From an uncultured Acetobacterium sp. (GTDB taxonomy: Bacteria; Bacillota; Clostridia; Eubacteriales; Eubacteriaceae): 64,000 nt of DNA. Position 1 is the first letter of the stretch. Each line of letters opens with the position of its first letter. The stretch spans positions 3,870,736 to 3,934,735 of the forward strand of contig NZ_OY760905.1 in the NCBI RefSeq assembly GCF_963664135.1, written 5' to 3'. Below are positions 1 to 64,000 of this stretch, one piece after another. Both the position numbers and the translations under genes were made by a program. The notes below the pieces were generated by a model. It saw only the letters and a list, made by a program, of their open reading frames with translations, was not told where the DNA came from and made no database searches.

Positions 1-1
1 G

Positions 2-64
2 GAAAAAGGAATTGGAGATCATCAGAAAAGTCCTTATGAGGAGTTAGATCTCAGTCAGAGTTAA
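2..64 (+). CDS. possible C-terminal end of a gene cut by the left window edge
   Basis: A frame open from base 2 reads about 20 codons to a TAA at 62-64. The tail is polar and acidic, ending in SQS. No domain can be recognised in so short a piece, and chance is a real alternative. From 65 to 266 I see only AT-rich DNA with no convincing promoter. Confidence 0.25.
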   Translation, partial: EKGIGDHQKSPYEELDLSQS

Positions 65-266
65 CCTGAAAATTTGAATCAAATCAATAAAATACCAATA
101 TTTTGGTGTGTACCCCTGAATGAGAAACAGATCCTGAAAGTTTAAAAACTATCACAAATAAAAAATAATGGACAATGCATTTTTGCCGTTGGAAAGGGTA
201 AAAATACATATAGAAAGCTGGACAAGTTAATAGGAGAATTTGAATTTTCTACAAGGAGGCGAAGTT

Positions 267-1280
267 ATGAATGATCAAAATCTAAATCACGAACCAAGTT
301 CCAAACAAACTATATCTGAGAATTTCGATCAGAAAGAGGTAAAGTTATTCGCGATTAGAAACAAACGGCATTGGAGTCTGGTTATCATTCTCGCTTGTCT
401 GATCCTGATAATGGTCAGTGGGTGTTTTGCAGGAGCCAATTCAGATAACAACAAAAGCGTTGCCAATGAATCGGTGGCTACTGATCAGTCTGGAAGTGAA
501 ACTGCCAGTGCTGTCCCGGTGCCGGAGGAAGCAGCTAACGCAAACGCGCCCTTTGATGTATCAAAGATTGTCTATTCCGGAAACATTAGCCTATATGCAG
601 AAGATTATCGAACTACCTTTGATAAAATAAGCAGCTATGCAGTGGAACTGGGCGGATTTGTTCAAGACTCCGGTTCAAGCTACGTTTCTGAATCGGCAGA
701 CGTAAAGGAAAACTCTGGATACCTAACCATTCGGGTGCCATCGGGAAAATTCACAGAAGCGATGACACAAATCCAGACATTTGGCAGCCCGATCAGTTCC
801 AATGTCAGCAGCACTAACATTTCTCAGCAGTATCAGGATGTCCAGTCACAACTTAACAATCTGAAAATTGAAGAAGCACGACTGCTGGAATATTTGAAAC
901 AGGCTACAAATATAACCGATATGCTGGCTATTGAAACAGAACTCAACCGGGTTCGGACTGAAATTGACAGTCTGACGTCGACCATAAAAAACTGGGACAC
1001 TGAAATGGCTTATTCTTCGATTTATGTATCAATATATGAAACGCATTTATCTTCAACGATTATAAGTTCGCCATTTTCTGAGGTCTTAACGAAAATTGGG
1101 GAAGGCTTCATTACCTCTATCAACGTAATTCTTGCAATCCTGGCATTTCTGGTCGTTCTGATTTTTAGACTGATTCCATTTGCGATCATAGCTGGACTGG
1201 GGTTCCTGATATTTATAAAAATACGAAAAAAAATTAAAGAAAAAAAGAATAAAGAGACAAACATAGAAAAGCATAAATAA
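267..1280 (+). CDS. DUF4349-domain lipoprotein
   Basis: The product is 337 residues. A hydrophobic stretch ending in a lipobox-like VSGC follows a roughly 45-residue N-terminal cytoplasmic tail, so it is probably membrane-anchored or a lipoprotein. The middle holds the DUF4349 pattern: a beta-rich part, then a coiled-coil-like stretch (QYQDVQSQLNNLKIEEARLL), then a C-terminal transmembrane helix followed by a Lys/Glu-rich tail. The family has no established biochemical role; some members sit in cell-envelope contexts. I chose ATG 267 because AAGGAGGC lies 8 bases upstream; a TTG at 240 is in frame but has weaker support. A hairpin terminator follows directly, so it is probably monocistronic. 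Confidence 0.75.
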   Translation: MNDQNLNHEPSSKQTISENFDQKEVKLFAIRNKRHWSLVIILACLILIMVSGCFAGANSDNNKSVANESVATDQSGSETASAVPVPEEAANANAPFDVSKIVYSGNISLYAEDYRTTFDKISSYAVELGGFVQDSGSSYVSESADVKENSGYLTIRVPSGKFTEAMTQIQTFGSPISSNVSSTNISQQYQDVQSQLNNLKIEEARLLEYLKQATNITDMLAIETELNRVRTEIDSLTSTIKNWDTEMAYSSIYVSIYETHLSSTIISSPFSEVLTKIGEGFITSINVILAILAFLVVLIFRLIPFAIIAGLGFLIFIKIRKKIKEKKNKETNIEKHK

Positions 1281-1287
1281 GAATAAA

Positions 1288-1313
1288 GATGCCAGTTGAT
1301 GGCATCTTTTTTT
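1288..1313 (+). terminator. intrinsic terminator of the DUF4349 gene
   Basis: GATGCC (1288-1293) pairs with GGCATC (1301-1306) and is followed by seven T. It lies 8 bases after the stop codon. Confidence 0.8.
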
Positions 1314-1323
1314 GAGCAAAAAA

Positions 1324-1644
1324 TTACTGGATTAGACTGATGTCTGGGTTGGCGGTGTCGGGGTTGTTCCGGGGTCTGGTACTTGTTCCCCCAGGATCGC
1401 CAGTGCCGCCATTATGGCCGTTGCTGGTAACAATGCCGGTTTGCTCAATTTCAACGGACTGATTGCCAGCAGTTGAGGTGTAGGTTGAACCGACACTCAT
1501 CACAGAGGTGCTGATTATTGGTGTCAGATACAACGGTGGCGGTATCTAGTAGTAGTTTGTATTTGAAGCAGCAAAAACATTGGTAGAAAAGGCCATGGAC
1601 ATGGCTGTAATTGCCGATAAAATACTGACGGTTGTTTTTTTCAT
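1324..1644 (-). pseudogene. small secreted protein gene interrupted by an in-frame TAG
   Basis: ATG at 1644 is preceded by a good ribosome site (GGAGG) and starts a classic signal peptide (MKKTTVSILSAITAMSMAFS, cleavage near VFA-A). After 32 codons a TAG occurs (1548-1546), and the same frame then stays open for 73 more codons to TAA at 1324. That downstream part is rich in Ser, Thr, Pro, Gly and Asn, as expected of an exported surface peptide. The simplest reading is a nonsense mutation in a 105-residue secreted protein of unknown function. UAG readthrough is possible, but other genes here use TAG as an ordinary stop. Bases 1645-1891 upstream hold no recognisable gene. Confidence 0.6.
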
Positions 1645-1891
1645 TATGTTCCTCCATCCATTAATTTACAGATCTGTATGGAAAGTGGATCGTATTGGCT
1701 TAATAAAGAATAATCTTTTAAGGTGTTGTTTACGTGAACAAACCGTGAGAAATGGATGAAAAATCCGCAAATTAGGGATATCAGATAAATTTGCGATCGT
1801 AAAGAAATCAATTTAGATTAAATAACAGGATTAATTAAATAGAAATTCTGCAATTAAATAGGTAATTAGCGAAAAATTACTAAAAAAGTTA

Positions 1892-1920
1892 TTGACATAA
1901 GCTCTGTATACGTGTACAAT
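1892..1920 (+). promoter_or_regulatory. sigma-A promoter of the corrinoid protein/methyltransferase pair, with overlapping palindrome
   Basis: TTGACA (1892-1897), 17-base spacer, TACAAT (1915-1920). A near-perfect palindrome, TGTATACGTGTACA at 1906-1919 with one mismatched pair, overlaps the -10 box and looks like a repressor operator. The roughly 240-base leader from about 1927 to 2164 is AT-rich; I see no recognisable riboswitch or small gene in it. Confidence 0.7.
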
Positions 1921-2164
1921 AAAATTGTAAATAAGAAACAATTTATAATATTAAAAAATAGTTTTAGTTAAATTTAATTATCAAAGAAGAATCTAACAAT
2001 TAATTTATGGCATTTAAATGTGTTCGCAGTATAAGGTGACATAATTTTAATAGTTAAGAAACCAGCATTATAAATTGTAATTAATGTTATGTTTATAAAT
2101 TCTGCAGCTGATGCACACAAACAGTTGCCATAGAATACTAAAAATAAAAAATAGGAGAAAAAAG

Positions 2165-2791
2165 ATGTCAAAAATTCAAGAAGTTAAAGAAAAAGTAGAA
2201 ATTGGTAAAACTAAACTGGTTCCCGGACTGGTTCAGGAAGCATTGGACGAAGGCAACGCCCCTGGCGAGATCCTTCAAGCGATGGTTGAATCCATGAGCG
2301 TAGTCGGCGAAAAATTCTCTTCCGGAGAAATATTCGTTCCCGAAATGTTGATCGCTGCTAAAGCGATGTCAAAAGGCGTTGACGTTTTACGTCCGCTGAT
2401 GGCTGGCGACACTTCGGCATCTTTAGGAACCTGTATTATCGGAACGGTTGCCGGCGATTTACATGATATCGGTAAAAACCTGGTCTCGATGATGATTGAA
2501 AGTGCCGGATTTACGATGGTTGATCTGGGTGTTGATGTACCAGCCGAAAAATTTGTGGAAGCTGTTAAAGAAAACGAAAACGTTACTTTAGTTGCCTGTT
2601 CAGGTCTTTTAACAACCACCATGCCAGCACTTAAAGAAGCCGTTCAAACCATTAAAGCCAGCGGCCTAAATGTTAAAGTGATTGTTGGTGGCGCCCCTGT
2701 GACACCAGAATATGCAACTGAAATTGGCGCTGATGGATTTGCTCCAGACGCCGGTAGTGCCGCTGTTAAAGCCAAAGAACTTGTTGCTTGA
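2165..2791 (+). CDS. corrinoid (cobalamin-binding) methyltransferase protein, MtxC type
   Basis: The 208-residue product has the two-domain layout of MtaC/MtbC-like corrinoid proteins: a helical cap (about residues 1-85) and a B12-binding Rossmann domain (about 88-208). The cobalt-ligand motif DxHxxG is present as DLHDIG with His100, and the later GG motif (VGGAPVT) is intact. Such proteins accept a methyl group from a substrate-specific methyltransferase and pass it to tetrahydrofolate or a thiol. ATG 2165 follows AGGAGA at normal spacing. The partner methyltransferase lies 36 bases downstream in the same operon. The substrate cannot be read from the sequence. Confidence 0.92.
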   Translation: MSKIQEVKEKVEIGKTKLVPGLVQEALDEGNAPGEILQAMVESMSVVGEKFSSGEIFVPEMLIAAKAMSKGVDVLRPLMAGDTSASLGTCIIGTVAGDLHDIGKNLVSMMIESAGFTMVDLGVDVPAEKFVEAVKENENVTLVACSGLLTTTMPALKEAVQTIKASGLNVKVIVGGAPVTPEYATEIGADGFAPDAGSAAVKAKELVA

Positions 2792-2827
2792 GCTGCAATT
2801 AATAAGAAAATTAAAGGAGACCCAAAA

Positions 2828-3808
2828 ATGTTAACAAAAAGACAAAATTTAATGGAAACCATCAAGGGCGGAAATCCAGATCGGTTTGTAAAACAATATG
2901 AAGCTTTTGCGATGATGATGAAAACACCAATCACCCGAGCCAAGCCACCAATTGGCGGCGAAATTGTGAATGAATGGGGTGTAACAACCCGATGGCCAGA
3001 AGGTCAGTTAGGCGCATTTCCAGTGCATGATGACGAACATATTGTCGTCAAAGACATTACCAAATGGAAAGATACTGTCAAAGCTCCGAATGTTAAACAT
3101 CCGGAAGAAGATTGGGCGACAGCCATCGCTGATGCCAATGCCGTTGATCGAAATGAACAGTATGTGACCGCTTTTGTAGCACCTGGTATTTTTGAAAATG
3201 TTCATTATCTGATGAGCATGGAAGAAGCGCTAATGGCTTTTTATGAAGAACCCGAAGCCATGCATGAGCTCATCGATTATCTGGTAGAATATGAATTAAA
3301 ACTCGCTAAAGAATTTGTCGATCACATTCATCCAGATGCGATTTTCCATCATGATGACTGGGGCAGTCAGATTAATTCCTTTATGTCCCCGGATATGTTT
3401 GAAGAATTCTTTGTTCCAGCCTATAAAAAAATATATGGTTACTATAAAGAAAACGGTGTTGAACTGGTTATTCATCATAGTGATAGTTATGGCGCCAATC
3501 TTGTTCCGGCTATGATTGAAATGGGCATCGATATCTGGCAAGGCGTTATGACAACCAATAATGTTCCCGAGCTGATCAAAAAGTACGGTGGACAAATAAC
3601 TTTCATGGGCGATATCGACAGTGGCGTCATTGACTTTCCAGAATGGACTCAGGAAAATATTGCTGAGAAAGTTGAAACTGCCTGCCGACGATGTGGTAAA
3701 TTATACTTTATTCCCGGTGCCAGCCAGGGCTTGAATATAAGTTCATTCCCCGGTGTTTATGAAGCAACGGATGAAGAAATCGACAGAATGACAAAGGAAA
3801 TGTTTTAA
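2828..3808 (+). CDS. uroporphyrinogen decarboxylase-fold corrinoid methyltransferase with non-canonical metal site
   Basis: The 326-residue protein belongs to the URO-D/MtbA superfamily and follows a corrinoid protein gene, so it probably moves a methyl group to or from that corrinoid. Other members in this window have an HxCG motif and a late GC or ACG motif supplying zinc-binding Cys. Here the first reads HHSDS (around residue 217) and the second reads PGASQG, so both usual Cys ligands are missing. A CRRC pair lies just before the second motif, and an HHDD motif (IFHHDDWG) lies mid-protein. The family includes O-demethylase methyltransferases with different zinc ligands, so an O-methyl substrate is possible. 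AAGGAGA precedes the ATG; a terminator follows. Confidence 0.82.
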   Translation: MLTKRQNLMETIKGGNPDRFVKQYEAFAMMMKTPITRAKPPIGGEIVNEWGVTTRWPEGQLGAFPVHDDEHIVVKDITKWKDTVKAPNVKHPEEDWATAIADANAVDRNEQYVTAFVAPGIFENVHYLMSMEEALMAFYEEPEAMHELIDYLVEYELKLAKEFVDHIHPDAIFHHDDWGSQINSFMSPDMFEEFFVPAYKKIYGYYKENGVELVIHHSDSYGANLVPAMIEMGIDIWQGVMTTNNVPELIKKYGGQITFMGDIDSGVIDFPEWTQENIAEKVETACRRCGKLYFIPGASQGLNISSFPGVYEATDEEIDRMTKEMF

Positions 3809-3860
3809 TACTGGGCAAAATAGTCTAAATAAAATTAGTTATTACTTTTAAAACTCGAAA

Positions 3861-3897
3861 GGATTGCTGCTGAAATTAACGGAAGCAATCCTTTTTT
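3861..3897 (+). terminator. intrinsic terminator after the first methyltransferase pair
   Basis: GGATTGCT (3861-3868) pairs with AGCAATCC (3884-3891), followed by six T. Confidence 0.85.
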
Positions 3898-4071
3898 ATT
3901 AAAAGTGCGGCAAGCGGCTTTGGTGAGAAATCTCGCTTTCGCAGACAAAGACATTTGCGCAGTGAAACGAGCGAGTTCTGATTGCGATCAGAGCTGTTTT
4001 TCCAGTTCCAATACTGATAGTTAGAATTGCGTCTTTGATGTTGTTTTGAAATAAAAAGTAGTGAATGACTG
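3898..4071. other. intergenic segment without a gene, locally less AT-rich
   Basis: About 170 bases between the terminator and the TetR promoter are richer in G and C than the flanks. They contain several short GCG/CGC-rich words and an imperfect hairpin (CTGATTGCGATCAG). No credible ORF on either strand. It could be a remnant or a dispersed repeat, but only one copy is seen in this window. Confidence 0.3.
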
Positions 4072-4112
4072 TTGACAGGAAATAGATAAACATGTTAACA
4101 TAACACTGTTAT
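4072..4112 (+). promoter_or_regulatory. tetR promoter and TetR operator 1
   Basis: TTGACA (4072-4077) and TAACAT (4096-4101) with an 18-base spacer. The perfect palindrome ATAACACTGTTAT (4100-4112) abuts the -10 box. The identical 13-mer appears before the ABC transporter at 4826-4838, which marks it as the regulator's own operator. Confidence 0.75.
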
Positions 4113-4139
4113 CTAAATTATTAGAACAAAAGGTGCAAA

Positions 4140-4760
4140 ATGGGTAATGAAACAGAAACACGAGAACGATTATTAGAAGTTGCGAAGCAGGAGTTTCTGG
4201 AATTGGGCTATGAAAAAGCTTCGATGCGAAAGATTTGCAAAAAAGCAGGGGTTACAACGGGCGCTTTATATTTCTTTTTTAAAGATAAGAATGATCTGTT
4301 TGCAGCGTTAGTTAAAAAAGTTGCTGATGAAATAAAAATGATCATTGTCCATCATACCCAAAAAGAGCAAACTATTTATGAGGATGCAAAAACGACGCCT
4401 GAGGTAATAATTGCCGATGGGATAGAGCAGGGACGCGATTTTGTAACCTACATGTATGCCAATAAAGATGCGTTTATGTTGCTCCTCAGCAAAGCCAATG
4501 GATCAGCATATGAGAATTTTTATGATGAACTGGTCGACTTGATGGAAAAAAATACGCTTCAATTTCTGGATCACATGACTTCTGAAAATGGCAAAGAAAA
4601 TGAGATCAATCCCTACACCATGCATTGGTTGGCGCATCTGGAAACCTCGTCCTTTGCCCAATTGTTGACGCATGGATTGACGTTAGAAGAAGCCTTGATT
4701 CAAGCCGAGGTCATTGCCAAATATCTAACCGGCGGCTGGCTGGAGATATTAAAAAAGTAA
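4140..4760 (+). CDS. TetR/AcrR family transcriptional regulator
   Basis: The 206-residue product starts with a TetR helix-turn-helix (ETRERLLEVAKQEFLELGYE through TTGALYFFFKDKNDLF, residues 4-50), followed by a ligand-binding helical domain without a recognisable specificity. It sits upstream of an ABC exporter in the same direction. Identical 13-base palindromes in front of both units imply autorepression and repression of the exporter until an effector, perhaps an exported toxic or envelope-active compound, binds. ATG 4140 has a weak AAGGTG ribosome site. Confidence 0.88.
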   Translation: MGNETETRERLLEVAKQEFLELGYEKASMRKICKKAGVTTGALYFFFKDKNDLFAALVKKVADEIKMIIVHHTQKEQTIYEDAKTTPEVIIADGIEQGRDFVTYMYANKDAFMLLLSKANGSAYENFYDELVDLMEKNTLQFLDHMTSENGKENEINPYTMHWLAHLETSSFAQLLTHGLTLEEALIQAEVIAKYLTGGWLEILKK

Positions 4761-4779
4761 ACAGAATAGTGCATATATT

Positions 4780-4816
4780 AAAATTGAATTTGAATCTTGA
4801 GTTCAATTTTATTTTT
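4780..4816 (+). terminator. terminator after tetR
   Basis: AAAATTGAA (4780-4788) pairs perfectly with TTCAATTTT (4802-4810), followed by a T-rich tract. This separates tetR from the transporter operon. Confidence 0.6.
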
Positions 4817-4825
4817 AAATTAAAC

Positions 4826-4838
4826 ATAACACTGTTAT
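4826..4838 (+). promoter_or_regulatory. TetR operator 2, upstream of the ABC exporter
   Basis: Exact copy of the palindrome ATAACACTGTTAT seen at 4100-4112. A clear -35 box cannot be fixed here; TATGCT at 4836-4841 is a possible -10. Confidence 0.65.
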
Positions 4839-4925
4839 GCTATGCGAACATCAAATAATTTTAACTAACCGGCAAAATAGGGTTCAGAATAAGTTATTGT
4901 TATTAAAGAGTTGAAAGGGGCAAAA

Positions 4926-5624
4926 ATGTTTATCGAAGTGACTGATATTAAAAAAAGTTATGGCGAAGGTGGAAGCTACGTTCAAGTACTTAAAGGTGTA
5001 ACCACCGTAATTGAAAAGGGTCAAATCTGTGCGATACTGGGACCAAGCGGATCGGGAAAATCAACGCTGCTTAATACCATCGGCGGGTTGGATACCATTG
5101 ATAGTGGCAATATAAAAATAAGTAACATCGAAATCACCAAGCTGAATTCAAAAGAATTATCGCTGTACCGACGAAATTATCTGGGCTTTATTTTTCAGTT
5201 CTATAATTTGGTTCCAAATCTGACGGTCAAAGAAAATATCCAGGTTTGTGAATACCTAACAAAAAAGCCATTGGATATTAATGAACTGCTGGAAATATTG
5301 GGATTAACCGAGCATCAGAAAAAATTTCCAGCCCAATTATCAGGCGGGCAGCAACAGCGGTGTGCCATTGCCAGAGCGCTGATAAAAAATCCTGAGCTGC
5401 TATTGTGTGACGAACCGACCGGAGCACTAGATTATCAGGCCTCCCGGGAGATTCTCATGCTAATTGAGAAAATTAATAAAAAATATGGCACAACCATGCT
5501 CATTGTTACCCATAACACGGCCATTAAAGAGATGGTTCATCGGGTAATAAAAATCAAAGACGGTCAAATCAGTGAAGACTACGCCAACAGCGTATTAAAA
5601 CCGGCCAGTCAACTGGAATGGTAG
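4926..5624 (+). CDS. ABC transporter ATP-binding protein (MacB/LolD-like)
   Basis: The 232-residue ATPase has Walker [10 protein letters not shown], a Q-loop FQFYNLVPN, signature LSGGQQQR, Walker [13 protein letters not shown] and a switch His in VTHN. This set is typical of the MacB/LolD/FtsE type that pairs with FtsX-fold permeases. It lies 9 bases before the permease gene, and the two form one transporter. ATG 4926 follows GAAAGGGG; a TTG at 4911 is in frame but has no ribosome site. Expression is probably controlled by the TetR protein upstream. Confidence 0.93.
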
Positions 5625-5633
5625 GGCGTTCCA

Positions 5634-8522
5634 ATGATTTTAAATAAGCGAATCATCCGGGAGCTTAAAGAAAACTGGGTACGATATGGCGCACTGGCAT
5701 TTTTAATCATCTTTTCACTGGGGTTGGTCGTGAGCATGGCAGGCTCCACCGATGTGGTCAATTATACCATTGATAAAAATAATGAAAAGAATCAACTGGA
5801 AGACGGCGAATTTTCGGTCTATGTTCCGTTAACCGAAAATCAGCAGCTGGAACTTGAAAAGATGGGAGCAAGAACCGAAGCAGCCTTTTATATCGATTTG
5901 CCTGGCCTAGAAAAATCCGTCCTGCGGGTTTTTAAAAATCGAAATAATATCAATACCATTGAGCTGGAAGAAGGACGATTAGCTGATCAAATCGGTGAAA
6001 TCGTCCTGGAGAAACACTATGCTGAAAATCATGGGATTCATGTGGGACAGTCCATTGAAGTGGGTCAGAAAAACTATCTGGTAACTGGTATAGGAACCGT
6101 GCCGGATTATTCCAATGTAGTCCAAAATGTTTCTGATGTATTGGCGGATTTAAATCAATTCAGCATTGGGTTTGTAGCCGAAGCTGAGTTTAATCAACTG
6201 TTAGCAGGGGATACCAACGTCGAATATAATTACAGTTACAAGTTGGATGGCAACCTGACCACTTCAGAGCTTAAAGAAAAATTAGTTGATTTGGATTTTG
6301 ATAAAACAAAGGTCGCCAATAAATATATGCAAGAAATCATCGATACTATTGAAAAAGGAAAAAATGATTTATCCGGTAGCGTTAATGATTTGGCAGATGG
6401 CACGCAAAAACTAACAAATGGAACAAGCGCACTTCAACAAGGAAGTAATGAATTGGCAGAAGGAGCAGGCAGTCTGGCAAATGGCATCGATCAACTAAGC
6501 TCAGGTTTAGCAGAACTGACAAATTCTAATGCCACTTTAAATAAAGCAGCTGACGACGTTTTTCAGGGGATGATTGCGCAGGTAAATAGTGAATTTGAAA
6601 ATATCGGGATGACAGTCACCGTTACCGGCGATAATTACAGTAGTGTGATTGACAGCTTAATCAAAACCATTGACGGCTCAGATGCGAATGCTGTGATCGC
6701 GCTGAATACCATGAAAGCGCAACTGGATAGTTACAAAGCCTTTAAAGATGGATTAAAAACCTACACCAATGGTGTTGAATCAGCCTATTCCGGGTCGGCG
6801 GAATTGTCAGCAGGGGCAGATGATCTGTATCAAGGCAGCAAAGCCTTGGCAAATGGGGTCAATACCTTGAGTAATGGCTCGGCCGAGTTAAACAGCGGAA
6901 TGGGAGAATTTAAAAGCCAGGTCACCAATTTTATCAATGAAAATATGGATTATCAATACGTCAATCTGATCACTTTTTTAGAAGCTGGTGATAATCAACG
7001 GATAACAAGCTGCAAAAGTGATGCTGCCATCAATAAAAACTCTGCTCTAATTGCGGGCGTTATTATTATATCCTTAATTGCCTATATGATTTCAGTATTC
7101 GTCATTCATGCCATCGACAAGGAAAGTGCAGTGATCGGGGCGCTGTATTCAATGGGCTATGTAAAAAAAGAGGTGCTTAGACATTTTATGATCCTGCCGA
7201 TCCTGATTGTCACAGCAGCGGCAATGCTGGGAACCGGCCTGGGGTTTGTGCTGATTGGAGAGAATATTAAAGAAAATGTTGCCTATTATTCTTATCCCGG
7301 CTATTCGATGGTGTTTCCACCTTATCTTTTGATCTATGGTGTTTTGCTACCCATACTGATTGCTTTTCTTGTAAATTATATCGTCATCAACAGCAAATTA
7401 TCCATGGCACCGCTCAAATTACTCAGACGGGAAAAGAAACAGCATCAGCTGGCAAACATCGATTTGAAAGAGATGGGTTTTATTAATCGCTATCGGATTC
7501 GTCAGTTGCTGCGAGAAATCCGGGGAAATATTACCATGTTCTGGGGATTACTTATTGCCATTCTACTGATGGTTTTTGGATTCAGTATTTATGGGAGTGT
7601 TAGTGCCTATGTCAATAATGTGGCCTCAGATGTCGAGTACAATTATCTTTACTTGTTAAAATATCCCATGGAAACTGCCCCCAATGATGCCACTAAAGCT
7701 TACACCGAGTCTTTAACAGCAGACCTTGATTTAACCGGGGGTGAGATGGACGTGACGATCCAGGGGATTGATGATGAAAACCCCTATTTTGATTTCTCGC
7801 TGGATGGCGAAAAAAATGAGGTGATCATTTCAGATTCAGTTGCCAACAAGTTCGGTTATAAGGTGGGAGATGAGATTACCCTGTCTGATAATCTTGAAGA
7901 TCGAAATTACAACTTTAGGGTTAAAGAAGTGGTGAATTTTGCCAGTGGCCTCTATATTTTTATGGACATTAAAGACATGCGCGAGCTGTTTGGACAGGAA
8001 GACGACTACTATAATACCCTGATGTCTGATCATGAACTGGATGTTGAAGCGGGAAGAATTGCCACAGTCATAACGGTTGATAAAATGGTAGCTGCGGCTA
8101 GACAAATGTTTACAATGATGTATGGATTGGTGATTACTATTCTGGGCGCATCGGTACTGCTTTTTGCGATTGTTATGTATTTATTAGTAAAAATGATGAT
8201 TGATAAATCAACCTTCAGCATTTCATTAATCAAGGTGTTTGGCTATAATGAGCGGGAAATAAAAAAGCTATACCTGGGCACCACCTTTTATACGGTTGCG
8301 CTCTCGACTCTGATTGCGATTCCGGTCAGTAAAATGATTATCAATCAGATTTATCCATATATGGTATCCAATGTTTCGGCTGGGATGAATGCTACCATGG
8401 AACCCCAATCTTATCTGATTATGGTGGCGATTATTATAACTACTTATGCCATCGTTAATTATCTGGTCGGTCGGCACTTAAAAAAGATCTCACTGGTTGA
8501 AATCTTAAAAGAACGTGAGTAG
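5634..8522 (+). CDS. FtsX-family ABC transporter permease with large extracellular coiled region
   Basis: The 962-residue permease has an N-terminal transmembrane helix, a long extracytoplasmic domain, three helices around residues 465-580, a second extracytoplasmic domain, and three C-terminal helices (two FtsX domains in all). Residues about 240-440 carry repeated NG-SEL/ANGxxxL heptad-like units, similar to those in YhgE/Pip and other large exporters, which probably form an extended coiled coil. Together with the upstream ATPase it probably exports lipids, peptides or antimicrobials rather than importing nutrients. The substrate is unknown. Confidence 0.88.
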   Translation: MILNKRIIRELKENWVRYGALAFLIIFSLGLVVSMAGSTDVVNYTIDKNNEKNQLEDGEFSVYVPLTENQQLELEKMGARTEAAFYIDLPGLEKSVLRVFKNRNNINTIELEEGRLADQIGEIVLEKHYAENHGIHVGQSIEVGQKNYLVTGIGTVPDYSNVVQNVSDVLADLNQFSIGFVAEAEFNQLLAGDTNVEYNYSYKLDGNLTTSELKEKLVDLDFDKTKVANKYMQEIIDTIEKGKNDLSGSVNDLADGTQKLTNGTSALQQGSNELAEGAGSLANGIDQLSSGLAELTNSNATLNKAADDVFQGMIAQVNSEFENIGMTVTVTGDNYSSVIDSLIKTIDGSDANAVIALNTMKAQLDSYKAFKDGLKTYTNGVESAYSGSAELSAGADDLYQGSKALANGVNTLSNGSAELNSGMGEFKSQVTNFINENMDYQYVNLITFLEAGDNQRITSCKSDAAINKNSALIAGVIIISLIAYMISVFVIHAIDKESAVIGALYSMGYVKKEVLRHFMILPILIVTAAAMLGTGLGFVLIGENIKENVAYYSYPGYSMVFPPYLLIYGVLLPILIAFLVNYIVINSKLSMAPLKLLRREKKQHQLANIDLKEMGFINRYRIRQLLREIRGNITMFWGLLIAILLMVFGFSIYGSVSAYVNNVASDVEYNYLYLLKYPMETAPNDATKAYTESLTADLDLTGGEMDVTIQGIDDENPYFDFSLDGEKNEVIISDSVANKFGYKVGDEITLSDNLEDRNYNFRVKEVVNFASGLYIFMDIKDMRELFGQEDDYYNTLMSDHELDVEAGRIATVITVDKMVAAARQMFTMMYGLVITILGASVLLFAIVMYLLVKMMIDKSTFSISLIKVFGYNEREIKKLYLGTTFYTVALSTLIAIPVSKMIINQIYPYMVSNVSAGMNATMEPQSYLIMVAIIITTYAIVNYLVGRHLKKISLVEILKERE

Positions 8523-8561
8523 CAGCGCATAAAGGCTTATGTACGACCAACCTAGCTTGGT

Positions 8562-9005
8562 TTAATTATCCTGATCAACAAAGGCTGCCAGAATCACATC
8601 AAGGGCATGAATGACGTTCATTTTTTCGTCATCGGGAATGTTCGTAAAAATATCGGCAAAAAAAGCATTGTTATTGCTTTCGATCGTTTCAAAGATAATA
8701 ATACCAGATTCTGTCAGGGATATGTTAACACTGCGTCGGTCTTCAAGTGAAGGGATGCGTAGGACATATCCCTTTTTAACGAGGCCGTCCACGGTGCGGC
8801 TGGTGGTGCTCATATCGATGGCCAGAATAACGGATAACTCTTTTAAAGAAATGGTTTCAATACGGCCAATTTCTACCAAGGCATGGCATTGGGCCAGGGT
8901 CAGAACTTCGGCACAGCAGCTGCCATTGTTTTTTTTCAGAAGTCCCAATTTTCGTTCAAGGATTCGTATTTGTTCTCTAAATTATTTTGGATGTGCTCGA
9001 TTCAT
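8562..9005 (-). pseudogene. MarR-family regulator with an ochre stop at codon 8
   Basis: ATG 9005 has an ideal ribosome site (AAGGAGGAC), but codon 8 is TAA (8984-8982). Immediately after it the frame continues with residues typical of MarR proteins (FREQIRILERKLGLLKKNNG), then a winged helix (TLAQCHALVEIGR and EDRRSVNISLTESG). The full form would be 147 residues. Translation could restart at TTG 8948, giving a 128-residue protein that lacks part of the dimerisation helix; no good ribosome site supports it. A Cys pair (GSCCAE) could be redox- or metal-sensing. The divergent neighbour is a disrupted argD, so the locus may be decaying. Confidence 0.75.
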
Positions 9006-9026
9006 AATAGCGTCCTCCTTTAGTGA

Positions 9027-9114
9027 AAATATTGCATCATAATTATTTTGCGTTTGCAATATTTGACAAAAACAATAGTTGTTACTTGCAATTAAAATTA
9101 TGGTGTGTTACAAT
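9027..9114. promoter_or_regulatory. divergent promoter region between the MarR gene and argD
   Basis: A good plus-strand promoter, TTGCAA (9086-9091), 17 bases, TACAAT (9109-9114), drives the argD remnant. An inverted repeat, AAATATTGCA (9027-9036) and TGCAATATTT (9055-9064), lies towards the MarR gene and is a candidate MarR operator. Confidence 0.6.
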
Positions 9115-9145
9115 TACAAACAAATTTGAAAGGACGTGTTAAAAA

Positions 9146-10050
9146 ATGAATCAGACCATTATCAAAGCAGAAAACTATTTCCTGAACACCTATAACCGTT
9201 ATCCGATTGTGTTGGAATCCGGCCAAGGGGTTTATTTATATGATGATGCAGGGAAAAAATATCTTGATTTCGCAGCAGGCATTGGCGTGTTTGCCTTAGG
9301 TTATCAAAATAAGATATACAACGAAGCGCTGAAAGCACAGATCGATCAATTAATTCATACCTCCAATTTGTTTTATAACAAGCCCTCCGCTGATGCAGCC
9401 GAAAAATTCGCCAAGATATCGGGTATGGAGAAGGTGTTTTTTACCAATTCCGGGACAGAAGCCATTGAAGGGGCGATCAAAATTGCCCGTAAATATTATT
9501 TTAATAAAACCGGCAGTTCCGAAGGGGAAATCATTGCCATGGAGCATTCTTTTCATGGACGCAGTATGGGTGCCTTGGCAGTCACTGGTCAGCCCAAATA
9601 TTCGGATGCGGAATTCCGGTGGGTGCTTTTGCAGCAAGGGGCAAAGCAGCAGATGTTTTAGAACCAGGTGACCACGGCACCACTTATGGTTATAATCCCT
9701 TGGCCGGAGCCGCAGTTGATGTGGTGCTGGATATTTATGAGCAAATTGAGTTATTAACTCATGTCAAAAAGGTCAGCAGTTACTTAGAAGAAAAATTAAA
9801 TCAGTTAGTAAGTGACTATTCGTGTGTTAAGGAACGACGAGGAAAAGGTTTAATGCAAGCCTTAGAGCTGAATCGTCCGGAAAAAGACATCATTGCAAAA
9901 ACCCAGGAATTGGGACTGATCATTATCACGGCCGGACCTAATGTATTGCGATTCTTACCGCCATTAATTATTGAGAAAAAACAGATTGATGAAATGATTA
10001 GCATCTTAAAAAGTAGTTTGAATTTCGTTTATAATAAAGATCGCAATTGA
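9146..10050 (+). pseudogene. argD: acetylornithine aminotransferase with internal deletion and frameshift
   Basis: The first part (9146-9661) encodes an ArgD-like N-terminus to SFHGRSMGALAVTGQPKY. The second, in another frame (to 10050), encodes the C-terminal part from VGAFAARG through HGTTYGYNPLAGAA. The segment between them, normally over 100 residues and containing the DE-x-Q motif and the PLP-binding Lys, is missing. The junction lies near 9611-9618, where a GAATTC hexamer occurs. The fused product cannot be an active aminotransferase. The ribosome site GAAAGGACG and promoter upstream are intact. Whether this is natural decay or an assembly/cloning artefact is open. Confidence 0.85.
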
Positions 10051-10190
10051 CATTAATTTAAGACACTAAACGGGCTATTTGCTTATTCCATCCATTACAC
10101 TATGTTACAAGAAAATTTTATTATAAATTCTTAATTCTCGTTTCATTCATAGTCATCCGGGTATTAAATTAACTAAGGAGTGTGAAAAAA

Positions 10191-10868
10191 ATGAAAAAAG
10201 TAATGCTTGTCTTCATTTTATCGTTGTTAACAGTCTTGACTCTCTCCGGCATTTCATTTGCTGAGGAGATGGTTCTTAAAAGTCCCGATGTTATCCTATC
10301 AGAAATTATGGTAGAGCAAGGAATAAAGGATGCAACACAGATTGATCCAAGCAAGGTAAGGCAGGAGACACTTGAAGAATTAGGTGATTCGGTAATGGAA
10401 AAAATGATTGGTAATACAGCCATGCATGACCAAATGGATATTAGACTTGGTGGCGACGGATCAGAATCCCTTAAAGCCTTTCATATCAATCTTGCCATCA
10501 ACTATCTCACAGATTACCCAAATGGTATGATGAATATCATGAGTGGAGGGATGATGTCAAACAGTTATTCATCTACTAGTTCAGGATGGTCCGGAAACGG
10601 AATGATGAATAATAATTCATATGGCAATTCTGGATGGAATGGATATGGAATGATGAATTCCTTTGCATCTGTCGCGGTTGCCATTGGTATTATGGTCATA
10701 TTTCTAATTATAATTATCGGCGTCATTATTTTTGCAGTGGTAAGATCAAAAAAGATACCAATAGCTCAGGAAAAATCCCTGGAAATATTAGGCATACGGT
10801 ACGCACATGGTGAAATCACAAAAGAAGAATTTGATAATATGACAAAGAACATCCGCTCTCTAAAATAA
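10191..10868 (+). CDS. exported SHOCT-domain protein, Met/Asn/Gly-rich
   Basis: The 225-residue product has a cleavable signal peptide (to SFAEE) and a region of about 50 residues rich in Met, Gly, Ser, Asn and Trp with repeated GMM/GYGMMN units. It also has a transmembrane helix (about 165-185) and a C-terminal SHOCT domain (SLEILGIRYAHGEITKEEFD). Met-rich repeats commonly bind copper(I), which fits the copper genes downstream, but that role is inference. ATG 10191 has AAGGAG upstream at good spacing; GTG 10182 is too close to the ribosome site. Confidence 0.75.
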   Translation: MKKVMLVFILSLLTVLTLSGISFAEEMVLKSPDVILSEIMVEQGIKDATQIDPSKVRQETLEELGDSVMEKMIGNTAMHDQMDIRLGGDGSESLKAFHINLAINYLTDYPNGMMNIMSGGMMSNSYSSTSSGWSGNGMMNNNSYGNSGWNGYGMMNSFASVAVAIGIMVIFLIIIIGVIIFAVVRSKKIPIAQEKSLEILGIRYAHGEITKEEFDNMTKNIRSLK

Positions 10869-10927
10869 GTTCAAATTTTAGTTTAGCTCGTTTGACTGAA
10901 ATATGATTGAGAAAGAAGGAATCGATT

Positions 10928-11170
10928 ATGATGTATGGGATAGGTTATGGTGGTGGCTTTGGCTTCTTTATGATATTTGGATTGTTTCTATTACTTGTTC
11001 TGGTTATTATCGGAGTGTATTTTATTGTTCACCATTTTACGAATTCAAATGTAAAAGAAGGAACTCGTTCAGGTAATAAAGCTCTGGAAATTTTGCATGA
11101 GCGATATGCTCGGGGTGAAATCGATGAAGAAGAGTACAATCGAAAAAAAGCGGAGTTGCGAAAGTTATAG
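10928..11170 (+). CDS. small SHOCT-domain membrane protein
   Basis: 80 residues: a glycine-rich start (MMYGIGYGGGFG), one long transmembrane helix, and a C-terminal SHOCT domain (ALEILHERYARGEIDEEEYN). It resembles a shortened version of the preceding gene product and probably shares its function at the membrane. SHOCT domains mediate oligomerisation; no enzymatic activity is expected. The ribosome site GAAGGA precedes the ATG-ATG pair at 10928. A terminator follows. Confidence 0.75.
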   Translation: MMYGIGYGGGFGFFMIFGLFLLLVLVIIGVYFIVHHFTNSNVKEGTRSGNKALEILHERYARGEIDEEEYNRKKAELRKL

Positions 11171-11188
11171 CTAAGACAGGATGGAAAA

Positions 11189-11218
11189 GGACAGTGCTTT
11201 CTGGTGCTGTTCTTTTTT
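11189..11218 (+). terminator. terminator after the SHOCT genes
   Basis: GGACAGTGC (11189-11197) pairs, with some G-T wobbles, with GTGCTGTTC (11204-11212), followed by six T. Confidence 0.65.
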
Positions 11219-11315
11219 AGTGGTTTTGAAGTAATGATTTTAAATAAGCCATAAGATATAGAAGCTATGATAAAGATTAGATGGTAATCAAAAATAAAGA
11301 AAGGTGATGAACGGG

Positions 11316-13520
11316 ATGGATAAAGAAAATTCGACGAAAGATCTAAAGAATGATTTGTCTGATGGAGAAGTGATGCGTGACGAGCATAGAACCCATCAAG
11401 AACATACACATCAGGAACACATTGGCATTCCTCAAAATAATGATGAACATTATCAAGGTCATGGGGAAATGAATCATATGCATGATGCAGGCCAACAGAT
11501 TCCCCAGACAGAAAAGGATCATTCTCATCATCAAATTCCAGCGAATGGGGAGCATATCGACCATGCAGAACATCATGATCACCACGCTATGATGGTGGCA
11601 GATTTTAGAAAAAGGTTTTTTGTTTCTTTGATTATTACTGTACCGATATTATTCTTATCGCCAATGATTCAGATGTTTATGGGGGTGGATTGGCGATTCG
11701 CCGGTGATTCCTATTTATTGTTTGGTCTGTCTACCGTTCTTTTTGTTTATGGAGGCAAGCCATTTCTCACTGGTGCCAGAGATGAGCTGAAGAAAAAATC
11801 ACCGGCAATGATGACACTCATTGCGCTTTCTATAACAGTTGCCTATATTTATAGTACCCTAACTGTATTTTTAATATCCGGTGATGATTTCTTTTGGGAG
11901 CTCGCCACATTAATTGTCATCATGCTTTTAGGTCATTGGATTGAAATGAAATCTGTGATGGGAGCGTCGCAGGCACTGGATGAACTGGTTAAGCTCATGC
12001 CTGAAGAGGCACATCTTATAATGAACAATGGCGAAATCATGGATATTCCGGTAAAACATTTAAAAACCGGCGATGCTGTTCTTATTAAGCCGGGTGAGAA
12101 GATTCCGATTGATGGTTTGGTTTATGATGGGCGATCAGCCGTTAATGAATCTATGATTACTGGAGAATCTGCACCTGTTGAGAAAGAAGCGGGTGATGAA
12201 GTAGTCGGAGGATCCATCAATGGTGAGGGGATTTTAAAATTTAAAGTATCCCGGGTTGGAGAAGATACCTTCCTGTCGCAAGTTTTAAAACTTGTTCGCG
12301 AAGCTCAGGATTCAAAATCCAACACCCAACGATTAGCGGACAAAGCAGCCAAGTGGTTGTTTTATATTGCCGTAATCGCCGGAACATTGACTTTTTTGAC
12401 ATGGATGGTCATCTCCCAGGATCTGAATTTTGCCGTCACACGGGCAGTCACGGTCATCGTTATTTCTTGTCCGCACGCATTAGGCTTGGCAGTTCCCCTA
12501 GTAACCGCTGTTTCAACCAGTATCGGAGCCCAGAAAGGTCTTTTAATCAGAGATCGGGCGGCATTTGAAAACGCTCGTAAATTGAATGCCGTGGTTTTTG
12601 ACAAAACAGGAACCTTAACCGAAGGGAGATTTGGAATAACGGATATCAAGGCAATAGGAATAACGCAGGAAGAACTCCTCTTACTTGTTTATTCAGTCGA
12701 GTCAAATTCAGAACATCCCATTGCACAGGGAATCGCCAATGAAGGAAAGAAATTAAACCTTAAGCCGAAAGCAGTAAAAGATTATCAGAACTTGCCGGGT
12801 AAAGGACTAAAGGCCAATGTGGATGGACAAGACATTATGGTCGTGAGTCCAGGTTATATGCGAACTGAAAAGATAGCCTTTGACGTAGATCATTACGAAC
12901 AACTGGCTCAGATGGGCAAAACAGTTATTTTCGTATTAGCTGGCAGCACTCTTCTCGGCTATCTGGCATTATCTGATATTGTCAGAGACACTGCCAGAGA
13001 AGCCATTGCTAGTCTAAAGTCCATGAATGTTGAAACTATCCTTTTAACCGGGGATAACCAGAGAGTTGCCGCGTATGTGGGCAATCAACTAAAGATCGAT
13101 ACCGTCATTGCAGAGGTATTGCCCCAGGAAAAAGCATCCAAAATTGATGAGCTTATTAAAGAAGGAAAGATCGTAGCTATGACCGGTGATGGCGTTAACG
13201 ACGCACCGTCACTGGCAAAAGCCGATTTAGGCATCGCCATCGGAGCTGGAACAGATGTTGCCATTGAAACAGCGGATGTTATTCTGGTTCGAAGTAATCC
13301 ACTGGATGTAGTAACGATTTTAAAGCTTTCAAAAGCAACCTATCAAAAGATGATCCAAAACCTGATCTGGGCGACCGCTTATAATATGATCGCACTGCCC
13401 TTAGCAGCAGGCGTTCTGTATAATCAAGGAATAGTCATAAATCCAGCTGTCGGCGCAGCGTTGATGTCATTAAGTACAATTATTGTAGCAATCAATGCAA
13501 AACTACTTAAAATTGATTAA
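11316..13520 (+). CDS. copB: copper-exporting P1B-type ATPase, CopB class (CPH motif)
   Basis: The 734-residue pump has a His-rich cytoplasmic N-terminus (about residues 25-95, many HxH and HEH pairs) instead of HMA domains, then eight predicted helices. The ion-site motif is CPH ([12 protein letters not shown]), which defines P1B-3/CopB-type enzymes. The phosphorylation motif DKTGTLTEG, the TGES dephosphorylation loop ([10 protein letters not shown]) and the hinge GDGVNDAP are intact. It probably exports copper across the membrane. ATG 11316 follows AAGGTGA; nearby in-frame GTG 11304 and ATG 11307 are alternatives. It is separated from the next copper gene by a strong terminator. Confidence 0.93.
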
Positions 13521-13624
13521 CCATTCATTTTGATGACAAACTGGTTGACATATTTATGAAAATTGAAAGTAGCATCAAAAATACTAATCCGCAATTAAGT
13601 GTCCTCAGAAATACCTATTATTTG

Positions 13625-13673
13625 AAATAAAGTCAATGCATTAGAATAATTAATGTGTTGCTTTATTTTTTTT
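13625..13673 (+). terminator. terminator after copB
   Basis: AAATAAAG (13625-13632) pairs with CTTTATTT (13661-13668), extended inward by CAATGCATTA/TAATGTGTTG with wobbles, then a run of T. The 244-base gap from 13521 to 13764 holds no other gene. Confidence 0.75.
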
Positions 13674-13764
13674 GAAATTATTCAAAAAAATTTTCGTCTC
13701 CATAAGTTCTACAAAAGTTATTGTTATTATTCCTATAGACAAGAAGTGACAAGGAGAATGACCA

Positions 13765-15129
13765 ATGGAAGAAAAACAAATAACAAAGACATTTTCAGTT
13801 AGTGGGATGACCTGTGTTAATTGTGAAAATCGAATCGAGAATAAACTTAAAAAGCTTGATGGTGTAACCAATGTCACTGCAAGTTATCCGCGTTCACAGG
13901 TCAGTTTTACATACGACCCGGATCGTGTGAAGCTGTCAACCATAGTAGAGACTATTGAATGCATGGATTATCATGTAAAACGTGCAGGTGAAAAACAAAA
14001 GAATCAAACCGTTGAAAAGAAAAATAAAATAAATGAGGTTTTAGGAATCGGCATCATCATCATTGCTGCATTTGTGATTATTAATTACTTTGGCGGTTTT
14101 AACATCTTCAACTCATTTCCAGAGGCAAAACAGGGTGTCGGTTATGGAGCACTACTATTAATCGGTTTACTCACATCCATCCACTGCGTGGCCATGTGTG
14201 GGGGCATCAATCTTTCACAATGCGTTCCCAATGCAAGTATCAAAAGTGAAAAGAAAACGGCAAATCTCAGACCCGGTATTTTATACAACATCGGCCGGGT
14301 GATCTCTTATACCATTGTTGGCGGGATCGTCGGAGCATTGGGATCAGTCGTCAGCTTTTCCGGGACAGCAAAAGGAATTGTCGCTGTTATGGCAGGGGTG
14401 TTCATGGTGATTATGGGCTTGAACATGCTGAATCTTTTTCCCTGGCTGCGTCAATTTAATCCCAGAGTGCCCAAGATTTTTGCCAGGAAGATCAATGAAC
14501 AGAAAAAAAGTAACAGTCCCTTATATGTCGGACTTTTAAATGGCTTAATGCCCTGCGGACCACTCCAGGCGATGCAACTCTATGCACTTTCCACCGGTGA
14601 TCCGGTGCAGGGTGCCTTATCGATGTTAGCATTTAGTTTGGGAACCGTGCCACTGATGTTTGGACTGGGAGCGATCAGCTCATTTCTCAGTAAAAAATTC
14701 ACCAGCAAAATGATGACCGCCAGTGCCGTATTAGTTCTGATCTTGGGTATGTTTATGTTCAGTAACGGCATGAGTTTATCTGGTATTGCACTTCATTCCC
14801 TAACTGGTGGTGTTACAGCGGCGAGTGAAGCACAGCAAAATAATACGACATCCGTCGATCAGGGGGGGCAGACAATTACAACCAGGCTTTCGTCAAACAG
14901 TTATGAACCCATCACTGTCCATGTGGGGGTACCCGTTAAATGGACCATTCAGGCAGACGAGAGTAACATAAATGGGTGCAACAACCAAATACTGATTCCC
15001 AAGTACAATATTGAAAAGAAATTAGTGGCCGGTGACAATATCATCGAATTCACCCCAACTGAAACAGGAACAATCCCCTATAGTTGTTGGATGGGGATGA
15101 TTAAAAGCAATATAACAATTGTTGATTAA
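13765..15129 (+). CDS. three-domain copper protein: HMA, TauE/SafE (DsbD-like) membrane domain, cupredoxin-like domain
   Basis: The 454-residue protein joins three modules. Residues 8-70 are a heavy-metal-associated domain with GMTCVNC. Residues about 90-345 form a six-helix domain of the DsbD/SafE type, with conserved Cys in HCVAMCGG and GLMPCGPLQ. Residues about 370-454 form an extracytoplasmic cupredoxin-like domain with Cys in INGCNNQ and YSCWMGM. The family is often annotated as a sulfite exporter, but the HMA and cupredoxin parts argue for moving copper or reducing equivalents across the membrane. It starts a probable operon running through the CopA halves. AAGGAGAATG precedes the ATG. 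Confidence 0.88.
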   Translation: MEEKQITKTFSVSGMTCVNCENRIENKLKKLDGVTNVTASYPRSQVSFTYDPDRVKLSTIVETIECMDYHVKRAGEKQKNQTVEKKNKINEVLGIGIIIIAAFVIINYFGGFNIFNSFPEAKQGVGYGALLLIGLLTSIHCVAMCGGINLSQCVPNASIKSEKKTANLRPGILYNIGRVISYTIVGGIVGALGSVVSFSGTAKGIVAVMAGVFMVIMGLNMLNLFPWLRQFNPRVPKIFARKINEQKKSNSPLYVGLLNGLMPCGPLQAMQLYALSTGDPVQGALSMLAFSLGTVPLMFGLGAISSFLSKKFTSKMMTASAVLVLILGMFMFSNGMSLSGIALHSLTGGVTAASEAQQNNTTSVDQGGQTITTRLSSNSYEPITVHVGVPVKWTIQADESNINGCNNQILIPKYNIEKKLVAGDNIIEFTPTETGTIPYSCWMGMIKSNITIVD

Positions 15130-15167
15130 AAGATACTAAAGGGTATTATTAAAAGGAGGATTAAAAA

Positions 15168-15668
15168 ATGAAAAAATCATTTTATTTATTAGGAAGTATG
15201 TTAGCAGTCGCCTTGATTGGGATCGTGTTATTTGCTGGTTGTACCAGGAGTACGGGAAACACAGGCGGAACGGCAGTTAATTCAAATTCGTCACAAACCA
15301 GCAGTGAGACTCAAAAAACGACAACACAGCAAAGTACCAGCAGTTCCGCTGCCAAATCAAATGGCGGGACCAAAGCCACAGTGAGTGATGGGGTTCAAAC
15401 GGTAGCAACCACCCTGGATCAAGGTATTTATAAACCAATCGTTGTTCAAGCGGGGATTCCGGTAAAATGGACCATTACTGCAAAAGATGGGGATCTGAGC
15501 AGTTGCAATAATAAAATGGTCATCAGAAGTTATGGCGTGGAAAAGCAATTAGCAGTGGGTGAAAATGTGGTCGAATTTACCCCAACCAAGTCAGGAACCA
15601 TTGTTTATTCCTGTTGGATGGGGATGGTGGGAAGTACCATTACCGTGGTAGACGATATTAATCAATAA
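15168..15668 (+). CDS. cupredoxin-like lipoprotein
   Basis: The 166-residue product has a lipoprotein signal (lipobox FAGC, Cys near residue 25), a Ser/Thr/Gln linker and a C-terminal domain of about 85 residues. That domain is closely similar to the cupredoxin-like end of the preceding gene product: both share YxPIxVxxGxPVKWTI, a Cys-Asn-Asn motif, and YSCWMGM near the end. The paralogy suggests that the soluble domain was duplicated and anchored separately, perhaps as an extracellular copper carrier that exchanges metal with the fusion protein. AAAGGAGG precedes the ATG. Confidence 0.82.
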   Translation: MKKSFYLLGSMLAVALIGIVLFAGCTRSTGNTGGTAVNSNSSQTSSETQKTTTQQSTSSSAAKSNGGTKATVSDGVQTVATTLDQGIYKPIVVQAGIPVKWTITAKDGDLSSCNNKMVIRSYGVEKQLAVGENVVEFTPTKSGTIVYSCWMGMVGSTITVVDDINQ

Positions 15669-15711
15669 AAAATAAAATCGAATAAATGAAAAGTTGAGGG
15701 AGGGGAATTTA

Positions 15712-16185
15712 ATGAATAAAGAAACAGTCAAAATAACCGGAATGACCTGCGCGGCCTGTGCTGCCAGGGTGGAAAAAGTAGTCAATAAGATGCAAGGGAT
15801 AACCAATGCATCAGTGAACTTTGCCACCGAAAACCTGTCAGTTGAATACAATGAGGCCGAGACATCCCGACAAAAAATCAGTGAAGCCATTGAAAAAGCC
15901 GGATACGGTACCGTGGAAGTTTCCACCCAAAGTGAAGTTACCATCCCCATTGGGGGGATGACTTGCGCCGCCTGTTCGGCTCGAGTTGAAAAGGTTTTGG
16001 GAAAACTTGAAGGGGTCACCAGTGCATCGGTTAATCTGGCTACTGAAAAAGCCACCGTTCACTATGATGCCCAGCTGGTAAAGCTCTCAACCATTCGACA
16101 GGCCATTGAAAAAGCCGGGTATCAGGCACTTGAGATAGAGAAAAAAAATGCCATTGATGAGGATAAACTCCGGAAGGAAAAGTAA
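15712..16185 (+). CDS. copA: tandem HMA copper-binding domains; detached N-terminus of CopA
   Basis: 157 residues contain two HMA domains, each with GMTCAAC (Cys pairs around residues 12-15 and 85-88). The reading frame stops at TAA 16183-16185, then continues in the same frame for nine codons and into a complete P-type ATPase at 16213. A single GAA-to-TAA change would explain the break, so this is most likely the N-terminus of a disrupted copA. As it stands it could still act as a soluble copper chaperone. ATG 15712 has GAGGGAGGGG upstream. Confidence 0.8.
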   Translation: MNKETVKITGMTCAACAARVEKVVNKMQGITNASVNFATENLSVEYNEAETSRQKISEAIEKAGYGTVEVSTQSEVTIPIGGMTCAACSARVEKVLGKLEGVTSASVNLATEKATVHYDAQLVKLSTIRQAIEKAGYQALEIEKKNAIDEDKLRKEK

Positions 16186-16212
16186 ATACGAACGCTCAAG
16201 ACCAAGTTAATT

Positions 16213-18171
16213 GTGTCCGCGACCTTCGCTATTCCACTGCTTTATCTGGCTATGGGGGCGATGATCTGGTGGCTGCGTCTGCCGATTCCCAGTTTTCTGG
16301 AACCGATGCAATATCCGCTAAGTTATGCTCTTATCCAGATAATTCTGGTCATCCCGATTATTATTGCCGGGAATCGCTTCTATTCTGTTGGTTTTAAAGC
16401 CATCATTCAGCGCAGTCCGAATATGGATTCACTGATTGCCATGGGAACCTCAGCAGCGATTCTGTACAGCCTTTATTCTGTTTATCAGATCCTCATTGGT
16501 AATTTTGGTGCAGTTGAGGATTTGTACTTTGAAACCGCAGGCGTTATTATTACCCTGATCCTTTTAGGAAAATATCTGGAGGCGGTATCGAAAGGCAAAA
16601 CATCAGAAGCCATTAAAAAGCTTATGGGTCTTGCCCCAAAAACAGCCATCGTTATTCGGGATGGTGTGGAAATTGAAACACCCATCGATGAAGTGGAAAT
16701 TGATGATGTGATCCTGGTAAAACCCGGGGGGAAAATTCCGGTTGACGGGATCGTCATCGAAGGGAACACCGCTATTGATGAATCCATGCTCACAGGAGAA
16801 AGCATGCCCATTGATAAAAAATTAGGGGATGCAGTGTATGCTGCCAGTATTAATAAAAATGGTGTGATCAAATTCAGAGCGACAAAAATTGGTGGGGACA
16901 CCGCCCTGGCTCAAATCATCAAACTGGTGGAAGACGCCCAGGGTTCAAAAGCACCCATCGCTCAATTAGCCGATATTGTTTCCAGTTATTTTGTCCCGAT
17001 TGTCTTTGTGATCGCCGTACTGGCCTTCTCAGGTTGGTATTTCACTGGTCATTCATTGGTATTTTCGATGACCATTTTCATTTCGGTTCTGGTTATCGCC
17101 TGCCCCTGTGCTCTTGGGCTGGCAACGCCAACAGCCATAATGGTTGGAACCGGAAAAGGCGCCGAGTATGGTATTTTAATTAAGGGCGGCGAAGCGCTGG
17201 AAACCACCCATCAGATTAATACCATCGTTTTTGATAAAACCGGAACCATTACTGAAGGCAAGCCCGAAGTAACCGACATTGTCACTGCTTCCGGGATTGA
17301 GCGGAATTGGCTGCTGCAAATTGCTGCTTCTGCTGAAAAAGGATCAGAACATCCCCTGGGAGAAGCGATTGTCAGAGGTGCCGAAAAGGAAAACCTGGAA
17401 ACACTTAAAATTGATACGTTTAAAGCAATCCCCGGATATGGGATTGAAGTGGAAGTTGACGGCTCACGGCTGTTGCTGGGGAACCGAAAAATGATGGATG
17501 AAAACAGTATTTCGCTGATTACCCTGGAAGAAGAATCAGATCGGCTAGCTGAAGAAGGTAAAACCCCCATGTACATTGCAATGGATGGCACGTTGTCTGG
17601 GATTATTGCCGTTGCCGATGTTGTCAAAGCCAGCAGTAAAGCAGCCATTGCTAAACTTCATGAAATGGGCATCGAAGTGGCGATGATCACCGGCGACAAT
17701 AAAAAAACAGCCGAAGCCATTGCCAAACAGGTTGGCATTGATCGAGTCCTGGCCGAAGTATTGCCCCAGGATAAATCAAATGAAGTTAAAAAACTCCAGA
17801 CCGAAGGCCGAAAAGTGGCCATGGTGGGGGATGGTATCAACGATGCACCGGCATTAGCTCAGGCGGATATCGGTATCGCCATTGGCTCGGGTACCGATGT
17901 CGCCATGGAATCAGCAGACATCGTACTGATGCGAAGTGATCTTATGGATGTGCCAACCGCCATCAAACTCAGCAAAAGTACCATTCGCAACATTAAACAA
18001 AATCTGGTTTGGGCATTTGGTTATAACGTTGCCGGAATACCCATTGCCGCCGGACTTCTGTATCTTTTTGGCGGACCATTGCTGAATCCCATTTTTGCAG
18101 CCGCGGCCATGTCACTGAGTTCGGTTTCGGTACTCACCAATGCACTGAGATTAAAAGGGTTCAAACCATAA
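16213..18171 (+). CDS. copA: copper-exporting P1B-1 ATPase, body of CopA without its HMA domains
   Basis: 652 residues carry the full transport core: the CPC motif ([14 protein letters not shown]), the phosphorylation motif DKTGTITEG, the TGES loop ([10 protein letters not shown]), the HP motif (SEHPLGEA) and [10 protein letters not shown]. This is a CopA-type Cu(I) pump. It is in frame with the tandem HMA segment upstream but separated by one TAA. The only nearby starts, GTG 16213 and later ones, lack a ribosome site, so efficient translation as a free protein is doubtful. Either copA is a recent pseudogene, or the pump is made by coupling or readthrough. No frameshift is seen. Confidence 0.8.
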
Positions 18172-18225
18172 AAAGTAATAAGTAGTAGTAAATAAATAAA
18201 TTTAAATAAAAAGGAGAAAAAGAGT

Positions 18226-18900
18226 ATGAAAAAGAAAATTATTTTAGCTGGAGCCGCCGCATTATTGTTGGTTGTCCTATCCGGCTGCCAGCAGACAGAT
18301 GTCGTCGGAAAGCAATCCATTGCATCATTTGATGCGGTTCTTCAGGCAATGCCCAACCAAATTGCCGAAGATGAAATGAATGGCGGATGGGCGTTGTCGG
18401 CATCGGATGGAACAGCTCGTTTTATCTGGAGTAAAGATTACAGCAGCGGATCACCTCATGATGTCATGATTGAAACGAATGTAAAACCATTCATCGATGC
18501 CGGACTTGATATCACCAAACTTCCTGCCGGGATGGTAATCGGCGATAAGATTATGGTCGGAACAATGTTAGGTGATGAAAAATTAACCTATAAAGGCGAA
18601 GTCACACCGCTAGCCTCCTACGAACAGATTGTCAATCTGAAACGTGATCATATTAAATATCACACAGCCCTTGACCATTATGGAGTAGATCTTGGCGATG
18701 GCAATGCATTTGAATGGGCGAAAGACATGAGTACCAATGATAAAGATATTGTCTTTGCACTCAATCCGCAGATGTTTATTGATGCCGGCGTTGATCCGAC
18801 AAAAGTTGAAGGTTGGGTTTTTGCCAAGGTAAAAACAGAAGATAAGGATAAACAACCGATTGAAGTTGATAAATTCTTAAAACCGTTTAGTATTAAATAA
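18226..18900 (+). CDS. lipoprotein of unknown function in the copper cluster
   Basis: The 224-residue product has a clean lipoprotein signal ending in VLSGCQQ (Cys about 22). The mature part has two similar halves built around an FxWxKDxS motif (FIWSKDYSS and FEWAKDMST), each followed by a segment with xFIDAGxDxTK (KPFIDAGLDITK and QMFIDAGVDPTK). This internal repeat suggests a duplicated ligand-binding fold. No named family is recognised. AAAGGAG precedes ATG 18226. Its position between CopA and CopZ suggests an extracytoplasmic part in metal handling, but that is inference only. Confidence 0.7.
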   Translation: MKKKIILAGAAALLLVVLSGCQQTDVVGKQSIASFDAVLQAMPNQIAEDEMNGGWALSASDGTARFIWSKDYSSGSPHDVMIETNVKPFIDAGLDITKLPAGMVIGDKIMVGTMLGDEKLTYKGEVTPLASYEQIVNLKRDHIKYHTALDHYGVDLGDGNAFEWAKDMSTNDKDIVFALNPQMFIDAGVDPTKVEGWVFAKVKTEDKDKQPIEVDKFLKPFSIK

Positions 18901-18960
18901 ATAGTCTAGAATGATGACTCTAAATAAATAATTTAAATAAAATCTAATGAGGTGTAAGAA

Positions 18961-19176
18961 ATGGAAAAAATAATTCTAAATGTCGAAGGTATGTCCTGTG
19001 CTCACTGTGAAAGAGCTGTAAAAAATGCAGTTGGTGAACTTGACGGTGTTGAAAGTGTCATGGTTGATCTTACCGGAAAAACGGTCGAGATTGAATATAA
19101 TTCTGATAAGTTAACCTTTGAGAGCTTTAAGGCGGCCATCGAAGAAGAAGACTTCAATGTAGTAGGACAAATCTAA
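18961..19176 (+). CDS. copZ: copper chaperone CopZ-like HMA protein
   Basis: A 71-residue single HMA domain with the metal-binding motif GMSCAHC (Cys near 13 and 16), normal length for CopZ. It probably carries Cu(I) in the cytoplasm and delivers it to the ATPases or to the regulator. GAGGTG precedes ATG 18961. A decayed second copy lies about 0.6 kb downstream (19801-19935). Confidence 0.9.
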   Translation: MEKIILNVEGMSCAHCERAVKNAVGELDGVESVMVDLTGKTVEIEYNSDKLTFESFKAAIEEEDFNVVGQI

Positions 19177-19389
19177 AAAATAATCCAAACAACCGTAAAT
19201 AGTAGAAAATGGATATCCTAAAAAATTTTAAAGATGTCATAAGCTGATACGGTTAAAAAGTTGTTTGATTGCGTCTTTGCATTAAAGTAAAGGTGCTTTG
19301 AAGCAACCGATAGTATGATTCAAATCTGGATATATGATAATCGATTCATCAATCAGAACGGATTGAAATTTTAAAAGGTGGGAATGAAA

Positions 19390-19806
19390 ATGAAACAGCA
19401 AGAATTTGGAGTTGTTATTGAAGTAAATGGAAATGTGGCAAAAGTCAAAGCAGCCAGACATGGGGATTGCGATAACTGTGGGGCATGTCCTGGGGACAGT
19501 GCCATTGTCATGGATGTTCGCAATGCCGTTTCGGCTAAACCGGGACAAAAAGTAGCATTTGAGATGCACAGTGCAAGTATGGTACTCGCAGCCTTTGTGG
19601 TGTATGTGATTCCTTTATTTGCGGCCGCAGCTGGAGCCGTTATTGGTTGGTTGATTGCAAATCAGCTTGGTCAATCTTTAGTAGGGTTTCAAGTTGGTGG
19701 TGGCATAATCGGATTTGGGATATCATTAGTTGTTATAAAATTATATGATCGGGCTATAAAAAACAACGTCAAAACGCTGCCTGTGATTACGAAAGTGTTA
19801 AATTGA
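19390..19806 (+). CDS. SoxR-reducing system RseC-like membrane protein
   Basis: 138 residues: an N-terminal beta-rich domain with a Cys cluster (CDNCGACPGD, about residues 24-33) followed by two transmembrane helices, the layout of RseC/MucC. Homologues occur with Rnf-type electron transport or in redox regulation; in acetogens the precise role is not established. The start is ambiguous among GTG 19378, ATG 19384 and ATG 19390; 19390 has the best spacing from AAGGTGGG. A 213-base gap upstream (19177-19389) shows no gene. Confidence 0.75.
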   Translation: MKQQEFGVVIEVNGNVAKVKAARHGDCDNCGACPGDSAIVMDVRNAVSAKPGQKVAFEMHSASMVLAAFVVYVIPLFAAAAGAVIGWLIANQLGQSLVGFQVGGGIIGFGISLVVIKLYDRAIKNNVKTLPVITKVLN

Positions 19807-19935
19807 CGTTGGCATTGCTGAAAGTATGATTGTTGATCTGGTGGGAAAAACTGCTATAATAGAGTATGACCCTTAAAAGTGTCGTTTGAAAATTTTAAAA
19901 AAGTAATTGGAGAAGAGCGCTTGGATATTCAATAA
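19801..19935 (+). pseudogene. truncated, frameshifted remnant of a CopZ-like HMA gene
   Basis: The first frame reads ESMIVDLVGKTAIIEYDP, matching the second half of CopZ (ESVMVDLTGKTVEIEYNS). After a one-base shift it reads KVSFENFKKVIGEERLDIQ, matching the CopZ C-terminus. The metal-binding first half is absent, so this is a decayed duplicate. Confidence 0.75.
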
Positions 19936-19970
19936 CCTGAATACCTGAGAAATATGGAGGTTTGGTAATA

Positions 19971-20678
19971 ATGAACAATCATTTTAAAAAAGTGCTTGTT
20001 GTGGATGATGAGTTAAAAATAATTGAGGTGGTAAAGTCTTTTCTGGAAAGCAAAGGCTTTATCGTTTTTGCGGCAGAAAACGGCAAACAAGCCCTTGAAT
20101 TATTTGAGCAGGAGAACATTGCTCTCATTGTACTAGACCTGATGCTTCCAGACATGACTGGCGAAGAAATTTGCATTCAAATCAGAAAAAAATCCCGAGT
20201 GCCAATTATCATGCTCACCGCGAAAATTGAAGAATCGGACATGTTGAGAGGTTTAAATATCGGAGCAGATGATTATATTACAAAGCCATTTAGCTTAAAA
20301 GCCCTTTATGCCAGAATTGAAGCAGTACTTCGCAGATCAAGTGATGATCTGGTGCCCCTTTATAACAAGGCTTCTTTCAATGGTGGTGATTTAGAGGTTG
20401 ATTTTGAAAGCCATATCATCAAAAAAAATCAGATCGAAATTAATCTTACTCCAAATGAATATAAATTGCTGGCAGCTTTAATAAAATATCCCAGCCGGGT
20501 TTTTACCCGGGAGGATTTAATCCGAGTAGCTTTAGGTGATGAATTTGAAGGGTATGATCGTGCCGTCGATAGTCATATCAAGAACCTCCGGCAAAAAATA
20601 GAAAACGATCCTAAAAATCCGGTTTATGTGCTGACTATTTACGGGATAGGTTATAAATTTGGGGGGCGAAAACCATGA
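19971..20678 (+). CDS. OmpR/PhoB-family response regulator
   Basis: 235 residues: a receiver domain with the acidic pocket (VVDDE) and phospho-acceptor Asp in IVLDLMLPD, conserved Lys in ITKPF, then a winged-helix output domain (FTREDLIRVALGDEFEGYDR, ending YGIGYKF). It overlaps the kinase gene by four bases (ATGA), so the two form a two-component system. Its position at the end of the copper island suggests control of those genes, but this is inference. ATG 19971 follows TGGAGG. Confidence 0.93.
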   Translation: MNNHFKKVLVVDDELKIIEVVKSFLESKGFIVFAAENGKQALELFEQENIALIVLDLMLPDMTGEEICIQIRKKSRVPIIMLTAKIEESDMLRGLNIGADDYITKPFSLKALYARIEAVLRRSSDDLVPLYNKASFNGGDLEVDFESHIIKKNQIEINLTPNEYKLLAALIKYPSRVFTREDLIRVALGDEFEGYDRAVDSHIKNLRQKIENDPKNPVYVLTIYGIGYKFGGRKP

Positions 20679-22063
20679 AACATAGGTTGAGAACGAAGTT
20701 TTCACTTACCATTGCAATCGTAATGCTGCTGACAATCGGACTAATCAGCCTATTATCGAATTTTTTAATTGAAAAGCAGTTTACAAATTATTTGGGAATT
20801 CAGCAGGAAAAAAGAACCCAGGAAATCGCTAATAGTCTGAGCCAGCAATATGATCCAATCACAAAAACTTGGGATGCTGACTTTGTACATACCATTGGCA
20901 TGTATGCCTTGAATGATGGCTACATTATTTCGGTGACCGATTCAGGAGGGCAAGTAATCTGGGATGCTGAAACCTGTGACATGACCATGTGCAATCAAGT
21001 AACAAATGACATCATCCAGACAATGAATATGCAGTATCCCCAGTCACAAGGACAATTTACATCAAAATCCATCAGTTTGACTAAAGAAAATGAAGCAATT
21101 GGGGCAGTGAACATAAAATACTATGGACCCTACTTTTTGAATGAAGATGATTTTCAATTTCTAAAATCGCTTAATGCTATTTTAATTGGCATTGGATTTG
21201 TCTCGCTGTTTTTATCAATTGTGCTCGGGTCTTTTTTGGCCAAACGATTAAGTAAACCCATCTTAAAAACGGTTAATGTAGCCAAGCAAATTTCTGAAGG
21301 CGATTATGCAGTCAGAATTGAAGAAAACACAAATACCACAGAGTTGGATGAATTAATCGATGCGATCAACCACCTGGCCGATTCACTGGGAAAGCAGGAA
21401 GCTTTGAGAAAACAACTCACCGCTGATGTTGCTCACGAACTGCGGACCCCGCTTACCTCAGTTGGCACCCATATTGAAGCGATGATCGAAGGAGTCTGGG
21501 AACCCACTACGCAGCGACTGCAAAGCTGTTATGATGAAATCTTGCGAATCGGCAAAATCATTCAGGATTTAGAGAATTTGGCCAGGGTTGAAAGTGAAAA
21601 TTTGAAACTGGATAAAAAACAGCTCAATCTGACTGAGGTGACAAAAAAGGTTTTAGGAAATCTGGAAGCAGAGATAAGCAAGAAAAACCTGAGGGTATCC
21701 ATTGAGGGATCCAGTTCAGATATTTTCGGCGATCCAGACCGGATCAGTCAGGTGTTGGTGAATCTTATTTCTAATGCCATAAAATACACCCCGGAAGGCG
21801 GTCAGATTCAAATTATGATTGCAGAAAAGAATCAATTGGTTAAAATCAGTGTCAAAGACAATGGTGTGGGTATTTCGGAAGATGAACAGCCATATATCTT
21901 TGAACGTTTTTATCGAGCTGATAAATCAAGAAACCGACTAACCGGTGGCACCGGCATCGGGCTGGCTATCGTCAAATCCATTGTCACCGCGCATGGCGGA
22001 ACTGTAGAGGTTGAAAGCCATCCAAATGAAGGCAGTTGTTTTACGGTCATTTTGCCAAAATAA
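20675..22063 (+). CDS. sensor histidine kinase, probably metal-responsive
   Basis: 462 residues: transmembrane helix 1 (about 8-30), an extracytoplasmic sensor (about 31-165), helix 2 (about 168-190), HAMP, then HisKA with the phospho-His in DVAHELRTPLTS and an HATPase domain (NLISNAIKYTPEGG, GGTGIGLAIVKS). The sensor contains a Cys/Met cluster (CDMTMCNQ), a plausible Cu(I)-binding motif consistent with the copper genes upstream. The partner is the overlapping response regulator. A terminator hairpin follows the stop. Confidence 0.92.
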   Translation: MKHRLRTKFSLTIAIVMLLTIGLISLLSNFLIEKQFTNYLGIQQEKRTQEIANSLSQQYDPITKTWDADFVHTIGMYALNDGYIISVTDSGGQVIWDAETCDMTMCNQVTNDIIQTMNMQYPQSQGQFTSKSISLTKENEAIGAVNIKYYGPYFLNEDDFQFLKSLNAILIGIGFVSLFLSIVLGSFLAKRLSKPILKTVNVAKQISEGDYAVRIEENTNTTELDELIDAINHLADSLGKQEALRKQLTADVAHELRTPLTSVGTHIEAMIEGVWEPTTQRLQSCYDEILRIGKIIQDLENLARVESENLKLDKKQLNLTEVTKKVLGNLEAEISKKNLRVSIEGSSSDIFGDPDRISQVLVNLISNAIKYTPEGGQIQIMIAEKNQLVKISVKDNGVGISEDEQPYIFERFYRADKSRNRLTGGTGIGLAIVKSIVTAHGGTVEVESHPNEGSCFTVILPK

Positions 22064-22108
22064 TAATACCCCGACTTGCTTAATCAATAAGAAAGTCGGG
22101 GTATTATT
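22062..22108. terminator. bidirectional terminator between convergent genes
   Basis: AATAATACCCCGACTT (22062-22077) pairs with AAGTCGGGGTATTATT (22093-22108): a 16-bp stem between the kinase gene and the convergent tcdA-like gene. Confidence 0.85.
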
Positions 22109-22120
22109 TGTTCCAAATAA

Positions 22121-22879
22121 TTACTTTGAAAATGAAAGATCTTTGATGACTTCGCCAGCTAAAATCAAACCGGCCACCGAGGGGACAAAGGAAATGCTAC
22201 CGGGAATTGATCGTCGATCGGTACATTTCCGTTCGGTACCAGGGGGACAGATACAGTTAGTCTTGCATGAATTCGAACAATCTTCAATCAGCTTGATTGG
22301 TTCTTCCGTAGAAAAGACAACTTTCAAATGCTTGATCCGTCGTTTCTTAAGTTCTTTTCGCATGATTTTGGCAACCGGACACATGGTTGTTTTGAAAATA
22401 TCGGCAACCGTAAAAAGGGTGGGATCTAATTTATTGCCGGCACCCATGCAGCTGATAATGGGCGCGTTTGAGCTTTCGGTTTGGACAACCAACTCAATTT
22501 TAGCAGAAATCGTATCGATGGCATCAACTACATAAGCATAGGATGAAAAATCAAATTGATGCGAATTTTCAGGTAAAAAGAAACATTGATGAATATTGAC
22601 CTGCGCATTGGGATTGATCTCCAGAATCCGCTGTTTCATCACTTCGACCTTGTATTGACCGACGGTTTTGCGGGTCGCAATCAGTTGGCGGTTGATATTT
22701 GTCAAGCAGACCTTGTCGTCATCAATCAGATCAAATTGACCGATGCCACTCCGGGCAAGGGCTTCAGCGGTATAACTACCCACGCCTCCGATACCAAAGA
22801 TGGCTACTCGTGCTTGTTCCAGTTTTTTCATGGCGTCGCCGCCAAGTAATAATTCAGTTCTTGAAAATTGGTTTAACAT
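22121..22879 (-). CDS. tcdA: tRNA threonylcarbamoyladenosine dehydratase (TcdA/CsdL-like E1 family)
   Basis: 252 residues of the ThiF/E1 superfamily: nucleotide loop GIGGVGSYTAEALARSG, the R-finger motif NINRQ, DAID, and a Cys-rich segment near CSNSCKTNCICPPG. Length and motifs fit TcdA, which cyclises t6A37 in tRNAs with ATP; E. coli TcdA works with a cysteine desulfurase system. Here it is the last gene of a minus-strand operon after a cysteine desulfurase and a TtcA-like protein, which fits tRNA modification linked to sulfur. ATG 22879 follows GGAGAG. Confidence 0.85.
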   Translation of the reverse strand: MLNQFSRTELLLGGDAMKKLEQARVAIFGIGGVGSYTAEALARSGIGQFDLIDDDKVCLTNINRQLIATRKTVGQYKVEVMKQRILEINPNAQVNIHQCFFLPENSHQFDFSSYAYVVDAIDTISAKIELVVQTESSNAPIISCMGAGNKLDPTLFTVADIFKTTMCPVAKIMRKELKKRRIKHLKVVFSTEEPIKLIEDCSNSCKTNCICPPGTERKCTDRRSIPGSISFVPSVAGLILAGEVIKDLSFSK

Positions 22880-22949
22880 TAAAACTCTCCGTTCAGATAA
22901 TTAAATGGTTCAGTTGGTTTTTAGTAGATAGTTCATTATTATCAGCGAG

Positions 22950-23783
22950 TTAATTATCATAATCATCTAAAAAATGATGTTTAATCCCATCTTGCTTATA
23001 GGAAATAATAGTATTGAGATTGACATTCTCCACACTTTTAAAAATATTGCTTTCAATGTAGGGACTAGTTTGTCTAAACTTTTTCAGCAGAGTTTTCATT
23101 TCCTGTCGTTTGGAGGCTCCCCCCTCATTGTCTGATATCATACAATTTTCGGTAAATCGACAGGCACATTGAATGAATTGAAGGTCGTTATGCAACCGCC
23201 AATTAATAATGGCTTCTTCCCGGATCAGATACATCGGTCGGATCAGTTCCATGTTTTCGAAGTTGCTGCTCTTTAATTTGGGCATCATCGTCTGGATCTG
23301 GCCGCCGTAAAGCATACCCATTAAGATGGTCTCAATAACATCGTCATAGTGATGTCCCAAAGCGATTTTATTGCATCCCAGCTCCTGAGCTTTACTGTAT
23401 AAATGCCCCCGCCGCATCCGGGCACACAGGTAACAGGGGGACTTTTCGATATCAGCAACTGAATCAAAAATCTGAGATTCAAAAATGGTGGCTTCAATAT
23501 TTAAAAGCTTTAGATTTTTTTTAATCATCTCGCGATTGATGGGGTTATAACCCGGATCCATCACCAGAAAAACCAATTCAAACTCGAATTTATTGTGTAT
23601 TTTGAGCTCCTGAAATAACTTTGCCATGAGCATGGAGTCTTTTCCTCCAGATATGCACACCGCAATTTTATCCCCTTCATTGACCAGTTGATATTCATTG
23701 ATGCCGCTGGTAAAGCGGCACCAGATATTGCTGCGAAATTTCTTTTTTAAACTCTTTTCAATTGCTTCATGACGTTGTTCCAT
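22950..23783 (-). CDS. TtcA-family PP-loop ATPase (tRNA thiolation-like)
   Basis: 277 residues with the PP-loop SGGKDSMLMAKLF, a CYLCAR Cys pair in the middle and the conserved GHHYDDVIET, the pattern of TtcA/TtuA-type proteins that activate and thiolate tRNA bases. A second Cys group (CACRFTENC) near residue 200 could help bind an Fe-S cluster. The exact tRNA target is not certain. It lies 9 bases after the cysteine desulfurase gene, its probable sulfur donor. AGGAG precedes ATG 23783. Confidence 0.82.
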   Translation of the reverse strand: MEQRHEAIEKSLKKKFRSNIWCRFTSGINEYQLVNEGDKIAVCISGGKDSMLMAKLFQELKIHNKFEFELVFLVMDPGYNPINREMIKKNLKLLNIEATIFESQIFDSVADIEKSPCYLCARMRRGHLYSKAQELGCNKIALGHHYDDVIETILMGMLYGGQIQTMMPKLKSSNFENMELIRPMYLIREEAIINWRLHNDLQFIQCACRFTENCMISDNEGGASKRQEMKTLLKKFRQTSPYIESNIFKSVENVNLNTIISYKQDGIKHHFLDDYDN

Positions 23784-23792
23784 TTAATACTC

Positions 23793-24917
23793 CTATTTTC
23801 GGGTAAGATTCGTATAACATTGATCAAATATATTTAAAAATTCTTGAATTTCTTGTTCTTCGATTAAATGACAAAGACTGATTCGCCAGGAACATCTGGC
23901 CAGCTCCCGGTTGCCCGTTATGGTAAAGACAGAACGGGATGGGGTATTGTCTGTTGAGCAGGCAGATTTGGTTGACACATAAACATCAAAATCATTCAGT
24001 GCCATTTGAAAAGTCTGGGCTTTGATACCTTTTACACTGAGGTTGAGGATATGCGGCACGGAATGATTAGTACTGTTAATATGTACCAAGGGATAAGCGC
24101 TTAATTGTTTTTTTAGCAGCTCATTTTTTCCCCTGACCTGTTTCAATTTATTGTCAATCTTTTCGTGGCAAAGTTTCAAAGCTAAGGCAGTGGCGGCAGC
24201 ACCAGCCGTGAAAGGAGTGCCACTGCGATAGATGCTGGTACTCATTCCACCATGAATTAATGGTTCCAACTGGAGTTGTTCATTTCTGAGCAGAACTCCC
24301 ATTCCATTGAGTCCAAAAAACTTATGGGGCGAAAAGGTGGCTAAATCGACAGCTTCTAAAGCAATTGGGATTTTGCCCACCGCCTGAGTCGCATCGACAT
24401 GGAAAACGCAATTGGGATAGGCTTTGATTATTTCTGCTATTTTTTCTACTGGTTGTCGCACGCCCAATTCACTATCCACATAGCAAATGGATACCAAGAT
24501 GGTATCGCTTCGTAGTAATTCTTTTAAATGATCCAGATCAACGGTACCATCTTTCGTGATATCGACCAGATCGATTTCATACCCGAGGGATTGCAAATAC
24601 TTTAAGGTACCACTAACCGAAGCGTGCTCAAGACAGGTTGAAATGATATGTTTGCCATTATCCCGGTAGGTTCTGGCAACTCCTTTGATGGCAAGATTAT
24701 TTGCTTCACTGGCGCCGGAGGTATAGATGACTTCCATGCCCGGGCAGTTTAATATTTCTCTGATTTCCACCGTAGATTTTTCAATTATTGATTTGGCGTT
24801 TTCTCCAGCATGATGCTTCGCATTGGCATTGCCAAAAAAGATTTTACTGATCTCATAAAATGAATCAATAACCTGATGATTAACAGGGGTGTCCGCTGCA
24901 TAATCCAAATAAATCAT
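23793..24917 (-). CDS. cysteine desulfurase (NifS/IscS-like, class V aminotransferase fold)
   Basis: The 374-residue PLP enzyme removes sulfur from cysteine as a persulfide. The PLP-Lys lies in SPHKFFGLNG, the Asp/Gln cofactor contacts in HVDATQAVGK, and the catalytic Cys in the loop KSACSTDN. The N-terminus MIYLDYAADTPVN is typical. It is the first gene of an operon with TtcA-like and TcdA-like genes, pointing to tRNA thiolation or general sulfur supply. Its promoter overlaps a degenerate copy of the sulfur-regulon motif. The ribosome site upstream is weak (GGAGTT). Confidence 0.92.
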   Translation of the reverse strand: MIYLDYAADTPVNHQVIDSFYEISKIFFGNANAKHHAGENAKSIIEKSTVEIREILNCPGMEVIYTSGASEANNLAIKGVARTYRDNGKHIISTCLEHASVSGTLKYLQSLGYEIDLVDITKDGTVDLDHLKELLRSDTILVSICYVDSELGVRQPVEKIAEIIKAYPNCVFHVDATQAVGKIPIALEAVDLATFSPHKFFGLNGMGVLLRNEQLQLEPLIHGGMSTSIYRSGTPFTAGAAATALALKLCHEKIDNKLKQVRGKNELLKKQLSAYPLVHINSTNHSVPHILNLSVKGIKAQTFQMALNDFDVYVSTKSACSTDNTPSRSVFTITGNRELARCSWRISLCHLIEEQEIQEFLNIFDQCYTNLTRK

Positions 24918-25060
24918 TTATCTAACTCCATATCTTTCATTTGTTTATGTAACTGTCTGTGACGGCATAACTATTAATAAGAGAAAACTAATAGTATGAA
25001 ATGCAGTGCTACAAAAAAATATCCGTGAGATTTAAGCTGAAATCCCAAGGTAATATCATA

Positions 25061-25088
25061 ATTATACTATAGAATTACTAGAATACAA
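25061..25088 (-). promoter_or_regulatory. promoter of the cysteine desulfurase operon with degenerate regulon motif
   Basis: On the minus strand TTGTAT (25088-25083), 16 bases, TATAAT (25066-25061). Read on the plus strand, ACTAT-N7-CTAGA (25066-25082) is a weakened version of the CATAK-N7-MTATG operator. The spacer is nearly identical to that of the promoter at 44119-44148. Confidence 0.55.
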
Positions 25089-25177
25089 TCGAAGATTTTG
25101 AATTTTAAGAATTTATATTTCTAATAGATCGGCATTATTCAACTGGTAAAAATTTTCAACAAAATCAAAAAAACTAG

Positions 25178-25229
25178 TTGACAAAAAAAAGAACAGGAAA
25201 TATAATAATTCATATAGAATTAATATGAA
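25178..25229 (+). promoter_or_regulatory. consensus promoter and CymR-like operator before cysK
   Basis: TTGACA (25178-25183), 17 bases, TATAAT (25201-25206): a perfect sigma-A promoter. Just downstream, CATAT (25211-25215)-N7-ATATG (25223-25227) forms an inverted repeat that extends to TTCATAT/ATATGAA. In that place a bound repressor would block transcription start, fitting autoregulation of the cysK-cymR operon. Confidence 0.8.
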
Positions 25230-25253
25230 ATAAAATAGAAATGAGGTAATGTG

Positions 25254-26183
25254 ATGTCAAAAATTGCAAAAAATCTAACTGACTTAATCGGAAATACACC
25301 CTTATTAGAACTGGTAAATTATGAAAAAAGCCAAGGCGTAGAAGCCAAAATTGTGGCGAAACTGGAGTACTTTAATCCTTTATCTTCGGTGAAGGATCGG
25401 ATCGGCTTGGCGATGATCGAAGCCGGCGAAAAAGCAGGATTGATCAAAGAAGATACAGTCATTATTGAACCAACAAGCGGAAATACCGGCGTTGGGTTAG
25501 CATTTGTTGCGGCAGCCAAAGGTTATCGTCTGATTTTAACGATGCCAGAAACCATGAGTGTTGAACGTCGTAATTTAGTTTCGGCTTTAGGGGCTGAGTT
25601 GGTTTTAACACCCGGATCTCTGGGAATGAAAGGCGCAATTGCTAAAGCTCAAGAATTAGCTGAAACAATTCCCAGTGCCTACATTCCTCAACAATTTAAT
25701 AATCCGGCAAATCCCGAAATTCATCGTAAAACAACCGCTGTCGAAATTTGGAATGATACCGATGGTGAAGTGGATATTTTCGTCGCTGGAATCGGAACTG
25801 GTGGTACCATTACCGGTGTTGGCGAAGTTTTAAAAGAAAAGAAGCCTGGTGTTCAAGTAGTGGCCGTAGAACCAGAAGCGTCGCCAGTATTATCAGGCGG
25901 AAATCCAGGACCTCATAAAATTCAGGGGATTGGCGCAGGTTTTGTTCCCGAAGTTTTAAACACTAGTGTTTATGACGAAATCATTAAGGTCAGTAATGAT
26001 CATGCTTTCCAGACTTCAAAAGAAATTGGACGGAAAGAGGGTTTGTTAGTGGGGATTTCTTCCGGTGCGGCAATTTATGCAGCGACTGAATTGGCAAAAA
26101 GACCAGAAAACAAAGGTAAAACCATCGTGGTCTTATTACCGGATACTGGCGAACGTTATTTATCCACAGGATTGTTTCAATAA
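25254..26183 (+). CDS. cysK: cysteine synthase (O-acetylserine sulfhydrylase)
   Basis: The 309-residue PLP enzyme makes cysteine from O-acetylserine and sulfide. The PLP-Lys is in SSVKDRIG, the substrate loop is TSGNTG, and the cofactor phosphate loop is [10 protein letters not shown]. Its stop codon overlaps the start of a CymR-like regulator. In Bacillus subtilis CysK binds CymR as co-repressor, so this operon structure supports the same partnership. ATG 25254 follows GAGGTAATG; GTG 25251 is an alternative. Confidence 0.95.
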
Positions 26184-26617
26184 TGAAAATTTCCACTAAG
26201 GGCAGGTATGCCTTACGTTTAATGCTGGACCTGGCGATTAATAACACCGGGGAATATATTCCTATTAAACGGATTGCTGAGCGCCAGGAGATTTCTGAAA
26301 AATATTTGGAGCAGATCATCACCCAGATTTCAAGAGCTGGATTTGTTCGCAGTGTTCGCGGATCACAGGGAGGGTACCAGCTGGCAAGTCCCCCTGAAGA
26401 ATATACAGTTGGGATGATTGTCCGGCTATTGGAAGGTGAATTATCGCCAGTGGTTCTAACTGATGAACCGGGAAATTATGAGCAGGCAGATCGTTCTGTA
26501 ACAGCGGATGTATGGCAGGAGATTAAAGATGCTATTGATGATGTTGTCGATAATATTACGTTGGCAGAGTTGGTCAGACGCTATCATGAAAAAGGTAATT
26601 GTGAATATTATATTTAG
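26183..26617 (+). CDS. cymR: Rrf2-family regulator, CymR-like cysteine regulator
   Basis: 144 residues: an Rrf2 winged helix ([18 protein letters not shown], then SEKYLEQIITQISRAGFVRS and the wing GSQGGYQLA). The three clustered Cys that hold the Fe-S centre in IscR are absent, with only one Cys near the C-terminus, which fits CymR rather than IscR. CymR with CysK represses cysteine-acquisition genes when cysteine is plentiful. The start overlaps the cysK stop (TAATG), so the two are co-translated. I propose it reads the CATAK-N7-MTATG motif found at many promoters in this window. Confidence 0.85.
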   Translation: MKISTKGRYALRLMLDLAINNTGEYIPIKRIAERQEISEKYLEQIITQISRAGFVRSVRGSQGGYQLASPPEEYTVGMIVRLLEGELSPVVLTDEPGNYEQADRSVTADVWQEIKDAIDDVVDNITLAELVRRYHEKGNCEYYI

Positions 26618-26636
26618 TTGAAAAAAGTGGACTTGT

Positions 26637-26730
26637 TTTCACAGGGGAAATTTAACAGTTCTCCTGTGAAAGTATCCAAATTACTAAGTGATTACAAGCA
26701 ATTTGTGAACACCGACAGGTGTTTTTTTTT
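26637..26730 (+). terminator. hairpin and intrinsic terminator after cymR
   Basis: A first stem, TTTCACAGG (26637-26645) with CCTGTGAAA (26663-26671), lacks a T run. A second, AACACC (26708-26713) with GGTGTT (26718-26723), is followed by about eight T and is the likely terminator. Between here and the promoter at 26854 nothing else is visible. Confidence 0.75.
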
Positions 26731-26853
26731 GAAAAAAATTTAGTGAAATTGCTATAAACGACCGATTTTTACGGTTGAGAAACGAAAAAATACTCATAAA
26801 AAACAAGCGAAATTGAATCTAAAAATTGTTTAAAAAACCTCAGTAAAAAGTTA

Positions 26854-26913
26854 TTGACAAAAGAAAAATCATCTAATATAATAATCATACCAAACATATA
26901 GGAGATATATGTT
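26854..26913 (+). promoter_or_regulatory. promoter and CymR-like operator of the corrinoid methyltransferase operon
   Basis: TTGACA (26854-26859), 17 bases, TATAAT (26877-26882). Thirteen bases further, CATAT-N7-ATATG (26895-26911), extended to AACATAT/ATATGTT, is the most symmetrical copy of the operator. The same arrangement is found at cysK and metY, so this methyltransferase operon is probably repressed when cysteine is abundant. Confidence 0.8.
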
Positions 26914-26939
26914 ATTATTAAAAAAAGCGAGGAAATGAA

Positions 26940-27605
26940 ATGTCTATAAACAAACAGGAATTATTCGAAAAACTGGCTGACTCTATTGTGGATATGGATG
27001 AAGACCTGACGATTGAAATCAGTAATCAGGTTATAGCGGAAGGTCTTGACGCCTACGAAGCAATTGTCAATGGATTGACCGTCGGAATGAATCAGGCCGG
27101 AAAACTTTTTGATGAAGAAGAGTATTTTGTACCAGAACTGCTGATGTGTTCAGACGCTATGTATGCCGGTTTGAATATTTTAAAGCCCCATATTAAAGTC
27201 AATGAACACGAAACAAAAAGAAAAGCGGTTATTGGAGTTATCGAAGGGGATACCCATGACATTGGCAAAAACCTGGTAAAAATTATGCTTGAAACCGGTG
27301 GCTATGATATCGTGGATTTGGGAAGAGATATTTCTCCAGCTACTTTCGTTGAAAGAGCAAAAGAAGAAAAAGCTGAATTCATCTTTATTTCAACATTAAT
27401 GACAACTACCATGGAAGGCATGAACGAAGTCATTGAAATTCTGGTTGAAGAAAAAATCAGAGAAGACTACAAAGTGTTAATTGGTGGCGGTCCTGTTTCT
27501 CAGTCATACGCTGATAAAATTGGTGCTGATGGTTACGCTGAAAATGCTGCCGAGGCAGTAAAACTGGCAAATAATATTGTTGCTGCATACGGAAATGAAA
27601 TCTAA
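26940..27605 (+). CDS. corrinoid protein of the sulfur-regulated methyltransferase operon
   Basis: 221 residues in the MtaC/MtbC family: a helical cap (1-90), then a B12 domain with the lower-ligand motif DTHDIG (His106) and the loops STLMTTT and IGGGPVS. It carries the methyl group between the two URO-D-fold enzymes encoded downstream. GAGG is 5 bases before ATG 26940. It is the first structural gene after a CymR-like operator, unusual for corrinoid proteins, which are normally controlled by their methylated substrate. Confidence 0.93.
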   Translation: MSINKQELFEKLADSIVDMDEDLTIEISNQVIAEGLDAYEAIVNGLTVGMNQAGKLFDEEEYFVPELLMCSDAMYAGLNILKPHIKVNEHETKRKAVIGVIEGDTHDIGKNLVKIMLETGGYDIVDLGRDISPATFVERAKEEKAEFIFISTLMTTTMEGMNEVIEILVEEKIREDYKVLIGGGPVSQSYADKIGADGYAENAAEAVKLANNIVAAYGNEI

Positions 27606-27655
27606 TACAGGAAAATACTAAAAGTTTAAGACTATTATATTGGAGGAAATCATCT

Positions 27656-28732
27656 ATGTCATTAATACAAAGAAATGAAGAACTTAAATCCCTGGAACGT
27701 GTTGTCCTGACGCTGCAACGAAAAGAAGTTGATCGTATTCCTGCGATTCCACTAGTGTGTGGTGCTTCCTATCGAATTTTGGGTTCGCGCTATGATAAAT
27801 GGTCTCAGGATGCCGAAATTGCCACTCAGAGTTTACTGGCTGCCCAGGAATTAATCGGCCAGGATGCCTTTTTGCTTTTGGTTGACCTTTCGGTTGAAGC
27901 GGCTGACTTTGGCCAAGAAATTATTTATCCAAAATTCAGCACCGCCTATCCAGATTTTAATAACCAGTTTATAAAAACCGCTGGTGAATATGACAAAATT
28001 AAAAAAGTCAATCCACGTGAAACAAAACGGATGAAACAGGTCATCGATATGGTCAAAGGCTTATCCGAGGCAAAAGGTAACGAAGTGGCCATCTTCGGTT
28101 TCCTTTATGGTCCTTTAGGGGTTCTGTCTCAGATCAGAGGACACAAAGAATTGTTTGTAGATTTAATTAAACACCCGGAAGAAGTACTGGCTGCTGTTGA
28201 TGTGATCACGGATGTACTGATTGAGTATGCCATTGCTCAGATTGAAGCTGGTGCCCATTCCATCGTTATCGATCCGCTCTATTCTTCAGGAACCGTTTTA
28301 AGAAACACCACCTGGGAAAAATTCGAAGGCCCGTATTTAAAACGTCTGGCTGATGCGATTCGAGCAGCCGGTTCGGCTGTGGCCATTCATAATTGCGGTG
28401 GCGGTGTTTATTTCGAAGAAGTCATTAAGTGGTCTGATCCCGTTGCTATTTCCGTTGCTCATCCGGCTCATGGCGCTAAAGACTGGGAAGAACATGCCAA
28501 AACATGGGGCGATAAGATTATCACAATTGGATACTCCGATCCGGCTGAAACAGGCTTAGTGTTTACAAGTGATGAAGTGTTGGAAGATTGTACAAAGCAA
28601 CTTGATATCTTTAAAAAGCACCATGCTGGGTTCATCCTTTCATCGGGCTGTGAATTCCCTCCTAATGGTAATTTATTAAATGCTGCCGCAATGGTAGAAG
28701 CGTCCCGAAGATACGGACGATGGTCGATATAA
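27656..28732 (+). CDS. URO-D-fold corrinoid methyltransferase, probable substrate-specific component
   Basis: The 358-residue protein keeps the zinc-ligand pattern of MtbA/MtsA-like methyltransferases: HNCGG (around residue 245) and SSGCEFPP (around 330). It directly follows the corrinoid protein gene and probably loads or unloads the methyl group. Within the superfamily, MtsA and MtpA act on methylated thiols; the sulfur-type operator and neighbours make an S-methyl substrate attractive here, but this is inference. TTGGAGG precedes the ATG. Confidence 0.85.
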   Translation: MSLIQRNEELKSLERVVLTLQRKEVDRIPAIPLVCGASYRILGSRYDKWSQDAEIATQSLLAAQELIGQDAFLLLVDLSVEAADFGQEIIYPKFSTAYPDFNNQFIKTAGEYDKIKKVNPRETKRMKQVIDMVKGLSEAKGNEVAIFGFLYGPLGVLSQIRGHKELFVDLIKHPEEVLAAVDVITDVLIEYAIAQIEAGAHSIVIDPLYSSGTVLRNTTWEKFEGPYLKRLADAIRAAGSAVAIHNCGGGVYFEEVIKWSDPVAISVAHPAHGAKDWEEHAKTWGDKIITIGYSDPAETGLVFTSDEVLEDCTKQLDIFKKHHAGFILSSGCEFPPNGNLLNAAAMVEASRRYGRWSI

Positions 28733-28777
28733 TTTTTTAGTGATTTTAAATATAGAATAAAATAGATTTAGTCTAGC

Positions 28778-28823
28778 TGATCAATGACAACTATCAAGCA
28801 TAAATGATAGTTGTCATTGATCA
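28778..28823 (+). other. perfect 19-bp hairpin inside the methyltransferase operon
   Basis: TGATCAATGACAACTATCA (28778-28796) and its exact complement (28805-28823) enclose an 8-base loop. No T run follows, so it may mark an mRNA processing or stability point, or a partial attenuator, between the methyltransferase and the CobW gene. Confidence 0.8.
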
Positions 28824-28857
28824 AAATTGAATTTATGACAGATAGGGAAGTGAAAGT

Positions 28858-29832
28858 ATGACAATACAAATTGATATTTTTTCTGGTTTTTTTGGTGCCG
28901 GTAAAACCACATTAATCAAAAAGCTGATTGACGAAAAAGTGTATTCAAAAAAAGTAACTTTAATCGAAAATGAGTTTGGTGAAATCCCGATTGATGGGGC
29001 ATTTTTAAAAAAATATAATATCGAAATAAAAGAAATCAAAGCAGGCTGCATTTGCTGTTCAACCGTCGGTGATTTTACCAATACGCTTAAAGAGATCATT
29101 GAATCGAAAGAAACAGAAAGAATTATCATCGAACCGTCCGGGGTTGGAAAGCTGTCAGAAATCGCTAAGATTGTCAAAAAACTGGAAGGGGTTTATGACA
29201 TCAATCTCAATCTGGTAATCGCGGCAGTAGATGTGACTATGTATGAAGAGTTTGTTGAATTATTTAGTGAATTTTATGAAGACCAGGTTGTTCATGCCAG
29301 TACAATTATTTTGAGTCGCACCCAAAACGTTGGGGAAGATGAACTGCAAAAAGTTGTTTCTAGAATCAAAGCGATTAATGAGAAGGCTTCCATTGTGACC
29401 ACTCCCTGGGATGATATAAGCGGGGTTGAACTGATCGGTCTTTCTGAGGAAGTTGGCGAACTGCGGTTAGTCGAAGACGATGATGACCACGATCATGATC
29501 ATAACCACGACCACGATCATGAACATGACCATGATCACGATCACGATGAAGATGATCATAACCACGATATCTTTTCAAGCTGGGGAATTGAGACCCCCAG
29601 AATATTCTCCGTCGAGCTTTTAAAAAGTATTTTTGAAGGGCTCAAAGATGAAAGTAACGTTGGGAAGGTTGTCCGATCAAAAGGCAAAGTTCAGGTTGAT
29701 GATGTGAACTGGGTGGAATTTGACTTTGTCCCCAATGCCTTTGAAATCAGACAGTCTGATCCCGATGAAATCGGACGCATTACTGTCATTGGCCACGAAC
29801 TCAATAAAGAAAAGCTAGTCACCGTATTTTAA
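28858..29832 (+). CDS. CobW/COG0523-family GTPase metallochaperone with His-rich loop
   Basis: 324 residues: P-loop GAGKTT, the metal motif CICC (in KAGCICCSTVG), Walker B IEPSGVGK, and a C-terminal CobW domain. Between them (about residues 208-240) is a stretch of about 30 residues almost entirely His and Asp, a metal-binding store. COG0523 proteins deliver zinc or cobalt with GTP. In this operon the likely clients are the zinc-dependent URO-D methyltransferases or the corrinoid. GGGAAGTGAAAGT before the ATG is a moderate ribosome site. Confidence 0.88.
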   Translation: MTIQIDIFSGFFGAGKTTLIKKLIDEKVYSKKVTLIENEFGEIPIDGAFLKKYNIEIKEIKAGCICCSTVGDFTNTLKEIIESKETERIIIEPSGVGKLSEIAKIVKKLEGVYDINLNLVIAAVDVTMYEEFVELFSEFYEDQVVHASTIILSRTQNVGEDELQKVVSRIKAINEKASIVTTPWDDISGVELIGLSEEVGELRLVEDDDDHDHDHNHDHDHEHDHDHDHDEDDHNHDIFSSWGIETPRIFSVELLKSIFEGLKDESNVGKVVRSKGKVQVDDVNWVEFDFVPNAFEIRQSDPDEIGRITVIGHELNKEKLVTVF

Positions 29833-29833
29833 T

Positions 29834-30502
29834 ATGAAGATAAAAGTAATCGCATGCGAAGTGATGCAGGAAGAAATTCAGCGGTTAGAACCAATAGCTG
29901 ATCGGGACTATGAGTTTGTTTCCATGGATTTTCATCTTTATCCGCAAAAATTAAAAGTTGAATTACAGCGAATCATCGATGCGTCCCAGGATTATCAGCA
30001 AATAATCCTGGCCTTCGGTTTATGCGGCGGGGCTGCCAGCGGTTTAATATCAAAAACTAGTGAGCTGATTATCCCCAGAGTTCACGATTGTATTTCAATT
30101 TTTTTAAGCTCCGATAAATGCAGTGCCTGTGATTTTAAAAAAGAACTAGGGACATTTTATCTCAGCAATGGTTGGATGATTACCGAAAAGACGATTATTT
30201 CTGATTATCAACGCATCTTGAATCGTTTGGGAGAAAAAAAAGCCAAGCGGATGCTGGAGAGAATGTACGATGGTTATAATAAGGTTTTATTTATTGAGAC
30301 AACAGCCGAGTGTCAGGAGGAGGTTATCGAACAATCAAAAGAAATTGCCACCTTATTTGGCGCTGAATATTTAACCGTTAAAGGAGAGACTGCTTTTATT
30401 AAAAAAATAATTGCAGGTCCCTGGGACGATCTGAATTTTATTAAGGTTCCTCCTTTGGGAGAGATCACCGAAGAAGACTTTGGAATCAATAAAAAAAATT
30501 AG
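29834..30502 (+). CDS. DUF1638 protein of the corrinoid operon
   Basis: 222 residues with DUF1638 hallmarks: ACEVMQEEI at the start, FGLCGGAASGL, IPRVHDCISIFL, and Cys residues in CSACDF. The family is frequently encoded next to corrinoid methyltransferases and RACo/RamA activators but has no assigned reaction. The conserved Cys and His suggest metal or corrinoid handling. It starts one base after the CobW stop, so it is translationally coupled, and ends about 60 bases before the next methyltransferase. Confidence 0.8.
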   Translation: MKIKVIACEVMQEEIQRLEPIADRDYEFVSMDFHLYPQKLKVELQRIIDASQDYQQIILAFGLCGGAASGLISKTSELIIPRVHDCISIFLSSDKCSACDFKKELGTFYLSNGWMITEKTIISDYQRILNRLGEKKAKRMLERMYDGYNKVLFIETTAECQEEVIEQSKEIATLFGAEYLTVKGETAFIKKIIAGPWDDLNFIKVPPLGEITEEDFGINKKN

Positions 30503-30560
30503 TTTGTTACAATTTAGTTTATTAAAAATTAGAATGCTAGCCAAGAAAGAGGAATGAATA

Positions 30561-31583
30561 ATGAATGATTTAACACCAAAGGAACGAATACTCCGTTCAT
30601 TAAATAAAGAATCCATTGATCGGGCACCGGTTATCTGTCCCGGTGGCATGATGAATTCGGCCATCGTTGAAGTAATGAATAAAACCGGTCATACCTTACC
30701 CGACGGGCATCACGACAGCCAACTGATGGCAGATATTGCCAATGACGTCCATGAAAATACAGGTTTTGAAAATTTCGGAATCCCCTTTTGTATGACAGTA
30801 GAAGCCGAAGTACTGGGAAGTGAGATTAATTATGGAACCCTGGCCTGTGAGCCCAAAATACAAAAAGAAGTCTTTCCTTCAGTCAAAGAAGTTATTTACA
30901 AAGATTATGGCGCCATGGCGAAAAATAAACGGGTTAACACCATCATTGAAGCGACTTATAGTTTATCAAAAAAATATCCGGACGTACCAGTGTTTGGCAG
31001 TATCACCGGTCCATTAAGCACCGCTGCATCATTGGTTGATCCGATTCCATTTTTAAAGGAATTAAGAAAAAATCCCAGGGAGGCGCATCGGGTAATTGAT
31101 TATGCCTCAAATCATATTATTGAACTGGCTAAGCTGATGATTGACAGCGGGGCCAGTGTCATTACCATTGCCGATCCGACAGCAACCGGAGAAATATTAG
31201 GACCAGCGATGTTTGATGAATATGCCGTCCAGTATTTGAATAAAATTATCGATGCTATCCACGAAACCAATACCCCGGTTATTGTTCATATTTGCGGAAA
31301 AATGAATGCGGTCAGAAAATTTGTGCCGCAAATTAAGTCTGACGCGATTAGTACCGATTCTTCGATCAGCTTGAGAAAACTAAAAGAAGATTATCCTGAA
31401 TTAACCACCATGGGCAATCTCAGTACTTATCTTTTAGAATTTGGCGAAGCCGAAAAAGTTTCAAAACAAACCGAAAAACTAAAATTAGATGGAATAAATA
31501 TTATTGCGCCAGCCTGTGGATTGAGTACATCTACACCGCTGGCAAATATCACCGCGATGACCAGTCGCGTCAAGGAGGCTTAA
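30561..31583 (+). CDS. MtaA/CmuA-type URO-D-fold methyltransferase
   Basis: 340 residues with the classical zinc ligands of methylcobamide:thiol methyltransferases: HICGK (HxC around residue 240) and APACGLST (around 318). Such enzymes take the methyl from the corrinoid protein and pass it to a thiol (coenzyme M in methanogens) or act in reverse. An acetogen has no coenzyme M, so homocysteine, another thiol or tetrahydrofolate is the likely acceptor. Only 3 bases separate it from the RACo gene. GAGGAATG precedes the ATG. Confidence 0.86.
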   Translation: MNDLTPKERILRSLNKESIDRAPVICPGGMMNSAIVEVMNKTGHTLPDGHHDSQLMADIANDVHENTGFENFGIPFCMTVEAEVLGSEINYGTLACEPKIQKEVFPSVKEVIYKDYGAMAKNKRVNTIIEATYSLSKKYPDVPVFGSITGPLSTAASLVDPIPFLKELRKNPREAHRVIDYASNHIIELAKLMIDSGASVITIADPTATGEILGPAMFDEYAVQYLNKIIDAIHETNTPVIVHICGKMNAVRKFVPQIKSDAISTDSSISLRKLKEDYPELTTMGNLSTYLLEFGEAEKVSKQTEKLKLDGINIIAPACGLSTSTPLANITAMTSRVKEA

Positions 31584-31586
31584 ATC

Positions 31587-33278
31587 ATGGTAAATGTAAA
31601 TTTTATTGAAGAAAATAAGGCCATTATCGTTGACAAAGGCACAACCATTTTAGAGGCAGCCCAAAAGTTGGGGATTGTCATCGAATCACCTTGTAATTCG
31701 GAAGGGGTCTGTGGCAAATGCAAGGTTCAGCTTGCCGAAGCAAGTCTCAAAAATATCGAAGAATATGGCAAACATCAGCTGCCTGAAGAAGAAAAAAAGC
31801 AGGGTTATGTGCTGTCATGTCAAACCAAGGTGACAGGCAACGTTGAAGTCAAAGCCGTCGCCAAAAATCTCAATAAAACACTGCAAATACTCAATCATGG
31901 CCAAAGCTTTGACATTGATGTCAACAGCTTTATTAAAAAAGCCCATAATGGCAATGGGAAGACCATTATCACTGCTGGCGAAGTGATCTTAGGGGAAGAA
32001 GTTGGTGATACCTCAGCCCAGAATTACGGCGTAGTTGTTGATATTGGAACGACCACCTTGGTTGCTACCCTGGTAAATATCAATACCGGAGAAGAATTGC
32101 ATTCCGTTTCGGCATTAAATCCACAGAGCTTGCATGCCCAGGATGTACTATCCCGGATTAAATATGCTTCTGATGAAAAAGGTCTGGATGCGATGTATTC
32201 AATGATTACCAAAGAATTGAATAAACTGATTGAAAAAGCTGTCAAAAATGCTGGCATTGATCAACAGCATATCTATGAAGTGATTTATAGTGGAAATACC
32301 TGTATGATCCATCTGGCTGCCAATGTAAACCCCTATTCACTGGGGAAATATCCTTATACACCGTTACTAAGAGGCGGAAGCAGTTTGAATTTTGATGAAC
32401 ATCTGCTGAACATATCCAAATTTGGTTCAATTTATCTGCCACCGATTATCTCATCATTTGTCGGACCGGATATTACGTCCGGAGTGTTAGCGACCCGGCT
32501 CCAAGACAAAAAACAAGTCACTCTGTTTGTCGATATCGGCACCAATGGTGAAATGGTTTTATCCGATCATGGCGCACTTACCGCAACCTCGACGGCGGCT
32601 GGCCCGGCTTTTGAAGGAATGAATATCTCTTATGGGATGCGGGCTGAAAAAGGTGCCATTGAATATTTCGAAATTAATGACGATGGTAGCATTGACATCA
32701 GAACCATCGAAGATGGCGAACCGATTGGTATTTGCGGCAGCGGCTTGCTGGATATTGTCGGTGAGTTGGTAGTCCACAAAGTCATTGATAAGCGGGGACG
32801 ATTAGCATCTCTGGAAAGTGCTGATCTGAAACAGAATTTAAAAGAAAAACTGGTTAAAATCGACGGAAAAATTGCTTTTGAGGTCGCCAGTGGTGTCTAT
32901 CTGACCCAAAAGGATATCAGACAAGTGCAACTGGCAAAAGGCGCCGTCAGAGCTGGGATCGAGTTTTTGATGGATGCCAAAAATCTCAAGGCTCAGGAAG
33001 TTGATGAAGTTCAGATCGCCGGATCTTTTGGTTTTCACTTGAGAGCAAAAAGTCTGATTAACATCGGTTTGTTGCCAAAAGAATTTGAAGGAAAAATTGA
33101 TTTTGTCGGGAATACCTCAAAATCAGGCGGCCTGGCATTCTTATTAAATCAGAAATATCGCGATGAAATGGAAAGCCTGGTTACAAAAATTGATGTCATT
33201 GAATTGTCCAACGGCGAAAATTTTGATCGCATCTTTGTAAACTGTCTGTCGTTTGACAAACAGAAGAAGAGTGCCTAA
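31587..33278 (+). CDS. reductive activator of corrinoid proteins (RACo-like, DUF4445)
   Basis: The 563-residue protein joins an N-terminal plant-type [2Fe-2S] domain (Cys36, 42, 45 and 78) to an ASKHA ATPase domain (VVDIGTTTLVATLVN, FVDIGTNGEMVLS, GICGSGLLD, AGSFGFHLRAKSL). RACo uses ATP and an electron to restore oxidised Co(II) corrinoid to Co(I). Having its own copy at the end of this operon makes the operon self-contained: corrinoid carrier, two methyltransferases, metal chaperone, DUF1638 and activator. AAGGAGG precedes the ATG; a strong terminator follows. Confidence 0.92.
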   Translation: MVNVNFIEENKAIIVDKGTTILEAAQKLGIVIESPCNSEGVCGKCKVQLAEASLKNIEEYGKHQLPEEEKKQGYVLSCQTKVTGNVEVKAVAKNLNKTLQILNHGQSFDIDVNSFIKKAHNGNGKTIITAGEVILGEEVGDTSAQNYGVVVDIGTTTLVATLVNINTGEELHSVSALNPQSLHAQDVLSRIKYASDEKGLDAMYSMITKELNKLIEKAVKNAGIDQQHIYEVIYSGNTCMIHLAANVNPYSLGKYPYTPLLRGGSSLNFDEHLLNISKFGSIYLPPIISSFVGPDITSGVLATRLQDKKQVTLFVDIGTNGEMVLSDHGALTATSTAAGPAFEGMNISYGMRAEKGAIEYFEINDDGSIDIRTIEDGEPIGICGSGLLDIVGELVVHKVIDKRGRLASLESADLKQNLKEKLVKIDGKIAFEVASGVYLTQKDIRQVQLAKGAVRAGIEFLMDAKNLKAQEVDEVQIAGSFGFHLRAKSLINIGLLPKEFEGKIDFVGNTSKSGGLAFLLNQKYRDEMESLVTKIDVIELSNGENFDRIFVNCLSFDKQKKSA

Positions 33279-33290
33279 TCAAGAATCAAA

Positions 33291-33331
33291 AAAACTCATT
33301 TTATCATAAACTGATAAAATGAGTTTTTTTT
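33291..33331 (+). terminator. terminator of the corrinoid methyltransferase operon
   Basis: AAAACTCATTTTATCA (33291-33306) pairs perfectly with its complement at 33312-33327, with T continuing to about 33331. On the minus strand it may also serve the convergent kinase remnant. Confidence 0.85.
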
Positions 33332-33372
33332 AAGTTTGTTATAATTTTGTTGGCAAAAAAGTAAGTATGGAA

Positions 33373-34090
33373 TTAAATCTTGAACAATCGAACAAAATCA
33401 GTTTCGATGTCATCAATAGTCTTATAGGTTTCTTCAAGTCTAAGTAACCGTTTCAAAAATAGTTTTTGTTCCGGAGCTAAATCCAGTTCAACAAACCAAG
33501 GTAATTGCTTATGTTTTTTAACAGTGTCATAGGAAGAATAGAATAAATACAGTAAAAAATCACCCAGATAAGAAAAATCCAAATCAAATGGGTATTGATT
33601 TGGATCAGCCCATCTTGCTAAACCAAAATCCACAAGATAAACGGTTTCCTGATCGATCAGAACATTGGGTGTTCGGATATCATGATGAACGATGTGATTT
33701 ATATGAAGGTATTTGATAATGTTGATGAGTTGACAACCAATATTGAAAATTTCTTCATTGGAAAATTTATAATTCTGTTTAAAAAGCAAGTCTTTCACAG
33801 TGTTCCCAGGTTTATACTCCAGAACAAATCCATAAAAGTTCTTTTCGTTAATAATTCCCAATAACTCAGGTACCCGGTTGTCATTTAGCTGCGAAAGCAT
33901 GATCGCTTCAAAGGCGTTATTTCTAATTCTTCATATACATCTGAGGCTTGAATTTTTTCAAGATAACCATTTGAACAGTATTTGAACGCGCAAGAAAGCA
34001 GATACCATATCGACCATGGCCAATCGGGGTCAATATGGTATATCCGCCAATTTGTTTTCCAATAAGATTTAACTTATTATTGAAAAGCAT
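33373..34090 (-). pseudogene. serine/threonine protein kinase disrupted by a one-base frameshift
   Basis: From ATG 34090 the frame encodes a kinase N-lobe: Gly-rich loop IGHGRYG and a Lys in VILKKFKP. It hits TAG near 33940. A one-base correction in AGAATTAGAAAT joins it to the second frame (AFEAIMLSQLNDNR through 33373), which has the catalytic loop VHHDIRTPNVL and DFGLAR. The total is about 239 codons, a minimal kinase domain with no extra modules. The catalytic residues are otherwise intact, so the break may be recent or a sequence error. The gene starts 4 bases after a zinc-ribbon gene, which is also frameshifted. Confidence 0.78.
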
Positions 34091-34094
34091 CAGT

Positions 34095-34464
34095 TTACTG
34101 ATTTACTTTTTGACCACAACTGAGACAGAATTTTGCACAGGAGGGAAGTTTTTCACCACAGTTTAAACAGAATGCGGCGGTATTTACTTTTTGGCCGCTT
34201 TGCAGACAAAATTTTGAACCCGCTGGAATTGTGGCGTTGCAACTTCCGCAAACCGTTGTGTTTTGACTACTGGTCGGTTGGTGACTGGGCTGAGTATTTT
34301 GAGAGGGATTTCCCATGTTGTTATGTTGGGTACGTCTTCCGCTTCCAGAACCAGAATCGAGCATATCAAACATATTTCTGAATAGCCCTTTTTTTATAGT
34401 GACTGCTGCCCTGATTTCCACTTTTATAATGTTTACCCTTTGATGACCTTGATGAACAACTCAT
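34095..34464 (-). pseudogene. zinc-ribbon protein with frameshift at a run of seven A
   Basis: ATG 34464 has a good ribosome site (AGAGGTG) and encodes a Ser/Lys-rich start (MSCSSRSSKGKHYKSG). At the run of seven A (complement of 34389-34395) the frame must shift by one base to enter the long frame with GLFRNMFDML, a Gln/Ser/Asn-rich linker and two zinc ribbons. The second ribbon is complete (CLNCGEKLP, FCLSCGQKV). The first has CLQSG where the second Cys pair should be. It may be a regulatory partner of the adjacent kinase remnant. Confidence 0.7.
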
Positions 34465-34649
34465 TTTTCGCACCTCTTTTTAATACGATTTTAGTTAGTT
34501 CTAATTTATAGTATCAAACCTGTTTTCATCAAGAGGATTAACAAAATTAAGTTTTAACGTAATTCTGGATTTAACGAGAGAATAGGTAAGTTAAGGTGTA
34601 AAGAATTTGAAAAACTATAAAAAAAATATTAAAAACCACTGAAAAAATG

Positions 34650-34701
34650 TTGACAAATAAATAGTGATCATGTATCATATCAAACATATAGGAAATATAT
34701 G
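34650..34701 (+). promoter_or_regulatory. promoter and CymR-like operator before the Cys-rich leader and metY
   Basis: TTGACA (34650-34655), 17 bases, TATCAT (34673-34678), then CATAT-N7-ATATG (34685-34701) with N7 reading AGGAAAT. Nearly the same sequence stands before the corrinoid operon at 26895-26911. Confidence 0.8.
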
Positions 34702-34728
34702 AAATTAAAATTTAGGAGGCAAAGCAAT

Positions 34729-34821
34729 ATGTTAAACAGTGAATTATGCATTTCAAATGAGAGAGTTTTATGCATGTGTTGTAGCAGAAATAATTATCAG
34801 TATTCTTGCATGTCAAAATAA
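34729..34821 (+). CDS. cysteine-rich leader peptide upstream of metY
   Basis: A 30-codon ORF with an excellent ribosome site (AGGAGG, 9 bases before ATG 34729). Cys occurs at positions 7, 15, 17, 18 and 27, with the cluster LCMCC in the middle, and Met at 16 and 28. It ends with TAA at 34819, about 70 to 190 bases before the possible metY starts. Stalling of ribosomes at Cys codons when charged tRNA-Cys is low is the mechanism of known Cys attenuators in actinobacteria. The same logic here is inference. The following region contains possible pairings (AAGATG near 34819 with CATCTT near 34886) that could mask the metY ribosome site. No clear terminator was found. Confidence 0.65.
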   Translation: MLNSELCISNERVLCMCCSRNNYQYSCMSK

Positions 34822-35006
34822 GATGTTGCATTTGTCGTTATAATGAAAAGTAATTTCATGTGAATATTATTAGGAGAGGAGTTGCATCTTTGAGCAAATC
34901 AAAAGAAAGTTTCTTTAAAAGGATATTCAAAAGTAATCAGAATGGTAACAATAAAAACAACATAGAAAATAATCAAAATAAAGAAAGAAATGAGAGGTTG
35001 ACAAAC

Positions 35007-36290
35007 GTGAGCGAAAGAAAATTAGGATTCGATACTTTACAGGTACATGCAGGACAGACCCCTGACCCAGTAACCGGAGCAAGAGCAGTTCCAATTTATC
35101 AAACTACATCTTATGTATTTAAAGATACTGCCGAAGCAGAAGGACGTTTCGCATTAACAAACGCTGGAAACATTTATTCAAGACTGACAAATCCAACAAC
35201 CGATGCTTTTGAGCAACGGGTTGCAGCTCTTGAAGGTGGTTCAGCCGGCTTAGCAACAGCATCTGGTGCAGCCGCGATTACGTATTCGATTCAGAATGTT
35301 GCCAGCGCTGGCGATGAAATTGTCGCAGCGAGCACACTGTACGGTGGAACCTATCATTTATTTGCAGAAACATTACCAAAGTTTGGAATCACGACAATCT
35401 TTGTTGATCCTGATGATCCGGAAAATTTCAGAAAAGCAATTACTGACAAAACCAAAGCAATCTTTATTGAAACCCTTGGTAATCCTGGCATCAATATTAT
35501 CGACTTTGATGCAGTTGGAGAAATTGCAGCCGAAAATAAAGTGCCTTTGATTGTTGACAACACGTTTGCAACCCCTTATTTATTTAACCCATTAGAACAT
35601 GGCGCAAACGTCGTTGTTCATTCGGCCACCAAATTTATTGGCGGTCATGGTACATCGATTGGCGGCATCATTGTAGATGGCGGAAACTTTGACTGGACCA
35701 GCGGACGATTCCCAGATTTTACGACACCAGATAAAAGCTATAATGGGATAACTTATTCTGATCTGGGTCCAGTTGCTTATGCAGTTAAGATCAGAGCTCA
35801 ACTTTTAAGAGATACTGGAGCAAGCTTAGCACCACTTAATGCATTCCTATTTTTACAAGGACTTGAGTCATTATCACTGCGTGTTCAAAAACATGTTGCC
35901 AATACGAAAAAAATTGTCGAATATCTGGAAAACAGCCCAAAAGTCAAAACAGTTAATTATCCGGGACTTAAATCAAATAAATACTATGATCTTGGTCAAA
36001 AATATCTGCCCCTCGGTTCTGGTTCTATTTTCACATTTTCAATTAATGGAACAATTGATCAGGCGAAGAAGTTCATTGACAGCTTGGAAATTTTCTCTCA
36101 ATTAGCTAATGTTGCAGATGCAAAATCCCTGGTTATTCATCCTGCTTCAACTACCCATCAACAGTTGAGCCCCGAAGAACAAGCAGCAGCTGGATTCCCG
36201 CCAGAAGTAATTCGTTTATCCATCGGTGTTGAGGATGTCGATGATTTAATTTATGATATTGATCAGGCTTTAAACAAAGCAATTAACTAA
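35007..36290 (+). CDS. metY: O-acetylhomoserine sulfhydrylase
   Basis: The 427-residue Cys/Met-metabolism PLP enzyme joins O-acetylhomoserine and sulfide to homocysteine. Family motifs: [11 protein letters not shown] near the start, YSRLTNPT, and the PLP-Lys in [10 protein letters not shown]. Length fits MetY rather than the shorter lyases. The usual N-terminus begins at GTG 35007 ([15 protein letters not shown]), which has GAGAGG upstream. In-frame TTG 34890 with AGGAGAGGAG would add a 39-residue Asn/Lys-rich extension, and GTG 34860 more. The real start needs testing because it decides how the leader ORF could act. Confidence 0.9.
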
Positions 36291-36330
36291 AAATAAAACC
36301 AATAAAGAATAATAATGTAGTCAAATTGAG

Positions 36331-36370
36331 ACATCTGCTGTTAATGGCAAAGCAGCAGATGTTTTCTTTT
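36331..36370 (+). terminator. terminator after metY
   Basis: ACATCTGCTG (36331-36340) pairs with CAGCAGATGT (36353-36362), followed by a T-rich tract. Confidence 0.8.
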
Positions 36371-36390
36371 CGGGCAGGCATCATCCCACT

Positions 36391-36420
36391 CAAAGTTATT
36401 TTGGTCAAAGTTATTTTAGT
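36391..36420 (+). repeat. two tandem 15-base repeats upstream of metA
   Basis: CAAAGTTATTTTGGT (36391-36405) is followed at once by CAAAGTTATTTTAGT (36406-36420), one mismatch. They lie 50 bases before the metA start and could be a protein-binding site. No -35/-10 pair is obvious between the terminator and metA. Confidence 0.6.
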
Positions 36421-36469
36421 GCCAGTCCTAAAATTCATAGTACATTCTTGGAGAATTAGAGGTGTTATT

Positions 36470-37390
36470 ATGCCAATATGTGTAAAAGAAGGTTTACCGG
36501 CCATTGAGACCTTAGCCAACGAAAATATCTTTATCATGACAGAAAATCGCGCCAAACATCAGGATATCCGGGCGTTGAACATATTAATCGTCAATTTAAT
36601 GCCCACAGTGATTGCCACTGAAACCCAGCTTTTACGCCTTCTCAGTAATACGTCTTTGCAGGTTAATGTTGAGTTCCTGAAGATTTCATCGGATATCATG
36701 CATACTAAAATATTAGAGCATTTACAGCAATTTTATCAGACCTTTGATCAAATTAAGCATAAATCCTATGATGGCATTATCATCACCGGTGCTCCGGTAG
36801 AAAAGAATCAATTCGAAGAAGTCGATTACTGGGATGAATTATGTGAAGTAATGGAATGGGCGAAGAGTCATGTTTACGCATCATTGTATATTTGTTGGGG
36901 GGCCCAGGCGGCTTTGTATTATCATTATGGCTTGGAGAAATCTAATCTTAAAGAAAAAATGTCAAGTGTCTATTCACATACGGTAAACAATCGGAGGCAC
37001 CCTATTGTCAGAGGATTTGATGATATCTTTTTTGCTCCCCATTCCCGGTACACTTCAATTAATAAGGAAGATCTATTAAAAATAGCAGAACTTGAACTGT
37101 TAGCTGAATCTGACGAAGCAGGCGTTTATTTGATCGCCGATACAAATAATCGCCAACTATTCGTAACCGGCCATTGCGAATTTGATCGCTTGACTTTAAA
37201 AACAGAATATGTTCGTGATATTTTGAAGGGATTGCACCCACAGGTTCCCAAGAATTATGATTTGAAGGGTGAAATTAATTATTCTGATCAAACCAGTTGG
37301 AGCAGTCATGCATCGCTCTTGTTTACCAATTGGTTGAATTATTATGTTTATCAACAGACACCCTATCACTTAGAGGAGTTGATTTCTTGA
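36470..37390 (+). CDS. metA: homoserine O-acetyltransferase (MetA family)
   Basis: 306 residues: MetA fold with catalytic Cys in YICWGAQAALYYHYG, the His of SRYTSI region and the Glu of TGHCEFDR. The segment TGAPVEKNQFEEVDYW has Glu after GAPV; in characterised MetA proteins Glu at this site favours acetyl-CoA over succinyl-CoA, so the product should be O-acetylhomoserine, the substrate of the adjacent MetY. ATG 36470 follows AGAGGTG; an upstream in-frame start at 36326 overlaps the terminator and is rejected. Its stop overlaps the next gene (TTGA). Confidence 0.92.
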   Translation: MPICVKEGLPAIETLANENIFIMTENRAKHQDIRALNILIVNLMPTVIATETQLLRLLSNTSLQVNVEFLKISSDIMHTKILEHLQQFYQTFDQIKHKSYDGIIITGAPVEKNQFEEVDYWDELCEVMEWAKSHVYASLYICWGAQAALYYHYGLEKSNLKEKMSSVYSHTVNNRRHPIVRGFDDIFFAPHSRYTSINKEDLLKIAELELLAESDEAGVYLIADTNNRQLFVTGHCEFDRLTLKTEYVRDILKGLHPQVPKNYDLKGEINYSDQTSWSSHASLLFTNWLNYYVYQQTPYHLEELIS

Positions 37391-38427
37391 CACATAAAGA
37401 GATATTACTATCAGGAATCGCATTAAAAGAGACGCCACGGTTACCGGTTATGATTCTTTCCAGCGGTGTCTGGACTGTTTATCGCAATGGCTTAACCTTA
37501 CAGAATGTTCTGGAGGATTTACCTGAAAAAATCGCCGACTGCATTATCAATGACAATACAAAGGTAGATTCAGATGTGGTTTGGGTCGGGGCAGATTGCA
37601 GCAATGTGGTACTTCGAGCGCTGGGTGCGAAGTGTACCTTCAATCTTTTGGGAGAAGCGTCCACTATGGATGAACCACTGATCTCTAAACCATCGGATGT
37701 TGATAAGTTAAACATCGATGATTTGGAAAAATCGGCTGAAATTGCCAATATTTTAAATATCGCAAAAATTGTATCCGAAAGAATTGGTGACGAATACCTT
37801 ATTGCTGTGAGTCAATGGGGTCCATTTACATTGGCGGGACAGATGTTAGGGATGGATAAAATGATGGTCACTGCTTTAAAAGACAAACCGGGACTGCACC
37901 ATATCATGGAATTTACGGAGAGACTCCTCTTAAAATATTGGAATTTGTTCATAGATGCCGGAGTGGAAATGGTCAATCAGGCTGAACCACTTTCTTCGGG
38001 AGATGTGATTTCAGCACGGTTATTTAAAGAAATATCATTCCCGCATATAAAATCAGCAAATCAGAGCATTGCAGGACGTGTCAAAACAAAAGCACTGCAT
38101 ATTTGCGGTAACACCACCAAGGTTCTTGATTTAATCCCGCAGACTGAGACGGATTTATTCTCAATGGATTACAAGGTTGATTTGAAAATTGCCAAAGAAA
38201 AGTTGGCTGGAAAGGTTGCTTTTGGTGGGCAGTTGGATCCCACCACGGTGTTACTGGAAGGAACGCCAAAAGAGATTGAAGCCGCATCAATAGCATGTAT
38301 TGAAGATGCCGGACAAGTAGGATATGTTTTAATTCCAGGGTGCGATATTCCTCCACAGACAAAAATGGAAAATGTCCAGGCAATGATTCAAACCGCACAT
38401 AGTTTCAAAATCAATAAAGAAAAATAA
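37387..38427 (+). CDS. URO-D-fold methyltransferase coupled to metA; candidate homocysteine methyltransferase
   Basis: 346 residues with intact zinc-ligand motifs HICGN (around residue 238) and IPGCDIPP (around 319), as in MtbA/MtsA-like enzymes. TTG 37387 is chosen because AGAGGAG lies 8 bases upstream and it overlaps the metA stop codon. Translational coupling to MetA and the presence of MetY upstream place it where a methionine synthase would be expected. It could move the methyl from a corrinoid protein onto homocysteine, but no corrinoid gene is adjacent. MetE shares this fold superfamily. A role in demethylating a methylated thiol is the main alternative. Confidence 0.78.
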   Translation: MTHKEILLSGIALKETPRLPVMILSSGVWTVYRNGLTLQNVLEDLPEKIADCIINDNTKVDSDVVWVGADCSNVVLRALGAKCTFNLLGEASTMDEPLISKPSDVDKLNIDDLEKSAEIANILNIAKIVSERIGDEYLIAVSQWGPFTLAGQMLGMDKMMVTALKDKPGLHHIMEFTERLLLKYWNLFIDAGVEMVNQAEPLSSGDVISARLFKEISFPHIKSANQSIAGRVKTKALHICGNTTKVLDLIPQTETDLFSMDYKVDLKIAKEKLAGKVAFGGQLDPTTVLLEGTPKEIEAASIACIEDAGQVGYVLIPGCDIPPQTKMENVQAMIQTAHSFKINKEK

Positions 38428-38484
38428 ATTACGACTAATCAATATATTAGGACAAATAAATCAGAAAGATGAAGGAGCATAAAC

Positions 38485-39645
38485 ATGAGTAAATACAGCT
38501 ATTTGAATTCTAAATTGATCCACGGAGGAATCGATGGCGATGAAAAGACCGGGGCAGTAAATGTGCCAATTTTCCAAACCTCTACCTACAAACAGGATGG
38601 CTTGGGCAAAGACCGGGGCTATGAATATTCCAGATCTGGAAATCCTACCAGAGAAGCTTTGGAGTCGTTGATTGCAGAGCTGGAAGAAGGGGTGACTGGC
38701 TTTGCTTTTGCATCCGGAATGGCAGCAACCACCGCGGTACTCAGTCTCTTTAAAACTGGTGATAAGATTATCATTTCCAGCAATGTTTATGGAGGAACCT
38801 TCAGGGTCCTTGATAAGGTCTTTAATAATTTTGGCATTACCTATGAAATTGTGGAAACGTCAGATTTGGAACTTCTGGAAAAAAGCCTGACCGAAGATGT
38901 CAAGGCGATTTTCATCGAAAGCCCGGCCAACCCGATTTTGACCATCACTGACATTAAGGCCGTCGCTGAAATTGCGAAAAAATACGGCGTTTTAAGCATT
39001 GTCGATAATACCTTTATGACCCCTTATTTACAACGGCCAATTCCGTTAGGAGTTGATATTGTCGTTCACAGTGCCACTAAATATTTAGGCGGACATAGCG
39101 ATCTGATTGCCGGTCTGGCAGTGGTAAATAGCAAAGAACTGGCAGAGCGTCTTTGGTTTGTCCAAAATTCTACCGGTGGGGTCTTACAGCCTTTTGACAG
39201 CTTTCTGCTGATTCGTGGCATCAAGACCCTCGGAATTCGGATGGATCGTCATATTGAAAATGCAACCTTTATTGCCGAGGCGCTGAAAAATTATGCTGGG
39301 GTCAAAGCAATTTATTATCCAGGTTTACCTGACAGTCAGGGATATGAAATCAATCAAAAGCAAGCTGACGGCCCAGGTGGGATGCTCTCCTTTGAGCTGG
39401 ACGAAAAATATAATATTAAAACGTTTTTTGAATCACTGGAGTTAATCACTTTGGCAGAAAGCCTGGGAGGCGTGGAATCGCTGATTTGTCATCCGTCCAG
39501 TATGACCCATGCGTCGATTCCTTATGAAATACGGCAAAAAGTTGGGATTGTTGAAAACCTGATCCGGATTTCTGTGGGTATTGAAGATAAAAACGATATA
39601 TTAAGTGATCTGGAACAAGCATTCTTAAAAAGTTTTGAGGGTTAA
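38485..39645 (+). CDS. cystathionine gamma-synthase/lyase family PLP enzyme
   Basis: 386 residues of the Cys/Met-metabolism PLP family: YEYSRSGNPTREALE, NVYGGTFRV, PLP-Lys in SATKYLGGHSD. Motifs fit both cystathionine gamma-lyase/beta-lyase and gamma-synthase; the following gene encodes a cystathionine beta-synthase/CysK-like enzyme, so the pair may run reverse transsulfuration from homocysteine to cysteine. Close paralogue of the product of 44386-45525. GAAGGAG precedes the ATG. Confidence 0.85.
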   Translation: MSKYSYLNSKLIHGGIDGDEKTGAVNVPIFQTSTYKQDGLGKDRGYEYSRSGNPTREALESLIAELEEGVTGFAFASGMAATTAVLSLFKTGDKIIISSNVYGGTFRVLDKVFNNFGITYEIVETSDLELLEKSLTEDVKAIFIESPANPILTITDIKAVAEIAKKYGVLSIVDNTFMTPYLQRPIPLGVDIVVHSATKYLGGHSDLIAGLAVVNSKELAERLWFVQNSTGGVLQPFDSFLLIRGIKTLGIRMDRHIENATFIAEALKNYAGVKAIYYPGLPDSQGYEINQKQADGPGGMLSFELDEKYNIKTFFESLELITLAESLGGVESLICHPSSMTHASIPYEIRQKVGIVENLIRISVGIEDKNDILSDLEQAFLKSFEG

Positions 39646-39646
39646 A

Positions 39647-40558
39647 ATGGCTTATTATAATGATATCAGAGAATTAATTGGTAATACGCCAATGATCAAG
39701 CTCAATCAATTTAAGGTCAAAGAAAAAGTAAATATTTTTGCAAAGTTAGAGCTTTGGAACCCTGGCGGAAGTGTCAAAGATCGCATCGGGGTGGCAATGA
39801 TCAAAGATGCTGAGGAAAAAGGATTACTCAAACCCGGTCACACCATCATTGAAGGTACAGCCGGAAATACTGGACTTGGCGTGGCGTTAGCGGCAATCAA
39901 TAAAGGCTATCGGGTTATTTTTGTGGTGCCGACAAAATTTTCCATTGAAAAACAAACATTGATGCGTGCTTATGGTGGCGAAATTGTTAATACGCCAAGA
40001 GAATTAGGGATGCTGGGAGCAACGGCCAAAGCTCAGGAGTTATTAAAAACCATTCCCAATTCTATTTCGCTTAAGCAGTTCGATAATCCCTCAAATCCGT
40101 CCATTCACTATGAAACAACCGGACCGGAAATCTATGCCGATTTAGACGGAAAAATCGATTATGTGGTAGCTGGTGCCGGCAGCGGCGGGACTTACAGCGG
40201 GATCCTGGGTTATTTAAAAGAAAGAAACCCCAATATAAGAGGGATTCTGGCTGACCCAGAAGGTTCAATTATGGGTGGCGGTACTTCCGGGTGTTATGAT
40301 ATTGAAGGCATTGGCAATGATTTTATTGCCGGGACAATGGATATGAGCCTGGTGGATGAAGTCATTAAGGTAGATGATAAAAATGCTTTTGAACTGGCCA
40401 AATTATTAGCCAGTAAAGAAGGGATCATTGCTGGCACTTCTTCCGGAGCAGCTTTATATGCATCACTTAAACTGGCAGAAAAAATTGACAGCGGAAATAT
40501 TGTCACTATTTTTCCAGATCGGGGCGATCGGTATTTCAGTAAAAATATCTATGACTGA
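39647..40558 (+). CDS. CysK/cystathionine beta-synthase-type PLP enzyme
   Basis: 303 residues with PLP-Lys in GGSVKDRIG, the loop GTAGNTGLG and the phosphate-binding GAGSGGTYSG. The substrate loop reads GTAGN, whereas the CysK at 25254 reads TSGNTG; such a change occurs in cystathionine beta-synthase-like and O-phosphoserine enzymes. It starts 1 base after the stop of the gamma-lyase-like gene, and together they suggest homocysteine-to-cysteine conversion. No strong ribosome site precedes ATG 39647, fitting coupled translation. Confidence 0.85.
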   Translation: MAYYNDIRELIGNTPMIKLNQFKVKEKVNIFAKLELWNPGGSVKDRIGVAMIKDAEEKGLLKPGHTIIEGTAGNTGLGVALAAINKGYRVIFVVPTKFSIEKQTLMRAYGGEIVNTPRELGMLGATAKAQELLKTIPNSISLKQFDNPSNPSIHYETTGPEIYADLDGKIDYVVAGAGSGGTYSGILGYLKERNPNIRGILADPEGSIMGGGTSGCYDIEGIGNDFIAGTMDMSLVDEVIKVDDKNAFELAKLLASKEGIIAGTSSGAALYASLKLAEKIDSGNIVTIFPDRGDRYFSKNIYD

Positions 40559-40597
40559 GATGAATTTAAAAAGCGATAAAATCAAAAAAAACAATAT

Positions 40598-40645
40598 AAA
40601 AATAAGAGGTCTCGGTTGAAATTTCAACCGAGACCTCTTATTTTT
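40598..40645. terminator. bidirectional terminator, long perfect palindrome
   Basis: AATAAGAGGTCTCGGTTGAA followed by its exact complement forms a stem of over 20 bp, with A-rich and T-rich flanks, between convergent genes. Confidence 0.9.
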
Positions 40646-40663
40646 AGGAAGAGCTTTTAAATC

Positions 40664-40969
40664 TTAATGATTCAGATAAGCAGTTGTTGATGAGCAATAT
40701 TCAGACAATATTTTATTTAAGGCACAAGCGCTGCTACTGTGTGAACGAATAATTTCAGCTCCGGTTTTTTCGCCGCTTTTTAAGGCATTATGAATCATCT
40801 TATGTGAAACCGTATTTGTGAAAAGTACAAGAAGGTCCGGACTGCCGATCATATTTTTCATATCGCTTGGCATTTGGGTGAAAACCTTCACTTTGCATTT
40901 ATAATTCTTGCAAATTTCTTTGTATTTGCATACCATGCGATCGTGCCCTCCAATAATTACAATACCCAT
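40664..40969 (-). CDS. DUF2325-family protein
   Basis: 101 residues: MGIVIIGGHDRM at the start, Cys in MVCKYKEICKNYKCK, and a conserved late SSSACALNKIL. DUF2325 proteins are small Rossmann-like proteins with conserved Cys and no established activity. ATG 40969 has an ideal AAGGAGG. The promoter carries the same inverted motif as the cysteine genes, which places this orphan in the inferred sulfur regulon. Confidence 0.8.
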   Translation of the reverse strand: MGIVIIGGHDRMVCKYKEICKNYKCKVKVFTQMPSDMKNMIGSPDLLVLFTNTVSHKMIHNALKSGEKTGAEIIRSHSSSACALNKILSEYCSSTTAYLNH

Positions 40970-40999
40970 CTTTTCGTCCTCCTTCTTTAAAATATAAAA

Positions 41000-41051
41000 C
41001 ATAGTATATATATATGTATAGTATAATATCATGAGAAGGAAGAAAGGTCAA
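41000..41051 (-). promoter_or_regulatory. promoter and CymR-like operator of the DUF2325 gene
   Basis: On the minus strand TTGACC (41051-41046), 17 bases, TATTAT (41028-41023), then the motif at 41016-41000, read on the minus strand as CATAT-N7-CTATG. Geometry matches the sites before cysK, metY and the corrinoid operon. Confidence 0.7.
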
Positions 41052-41093
41052 CAAAACTATACATTTTTATTTTCGGTTCTTTTCTTGAGAATT

Positions 41094-41121
41094 AAAAAAA
41101 GAGCTGATTAAAACTCTTTTT
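41094..41121 (-). terminator. terminator of the xdhC/IscU-E1 operon
   Basis: AAAAAGAG (41096-41103) and CTCTTTTT (41114-41121) form a stem; on the minus strand it is followed by seven T. It lies just after the xdhC stop. Confidence 0.7.
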
Positions 41122-41133
41122 AAATATGTGAAA

Positions 41134-42216
41134 TTATTCAAAATATTCGACAATAACATCCATGATTCCGCCGCAGGCCATGCCTTCATCTTCCGCCACA
41201 ATGCCGGTCATGTCAACCCGTTGGAATTGATACCCGCCGCTTGCAATGACATCCCGGGCATTGGTGATCACTGCACCTTCACTGCAGCCGCCACCAATAC
41301 TGCCCAGTAGTTTTCCAAAAGGCCAAACAATCATTTTAGCGCCCTCTTTTCGGGGAACCGATCCTTTTGTACTGACAATGGTAATAATAGCTTTGGGGGA
41401 ATCATCCTTTTTAGAGAGTTCATAAATAACATCCGGATCATATTCTGGCCAATTTTGTTTTTTGTTAATCAGATTTTCTTTTTTATAATTGGAATATCGG
41501 CGGTAACTAATCACCTCAGCAATAATTGAGAAAGCAATTTCATCAGGAGTGACGGCGCCAATTGAAAAACCAATGGGAGAGTTAACCGAATCCAGCTTTT
41601 CCTGGGAAACGCCTTCTTCACGCATTTTTTCCATCACCCCTTTGACTCGTCGCTTGGAGCCAATCATCCCGGTATAGGCAGTTTTATAGTTCAAAACCTG
41701 TCGCAAGCAGTCCATATCATGGCGATGACCTCTGGTGACAATGACAACAAAGGTTAAAGGATGGATATTGATACGGTCAAAACTCTTTTCAAAACTTTCG
41801 CAGATAACATTTTGGGCAGTGGGAAACCGCGATTCGTTGGCAAAAGAGGGGCGATCGTCGATAACAGTAACAGCGAAGCCAGCCCGGCTACCAAACTCAG
41901 CTAGTGGCATCGCAATATGACCGGCACCGAAAATAATCAATTGCGGTTCAGGGAAATAGGGTTCGATTAAATAGTCCTCATCATTTATCTGGACAAATTC
42001 AAGCAAACCGGTTTCAAGGGTTTGCGATGCTTTATGATAGACTTGTTTAGTGAGTCGATTATCAAAATTCTGATTCAGTAGGGCTTCTTCGGTAATCAGA
42101 AACTTTTCTGGGATACACTTGGATTGACTTGTTTGATTGTTCAACGCAGTAATGATGACAGATTTTTTACCAAGATTCATTTGATCCAAAAGATTTTTAT
42201 AAATTTCATTGTTCAT
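41134..42216 (-). CDS. XdhC/CoxI-family protein (molybdenum cofactor maturation)
   Basis: 360 residues in permuted order: a Rossmann domain with GAGHIAMPLAEFGSRAG at about 95-105, and a C-terminal XdhC/CoxI segment with TKGSVPRKEGAKM, GSIGGGCSEG and MACGGIMDV. XdhC binds Mo cofactor and helps sulfurate it for xanthine dehydrogenase-type enzymes; relatives act in selenium-dependent hydroxylase maturation. Its neighbour is an IscU/E1-like fusion whose stop it overlaps by 11 bases, so a link to cofactor sulfuration is plausible. ATG 42216 follows AGGAGG. Confidence 0.85.
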   Translation of the reverse strand: MNNEIYKNLLDQMNLGKKSVIITALNNQTSQSKCIPEKFLITEEALLNQNFDNRLTKQVYHKASQTLETGLLEFVQINDEDYLIEPYFPEPQLIIFGAGHIAMPLAEFGSRAGFAVTVIDDRPSFANESRFPTAQNVICESFEKSFDRINIHPLTFVVIVTRGHRHDMDCLRQVLNYKTAYTGMIGSKRRVKGVMEKMREEGVSQEKLDSVNSPIGFSIGAVTPDEIAFSIIAEVISYRRYSNYKKENLINKKQNWPEYDPDVIYELSKKDDSPKAIITIVSTKGSVPRKEGAKMIVWPFGKLLGSIGGGCSEGAVITNARDVIASGGYQFQRVDMTGIVAEDEGMACGGIMDVIVEYFE

Positions 42217-44092
42217 TTTTTGCCTCCTTGCAAACAAAAGTAAAATCGCCAAGTTCATGAATGGTGGGGTGTTTGCCGCAAAGTGGGCAGTCTTCATATT
42301 TCCTGAATGTAAATGTGTCAAAAGATGTTTCCAAGACATCAATCATTAAAAGCTTCCCTTTTAAAGTTGTCGGGATGCCGACAATTAGTTTAATCGCTTC
42401 GATAGCCTCCAGCACCCCCATTAATCCTGGCACAGGTCCTAAAACACCAGTTTCTGAACAACTCCCAGCCGTCTGATTATTGGTTTCGGGAAACAGGCAG
42501 CGAAAGCATGGTCCCTCATCAGGCACAATGGTGGTCACTTGTCCATAATAAGCTAAAGCGCCTGCTTCGACAAGCGGTTTTTTTTCAAAATAGCAGGCAT
42601 CATTTAACAGGTAACGGGTGGGTAAATTGTCCAGTCCATCAATGACCAGATCATGTTTTTTGATGATTTCCCGGGCATTTTCTTTTGAAAAAGCGCCAGA
42701 ATAAGTGGTTACCTGAAGATCTGGACTCATGGCTTCCAGCGACCGCTTGGCAGACTCAACCTTCAACATTCCAATTGTCGAGGTTGAATGGAGAATCTGA
42801 CGGTTCAAATTACTGATTTCAACCTGGTCAAAGTCAATCAGACTCAGTTTTTTGACACCCGCTTTAGCCAACACAAAATTGGCTGGACATCCAAGACCAC
42901 CGGCACCAATAGTTAATACGTTTGCACTTTTCAATGAATTATGCATCTCATATCCAGATAAATCAAAATCCGAGTAAGCTAGATCACTATTTGAAAATTG
43001 ATTGTCAAACGTTTGGTTTATTAAATCGAAATAAAAAATATCAGTCAGTTGAACGCCAATTTGAAGTCGGGATTTTACTAATTCAGCAACCAATAGAGTA
43101 CCTGAAAAACAAGCACTCAGCAGGCAACCCAGATTTTTGGAAAGATTACTTTGCAGAGATATCTTTTCTGCAACAAACCCTTTATGCTTAATATGTTCCT
43201 GAAATTCAGTTATTTCTGTTCGGCAATTGCACTGGGTGAAACAACCTTGCCATGATTCATTAATCGAAATAAATGTTGGTGAAATTTTTGAGCTTACTGA
43301 ATTGATCAGCAGTGTTGACATCTTAGTCGAATAGTCGGTATTTCCGATAATAATAGTAAAGTCTGTCTCTGTACTAAAATCTTCACTCAGTTGAAAGGTT
43401 ACATCAGGATTGAGATCAGATAATGCCTCCAGCGCCGAGTCCCAGCCAACCTTGCTTTCAAAAAAGCAATCAATATGACCAATACCAATGGCGGTAAGAT
43501 AGCGGAGCAGCGGATCACAGCTTTCAACCTGCGATGCACAGATAAGAACCCGGGTGTCTAAAAGTTTCTTTTGACCCAAGCCGCCAATTTCTGGCATAAT
43601 AATATGGCGTAAATAGCGTTTAATTTGATTTGCTTCTGTTAAGCCTTCAATTGTTTCGGAAGAGGAAGGCTCAGGTTCATTACCATCTGCTAAATTCGAA
43701 TCAGCAGCATTCTTGTCAGTTAGATTTGCCTTTTTATTGGTATAATCATTAATAGCTACGTGCAAGGCATCGGCAGCGATATTTGAACAAAGCAGTTTCT
43801 GCTCAGGGAGACCACCTAAAGCTTCAGCCACATCAGCATTGGTTATTTTTAACGCTTCGGCCAAGGTTTTGCCGGTGGCAAGTACCGTCAGCATACTGCT
43901 GGCGGCGATGGCCGCGCCACAACCGAAGGTTTTAAATTTAACATCGGTTAAGATATTTTGTTGAACTTTGATATAAATAGTTATTTTATCCCCATCGATC
44001 GGATTTCCGGATAGTCCAATGCCATCAGCATCTGGGATACTACCAACATTTCTGGGGTTGGCAAAATGATCGAGAACTGTATCGTTGTACAT
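42206..44092 (-). CDS. fusion of IscU-like scaffold, degenerate E1-like domain and MoeB/ThiF E1 enzyme
   Basis: The 628-residue protein has an IscU/NifU-N domain (about 1-120), an acidic Ser-rich linker, a degenerate E1-like region (about 160-375) and a full MoeB/ThiF domain (about 380-628). In the IscU part two ligand Cys are present (FGCGAAIA and LLCSN), but the first, normally in a CGD motif, is replaced in GNPIDGD. The middle region starts like MoeB (IKRYLRHIIMPEIGGLGQKK) but has lost the nucleotide loop. The last part is intact: GAGGLGCP, NLNRQ, DGLDN and zinc Cys pairs CFRC and CPLC. This repeats the inactive/active half plan of eukaryotic E1 enzymes. No ThiS/MoaD partner is seen nearby. 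Confidence 0.85.
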   Translation of the reverse strand: MYNDTVLDHFANPRNVGSIPDADGIGLSGNPIDGDKITIYIKVQQNILTDVKFKTFGCGAAIAASSMLTVLATGKTLAEALKITNADVAEALGGLPEQKLLCSNIAADALHVAINDYTNKKANLTDKNAADSNLADGNEPEPSSSETIEGLTEANQIKRYLRHIIMPEIGGLGQKKLLDTRVLICASQVESCDPLLRYLTAIGIGHIDCFFESKVGWDSALEALSDLNPDVTFQLSEDFSTETDFTIIIGNTDYSTKMSTLLINSVSSKISPTFISINESWQGCFTQCNCRTEITEFQEHIKHKGFVAEKISLQSNLSKNLGCLLSACFSGTLLVAELVKSRLQIGVQLTDIFYFDLINQTFDNQFSNSDLAYSDFDLSGYEMHNSLKSANVLTIGAGGLGCPANFVLAKAGVKKLSLIDFDQVEISNLNRQILHSTSTIGMLKVESAKRSLEAMSPDLQVTTYSGAFSKENAREIIKKHDLVIDGLDNLPTRYLLNDACYFEKKPLVEAGALAYYGQVTTIVPDEGPCFRCLFPETNNQTAGSCSETGVLGPVPGLMGVLEAIEAIKLIVGIPTTLKGKLLMIDVLETSFDTFTFRKYEDCPLCGKHPTIHELGDFTFVCKEAKNEQ

Positions 44093-44118
44093 GGTGTACC
44101 TCCACATAAGATAACATA

Positions 44119-44148
44119 ATTATACTATGGAATTAATATGAAATACAA
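44119..44148 (-). promoter_or_regulatory. promoter of the IscU/E1-xdhC operon with partial regulon motif
   Basis: On the minus strand TTGTAT (44148-44143), 18 bases, TATAAT (44124-44119). The spacer holds TTCATATTAATTCCATAG, closely matching the operator arm at cysK; on the plus strand the pattern is ACTAT-N7-ATATG (44124-44140), one arm degenerate. Confidence 0.6.
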
Positions 44149-44304
44149 CCATGATCTAAAATATTAAGACATGTTTCAGCTGGACTATGGAAGTGTTCAA
44201 ATAGTTAACAAAACTAAAAGAACAGATTTTAAAACAACAATGCTGTTGTATTCAATAAGTGGTAATAGATGTGGTATAATCATTTTTAAAAACAAAAGCT
44301 AAAC

Positions 44305-44358
44305 TTGACAATGAAATCTAGTTCAGGTAGTATTTATTAAACATACTGAACGACTATG
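44305..44358 (+). promoter_or_regulatory. promoter and CymR-like operator before the second gamma-lyase gene
   Basis: TTGACA (44305-44310), 17 bases, TAGTAT (44328-44333), then CATAC-N7-CTATG (44342-44358), again just downstream of the -10 box. Confidence 0.7.
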
Positions 44359-44385
44359 AATTTAACGCAGAAATGGAGAAATATG

Positions 44386-45525
44386 ATGGATTTTAGCACC
44401 TTATGCATACATGGAAATACAGAAAAATACGATAACACCGGAGCCGTCAGTGTTCCGATTTTTCAATCGGCAACCTTTGCTCACCCCGGTGTGGGTGAAA
44501 GCACGGGTTACGATTATACCAGACAGCAAAACCCAACTAGGGAGCATTTAGAGAATGTAATGATGAAACTTGAAGGCGGCGTCGACGCCATTGCCTTTGC
44601 CACTGGGATGGCAGCTATCGGCGCAGTGATGGAACTGTTTTCACCAGGTGATCATATCATCGCTTCCGATGATCTGTATGGTGGCTCACACCGGCTTTTT
44701 CATCATATTTGCATGAAAAATGGCATTACATTTAATCTGGTTAATACATCTGAACTTTCTTTAATTGAGCCATTAATCCAGTCAAATACTAAGGCGATCT
44801 TTGTTGAAACACCAACGAACCCGATGATGCAGGTAACTGATATTGCCGGGGTGGCAGAAATTACTAAAAAACATCAGTTGACGTTAATCGTTGATAATAC
44901 CTTTCTGACTCCATATTTTCAACAACCGCTTCAATTAGGGGCAGACATCGTGATCCATAGCGGGACCAAGTATTTAGGCGGACATAATGATACCCTGGCC
45001 GGTTTTGCCGTTGTAAAAAATGAAGAAATTGCGGAGCGACTACGATTTATTTACAAGACCACCGGAGCGTGTCTATCGCCTTTTGACAGTTGGCTGTTAA
45101 TTCGGGGGATTAAAACCCTGCCGATCCGAATGGATAAACAACAGGAAAACGCCGAGAAAATTGCCAACTGGCTATGCCAGCAGGAGAAAATTACAGCGGT
45201 CCACTATGTGGGGCTTCCTTCCCATGAAGGGCACGAAATTTCTAAACGTCAAGCCACTGGCTTTGGTGGCATGATTTCTTTTGAGGTGGACAGTGAAGAA
45301 ACGGCCATCCATATTTTGGAAGGGGTTTCAATTATTCAATATGCCGAGAGTTTGGGTGGGGTGGAAACCTTAATCACTTATCCGATGTTACAGACCCATG
45401 GAGATATCCCAGAAGAAGAACGGGAAGCAAAAGGCATCAATAACCGGTTATTGAGATTGTCGGTGGGAATTGAAAGTGCCCAGGATTTAATTGTTGAATT
45501 AGCTAGGGTAATAAAGGGGGCATAG
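44386..45525 (+). CDS. cystathionine gamma-synthase/lyase family PLP enzyme, second copy
   Basis: 379 residues: YDYTRQQNPTREHLE, DDLYGGSHRLF, and PLP-Lys in SGTKYLGGHND. It is similar throughout to the product of 38485-39645, but with QQN for SGN in the first motif, suggesting a shifted substrate preference. It is followed 4 bases later by a MalY/PatB-type enzyme. Together they could form and cleave cystathionine on the way to homocysteine. Start at the second of two adjacent ATGs (44383 and 44386), judged from GGAG spacing. Confidence 0.85.
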   Translation: MDFSTLCIHGNTEKYDNTGAVSVPIFQSATFAHPGVGESTGYDYTRQQNPTREHLENVMMKLEGGVDAIAFATGMAAIGAVMELFSPGDHIIASDDLYGGSHRLFHHICMKNGITFNLVNTSELSLIEPLIQSNTKAIFVETPTNPMMQVTDIAGVAEITKKHQLTLIVDNTFLTPYFQQPLQLGADIVIHSGTKYLGGHNDTLAGFAVVKNEEIAERLRFIYKTTGACLSPFDSWLLIRGIKTLPIRMDKQQENAEKIANWLCQQEKITAVHYVGLPSHEGHEISKRQATGFGGMISFEVDSEETAIHILEGVSIIQYAESLGGVETLITYPMLQTHGDIPEEEREAKGINNRLLRLSVGIESAQDLIVELARVIKGA

Positions 45526-45528
45526 GAA

Positions 45529-46707
45529 TTGAAATATAATTTTAATGACATTGTTCAACGGGATAACACCAATTCGATCAAATATGATTTTGCCAATCGC
45601 CGGGGTAAACCGGAGGGGCTGCTGCCATTATGGGTAGCTGATATGGATTTTAAAACGCCGGCGCCGGTGGTTGATGCCCTGGTTGAGAAAAGCAAGCATG
45701 GTATATTTGGTTACTCTGAAAGTGGGCAGGAGTATTTCTTTACTTTAAAGGATTGGTTTAAAACCCGATTTGCCTGGAATATCCAACCGGAATGGCTGGT
45801 CACGACCCCAGGGGTAGTTTATGCTATTGCCACAGCAATAAGAGCATTGACTCAAGAAGGTGAGAGCATTATCATACAGCAGCCGGTCTACTATCCCTTT
45901 GCTGACATGATTACGATCAATCAGCGAAACCTGGTAGTAAATCAGCTTGTTTATGAAAATGGAAGATATACTATCGATTTTGAAGATTTTGAACGAAAAG
46001 TTCAGGAAAACTCTGTTAAGTTGTTTATTCTTTGCAATCCCCACAATCCGGTTGGCCGGGTCTGGACGCGAGATGAACTGGTTCATTTGGGCGATATTTG
46101 TCTGAAACATGGGGTAATCGTAGTTTCGGATGAAATCCATCAGGATTTTATCTATCCCGGGCATAAACATCTGGTATTCGCTAATTTGAAACCAGAATTT
46201 TTGGAGATCACCATTACCTGTACCGCACCGAGTAAAACTTTTAATCTGGCAGGGCTCCAGGTTTCAAATATCTTCATCGAAAATAGGGAAATCCAAAAAA
46301 AGTTTAGAAAGGAGATGCGAAAAGGTGGCTATAATGAGATTAACATTATGGGCATTGTCGCTTGTACTGCTGCCTATTCAAAAGGCCGAAAGTGGCTGGA
46401 GGAATTAAAAACTTATCTCGGCGAAAATTTAGATTTTATCAGAAAGTTTTTAAATGAACAATTGCCTCAGGTTAAACTCATCGAACCGGAAGGAACCTAC
46501 CTTATCTGGCTGGATTTTAGCGAATTGGGATTAAATGAAGAAGCATTAGAAGACTTAATTATTAACAAGGCCGGGCTCTGGTTGGATGCCGGAACCATGT
46601 TTGGCATCGGCGGCGAAGGCTTTCAGCGAATTAACATCGCCGCTCCAAGACTGATATTGGAGCAGGCATTGACCCAGTTGGAACGGGCTGTTAATAACAA
46701 AGAGTAA
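45529..46707 (+). CDS. MalY/PatB-family cystathionine beta-lyase (aminotransferase class I/II)
   Basis: The 392-residue PLP enzyme of the C-S lyase family cleaves cystathionine to homocysteine, pyruvate and ammonia. Motifs: PLWVADMDFKTP, NPHNPVGRVW, SDEIHQDFIY and PLP-Lys in APSKTFNLAGLQ. TTG start at 45529 with GGGGGC and AGGA upstream; it is probably coupled to the preceding gene. Together with that gene it gives a complete transsulfuration branch alongside direct sulfhydrylation by MetY. Confidence 0.92.
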   Translation: MKYNFNDIVQRDNTNSIKYDFANRRGKPEGLLPLWVADMDFKTPAPVVDALVEKSKHGIFGYSESGQEYFFTLKDWFKTRFAWNIQPEWLVTTPGVVYAIATAIRALTQEGESIIIQQPVYYPFADMITINQRNLVVNQLVYENGRYTIDFEDFERKVQENSVKLFILCNPHNPVGRVWTRDELVHLGDICLKHGVIVVSDEIHQDFIYPGHKHLVFANLKPEFLEITITCTAPSKTFNLAGLQVSNIFIENREIQKKFRKEMRKGGYNEINIMGIVACTAAYSKGRKWLEELKTYLGENLDFIRKFLNEQLPQVKLIEPEGTYLIWLDFSELGLNEEALEDLIINKAGLWLDAGTMFGIGGEGFQRINIAAPRLILEQALTQLERAVNNKE

Positions 46708-46725
46708 ACAAAATCAGATTAATTT

Positions 46726-46795
46726 GAATTTCGGTGTGCATTTTTCGGATGGTCATTCTTTGACATGGTTAAATGTATGCCGAAGTTCTTTTTTT
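46726..46795 (+). terminator. terminator after the gamma-lyase/MalY operon
   Basis: GAATTTCGGTGTGCATTT (46726-46743) pairs fully, with wobbles, with AAATGTATGCCGAAGTTC (46771-46788), followed by a T run. Confidence 0.8.
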
Positions 46796-46883
46796 GAAAA
46801 AGATGCACGCATTGTATTTCTAAAATAAATGTTTTTTATATGCTAATGTGGGGTATAAAAGTTATAAATGAAATTAAGGAGAT

Positions 46884-47216
46884 ATGGTGATTAATATGAA
46901 TACTGAATATGCAGTTAGCGTTGATAATGAAGTGATAGAGTATATGAATAAACTTGATAAAAAAGAACTGAAACTCGATATTATCTTGACCGGTGGCGGA
47001 TGTTGCCCGTTCTTTGATGTTTCAGAGATTGATTTTGGAAAACCGGATCAACCGGATTTATATGATGTATATGAGCAAGATGATATTAAACTCAATATCA
47101 GTAAAAAAACAAAGGTAATTGACCCAATCCTCCATTTTAAGTTAAAAGAAATATTTGGCGGAGAAATGATTTATGTTGAAGGGATCGATGTAAAACAACA
47201 ATATTTTGATGAATAA
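46884..47216 (+). CDS. small HesB-like protein with a Gly-Gly-Gly-Cys-Cys motif
   Basis: 110 residues with the motif LTGGGCCPFFD around residue 38, a beta-rich pattern and length resembling HesB/IscA-fold proteins. A family with this Cys-Cys motif, in which one Cys can be selenocysteine, is known from anaerobes; placing this protein there is moderately confident, and no reaction is assigned. Starts ATG 46884, GTG 46887 and ATG 46896 are all close to AAGGAG; the exact one is uncertain. It is flanked by terminators on both sides, so it is monocistronic. Confidence 0.7.
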   Translation: MVINMNTEYAVSVDNEVIEYMNKLDKKELKLDIILTGGGCCPFFDVSEIDFGKPDQPDLYDVYEQDDIKLNISKKTKVIDPILHFKLKEIFGGEMIYVEGIDVKQQYFDE

Positions 47217-47220
47217 GAAA

Positions 47221-47330
47221 TTGGAGCACCTGGTTTAAAAAAAACCAGGTGCTCCAATTAATTTAAGATGAAGTTTATTGCAGTTTTTTAAAATGATCAG
47301 ATAACTGTTTCTACAACAGTTTATTTTTTT
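47221..47330 (+). terminator. two consecutive hairpins after the CC-motif gene
   Basis: First: a 16-bp stem from TTGGAGCACCTGGTTT (47221-47236) and its complement (47242-47257). Second: AACTGTT (47303-47309) with AACAGTT (47315-47321), followed by a T-rich run to 47330. Confidence 0.75.
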
Positions 47331-47393
47331 GAGGAGTGTTTAATTTCAGATATAAAAAAACATAAAATTATTATTAATTTAGTATTATTGCTG

Positions 47394-47445
47394 TTGACAA
47401 GAGACTTATGATCGTTTAAAATATAAATCATATAGGAAAACTATG
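47394..47445 (+). promoter_or_regulatory. promoter and CymR-like operator of the GATase/PLP/ferredoxin operon
   Basis: TTGACA (47394-47399), 17 bases, TAAAAT (47417-47422), then CATAT-N7-CTATG (47429-47445) with N7 reading AGGAAAA. Confidence 0.78.
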
Positions 47446-47477
47446 AATGAAGAATGATTTTTGGAGGAGGAACAGTT

Positions 47478-48173
47478 ATGAAAAAACTACTTATTATAAA
47501 GACAGGATCATCAGATCAGCATGTGATCAATAAATGCGGAGATTGCGACGTACGTATTGCCCAATGTGTTGGAATCCCATATGAAGAAGTTCGTGTGATT
47601 TCAGTCTATGAAAATGCAGTACCGATCTTGCCAGATGATATTGCCGGTATAATCATTACTGGTTCCCCCGCTATGGTAACTGATTTAGAACCTTGGGGAG
47701 TTGCCACTTCCCAATGGCTGAAGCAAGTTGTTAAGAAAAACATCCCAGTTTTAGGTATCTGCTTTGGACATCAATTACTTGCCCATACATTTGGCGGAGC
47801 GGTTGACTATCATGAGTTAGGGGAAGAAAAGGGCGAGGTTGAAATACGTCTTACTGAAGCAGGCAAAAATGATCCATTGCTTGGGGTATTACCTGAACAC
47901 TTCACCGCTTATGCATCCCACTTTCAAACAGTTACCATGCCACCCCAAAATGCTGGTATTTTAGCTGAAAATGATTTTGAATCGACCCATGCGTTGAGAT
48001 TTAAAGAGAATGTTTGGGGCGTTCAATTTCACCCAGAATGCATCGGTGATTTATTCTGCGAAACTCATGAACACAAAACATATGGCATGGCTTTGTTAAA
48101 GCGCTTTTATGAATTAGCAATAAGCAATGACGATGCAGAAAAAGCAAATAACTACGAGACCGCGGTGTTATAG
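47478..48173 (+). CDS. class I glutamine amidotransferase-like protein
   Basis: 231 residues: a GuaA-type GATase1 fold with nucleophile Cys in GICFGHQLLAHTFGG and catalytic His-Pro-Glu in VQFHPECIGD. Free-standing members can release ammonia from glutamine or hydrolyse gamma-glutamyl compounds. First gene of a six-gene unit after a CymR-like operator, so a gamma-glutamyl sulfur compound such as glutathione breakdown products is a reasonable guess but not proven. ATG 47478 follows GGAGGAGG. Confidence 0.85.
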   Translation: MKKLLIIKTGSSDQHVINKCGDCDVRIAQCVGIPYEEVRVISVYENAVPILPDDIAGIIITGSPAMVTDLEPWGVATSQWLKQVVKKNIPVLGICFGHQLLAHTFGGAVDYHELGEEKGEVEIRLTEAGKNDPLLGVLPEHFTAYASHFQTVTMPPQNAGILAENDFESTHALRFKENVWGVQFHPECIGDLFCETHEHKTYGMALLKRFYELAISNDDAEKANNYETAVL

Positions 48174-48221
48174 TTAACGTCAGATTTAATAAATAACAGG
48201 ACAAAATTGGAGGTGACAGAA

Positions 48222-49412
48222 GTGGGAAAACGAAAATACGGCAGTGAATTTGGTTTTCAAACTCGAGCTGTACATACCGGAAATGATGTGGATCTGGATT
48301 CTGGGGCGATAAAACGACCAATTACAATGGCCAACAGTTATGAATTACCCTATGATCCCACCGACATAAATTGGAGCAGCTCTGATAAAAGTTTATATAC
48401 ACGTAATGGTGGGACAAATCAAAAATATCTTGAAGAAAAAATTGCAGCATTTGAAAATAGCGAGGATTGTATTGTTTTGGCTTCGGGTGTGGCGGCGCTC
48501 TCAGGATTGTTCTTTGCATTGTTAGAAACGGGTGATCATGTTGTTTTTTCAAATGTAACTTATGTAGCAGCATATCGGTTGTTAAATGAGTTATTAAATA
48601 ATAAATTCAAAGTGGAAACAACCATTATTGATACCACCGATTTGGACGCGGTGAAAGCTGCTATCAGACCAAATACAAAACTGATCCATATCGAAACACC
48701 TGGAAATCCAACGATTCAGATTTCTGATATTGCAGAAATAGCCAAGCTTGCTCATCAAAATAGTGCGCTTCTATCGGTCGATAACACTTTTGCTTCGCCA
48801 TATAATCAAAGGCCCATCGAGTTGGGGGCAGATTTTTCAATTGAAAGCCTGACGAAATTCATCAATGGACATGGCGATGCTATGGGGGGAGCGATTGCCG
48901 GGGAAAAAGAGCATTTGGACAAAATACGGTTTCAATCTCAGGTGAATCTTGGTGGGACGATTAGTCCTTTTAATGCCTGGTTGATTATGCGTGGAGCGGT
49001 TACCTTTCCACTTCGAATGAAACAACATAATGCAAATGCCTTGAAAATGGCCCGGTTTTTAGAAAATCTGGATGCAGTCAGTTTCGTAGCTTATCCGGGA
49101 CTTCCCAGCAATAAAGGACACGAAATCGCCAAAAAACAGATGAATGCTGGTTATGGCGGGGTGCTATCCTTTGGGTTAAATGCGACTCATGCTCAACACA
49201 ATGAATTTGTCAGTCATTTGCAAATCATTACTTCAGCGGTTTCATTGGGTCATGATGAAAGTTTAATTGTTTTTCTAGGCAAAGATGATGAACGGCAGTA
49301 TCTCTATCCGGAAGAATTTCATCGTGGTTTTTTCAGATTCAGTGTTGGAATAGAAGATGTTGAAGATATCATAGCCGATTTGGAACAGGCCTTGTCAAAA
49401 ACAGGATTATAA
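48222..49412 (+). CDS. atypical Cys/Met-metabolism PLP enzyme (methionine gamma-lyase-like)
   Basis: 396 residues of the gamma-lyase family with PLP-Lys in SLTKFINGHGD. Two active-site motifs are unusual: the common YSRxGNPT reads YTRNGGTN, and the YGG loop (as in NVYGGTFRV elsewhere here) reads NVTYVAAYRLL, moving the Tyr. This implies a substrate different from that of the other three family members in the window. GTG 48222 is chosen for its GGAGG site. The operon context (GATase, flavin-binding proteins, ferredoxin) suggests degradation of a sulfur amino-acid derivative. Confidence 0.82.
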   Translation: MGKRKYGSEFGFQTRAVHTGNDVDLDSGAIKRPITMANSYELPYDPTDINWSSSDKSLYTRNGGTNQKYLEEKIAAFENSEDCIVLASGVAALSGLFFALLETGDHVVFSNVTYVAAYRLLNELLNNKFKVETTIIDTTDLDAVKAAIRPNTKLIHIETPGNPTIQISDIAEIAKLAHQNSALLSVDNTFASPYNQRPIELGADFSIESLTKFINGHGDAMGGAIAGEKEHLDKIRFQSQVNLGGTISPFNAWLIMRGAVTFPLRMKQHNANALKMARFLENLDAVSFVAYPGLPSNKGHEIAKKQMNAGYGGVLSFGLNATHAQHNEFVSHLQIITSAVSLGHDESLIVFLGKDDERQYLYPEEFHRGFFRFSVGIEDVEDIIADLEQALSKTGL

Positions 49413-49430
49413 TAAATTGAAAGAGGTAAA

Positions 49431-49916
49431 ATGATGGGACTATTAACGAATGAAATTAAAGATGCATTGAAGGTAGTGGGTAAAGGTGGTTCAGTTGTAC
49501 ATCTGGCGACCAGTAGTATTGATGGCAAACCTAACATCGTTGCCGAGCGGTTTGTAACCAGCTATTTGGATGATTATATCTTAATTGCCGATATGTTTGC
49601 ACAAAAGACAAAGGTTAATCTCAATGAAAATCCCAATGCATCGATTTCGATTGCGCACCCTATTGGCTCCCGTTTCTGGGTTTTTAGAGGCCCGGCGACA
49701 GTTATTAATATTGGGGCCACTTCGACTGACACCTGGCATGATATCAATGTAGGACAGGTACTGGAAGAATGGGGGGATTGGGCAGCTAAAGAGCCCCCAC
49801 TGGAAGTGCCACCAGATATTGCGCCACCCAAGGTAGCTCAACGAGGATTAATTGTTTTAAAAGTCGAAGAAATCATCTCATCAGAACTTGAAAATTCTGG
49901 TAGTAAGATTGCATAG
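49431..49916 (+). CDS. pyridoxamine 5'-phosphate oxidase-fold flavin-binding protein
   Basis: 161 residues with a split-barrel fold: HLATSSIDGKPNIVAERFV near the start and a central strand with ISIAHPIGSRFWVFRGPA. Such proteins bind FMN or F420 and reduce small molecules. A second related gene follows 9 bases later, then a ferredoxin, suggesting an electron-transfer chain. AGAGG precedes ATG 49431. Confidence 0.8.
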   Translation: MMGLLTNEIKDALKVVGKGGSVVHLATSSIDGKPNIVAERFVTSYLDDYILIADMFAQKTKVNLNENPNASISIAHPIGSRFWVFRGPATVINIGATSTDTWHDINVGQVLEEWGDWAAKEPPLEVPPDIAPPKVAQRGLIVLKVEEIISSELENSGSKIA

Positions 49917-49925
49917 GAGAAGATT

Positions 49926-50336
49926 ATGAAATTAACACCAAGAATTAAAAGTTGGATCGAAAGTTTTGGCGTGCATGTAGCCCTATCAGATGAAAAAGGT
50001 CAAATTACAATTATTGTGGCAGCGAAAACATCCGTAGATGAAGATGTCGTTACCATCGATTTATCCGCAAATCAACGAAATCAAATTGAAGGTGTTTTGT
50101 TGAAAAATGATTATGTCGCTTTAGCACCTGGTCAACTCGGTGCGATTCGGGCACCATACCAGTTAAAAGGCAGCGGTCGGCTCTTGAATGGTTATCTGGA
50201 AGTCGAAATCTCAGAAATATATTGTACAAAACCGGGCCCTGAGGCAGGTATTCGGCTGGACGTATTGGGATATGATGGCATGAAAAACTATGATGAAAGC
50301 CGATGGACCGATTTGGCCTCTGTTAATCCAAGTTAA
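49926..50336 (+). CDS. second PPOX-fold small flavin-binding-like protein
   Basis: 136 residues: a beta-barrel-like protein with VALSDEKGQITIIVAAK near the start and LKGSGRLLNGYLEVEISEIY later, resembling the pyridoxamine 5'-phosphate oxidase fold of its upstream neighbour but quite divergent. It may form a hetero-oligomer with it. AGGAG precedes ATG 49926; its stop is 2 bases before the ferredoxin start. Confidence 0.7.
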   Translation: MKLTPRIKSWIESFGVHVALSDEKGQITIIVAAKTSVDEDVVTIDLSANQRNQIEGVLLKNDYVALAPGQLGAIRAPYQLKGSGRLLNGYLEVEISEIYCTKPGPEAGIRLDVLGYDGMKNYDESRWTDLASVNPS

Positions 50337-50338
50337 AA

Positions 50339-50632
50339 ATGAAACACGCAGATAAATTACCGTGGACAATCCCGTCTTTATGTGATGGCTGCGCCAGTTG
50401 TTTAAATGCCTGTCCTTTAAACATCATTACGATGGTACAAACAGAATATCAGGGATTCTCCATACCGATCCTGAAAAACTATGAAGCGTGTATTGGCTGC
50501 GGCAAATGTGCCAATACCTGTTCCATGGGGGGGATCGCAATGACAACTTATGTAAAAGATGCCTTAGAGAAATGCAAACGTGAGCGGGTGAAATATCTTG
50601 TTTCAGAAAAATTGTTTATTGAAGGGAGCTGA
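50339..50632 (+). CDS. 2[4Fe-4S] ferredoxin
   Basis: 97 residues with two cluster motifs, CDGCASCLNACPLN and CIGCGKCANTCSM, each with the fourth Cys followed by P or S. It probably supplies electrons to the two flavin-binding proteins encoded just upstream. It starts 2 bases after the previous stop and ends 4 bases before the next gene, firmly inside the operon. Confidence 0.9.
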   Translation: MKHADKLPWTIPSLCDGCASCLNACPLNIITMVQTEYQGFSIPILKNYEACIGCGKCANTCSMGGIAMTTYVKDALEKCKRERVKYLVSEKLFIEGS

Positions 50633-50636
50633 GTCA

Positions 50637-51386
50637 ATGGGAGCATTGCTATGGGATCATACCATTCATTATGTAAATGATCTGCAACAAGCCAACACTA
50701 TTTTTGAAAAAAATGGATTAAAAGCTAAATATGGCGGCAGCCATGAAGGCTTTGGAACCTGTAATTCACTCAGTTATTTTTGGGCTTCTTATGTGGAGTT
50801 TCTGGCAATTGAAGATGTCAGAGTCAACAAAAATCCAATTGAGGATATTCTGATTTTCAAGGATGCTTCCAAAATTCTTTCTGAAACCGAAGCTTTTGGT
50901 CGCATTGGTTTAAGAACCCATGATATCGCTGATTTAAGAAACAGACTGTCTAAAAAGAAGCTTAGCTTGTCTGAAATCTTCGCCGGTAATCGCATGACCC
51001 CTGATGGTGAAAAACTCACCTGGAAATTACTGATGATCAACGGAGGTTATAACGGGCTGCCATATCCTTTTATCATTGACTGGGAAATAACAGAAGAACA
51101 GCGGTTTCGAGAGCTTAAAGCAAAAGGCTTAATTAATCAACATCCACTGGGTCAGTTGTTTCTCTATGAGGGTGTTTTTGAAGTTGAAAACCCAAAAGCG
51201 ACCACTGCTCATTGGGCGGATATTTTTAACCTTGCCCCCAAGAATGAAAATACGCTAATTATCGGACAGCAACTCTTTCGCTTTGAACAGGGAAAAGAAA
51301 ATCGACTAATAGAACTTAATTTTTTAAGCGATGGGGAAAAGGCCTTTGATTTTGAAATTGGTGAAGGACGTTATCGAAGTTTATAA
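50637..51386 (+). CDS. glyoxalase-like domain (VOC superfamily) protein
   Basis: 249 residues beginning LLWDHTIHYVNDLQQA, with HEGFGTCNSL and YVEFLAI, the hallmarks of the Glyoxalase_3-like VOC domain. Family members use a metal to act on small acids or aldehydes, but no specific reaction can be assigned. Last gene of the sulfur-regulated six-gene operon; terminator directly after. GGGAG precedes ATG 50637. Confidence 0.8.
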   Translation: MGALLWDHTIHYVNDLQQANTIFEKNGLKAKYGGSHEGFGTCNSLSYFWASYVEFLAIEDVRVNKNPIEDILIFKDASKILSETEAFGRIGLRTHDIADLRNRLSKKKLSLSEIFAGNRMTPDGEKLTWKLLMINGGYNGLPYPFIIDWEITEEQRFRELKAKGLINQHPLGQLFLYEGVFEVENPKATTAHWADIFNLAPKNENTLIIGQQLFRFEQGKENRLIELNFLSDGEKAFDFEIGEGRYRSL

Positions 51387-51431
51387 AAAATGGCTAAATA
51401 AAACTGAAATGTTTTATTTAGCCATTTTTTT
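51385..51431. terminator. strong bidirectional terminator between convergent genes
   Basis: AAAAAATGGCTAAATAAAAC (51385-51404) and its complement (51411-51430) form a perfect 20-bp stem with a T run on the plus strand. Confidence 0.9.
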
Positions 51432-51454
51432 ATTTGCTAATGCCAGACTACAAG

Positions 51455-52261
51455 TTACAAGGTTTCGTTCATACTGCCGGTTCGATAGCCTTTTAAATCT
51501 AGACCGATATAGGTAAAACCAATGGTTTTAAAACGATCATGGATTTTGTTGCGGGTATCCTTATTCAGTAAGGCATCAAAACCGGTTTCATCGGTTTCGA
51601 TCCGAGCCAGATTACCGTGATAGCGTACGCGAACCTGATGGAAGCCCAGATCTAGAAGATATTGTTCGGCCTGGTCGATCATGTGGAGACGATCAGGGGT
51701 AATGTTCTCGCCATATGGGAATCGGGAAGACAGACAAGCAAAGGACTGTTTGTTCCAAGTTGGCAGATTCATTTCCTTTGACAGTTGACGAATTTCATCT
51801 TTGGAAAGATTGGCAAACCGTAACGGGCTTTTCACGCCTAATTCAGTTACGGCTAAAAGTCCTGGCCGGTAATCACCATCATCATCGGTGTTGGAACCCT
51901 CAACAACATAGTTTAATTTCTTAATCGCAGCAATTTCTTTGATCTTAGTAAAAAGCTCGGATTTGCAGAGGTAGCAGCGGTTCTTGGGATTATGGGAAAA
52001 ACCTTCAATATCCAGTTCTTCCGAATCAATGATAAAGTGATCGGCTCCTAATTCTTCAGCATATGTAGTAGCTTCCCGCAATTCTCGTTTGGGAAAACTT
52101 TCCGATCGGGCCGTCACAGCGACAGCATTTTTACCTAAAACATCGTAGGCGACCTTTAGTAAAAACGTTGAATCGACACCACCCGAAAAGGCCACCGCGA
52201 CACTTTCCAGTTCGGCTAAGTAATCTTTCAAAGCTTGATATTTATTAGTCAGGTTATCCAT
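51455..52261 (-). CDS. larE: ATP-dependent sacrificial sulfur transferase
   Basis: 268 residues with PP-loop SGGVDSTFLLKVAYD and the CYLCKSELF segment. LarE gives up a cysteine sulfur (or uses a cluster) to thiolate the nickel-pincer nucleotide cofactor used by lactate racemase and related enzymes. LarC and LarB are encoded about 5 kb away on the same strand. The Cys used by sacrificial LarE proteins is near the CLSSRFPYGE segment here. ATG 52261 has GGAGTG. Its promoter carries a CymR-like operator, linking cofactor sulfuration to sulfur status. Confidence 0.9.
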   Translation of the reverse strand: MDNLTNKYQALKDYLAELESVAVAFSGGVDSTFLLKVAYDVLGKNAVAVTARSESFPKRELREATTYAEELGADHFIIDSEELDIEGFSHNPKNRCYLCKSELFTKIKEIAAIKKLNYVVEGSNTDDDGDYRPGLLAVTELGVKSPLRFANLSKDEIRQLSKEMNLPTWNKQSFACLSSRFPYGENITPDRLHMIDQAEQYLLDLGFHQVRVRYHGNLARIETDETGFDALLNKDTRNKIHDRFKTIGFTYIGLDLKGYRTGSMNETL

Positions 52262-52284
52262 AATACACTCCATAAAATATTAAT

Positions 52285-52336
52285 CATATATAGTTACTAT
52301 GATTAATATTTTATGCTATTTTCAATCCATTGTCAA
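52285..52336 (-). promoter_or_regulatory. promoter and CymR-like operator of larE
   Basis: On the minus strand TTGACA (52336-52331), 17 bases, TAAAAT (52313-52308), then the motif at 52301-52285, read on the minus strand as CATAG-N7-ATATG. Confidence 0.75.
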
Positions 52337-52510
52337 GCTTGATTATTGGGAATAAATGGCATAAATCAGGGAATTATTTTACTTTGCAGCCAGCATTTAA
52401 AGAACGGATGGAGAACCTGAAAATGATATAAATTACAATCGATTTATGTTATTTGAAATCGATATTTCTAGTAGGAATAACTTGAATGGTCTTGAATTTC
52501 TTTCCCGATG

Positions 52511-52569
52511 TTGATAAAAATATTTAATCATGTATACTGTTAGCAATGGTTTAATGAATTAAACCATTG
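52511..52569 (+). promoter_or_regulatory. promoter and 26-bp perfect palindrome before an ArsR-type gene
   Basis: TTGATA (52511-52516), 16 bases, TATACT (52533-52538). CAATGGTTTAAT (52544-52555) and its exact complement (52558-52569) form a palindrome with a two-base centre, the expected operator of the ArsR-type regulator that follows. From 52337 to 52510 I see no gene. Confidence 0.78.
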
Positions 52570-52578
52570 AACGGAGGA

Positions 52579-52926
52579 ATGGCTTTGCAAGATATGGGTA
52601 AAGAGCAAAAAGCACTCGTTGAGAATTTCAAAGACTGTCAACCACTGCTCACCGCCATCGGTGACCAAACGCGGCAGTTAATTATTGTAGCAATTATGGA
52701 AAGTGGGTGCTATCCCGGCATTCGGGTAGGGGAAATTACAAAAAAAGTTAATCTGTCTCGGCCAGCGGTATCTCATCATATCAAAATTCTGATGGATGCA
52801 AAAATTGTTAACGTCAATAAGCAGGGAACTATGAATTTTTATTATCTGGATCCAGGAAAAAGCAAGTTACTTGACTTAAAAAAATTGGTAGAACATATCG
52901 ACCTTTTAATGGGTCAGTGCAAATAA
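52579..52926 (+). CDS. ArsR-family transcriptional regulator
   Basis: 115 residues: a winged helix with VGEITKKVNLSRPAVSHHIKIL. Classic metal-binding CxC motifs of ArsR/SmtB are absent; Cys lies at CQPLL, SGCYPG and the C-terminal QCK. It is followed 30 bases later by a flavodoxin/ferredoxin gene, probably its target together with itself. Several starts are possible (TTG 52567, ATG 52579, TTG 52585, ATG 52594); 52579 is chosen tentatively because GGAGG is very near. Confidence 0.85.
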   Translation: MALQDMGKEQKALVENFKDCQPLLTAIGDQTRQLIIVAIMESGCYPGIRVGEITKKVNLSRPAVSHHIKILMDAKIVNVNKQGTMNFYYLDPGKSKLLDLKKLVEHIDLLMGQCK

Positions 52927-52956
52927 GTTATAGAATAAAAAATAAAGGAGAAGAAC

Positions 52957-53724
52957 ATGATATTTTATTTTACAGGAACAGGTAATTCGTTGTATGCAGC
53001 AAAGAAAATTGGTGATGAGCTGGGAGAACCACTCATTGACATAACTGCTGCGATGAAAGAGAAATCATTTAGCTATACGCTTTCAGGTGATGAAAAGATT
53101 GGCTTTGTTTTCCCGGTTTATTTTTATGGGGTGCCTTCCATTGTGGCAGATTTTATTGCTGAACTGAAAGTTGAACAAATTCAGGAAGGGGGACTAAAAC
53201 CGTATGTATTTGGAGTGGTGACATGCGGTGGCGGGATGGGCGGAACACCGAAAATGCTGGAAGACTTGTTGGAAAAACAGGGCTTACCGCTCAGTGCATC
53301 ATTTGAACTCAAGATGGCCAGCAATTATATAATGATGTATCAGCCAACGGGACCAGATCTGCAAAAGAAAATTCAGATCTCAACAGATAAAAAATTAGTC
53401 GATATTATTGCCGTCATTTCAAAAAATAAGAAGGATGATGAAAGCAAGCGAAAAAAATCATTTTTGACCAGCGTGGCCTATCCACTTTATATGCATGGCC
53501 GAAAAACCAGACTTTTTTATGCTGATGAAAAGTGTAATGGCTGTGGGAAGTGCGCAAAAGTCTGTCCGGTTTCTGCTATTCAAATGGAGGCTAACAAACC
53601 GGTTTGGACGAAGAAACAATGTACCCACTGCACTGCCTGTATCAATCGCTGTCCACAGGAAGCCATCCAGTATGGCAAGAAAACCTTAAAGTGGCGACGA
53701 TTTGAAAATCCAATCCTAAAATAA
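52957..53724 (+). CDS. EFR1-type flavodoxin-ferredoxin fusion protein
   Basis: 255 residues: an N-terminal flavodoxin fold with the FMN phosphate loop FTGTGNSLYAA, and a C-terminal 2[4Fe-4S] domain with CNGCGKCAKVCP and CTHCTACINRCPQ. Such fusions move electrons between flavin and iron-sulfur partners in strict anaerobes. Probably co-regulated with the ArsR-type gene upstream. AAAGGAG precedes ATG 52957. Confidence 0.9.
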   Translation: MIFYFTGTGNSLYAAKKIGDELGEPLIDITAAMKEKSFSYTLSGDEKIGFVFPVYFYGVPSIVADFIAELKVEQIQEGGLKPYVFGVVTCGGGMGGTPKMLEDLLEKQGLPLSASFELKMASNYIMMYQPTGPDLQKKIQISTDKKLVDIIAVISKNKKDDESKRKKSFLTSVAYPLYMHGRKTRLFYADEKCNGCGKCAKVCPVSAIQMEANKPVWTKKQCTHCTACINRCPQEAIQYGKKTLKWRRFENPILK

Positions 53725-53755
53725 TTAAGATTTGTCGAAATATTCGTCTTCTTTC

Positions 53756-53784
53756 TTGACAGTTTGAACCAATACAAATAAAAT
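53756..53784 (+). promoter_or_regulatory. sigma-A promoter of the DUF2786 gene
   Basis: TTGACA (53756-53761), 17 bases, TAAAAT (53779-53784), leaving a leader of about 105 bases before ATG 53899. Confidence 0.7.
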
Positions 53785-53898
53785 AAGAGATATAGAATGA
53801 AATGACATTAAAGTAAGATTGATTCTATAATGAAGGTTTTTGGATAACAGTCGATGTTTTTTTAGCAAAAAAACGGAAAGTTCAAAACGAGGAAAAAG

Positions 53899-54612
53899 AT
53901 GGAAACGAATATTAAAGATCGAATCAAAAAACTGTTAGCCCTTGGCACAAGTCCCAACCCCAATGAAGCGAATTATGCTATTTTAAAAGCAAAAAAGCTG
54001 ATGGTTGAATATAAATTGACGGATCGGGATTTATTAAGATATGATGAAAAACCAATTAAGGTCGATAGTAATATTTATTACACTACCCGCCGAGAACATT
54101 GGATGACTGGTCTGGCTGATGTTATTTCAGAAAATAATTGTTGTGTTTTCTATATGATTACCCCACCCGGGACCCAACGGCACTATATTATTTTTCATGG
54201 ATATGAAGAAGATGCTCTGATTTGTAGTAGTATCTTTGCTTATGCGGTTGATTGTGTCCGCTCCCAGTTGAAGGCAATTAAAAAGGTGATGAAACTGGAT
54301 GAAAAGCCAAATACGATCATTAACGAAGCCTGTGAAACCTATGGTAAAGGATTTTATGAGGGTTTGGATGATGCTTATACGATTCAGGATTATGAGCACC
54401 AGGAATGGGGACTTGTAATGACTGTGCCACCAGAAGTCAAAGAAATTCTCAAGCCTATGGAGCATGCCCAGCATAAAGAAAAGAACCATGAAGACCACTA
54501 TTCTTTTTATGCGCAAGGCTATCGTGAAGGAAAAGTATTCACTGCTCAAAATAAATTGGAAGAAATCAAAGCAGAAGCTAACGAAAATGAAGTCAACCAA
54601 GAAGCTGTTTAA
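53899..54612 (+). CDS. DUF2786-domain protein
   Basis: 237 residues. Residues 4-45 carry the DUF2786 pattern (IKKLLALGTSPNPNEANYAI, then KLMVEYKL), followed by a longer alpha/beta region with a Cys-containing segment (ENNCCVFYM) and a Glu/Lys/His-rich C-terminus. The family is common in phages and plasmids and has no assigned activity; no phage genes are nearby. GAGGAAAAAG precedes the ATG. A short terminator follows. Confidence 0.75.
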   Translation: METNIKDRIKKLLALGTSPNPNEANYAILKAKKLMVEYKLTDRDLLRYDEKPIKVDSNIYYTTRREHWMTGLADVISENNCCVFYMITPPGTQRHYIIFHGYEEDALICSSIFAYAVDCVRSQLKAIKKVMKLDEKPNTIINEACETYGKGFYEGLDDAYTIQDYEHQEWGLVMTVPPEVKEILKPMEHAQHKEKNHEDHYSFYAQGYREGKVFTAQNKLEEIKAEANENEVNQEAV

Positions 54613-54637
54613 CAATCAACGCAATCAAGCGAAAAAC

Positions 54638-54674
54638 CGGCCACTCGTCTAATGACAAGTCGCCGTTTTTTTTT
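54638..54674 (+). terminator. terminator after the DUF2786 gene
   Basis: CGGC (54638-54641) with GCCG (54662-54665), extended inward by an imperfect ACT/AGT and GTC/GAC stem, followed by nine T. Confidence 0.6.
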
Positions 54675-54789
54675 CTTGATGCTTGTGAATATTATGTTAA
54701 AATAGAATAAAATAGACAGATATTAGTATCAACAGTGAACTGGTAAGCTCTGCAAAGTTTGATCACAAAAAATGGAAGGAGAATTTAAA

Positions 54790-55674
54790 ATGAAACAGAA
54801 GATTATTCCTCACCTATGGTTTGACACAGAAGCAGAAGAGGCGGCAGTATTTTATACATCTTTGTTTAAAGGGTCGAAAATTAAAGATAAGACGGTTCTT
54901 AATGATACCCCATCCGGAACGGCCCAGATGCTCACCATTGAGTTGGCGGGGCAGGACTTTATGCTGATTTCAGCTGGTCCATTTTTCAAATTTACACCGG
55001 CAGTATCATTTCTGATTGCATGTGATTCTCAAAAAGAAGTTGAAGTTTTGTGGGAAAAATTAAGTGTTGGCGGAGAAGTGATGATGCCTCTTGGTGCTTA
55101 TCCGTTCAGTGAAAAATACGGATGGGTTGCTGATCGATATGGTCTCTCATGGCAAATTATGTATATGGGCAATCAGAAAATTACCCAGAAGATTACCCCA
55201 ACCCTGATGTTTGTTGGCGATCAATACGGGAAGACAGAAGAGGCGGTAAACTTTTATGTGTCCTTATTCGACGATTCTGAGGTTGGTGATATTTTAAGAT
55301 ATGGTGAGGGTGCTCCGCCAGATAAGCCGGAATCAATTCAGCATGTTGAATTCAGCCTGGCCAAGCAAAGATTTGCCGCCATGGACAGTGCCTATGACCA
55401 TCAGTTTACCTTTACTGAAGCGATTTCTTTTGTAGTCAATTGTGATACGCAAGAAGAAATTGATCACTTTTGGTATGCCCTTTCGGCTGTCCCGGAAGCG
55501 GAACAATGCGGTTGGTTAAAAGACCGCTATGGATTATCCTGGCAGATTGTCCCAACCATTATGGCGGAAATGATGAAAGACGGCGATCCCGAGAAGTTGG
55601 CCAAAGTAACTGCGGCCTTTCTCAAAATGAAAAAGCTTGATATTGAAGAATTGACAAAAGCCTGGAATTCATAA
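54790..55674 (+). CDS. tandem VOC-family (PhnB/3-demethylubiquinone methyltransferase-like) protein
   Basis: 294 residues made of two homologous VOC domains. Both begin with a KI(I/T)P-type start (QKIIPHLWFDTEAEEAAVFY and a second copy near residue 135) and end with the WF/WYALS-type and RYGLSWQI motif. Single-domain members of about 150 residues are usual, so this is a head-to-tail duplication. Function unassigned. AAGGAG precedes ATG 54790; a terminator follows. Confidence 0.82.
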   Translation: MKQKIIPHLWFDTEAEEAAVFYTSLFKGSKIKDKTVLNDTPSGTAQMLTIELAGQDFMLISAGPFFKFTPAVSFLIACDSQKEVEVLWEKLSVGGEVMMPLGAYPFSEKYGWVADRYGLSWQIMYMGNQKITQKITPTLMFVGDQYGKTEEAVNFYVSLFDDSEVGDILRYGEGAPPDKPESIQHVEFSLAKQRFAAMDSAYDHQFTFTEAISFVVNCDTQEEIDHFWYALSAVPEAEQCGWLKDRYGLSWQIVPTIMAEMMKDGDPEKLAKVTAAFLKMKKLDIEELTKAWNS

Positions 55675-55700
55675 ACAAGAGTTTAAACCCTTATAGCCAT

Positions 55701-55739
55701 CAAAAGAATCTGTTCAATTGAGCAGGTTCTTTTGTTTTT
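55701..55739 (+). terminator. terminator after the tandem VOC gene
   Basis: CAAAAGAATCTG (55701-55712) pairs, one wobble, with CAGGTTCTTTTG (55723-55734), followed by T. Confidence 0.8.
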
Positions 55740-55743
55740 AATC

Positions 55744-55855
55744 TTGAAGGAAATATCGGTTATGATAAAATAGACAGATATAATTTAAAATATATTCAAA
55801 GTATGAAATAGATGTAGACAAAAAAATAAATATATACAAATATAGGAGTTATATG
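55744..55855 (+). promoter_or_regulatory. promoter and possible CymR-like operator before the MBL/ATC hydrolase genes
   Basis: TTGAAG (55744-55749), 16 bases, TAAAAT (55766-55771) is a moderate promoter. AATAT-N7-ATATG (55839-55855) has the regulon geometry with one arm base changed, but it includes the ribosome site AGGAG and start codon, so it could be coincidence. Confidence 0.45.
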
Positions 55856-56872
55856 ATAAAAAAAATTCTCGACCAACCAGAAATATTTCAGTTAAGAATC
55901 CCCTTACCGAACAATCCACTAAGAAATTTAAATTGTTATGTAATGAAAACCGAAAGTGGAAACCTGGTGGTGGATACCGGGTTTAATCAAACGGAGTGCT
56001 TTGAGGCATTGTCCCAGGGATTAGAGATGCTTTCAATCGATATGGATCGGACCACCCTGTTTTTAACGCACTTACATTCGGATCACGTCGGTTTAGTTGA
56101 AAAAATCCGATCATCGAAAACCCGGGTGATCATGGGAGAAACCGATTATCGTTATTTTGAGAAAATTTTAGACAGCAAAACCTGGCAGGAATATGATAAA
56201 CGGTTCTTGCAGGAAGGGTTTCCTGAAAAAGATCTAGTCGCCCAGGCAAAAATTAACCCGGCAATTATTTATGCCCCGAAAAAAACATTTGAGGCAACTC
56301 TGTTAAAGGATGACGAAGTTTTTTTTATCGGCAATCAGGAATTTGAATGTGTTCGCACCCCAGGCCATACTCCAGGGCACACCTGTTTATATTTGAAAAA
56401 TGAAAAGATCATGTTTTTGGGTGATCATGTATTATTTGACATTACCCCGAATATTACCGCCTGGCCTGATATAGAAGATTCATTGGGTGACTATTTAAAA
56501 AGCCTGGATAGCATTGGTGATTATGATATTAAGGTGCCACTTCCGGCTCATCGGAAGGTGGAAATCAGTGTTTATGAGCGAATTGACCAATTAAAACAAC
56601 ACCATGAAGAACGATTGGCGGAAATCATCGACATTATTAAAAATAAAGATGATCAGAACGCCTATGTGATAGCAAGTCAACTGAAATGGTCGATGCGGGG
56701 CAAAGACTGGAGCGAATTTCCGATTCAGCAACAGTGGTTTGCGGTGGGTGAAACCATGTCACACCTGGACTATCTGCGCAAAAAAGGACTCATCTATCAG
56801 ATTGAAAAAAAACAATCGATCAGTTATCAAATTACAACAGCATTAACGGAGAAAAAAGATGATAAAAAATAA
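55853..56872 (+). CDS. MBL-fold metallo-hydrolase
   Basis: 339 residues with the metal-binding motif THLHSDHVG (about residues 73-81), a second His in TPGHTPGHT and Asp in LGDHV. The C-terminal 100 residues form a helical extension (from HHEERLAEIIDIIKNKD on). Such hydrolases cleave thioesters, lactones or sulfur-containing esters; the neighbour encodes an L-2-aminothiazoline-4-carboxylate hydrolase-like protein, overlapping by 14 bases, so a linked step in sulfur-compound breakdown is possible. ATG 55853 with AGGAG is clear. Confidence 0.85.
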   Translation: MIKKILDQPEIFQLRIPLPNNPLRNLNCYVMKTESGNLVVDTGFNQTECFEALSQGLEMLSIDMDRTTLFLTHLHSDHVGLVEKIRSSKTRVIMGETDYRYFEKILDSKTWQEYDKRFLQEGFPEKDLVAQAKINPAIIYAPKKTFEATLLKDDEVFFIGNQEFECVRTPGHTPGHTCLYLKNEKIMFLGDHVLFDITPNITAWPDIEDSLGDYLKSLDSIGDYDIKVPLPAHRKVEISVYERIDQLKQHHEERLAEIIDIIKNKDDQNAYVIASQLKWSMRGKDWSEFPIQQQWFAVGETMSHLDYLRKKGLIYQIEKKQSISYQITTALTEKKDDKK

Positions 56873-57500
56873 GAAAAACCGTGATGTTTTTAAGAAGACG
56901 CGACTCCCTAATCTGTTGGACACATTAATTATACTGTTTGGTGAAATTAAAGGACGGTTTTATTACAATAAAGCCGTTATTATTTTTGAGTATGAACTTC
57001 AAAACATCGATGACCGCGGAAATAAAACCATTAGCAAGCATCTAAGAACGTCCATATTACCTGGTTATGCCTGTTATCATGCCCTGATTGAATGCGGACT
57101 TGCCTGGGAAGTGGCCTTTGCCATTGTTGAAGAAGAAATTGCTGAGTCAGCCTTGAGGATGCGGAAAATATCGGAAATAGTCAGTGAACTGCCTTTTGGT
57201 TATGCTTTATTCAAATTAGTAATGAAACCAATGTTGAAACGAGGCTATCCAAAAGAAGGATGGACTATTAAATGGAAAGAGTTTAGCCGGAATCGGGTAT
57301 ATTTTCATATCACTTCCTGTTTGTATTGCGAGGAACTTTCAAAAAGAGACGCGCTGGAACTTTGTCCGGCTTTTTGCAACTCAGAGCATGTTGTCTATGA
57401 TCCTTTAACCCCAAGGGTTGTTTTTCAACGAAAGTGGACCCTGGCAGCAGGGAATGAGTTGTGTGATTTCTGTTTTAAAAATGGAAAACACGTACGATGA
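56859..57500 (+). CDS. L-2-amino-thiazoline-4-carboxylate hydrolase-like protein
   Basis: 213 residues with family hallmarks: VYFHITSCLYCEE, CPAFCNSEHVVYD, the FQRKWTLAAGNELCDFCF end with its Cys pair. Characterised members open the thiazoline ring of L-ATC on the route to L-cysteine. That fits the sulfur theme of the window, but family members can have other substrates. It overlaps the MBL gene by 14 bases and is translated with it. The start may be ATG 56859, within the upstream gene. Confidence 0.75.
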   Translation: MIKNKKNRDVFKKTRLPNLLDTLIILFGEIKGRFYYNKAVIIFEYELQNIDDRGNKTISKHLRTSILPGYACYHALIECGLAWEVAFAIVEEEIAESALRMRKISEIVSELPFGYALFKLVMKPMLKRGYPKEGWTIKWKEFSRNRVYFHITSCLYCEELSKRDALELCPAFCNSEHVVYDPLTPRVVFQRKWTLAAGNELCDFCFKNGKHVR

Positions 57501-57605
57501 ATACTAAAATTAGTTTATTTAAAAACTAAGCAAAAATGAAAATAGCGAAAAAAAGCTCAGGAGCGCAACTTTCTGAGTCTTTTTATGTGTGCTTTTAACA
57601 GCAGT

Positions 57606-58757
57606 CTATTTTAATTTTTCAACCATTTCCAGCACTTCCCACAGTGATTTTCCTGATTCCTGAGCGATCTTTTTAACATCTTCATATTCCGGAGTGGCCC
57701 GTTTAATATCACCGTGCTGGGAGATTTTGATGGTCACTTCACCCAGAGGCGTAGCGATTTTCTTGAAATGACGATGCATACAGGTGCGTTCCACCGGATA
57801 TTTGCGAATCCCAATGGTGGAGGTTTCTTTTAAAATGAGTTCCTCAATCAAGGGCAGGTTGGCTTCACTGGATAAGACCGTCAGATGAATGCCGGGGCGG
57901 TTTTTCTTCATGTAAACCGGGGTATAGAAAGCATCCAGGGCGCCGTTTTGGAGTAATATTTCCAGCACATAGCCGGCCATTTCACCGGTCATGTCATCGA
58001 CATTGGTTTCAATCACCATAATGGTGTTTGATTCGGATTTGCGGCCTTGAATGATTCTCAGAGCATTCAACACCCCGAAATCTTTTCCGCCAAAGCCGTA
58101 GCCGGTTTTTTCGGGGATGAAACTTGGTGTGTTGGGGGAGTAGGTGGCCAGTTCAGCCAGGATCGCAACGCCGGTTGGGGTAGCCGATTCACCGTCAATC
58201 GCCTTGGAATACATTTCAAAATTAGATTCGCAGAGAATTTCTGCCGTGGCCGGAGCCGGAACCGGCAGAAGGCCATGGGCACAGCGGACCCAGCCGCTGC
58301 CGACATTTATTTTGGAACCATAGACGAGATTCGGTTTCAGCGCGTGGTAACAGATGGCGGCACCGACGATATCAACGATGGAATCCAGGGCACCAACCTC
58401 ATGAAAATGAACCCGCTCCACCGGAACATTGTGAACCTTGCCTTCAGCCACAGCCACCCGCATAAAAATGGCCAGGGCTGTTGTTTTCACCTCATCTGAT
58501 AACGTTGATTTTTCGATGATTTCCTTGATATCGTTAAAGTGTCGGTGGTGATGACGATCAGTCTCCAGGATGACGTGACATCGGGTACCTGAAATCCCTT
58601 TTTTCATGGTGGACTCGGCTTCAATGCGAAAGCCGTCGAGATTCAGTTTTTGCAGTTCGGTGCTGAGATAAGCCGGATCGATCCCTAAATCAATAAAGGC
58701 CCCTAAAACCATATCGCCGCTAATGCCGGAAAAACAATCGAAAAATAAAACCTTCAT
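57606..58757 (-). CDS. larC: nickel-pincer cofactor biosynthesis protein LarC
   Basis: 383 residues beginning FFDCFSGISGDMVLGAFIDL, with a His-rich loop (DRHHHRHFNDI), HEVGALDSIVD and the C-terminal DUF111 domain. LarC inserts nickel into the thiolated pyridinium cofactor (CTP-dependent in characterised cases). In some lactobacilli larC is split by a programmed frameshift; here it is a single frame. LarB lies upstream 67 bases away on the same strand, LarE at 51455-52261. Confidence 0.93.
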   Translation of the reverse strand: MKVLFFDCFSGISGDMVLGAFIDLGIDPAYLSTELQKLNLDGFRIEAESTMKKGISGTRCHVILETDRHHHRHFNDIKEIIEKSTLSDEVKTTALAIFMRVAVAEGKVHNVPVERVHFHEVGALDSIVDIVGAAICYHALKPNLVYGSKINVGSGWVRCAHGLLPVPAPATAEILCESNFEMYSKAIDGESATPTGVAILAELATYSPNTPSFIPEKTGYGFGGKDFGVLNALRIIQGRKSESNTIMVIETNVDDMTGEMAGYVLEILLQNGALDAFYTPVYMKKNRPGIHLTVLSSEANLPLIEELILKETSTIGIRKYPVERTCMHRHFKKIATPLGEVTIKISQHGDIKRATPEYEDVKKIAQESGKSLWEVLEMVEKLK

Positions 58758-58824
58758 GGGATAATCTCCTTCTTTGGGCCACGCCCTGATGAAATGCTAT
58801 AATGTAATAATTTTTAATTATAAT

Positions 58825-59574
58825 CTATAATTTGTTGATTTTTGAGGCCATACAGGCAGCCCCAAAACCATTGTCGATGTTAACAACCCCAATGCCGCTG
58901 GCGCAGGAAGTCAGCATCCCCAGCAAAGCTGAAATGCCGCCAAAGCTGGCGCCGTAACCGATACTGGTGGGGACGGCCACGATCGGTTTATCGGTCAGTC
59001 CGCCAACGACAGAGGCCAGCGCGCCTTCCATACCAGCCACCACAATAATCACCTTGGCATGATTGATAATCGGGACATTGCCAAGCAGTCGATGGATACC
59101 CGCCACGCCGACGTCATAAAGGCGCTTAACCTGATTACCCATAACCATGGCGGTGATCGCCGCTTCTTCGGCCACCGGGATGTCCGAGGTACCAGCCGTG
59201 ACAACGAGAATATAGTCATCAGTGGTTTTATACTCTTCTCGTTTGACGACAACCGAACGGGCTTCTTCATAATAAATAGCATCAGGCGTAATGGATTTAA
59301 TGGTGTCAAAGACATCACGTTCAGCCCGGGAAGCCAGGATATTTCCGGTGGATCGTTCCAGCATATTCTCGACAATCCCTTTGATTTGATTTAATGACTT
59401 TCCCGGACTATAAATCACTTCTGGATAACCGTTGCGCAGTTCCCGGTGATGATCCACCTTGGCATAGGTGAGATCTTCGTAGGGCAGGGTTTTAAGCAGT
59501 TCCAGCGCTGTATTAACCTCACATTCCTGGTTCTTGACGTCTTCTAATAGTTTTGTTAATTGATCTACATTCAT
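58825..59574 (-). CDS. larB: pyridinium-3,5-biscarboxylic acid mononucleotide synthase LarB
   Basis: 249 residues with NCAIR mutase (PurE)-like domain: TAGTSDIPVAEEAAITA, DVGVAGIHRLL, VVAGMEGALASVVGGL and PTSIGYGASFGG. LarB carboxylates and hydrolyses nicotinic acid adenine dinucleotide to the biscarboxylic mononucleotide, first step of the nickel-pincer cofactor. ATG 59574 follows GGAGAC. Its partner LarC follows; no LarA or other cofactor user is in this window. Confidence 0.93.
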   Translation of the reverse strand: MNVDQLTKLLEDVKNQECEVNTALELLKTLPYEDLTYAKVDHHRELRNGYPEVIYSPGKSLNQIKGIVENMLERSTGNILASRAERDVFDTIKSITPDAIYYEEARSVVVKREEYKTTDDYILVVTAGTSDIPVAEEAAITAMVMGNQVKRLYDVGVAGIHRLLGNVPIINHAKVIIVVAGMEGALASVVGGLTDKPIVAVPTSIGYGASFGGISALLGMLTSCASGIGVVNIDNGFGAACMASKINKL

Positions 59575-59636
59575 AATTGTCTCCATTACTGCTGATAAGT
59601 CAGCTGAATATTAAAAAGTTTGATTAAGAAGTTTTA

Positions 59637-61496
59637 TTAAAGTGTTTGGACGTAATTGGTCATTTCTTTTAAGGTTAGTCGGTTGCGGATCTGATCGGTA
59701 GAGATGGTGACGCCGTAAGCTTTTTCCAACTGGTGGAGCAGGTCGATGAGACTCAGGGAATCGCCGCCTAGATCAAAGACAAAATGGCTGTCAAGGGAGA
59801 TCATCGCAGGGGAAATCTTCAAAATTTTTGTCCAGTACGCGGCCATTTCCTGATAAGGTCCATCCAGCGTTGACTCGGAGGTACTGCCTAAGTGAAGCGC
59901 ATGATCATAATTGTTGTAGTCGCCATTTTCCCAGCCAATTGCCAGCGCCAGCCGATTGATTTTGCCGGAGGTGGTTTTGGGGATTTCATCAATCATCACC
60001 CCCCATTGAATCGGGAGTTGCCAGGTTGCTGAAATAGACTGTCCGGCCAGAGTCAGGGTTTCGGGATCTTTTGAATCGCTGAAGAGGATCAGACAATTTT
60101 CCTGAGTCAGGCCGTCTTTGCCTTGAACCAGAATTAGATTGGCATTTTCCGAAAAAGCTTTTCGGCCGGTTTTTTCCAGATCGGAGACCAGATAATTCTC
60201 GCCGTTGACAATGATGATGTCTTTATAACGGCCAAAGATATTCAGCCAGCTGTTGCGGAAAAAGCCGAGATCGCCAGTATTGAACCAGCCGTTTTCATCC
60301 AGCCCGGTGGGTGCATTGTTGTCTTTAGAATAATAACCCTTCATCACATTGGTTCCACGGATATGAATTAGGCCCAAATATTCGGGATCCAACACATTTC
60401 CATCCAGATCTTTGATGACGACTTCGTTGCATTCATCCAAAACCCCCACTGACATCCGGCTGATGGTATCCTCATCGGGGTCACAGAAGAACAACTTTTC
60501 GCCAATGGCAATGCCACTGCCTAAAAAATGATCCACCTGGAAAGACGATCCATAGGGGGTATAAGCGACGCCCATGGTTGTTTCACTGAGGCCATAAGCG
60601 GGTTTTAAGGTGTCCTTAATCCAACCCATGGTCGCCGTCTGTGTCTCAAAAGCGGTTAATGAAAGTTGGTTAACGTCTTCACCGCCGCAAAAACAGATAT
60701 ATACGGTGGACAGATCCACAGCGCGGTTCTGTTTAATGCCGACTTTCAGGAGGTGTTCAATGCCAAAGAGGGCCGCCCCGGTGACGGTGGCTGAAAACTG
60801 CGACAGCTTTTCCAGCCAGCGGTTGGGGTTTTGCACAAATTGCAGCGGATTCATTAGATACTGGGGAAAGTTATTAACGATGGGAACCAGATGATACCCG
60901 ACAAAACCAAAGCAATGGGAGAGGGGCAGCCAGCTCAAATAGCGTTCCTGGATGTTTTCCCGGACAATGATACTGCTGGCGATACCGCCTTCTAACAGGT
61001 TTTTGGTGGTGAGGATGGCACCTTTGGGGTCAGAGGAGGTACCCGAGGTAAACTGGATCATTCCGGGATCGCTGTCTGCTACTGTCGTGATGGTCCCAGC
61101 TGGCGATGCCAGTAGCGCCCGATACATCAGCAGATTGTTCTCAAAAAGCGTGGCTAGGCCGTCCAGATCGCTGATAATGACCGGCTGATCCAGCGTCTCC
61201 AGGACGCATTGCAGGTAAGCCCGGGATTTTTCATCCTGGGCAATGGGCAGGATGGCTGGCACCATCCCGCCTAAGATTCCGGCCCAGAAACAGGTGATCT
61301 GGGCTTGGATGCTTTTGAGTTGTAAAACGAGCAGGGCTCCCTTTTTAAGTCCCTTAGACTGGAATCCGCCGAGGACTTTGGTAGCATTTTCAAAAAGGGC
61401 GGCGTAGGTCTGGGTTATTTCCTGACCATCCGTCTCTAAATAGGTGATGGTGACATCACTGGTTTTTAGCTGTATAAATGAATTTTGTATATTCAT
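59637..61496 (-). CDS. AMP-binding ligase with C-terminal acyl/peptidyl carrier domain
   Basis: 619 residues: an adenylation domain with the P-loop MIQFTSGTSSDPKGAILTTK, the A-site YGLSETT, NTGDLGF and a Lys-bearing GKINRLALA near residue 525. A carrier domain (about 545-619) has its phosphopantetheine Ser in LGGDSLSLIDLL. Such bidomain ligases load an acid onto their own carrier; here no other nonribosomal or polyketide genes are visible. GAGGAG precedes ATG 61496. The cluster with an SDR and a free lipoyl domain suggests a small dedicated pathway. Confidence 0.88.
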   Translation of the reverse strand: MNIQNSFIQLKTSDVTITYLETDGQEITQTYAALFENATKVLGGFQSKGLKKGALLVLQLKSIQAQITCFWAGILGGMVPAILPIAQDEKSRAYLQCVLETLDQPVIISDLDGLATLFENNLLMYRALLASPAGTITTVADSDPGMIQFTSGTSSDPKGAILTTKNLLEGGIASSIIVRENIQERYLSWLPLSHCFGFVGYHLVPIVNNFPQYLMNPLQFVQNPNRWLEKLSQFSATVTGAALFGIEHLLKVGIKQNRAVDLSTVYICFCGGEDVNQLSLTAFETQTATMGWIKDTLKPAYGLSETTMGVAYTPYGSSFQVDHFLGSGIAIGEKLFFCDPDEDTISRMSVGVLDECNEVVIKDLDGNVLDPEYLGLIHIRGTNVMKGYYSKDNNAPTGLDENGWFNTGDLGFFRNSWLNIFGRYKDIIIVNGENYLVSDLEKTGRKAFSENANLILVQGKDGLTQENCLILFSDSKDPETLTLAGQSISATWQLPIQWGVMIDEIPKTTSGKINRLALAIGWENGDYNNYDHALHLGSTSESTLDGPYQEMAAYWTKILKISPAMISLDSHFVFDLGGDSLSLIDLLHQLEKAYGVTISTDQIRNRLTLKEMTNYVQTL

Positions 61497-61567
61497 ACGA
61501 GTCTCCTCAAAAATTTTGTCGGTTTGGCTTATCGCATTATGATTTAAATAAAAGTTAAAATCAAGAT

Positions 61568-62311
61568 TTATATCATCGTGTAGCCGCCATCAATAGCGAT
61601 GGTCTGGCCGATGATATAATCACTGCCCGAAGAACACAGGAAGGAAATAATTCCGAAAAGATCTTCTTCCGTTCCCAGTCGTCCAGCCGGGGTGTTTTTG
61701 ATATGTTCGGTGAGGGCGTATTTGGGGAAATTTGATTTTGCCATGTCGGTTTCAATAACCCCCGGAGCAATGGCATTAACCTGAATGTTCAGTCGGGCAG
61801 CTTCCCGGGCCAGAGCTTTAGTAAAGGCAATGACGCCACCTTTAGCAGCTGAATAATGGGTAAATCCAAGGCCGCCAACGCGACCGGCGATGGAGGCCAC
61901 ATTGATAATCTTGCCGCGTTTCTGTTTTTCCAAGACCTTGTAAACCGCATGGGTGGCGATAAAGGTGCCGGTTAAATCGATATCGATGACTGCTTTCCAG
62001 TCTTCCAGAGTCATCGCACTGAAGGTTTTAACCGGGAAGATTCCGGCGTTGTTAATCAGCACATCGATCTTGCCATAGGTTTCCATCACGATATCGACCA
62101 TTTTAATGGCATCTTCCTCGGAAGAAATATCACATTGTACAGCAATGCATTTGGTAGGCAGTTTTTCGGCGGCGGCTTTGGCGGTTTCGATGTTCCGGCC
62201 GATGATGACGATGTTGGCACCTTCATTACTAAGATATTCGGCAAACGAATATCCAATTCCCCGGGATGAACCGGTGATAATAATGACCTTATCCTGATGG
62301 ATACCTGCCAT
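61568..62311 (-). CDS. short-chain dehydrogenase/reductase
   Basis: 247 residues: Rossmann motif TGSSRGIGYSFAEYL, NNAG at about 85, catalytic Ser-Tyr-Lys as VASIAG, HYSAAKGG. Classical SDR length, resembling 3-oxoacyl-ACP reductases (FabG) and diacetyl/acetoin reductases. Next to a ligase with a carrier domain it could reduce a carrier-bound 3-oxoacyl chain; next to a lipoyl domain and sigma-54 activator it could be an acetoin-type reductase. Start at ATG 62311 (GAGGG upstream), 4 bases after the lipoyl gene. Confidence 0.87.
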   Translation of the reverse strand: MAGIHQDKVIIITGSSRGIGYSFAEYLSNEGANIVIIGRNIETAKAAAEKLPTKCIAVQCDISSEEDAIKMVDIVMETYGKIDVLINNAGIFPVKTFSAMTLEDWKAVIDIDLTGTFIATHAVYKVLEKQKRGKIINVASIAGRVGGLGFTHYSAAKGGVIAFTKALAREAARLNIQVNAIAPGVIETDMAKSNFPKYALTEHIKNTPAGRLGTEEDLFGIISFLCSSGSDYIIGQTIAIDGGYTMI

Positions 62312-62315
62312 CGTC

Positions 62316-62552
62316 TTAACCCTCAATCTCGCCGATAATCTGGCCAACTAAAACCCGATCGTCTTCTTGCGCCAGGATCGCGGAAAGAACACCATCGGCG
62401 GGTGATTCAATATAGATGGAAATCTTATCGGTAGCGGCTTCAGCGATATTGTCACCTTTTTTTACAGTATCGCCAACAGCGACCAGCCATTGTCTTAAAT
62501 TAATTTCTTCAGCGCCTTCGGCAAATTCTGGGATAGCAATTTCGTATTTCAT
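62316..62552 (-). CDS. free-standing lipoyl (biotinyl/lipoyl attachment) domain protein
   Basis: 78 residues forming one complete lipoyl domain: MKYEIAIPEFAEGAEEINLR, lipoyl Lys in AATDKISIYIESPADG, and the end VGQIIGEIEG. The DKI context is typical of lipoylated E2 subunits rather than biotin (MKM). No E2 catalytic core follows, so it is a separate carrier, as in some acetoin dehydrogenase or glycine cleavage systems. LipB, which would attach the cofactor precursor, is the next gene upstream. AAGGAGA precedes the ATG. Confidence 0.9.
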   Translation of the reverse strand: MKYEIAIPEFAEGAEEINLRQWLVAVGDTVKKGDNIAEAATDKISIYIESPADGVLSAILAQEDDRVLVGQIIGEIEG

Positions 62553-62629
62553 TTTATTTCTCCTTAAATTTGATTTTTATTGATAAGTGCCACAGCAATT
62601 GTTAAATTTATTGGGACGTCTTCGGATCG

Positions 62630-63325
62630 TTAAATATCATTAATTTCAGCGATGGTTCTTTTAACAGTTCGGGTTCCAAACATGGCGTCAAAGGCCAGAA
62701 TAAACTGATTCCGCAGTTCGGACAGGGTGACGGGGGGGCATCCACAGGCGGCCATGGAGGTTACACCCTTATCTTCAATACCACAGGGAATGATGGTGTT
62801 AAAATGCTGGAGGTTGGGGTTGACATTAATGGACATACCGTGAAGGGTAACGCCGTGAGACACCGCAATCCCCAGGGCCGAAATTTTTTTATCCTCGCCA
62901 GTCTCGGGGTCGATAACCCAGACGCCACTGTGCCCTTTGATCCGTTTGCCTTTTAAATAGTAGTGATCTAAAAGGTTGATAACGACCTGTTCCAGACATC
63001 GTACATACTGGTGAGCGCCTTTGACATATTGGTCAAAATGCAGAATCGGTGAAACAATCAATTGGTTGTTGCCGTGATAAGAAATATCACCACCCCGGCT
63101 GACCGATGTCAGCGTAATGCCCATTGCTGTCAGTTCTTCGGTAGAATACAAAAGGTTTTTTTCATGGGTTCCCCGACCCAGGGTGATAACCGGATAGTTT
63201 TCCTGAAAAAGCAGGGTGTCGGTTCCGGTGCGATCCACACATTTCTGGTGGAGCTTTTCTTGAATGGTAAAGGCATCTTCATAAGAAATAAGCCCCAGGT
63301 CAATCCAGTTGAGGTCTTTTTTCAT
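62630..63325 (-). CDS. lipB: lipoyl(octanoyl) transferase LipB
   Basis: 231 residues with LipB hallmarks: RGGDISYHGNNQLIVSP, KGHSGVWV, and the catalytic Cys/Lys pair in NTIIPCGIEDKGVTSM. It transfers octanoate from ACP to the lipoyl domain, here probably the 78-residue carrier encoded 77 bases downstream. GGAGGATTAAG precedes ATG 63325. The gene starts 2 bases after the stop of the sigma-54 activator, so the two are probably co-expressed. Confidence 0.92.
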   Translation of the reverse strand: MKKDLNWIDLGLISYEDAFTIQEKLHQKCVDRTGTDTLLFQENYPVITLGRGTHEKNLLYSTEELTAMGITLTSVSRGGDISYHGNNQLIVSPILHFDQYVKGAHQYVRCLEQVVINLLDHYYLKGKRIKGHSGVWVIDPETGEDKKISALGIAVSHGVTLHGMSINVNPNLQHFNTIIPCGIEDKGVTSMAACGCPPVTLSELRNQFILAFDAMFGTRTVKRTIAEINDI

Positions 63326-63327
63326 GC

Positions 63328-64000
63328 TTAATCCTCCAGATGATAGTGTTTCATTTTGCGATAAAGGGTACTTCGGGAAATACCCAGAAATTCGGCCGCT
63401 TTTTTACGTTCGGGAAAAAGCGAAAGCGCTTTTCTTATGGTTGTAAATTCCAGGTCTTTCAAATCCACATTGGGTTTTTCAGCAGTGGAAACAACTGAAA
63501 TTTTCTGCTGGGGCAGCGGTTCTTCAATGGGGGTGAGTTCTTCATTTAAATTCGGCAGATAACTGGAGATGAAGTAGTCATCAATCCGATTGGTTTCGGT
63601 AAAATTCACCGCCTGCTCAATGGCATTTTTAAACTGCCGGACATTCCCCGGCCACTCATACTCTTGCATGGTGGCAATGGTGGAAGGATGCAGTGGTTCA
63701 ATGTACTTGCCGCAGGACTGGGTAATTTCCTGAAGAAAAAAATCAGCCAGAATCGGAATATCTTTTTTTCGTTTCCGCAACGGTGGGATGTTAATCTGTA
63801 AAACATTCAGGCGATAGTAAAGATCTTGTCGAAACCTCCCCTTTTTAACTTCTTCGGCAAGATTTTTATTCGTGGCAGCAATGATTCTGACATCAATCGG
63901 AATATCCTTGTCCCCGCCAATACGCTGGATATAGCGTTCTTGTAAGACGCGCAGCAGAATGGTTTGGGTATTTAAGGGCATTTCACCGATTTCATCGAGA
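63328..64000 (-). CDS. sigma-54-dependent activator, C-terminal part cut by the window edge
   Basis: The frame is open to base 64000 and encodes the end of an AAA+ sigma-54 interaction domain. It runs from LDEIGEMP and LLRVLQERY through sensor I (IIAATNKNL), the arginine finger (FRQDLYYRLNVL) and sensor II (WPGNVRQFKNAIE), then a Fis-type helix-turn-helix at the C-terminus (KKAAEFLGISRSTLYRKMK). The N-terminal sensor domain lies outside the window. AcoR-like regulators of acetoin/diol metabolism have this form and often neighbour lipoate-dependent dehydrogenases; that role is inference. Confidence 0.9.
   Translation of the reverse strand, partial: LDEIGEMPLNTQTILLRVLQERYIQRIGGDKDIPIDVRIIAATNKNLAEEVKKGRFRQDLYYRLNVLQINIPPLRKRKKDIPILADFFLQEITQSCGKYIEPLHPSTIATMQEYEWPGNVRQFKNAIEQAVNFTETNRIDDYFISSYLPNLNEELTPIEEPLPQQKISVVSTAEKPNVDLKDLEFTTIRKALSLFPERKKAAEFLGISRSTLYRKMKHYHLED

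Follow-up and report, generated by a model that had tools for sequence, protein, structure and literature searches.

A conserved cysteine-codon leader ORF before metY in Acetobacterium and a broader set of candidate metY leader peptides in Clostridia

The usual view is that Firmicutes detect a shortage of amino acids by T-boxes and riboswitches. For aminoacyl-tRNA-synthetase genes of this phylum, PMC1262725 gives 'none by classical attenuation', and it predicts Cys-codon leaders without terminators for the cys operons of Mycobacterium and Propionibacterium and for cbs of Bifidobacterium. The mycobacterial polycysteine leaders were put to the test by Canestrari 2020, as told in PMC9031893 and PMC9094748. 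In Rhodobacterales, according to PMC8632094, cysS is preceded by an upstream Cys uORF with a terminator (motif uORFC-8-2). The original prediction for the locus analyzed here held that known Cys leaders are from actinobacteria; they are indeed known there, but the statement is incomplete, given the uORF of Rhodobacterales cysS (PMC8632094) and the Cys-rich ORFs that we found before metY in many Clostridia. Among the matches listed in word searches of the open-licence literature, none describes a Cys leader in Firmicutes or Acetobacterium. Cys leaders as such are already known from actinobacteria and Rhodobacterales; what appears to be new here, judged by sequence, is a conserved Cys leader ORF of metY.

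The locus lies in a stretch of 64,000 nucleotides from an uncultured Acetobacterium sp. (hereafter the window), the positions of which are used in Table 1. The original prediction described an ORF with a good ribosome site and five Cys codons at this place; frame, coordinates, AGGAGG and Cys codons all match, as does the central Leu-Cys-Met-Cys-Cys cluster, in which CMCC corresponds to codons 15–18. The Cys excess that it called striking was confirmed: the probability of at least five Cys in 29 residues is 9e-6 at the Cys frequency of window proteins (0.98% of residues, taken from 22 proteins) and 6e-4 at local base composition. Among the 42 SD-preceded ORFs of 15–60 codons on both strands of the window, the leader ORF is the only one with at least five Cys. 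With E up to 1 allowed, its peptide hit no family in Pfam or NCBIfam, and Rfam gave 0 matches in the window at gathering score, T-box included.

Table 1 Positions of features at the metY locus (window coordinates).
Feature	Position	Strand	Basis or remark
Sigma-70-like promoter TTGACA-17-TATCAT	34650..34678	+	Sequence; -35 hexamer kept in 8/8 aligned relatives
Palindrome CATATAGGAAATATATG, candidate operator just 3' of the -10	34685..34701	+	Few changes across eight leaders
Shine-Dalgarno (SD) AGGAGG of leader ORF	34714..34719	+	Sequence
P1 5' strand (end of SD, spacer, start of ATG)	34718..34730	+	RNAalifold
Leader ORF, 30 aa, MLNSELCISNERVLCMCCSRNNYQYSCMSK, Cys codons 7, 15, 17, 18, 27	34729..34821	+	Reading frame, alignment
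P1 3' strand, conserved block just 3' of leader stop	34823..34836	+	RNAalifold
H2 hairpin 5' strand	34859..34868	+	RNAalifold
SD-like GGAGAGGAG of long metY form, inside H2	34873..34881	+	Sequence, folding
In-frame TTG-started MetY extension	34890..35006	+	In frame in 6/8 genomes; strong SD
H2 hairpin 3' strand	34922..34931	+	RNAalifold
metY, O-acetylhomoserine sulfhydrylase, GTG start, SD GAGAGG at 34992-34997	35007..36290	+	TIGR01326, 643 bits vs cut-off 495

Conservation of the ORF was assessed across the genus. A metY of some kind is present in 18 of 19 Acetobacterium genomes and is at least 90% identical to the window metY in 10, eight of which carry the leader ORF. These eight leaders, 27 or 30 aa long, have 27 codons in common without any indel, and peptide identity to the window peptide falls from 90% down to 40% while Cys codons and SD are retained. 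Cys occupies 38 of the 40 cells of the five Cys columns (G015 has Ser15 and G013 has Tyr7 instead), CMCC is found in seven peptides and MCC in all eight, and Leu6, Met16, Cys17, Cys18 and Cys27 are invariant, with TGT/TGC changes at Cys18 and Cys27. The pooled pN/pS of the ORF over the eight leaders is 0.73, indicating weak constraint on the peptide overall. Mean conservation was 0.95 for the Cys columns versus 0.65 for the other 21 columns (permutation p 0.0015), and Cys7 and Cys27 alone, which lie outside the nucleotide-conserved core, gave a permutation p of 0.03; both p-values are optimistic because the aligned leaders share ancestry (G016 and G004 are identical in all 27 codons). The original prediction had named lack of conservation of the frame or Cys codons in relatives as its refutation; the comparison showed both kept in 8 of the 10 genomes.

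A profile built from seven leaders recovered the same eight genomes among 40 genomes of the family, with E 2.1e-13 or better. All nine weaker matches (E 0.008 and up) were inspected and discarded as chance matches in or against other genes, and so were two further matches from the genus comparison, L009/L010, which fall within other genes. G005 and G007, the two leader-less genomes, likewise have this kind of promoter and the palindrome CATATAGGAAATATATG, and the leader is dispensable in both. Compared with its close relative G014, G005 is missing ~325 bases between the leader start region and metY, so that the leader looks deleted there.

The original prediction also placed a sulfur-regulated promoter before the ORF. 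The promoter-like motif and the palindrome are present (Table 1), but 'sulfur-regulated' goes further than they do: at two mismatches the palindrome had 6 matches genome-wide versus 4 for a control pattern, and no regulator was identified. Within the window, copies lie at 26895–26911 (one mismatch, before a corrinoid-protein operon) and 47429–47445 (two mismatches). The palindrome CATATAGGANATATATG stands 3' of the -10 of both the corrinoid-protein operon and metY, and a weaker copy, with two mismatches and no excess over the control, precedes a glutamine-amidotransferase/Cys-Met enzyme pair.

RNA folding of the aligned leaders was explored with RNAalifold, which returned helices P1 and H2 unprompted. 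P1 is predicted to cover the leader's own ribosome site, and H2 the upstream ribosome site of metY. Compared with column-shuffled alignments, the P1 stretch had a z-score of -3.3 with 0 of 300 as good (1 of 300 without G013), and the H2 stretch a z-score of -3.8 with 3 of 300 as good (7 sequences, G014 excluded); no conserved structure was found in the ORF interior (z -0.4, 85 of 300 as good). Pairing was possible in 99% of cells in P1 and 86% in H2, versus 35–51% for slid versions of the structure. The changes in P1 are one-sided, and neither paired cells (56 of 500 shuffles as high) nor covariation (122 of 500) stood out. Single-sequence z-scores of the P1 stretch ranged from -2.8 to +1.4 over the 8 sequences, among which that of G010 is short on the 5' side, its z being no test of P1. 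The distance from the ATG to the conserved block is 95–96 nt in all eight leaders, though the stop shifts by 9 nt. A second mini-ORF directly 3' of the leader stop, (M)RYCICH at 34822–34857, was rejected as a gene: its start codon is not conserved (reading ATA in the window and CTG in G014), its frame shifts relative to the leader, and P1 accounts for the conserved block. Similar mini-frames in relatives are probably a by-product of P1.

No terminator was found in 34400–35100 (0 found; 0.3 in shuffles) by a scanner covering loops of 3–8 only, so that the more probable mode of control at this locus is through translation or RNA stability rather than through classical termination. Ribosomes were modelled at the start, Cys7, Cys15, Cys17, Cys18 and the stop. 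In the window, predicted access of the H2-covered site was 0.21 in all seven ribosome-placement states, and in all eight leaders it rose only when the cover reached 40 nt beyond the block. The GTG site of the window had a predicted access of 0.36 in free RNA, 0.36 with the ribosome at Cys7–18 and 0.21 with the ribosome at the stop, and in 6 of 8 leaders it was lower with the ribosome at the stop than in free RNA. This effect is modest and, as modelled, would fit less MetY being made when Cys is ample. A simple translational switch was not borne out, as the placed ribosomes gave no clear opening of any metY ribosome site. On the basis of five of the eight leaders, the block 3' of the stop was rejected as an anti-ribosome-site acting on the GTG start of metY: in these five, the pairing ranks only 11 to 68 of 253–254 windows.

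The N-terminal extension of MetY is basic and Asn/Lys-rich (SKSKxxFFKRIFK) in 6 of 8 relatives. Its frame is broken by a one-base length difference in G004 and by stops in G013, where metY must therefore start at the equivalent of the 35007 GTG. H2 would control the long MetY form only. At the other end of the gene, a hairpin ACATCTGCTG..CAGCAGATGT with a T-rich tail lies 3' of metY (36331–36372) at 7 of 10 loci, window included, and is absent from the output of the simple scanner. It may separate metY from metA, and genes further down may thus be off the metY transcript.

Other metY-type loci of the genus were searched for similar arrangements. Twenty were fetched, and among the 17 other loci scanned a Cys-rich ORF was detected at L037 of G018 only. 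There, the leader MKARKLEKLNLSMCCCMPVGMFNCCTINIKKIL (1285–1386, 5 Cys in 33 codons) stands before another (third) metY-like gene (PF01053), and a 12-pair terminator-like hairpin follows at 1407–1436 (1 found; 0.1 in shuffles), then the gene at 1492. No competing antiterminator was demonstrated in L037 (fold z -0.9). A search of the family with its leader peptide gave a match in 1 of 40 genomes, two weak matches (L298/L299) being chance ones inside other genes, and the counterpart region in G014 (L040) is without the ORF. An attenuator-like layout also occurs at L241 and L257: the leader ORF there contains TACTCCCGGGC, the complement of the 5' arm of a hairpin that a T-run follows; in L241 the predicted duplex with the hairpin arm is 12-bp at -25 kcal/mol, and the simple scanner omits that hairpin. 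The leader ORF of both loci reads ..MCMRMLYSRA.., and the opposing hairpin is terminator-like.

We then surveyed 190 metY upstream regions, namely the best 80 of 582 metY relatives, 30 loci and 80 further stretches. Seven of the regions have fewer than 330 bases, and two agree completely over 200 bases. The set is non-random: its last 110 regions come from the top matches to a single clostridial MetY (L110), some genomes occur twice, and one region is from Acetobacterium (L076). Cys-rich ORFs (SD-preceded, 8–60 codons, at least 3 Cys, within 400 nt) were present before metY in 36 of the 190 regions versus 5 when the reverse strand was scanned. On reading, no fewer than four of the 36 (L089, L129, L174 and L214) resemble the terminal parts of Rrf2-type genes, and some of the rest do not convince. 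Two motifs were counted in the same set that yielded them: CGAATGTGY (Arg-Met-Cys) in 32 regions and N[FWYH][RH]xGRM in 34 (L114 to L263), each with 0 on the reverse strand. Of the latter, 33 fit N[FWY]RxGRM. The last Arg of NxRxGRM is encoded by CGA in 34 of 34, while six different Arg codons, and in one case His, occur at the first Arg position; GRM is followed by a stop codon in 16, a Cys codon in 15 and some other codon in 3. The union of the three criteria covered 65 of 190 regions versus 5 in reverse, with 55 versus 3 in the 110 clostridial regions and 10 versus 2 in the other 80 (GRM contributing 1 of the 10), indicating that the pattern is mainly clostridial. A further sequence, ATAGGAAATAT, occurs in 9 of the 190 regions and 0 in the reversed control.

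A profile of 23 GRM peptides had matches in 41 of 391 genomes of the class at E 0.01, many of which had also supplied the profile. At E 1e-4 it matched 38 places in 36 genomes: 34 before metY, two before NlpA lipoprotein genes, and two (G298 and G361) outside the inspected set. At L279 and L289, GRM leaders immediately precede lipoprotein genes of the NlpA (MetQ-like) type, with an ABC-ATPase-like frame following in L279 by reading. Tandem leaders were seen at L197, L198, L201, L228 and L188, where a distal Met/Cys-rich ORF (e.g. MMWMCMWICQMC) and a proximal GRM ORF precede metY, in some with a hairpin between the two ORFs by reading. In L165 and L183, an Rrf2-family gene lies upstream of leader and metY, and a cysK-like frame comes after metY (again by reading). 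The L110 peptide, used as a query against 391 genomes, had a single doubtful match. Ten leader peptides had no match in NCBIfam at E 0.1, 20 leader loci had none in Rfam, and no shared RNA structure was found between motif and metY in 31 GRM leaders. Word searches of the open-licence literature, where the motif may be described without these letters, found no description of an NxRxGRM leader; among the matches listed for GRM-motif letter strings, FGRMC occurs in Bifidobacterium RNA polymerase and the others are unrelated by title.

As for the relation of the window ORF to these leaders, N[FWY]RxGRM is absent from the eight genus leaders, the GRM profile found no match in G000, and comparison of the window leader with that profile gave no similarity (hhalign probability 1.2%). 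L179, from the same order as the window genome, has 16 of 17 operator bases identical, and its MFIIRKRQKENYHNGRMYMCCIYINKTQ unites NGRM with MCC. Common descent of the window ORF and the GRM leaders is possible, and NxRxGRM is a candidate for a new class of arrest peptide. We tentatively propose, at somewhat less than even odds, that Clostridia run homocysteine synthesis through a broad, unnamed set of leader peptides, in which the NxRxGRM class (CGA Arg, then Cys or stop; before metY and sometimes MetQ-like NlpA genes) would stall the ribosome according to sulfur amino-acid status, and the window Cys leader would be a derived member whose GRM decayed while Cys codons took over.

For the window ORF itself, we favor, with a probability of roughly 0.6, a leader peptide whose translation tunes metY expression to how much cysteinyl-tRNA is available. 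The leader ORF would be translated, and ribosomes would pause at its Cys codons when Cys-tRNA is short; pausing would alter the use of the leader RNA and of downstream ribosome sites so that more MetY is made, sulfide would be fixed into homocysteine, and this would be carried on to cysteine by cystathionine-lyase- and cystathionine-synthase-like genes further downstream. The features behind this reading are the SD-led ORF, its conserved frame and Cys codons, and the flanking helices P1 and H2. That the ORF is the leader peptide of metY is well supported. The original prediction went on to a translational sensor of charged tRNA-Cys; the sensing of tRNA-Cys is suggested by codon content and conservation, and the translational switch was not reproduced by folding. 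The part for tRNA-Met that it raised as a possibility would concern the invariant Met16. In favor of the Cys-tRNA reading we count the conserved Cys columns, P1 and H2 against shuffles, the G018 leader with its hairpin, the 36 of 190 versus 5 in the survey and the L241/L257 complementarity. Against it we count the two leader-less genomes, the Ser15 and Tyr7 exceptions, the lack of a terminator in the search, the unchanged H2 site, the one-sided P1 changes, L037 being the only case among 17 other loci, and the hairpin after metY.

Much of the same evidence bears on other explanations. A nascent-chain arrest peptide, whose sequence in the exit tunnel rather than the Cys-tRNA supply would stall the ribosome on a sulfur metabolite (Cys, Met, SAM or homocysteine), would account for the invariance of Leu6 and Met16 beside Cys17, Cys18 and Cys27 and fits with NxRxGRM in many clostridial metY leaders, 16 of 34 of them ending directly at the stop, and with the pairing of NGRM and MCC in L179 behind a nearly identical operator. 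The window peptide, however, is without GRM and has no similarity to the profile, and most of its residues vary (pN/pS 0.73), so we regard this explanation as unlikely. The retention of MCC in all eight peptides and CMCC in seven would also suit a small functional Cys-rich protein that binds a metal or thiol and is co-transcribed with metY by chance. Nonsynonymous drift elsewhere in the peptide, its absence from two genomes and from Pfam and NCBIfam, and the inclusion of its ribosome site in a conserved RNA helix make such a protein improbable.

Slightly less probable again is that the RNA helices are the regulator, through a binding protein, an RNA or a ligand, with the ORF incidental. P1 and H2 do score better than shuffled alignments, and the ATG-to-block spacing holds in all eight leaders despite the 9-nt movement of the stop; yet the window has no Rfam match, the reading frame and its Cys codons persist alongside synonymous changes, and the ORF interior is without conserved structure (z -0.4). 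A chance ORF in the 5' leader, conserved through recent ancestry alone, is very improbable. The restriction of window-type metY to 10 of 19 genus genomes, two of them without the ORF, would agree with it, but peptide identity drops to 40% without an indel while the SD and the Cys codons persist. The Cys-tRNA reading is the one we retain. If true, a Cys leader in an acetogen together with the wider set of metY leaders would amount to ribosome-based sensing of sulfur amino acids in Clostridia, and the GRM motif would be a new candidate metabolite-sensing arrest peptide. For acetogens in gas fermentation, the leader would point to a control point of sulfur assimilation.

Compared with the mycobacterial polycysteine sORFs, the window ORF is alike in being a short multi-Cys-codon ORF before sulfur-assimilation genes with no obvious terminator. 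In contrast to those sORFs, which are leaderless and have their Cys run near the stop, the window ORF is SD-led with ~50 nt between the predicted -10 and the ATG and has scattered Cys with a central CMCC, only Cys27 lying near the stop; phylum, target (metY) and the P1 and H2 helices differ as well. With uORFC-8-2 of Rhodobacterales it has in common an AUG-started uORF with neighbouring Cys codons in mid-peptide, whereas that uORF has a terminator and precedes a Cys-tRNA synthetase gene, neither of which applies to the window (no terminator found, loops 3–8). The L037 leader of G018 shares genus, enzyme family and Cys codons with the window ORF and differs in its terminator-like hairpin, its dissimilar peptide and its occurrence in 1 of 40 family genomes. 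The clostridial NxRxGRM leaders share target gene and place, often with Cys codons behind GRM, but their motif is missing from the window ORF and 16 of 34 stop right after GRM. The T-box (Rfam RF00230) likewise senses tRNA charging; it has 13 matches in the window's genome, 8 of them over the cut-off and none in the window. The locus shares with ribosome-mediated attenuators an SD-preceded short ORF, predicted to be translated, upstream of a biosynthetic gene, and codons for an amino acid of the pathway that are enriched and conserved amid drift, this amino acid, cysteine, lying beyond the homocysteine that metY makes.
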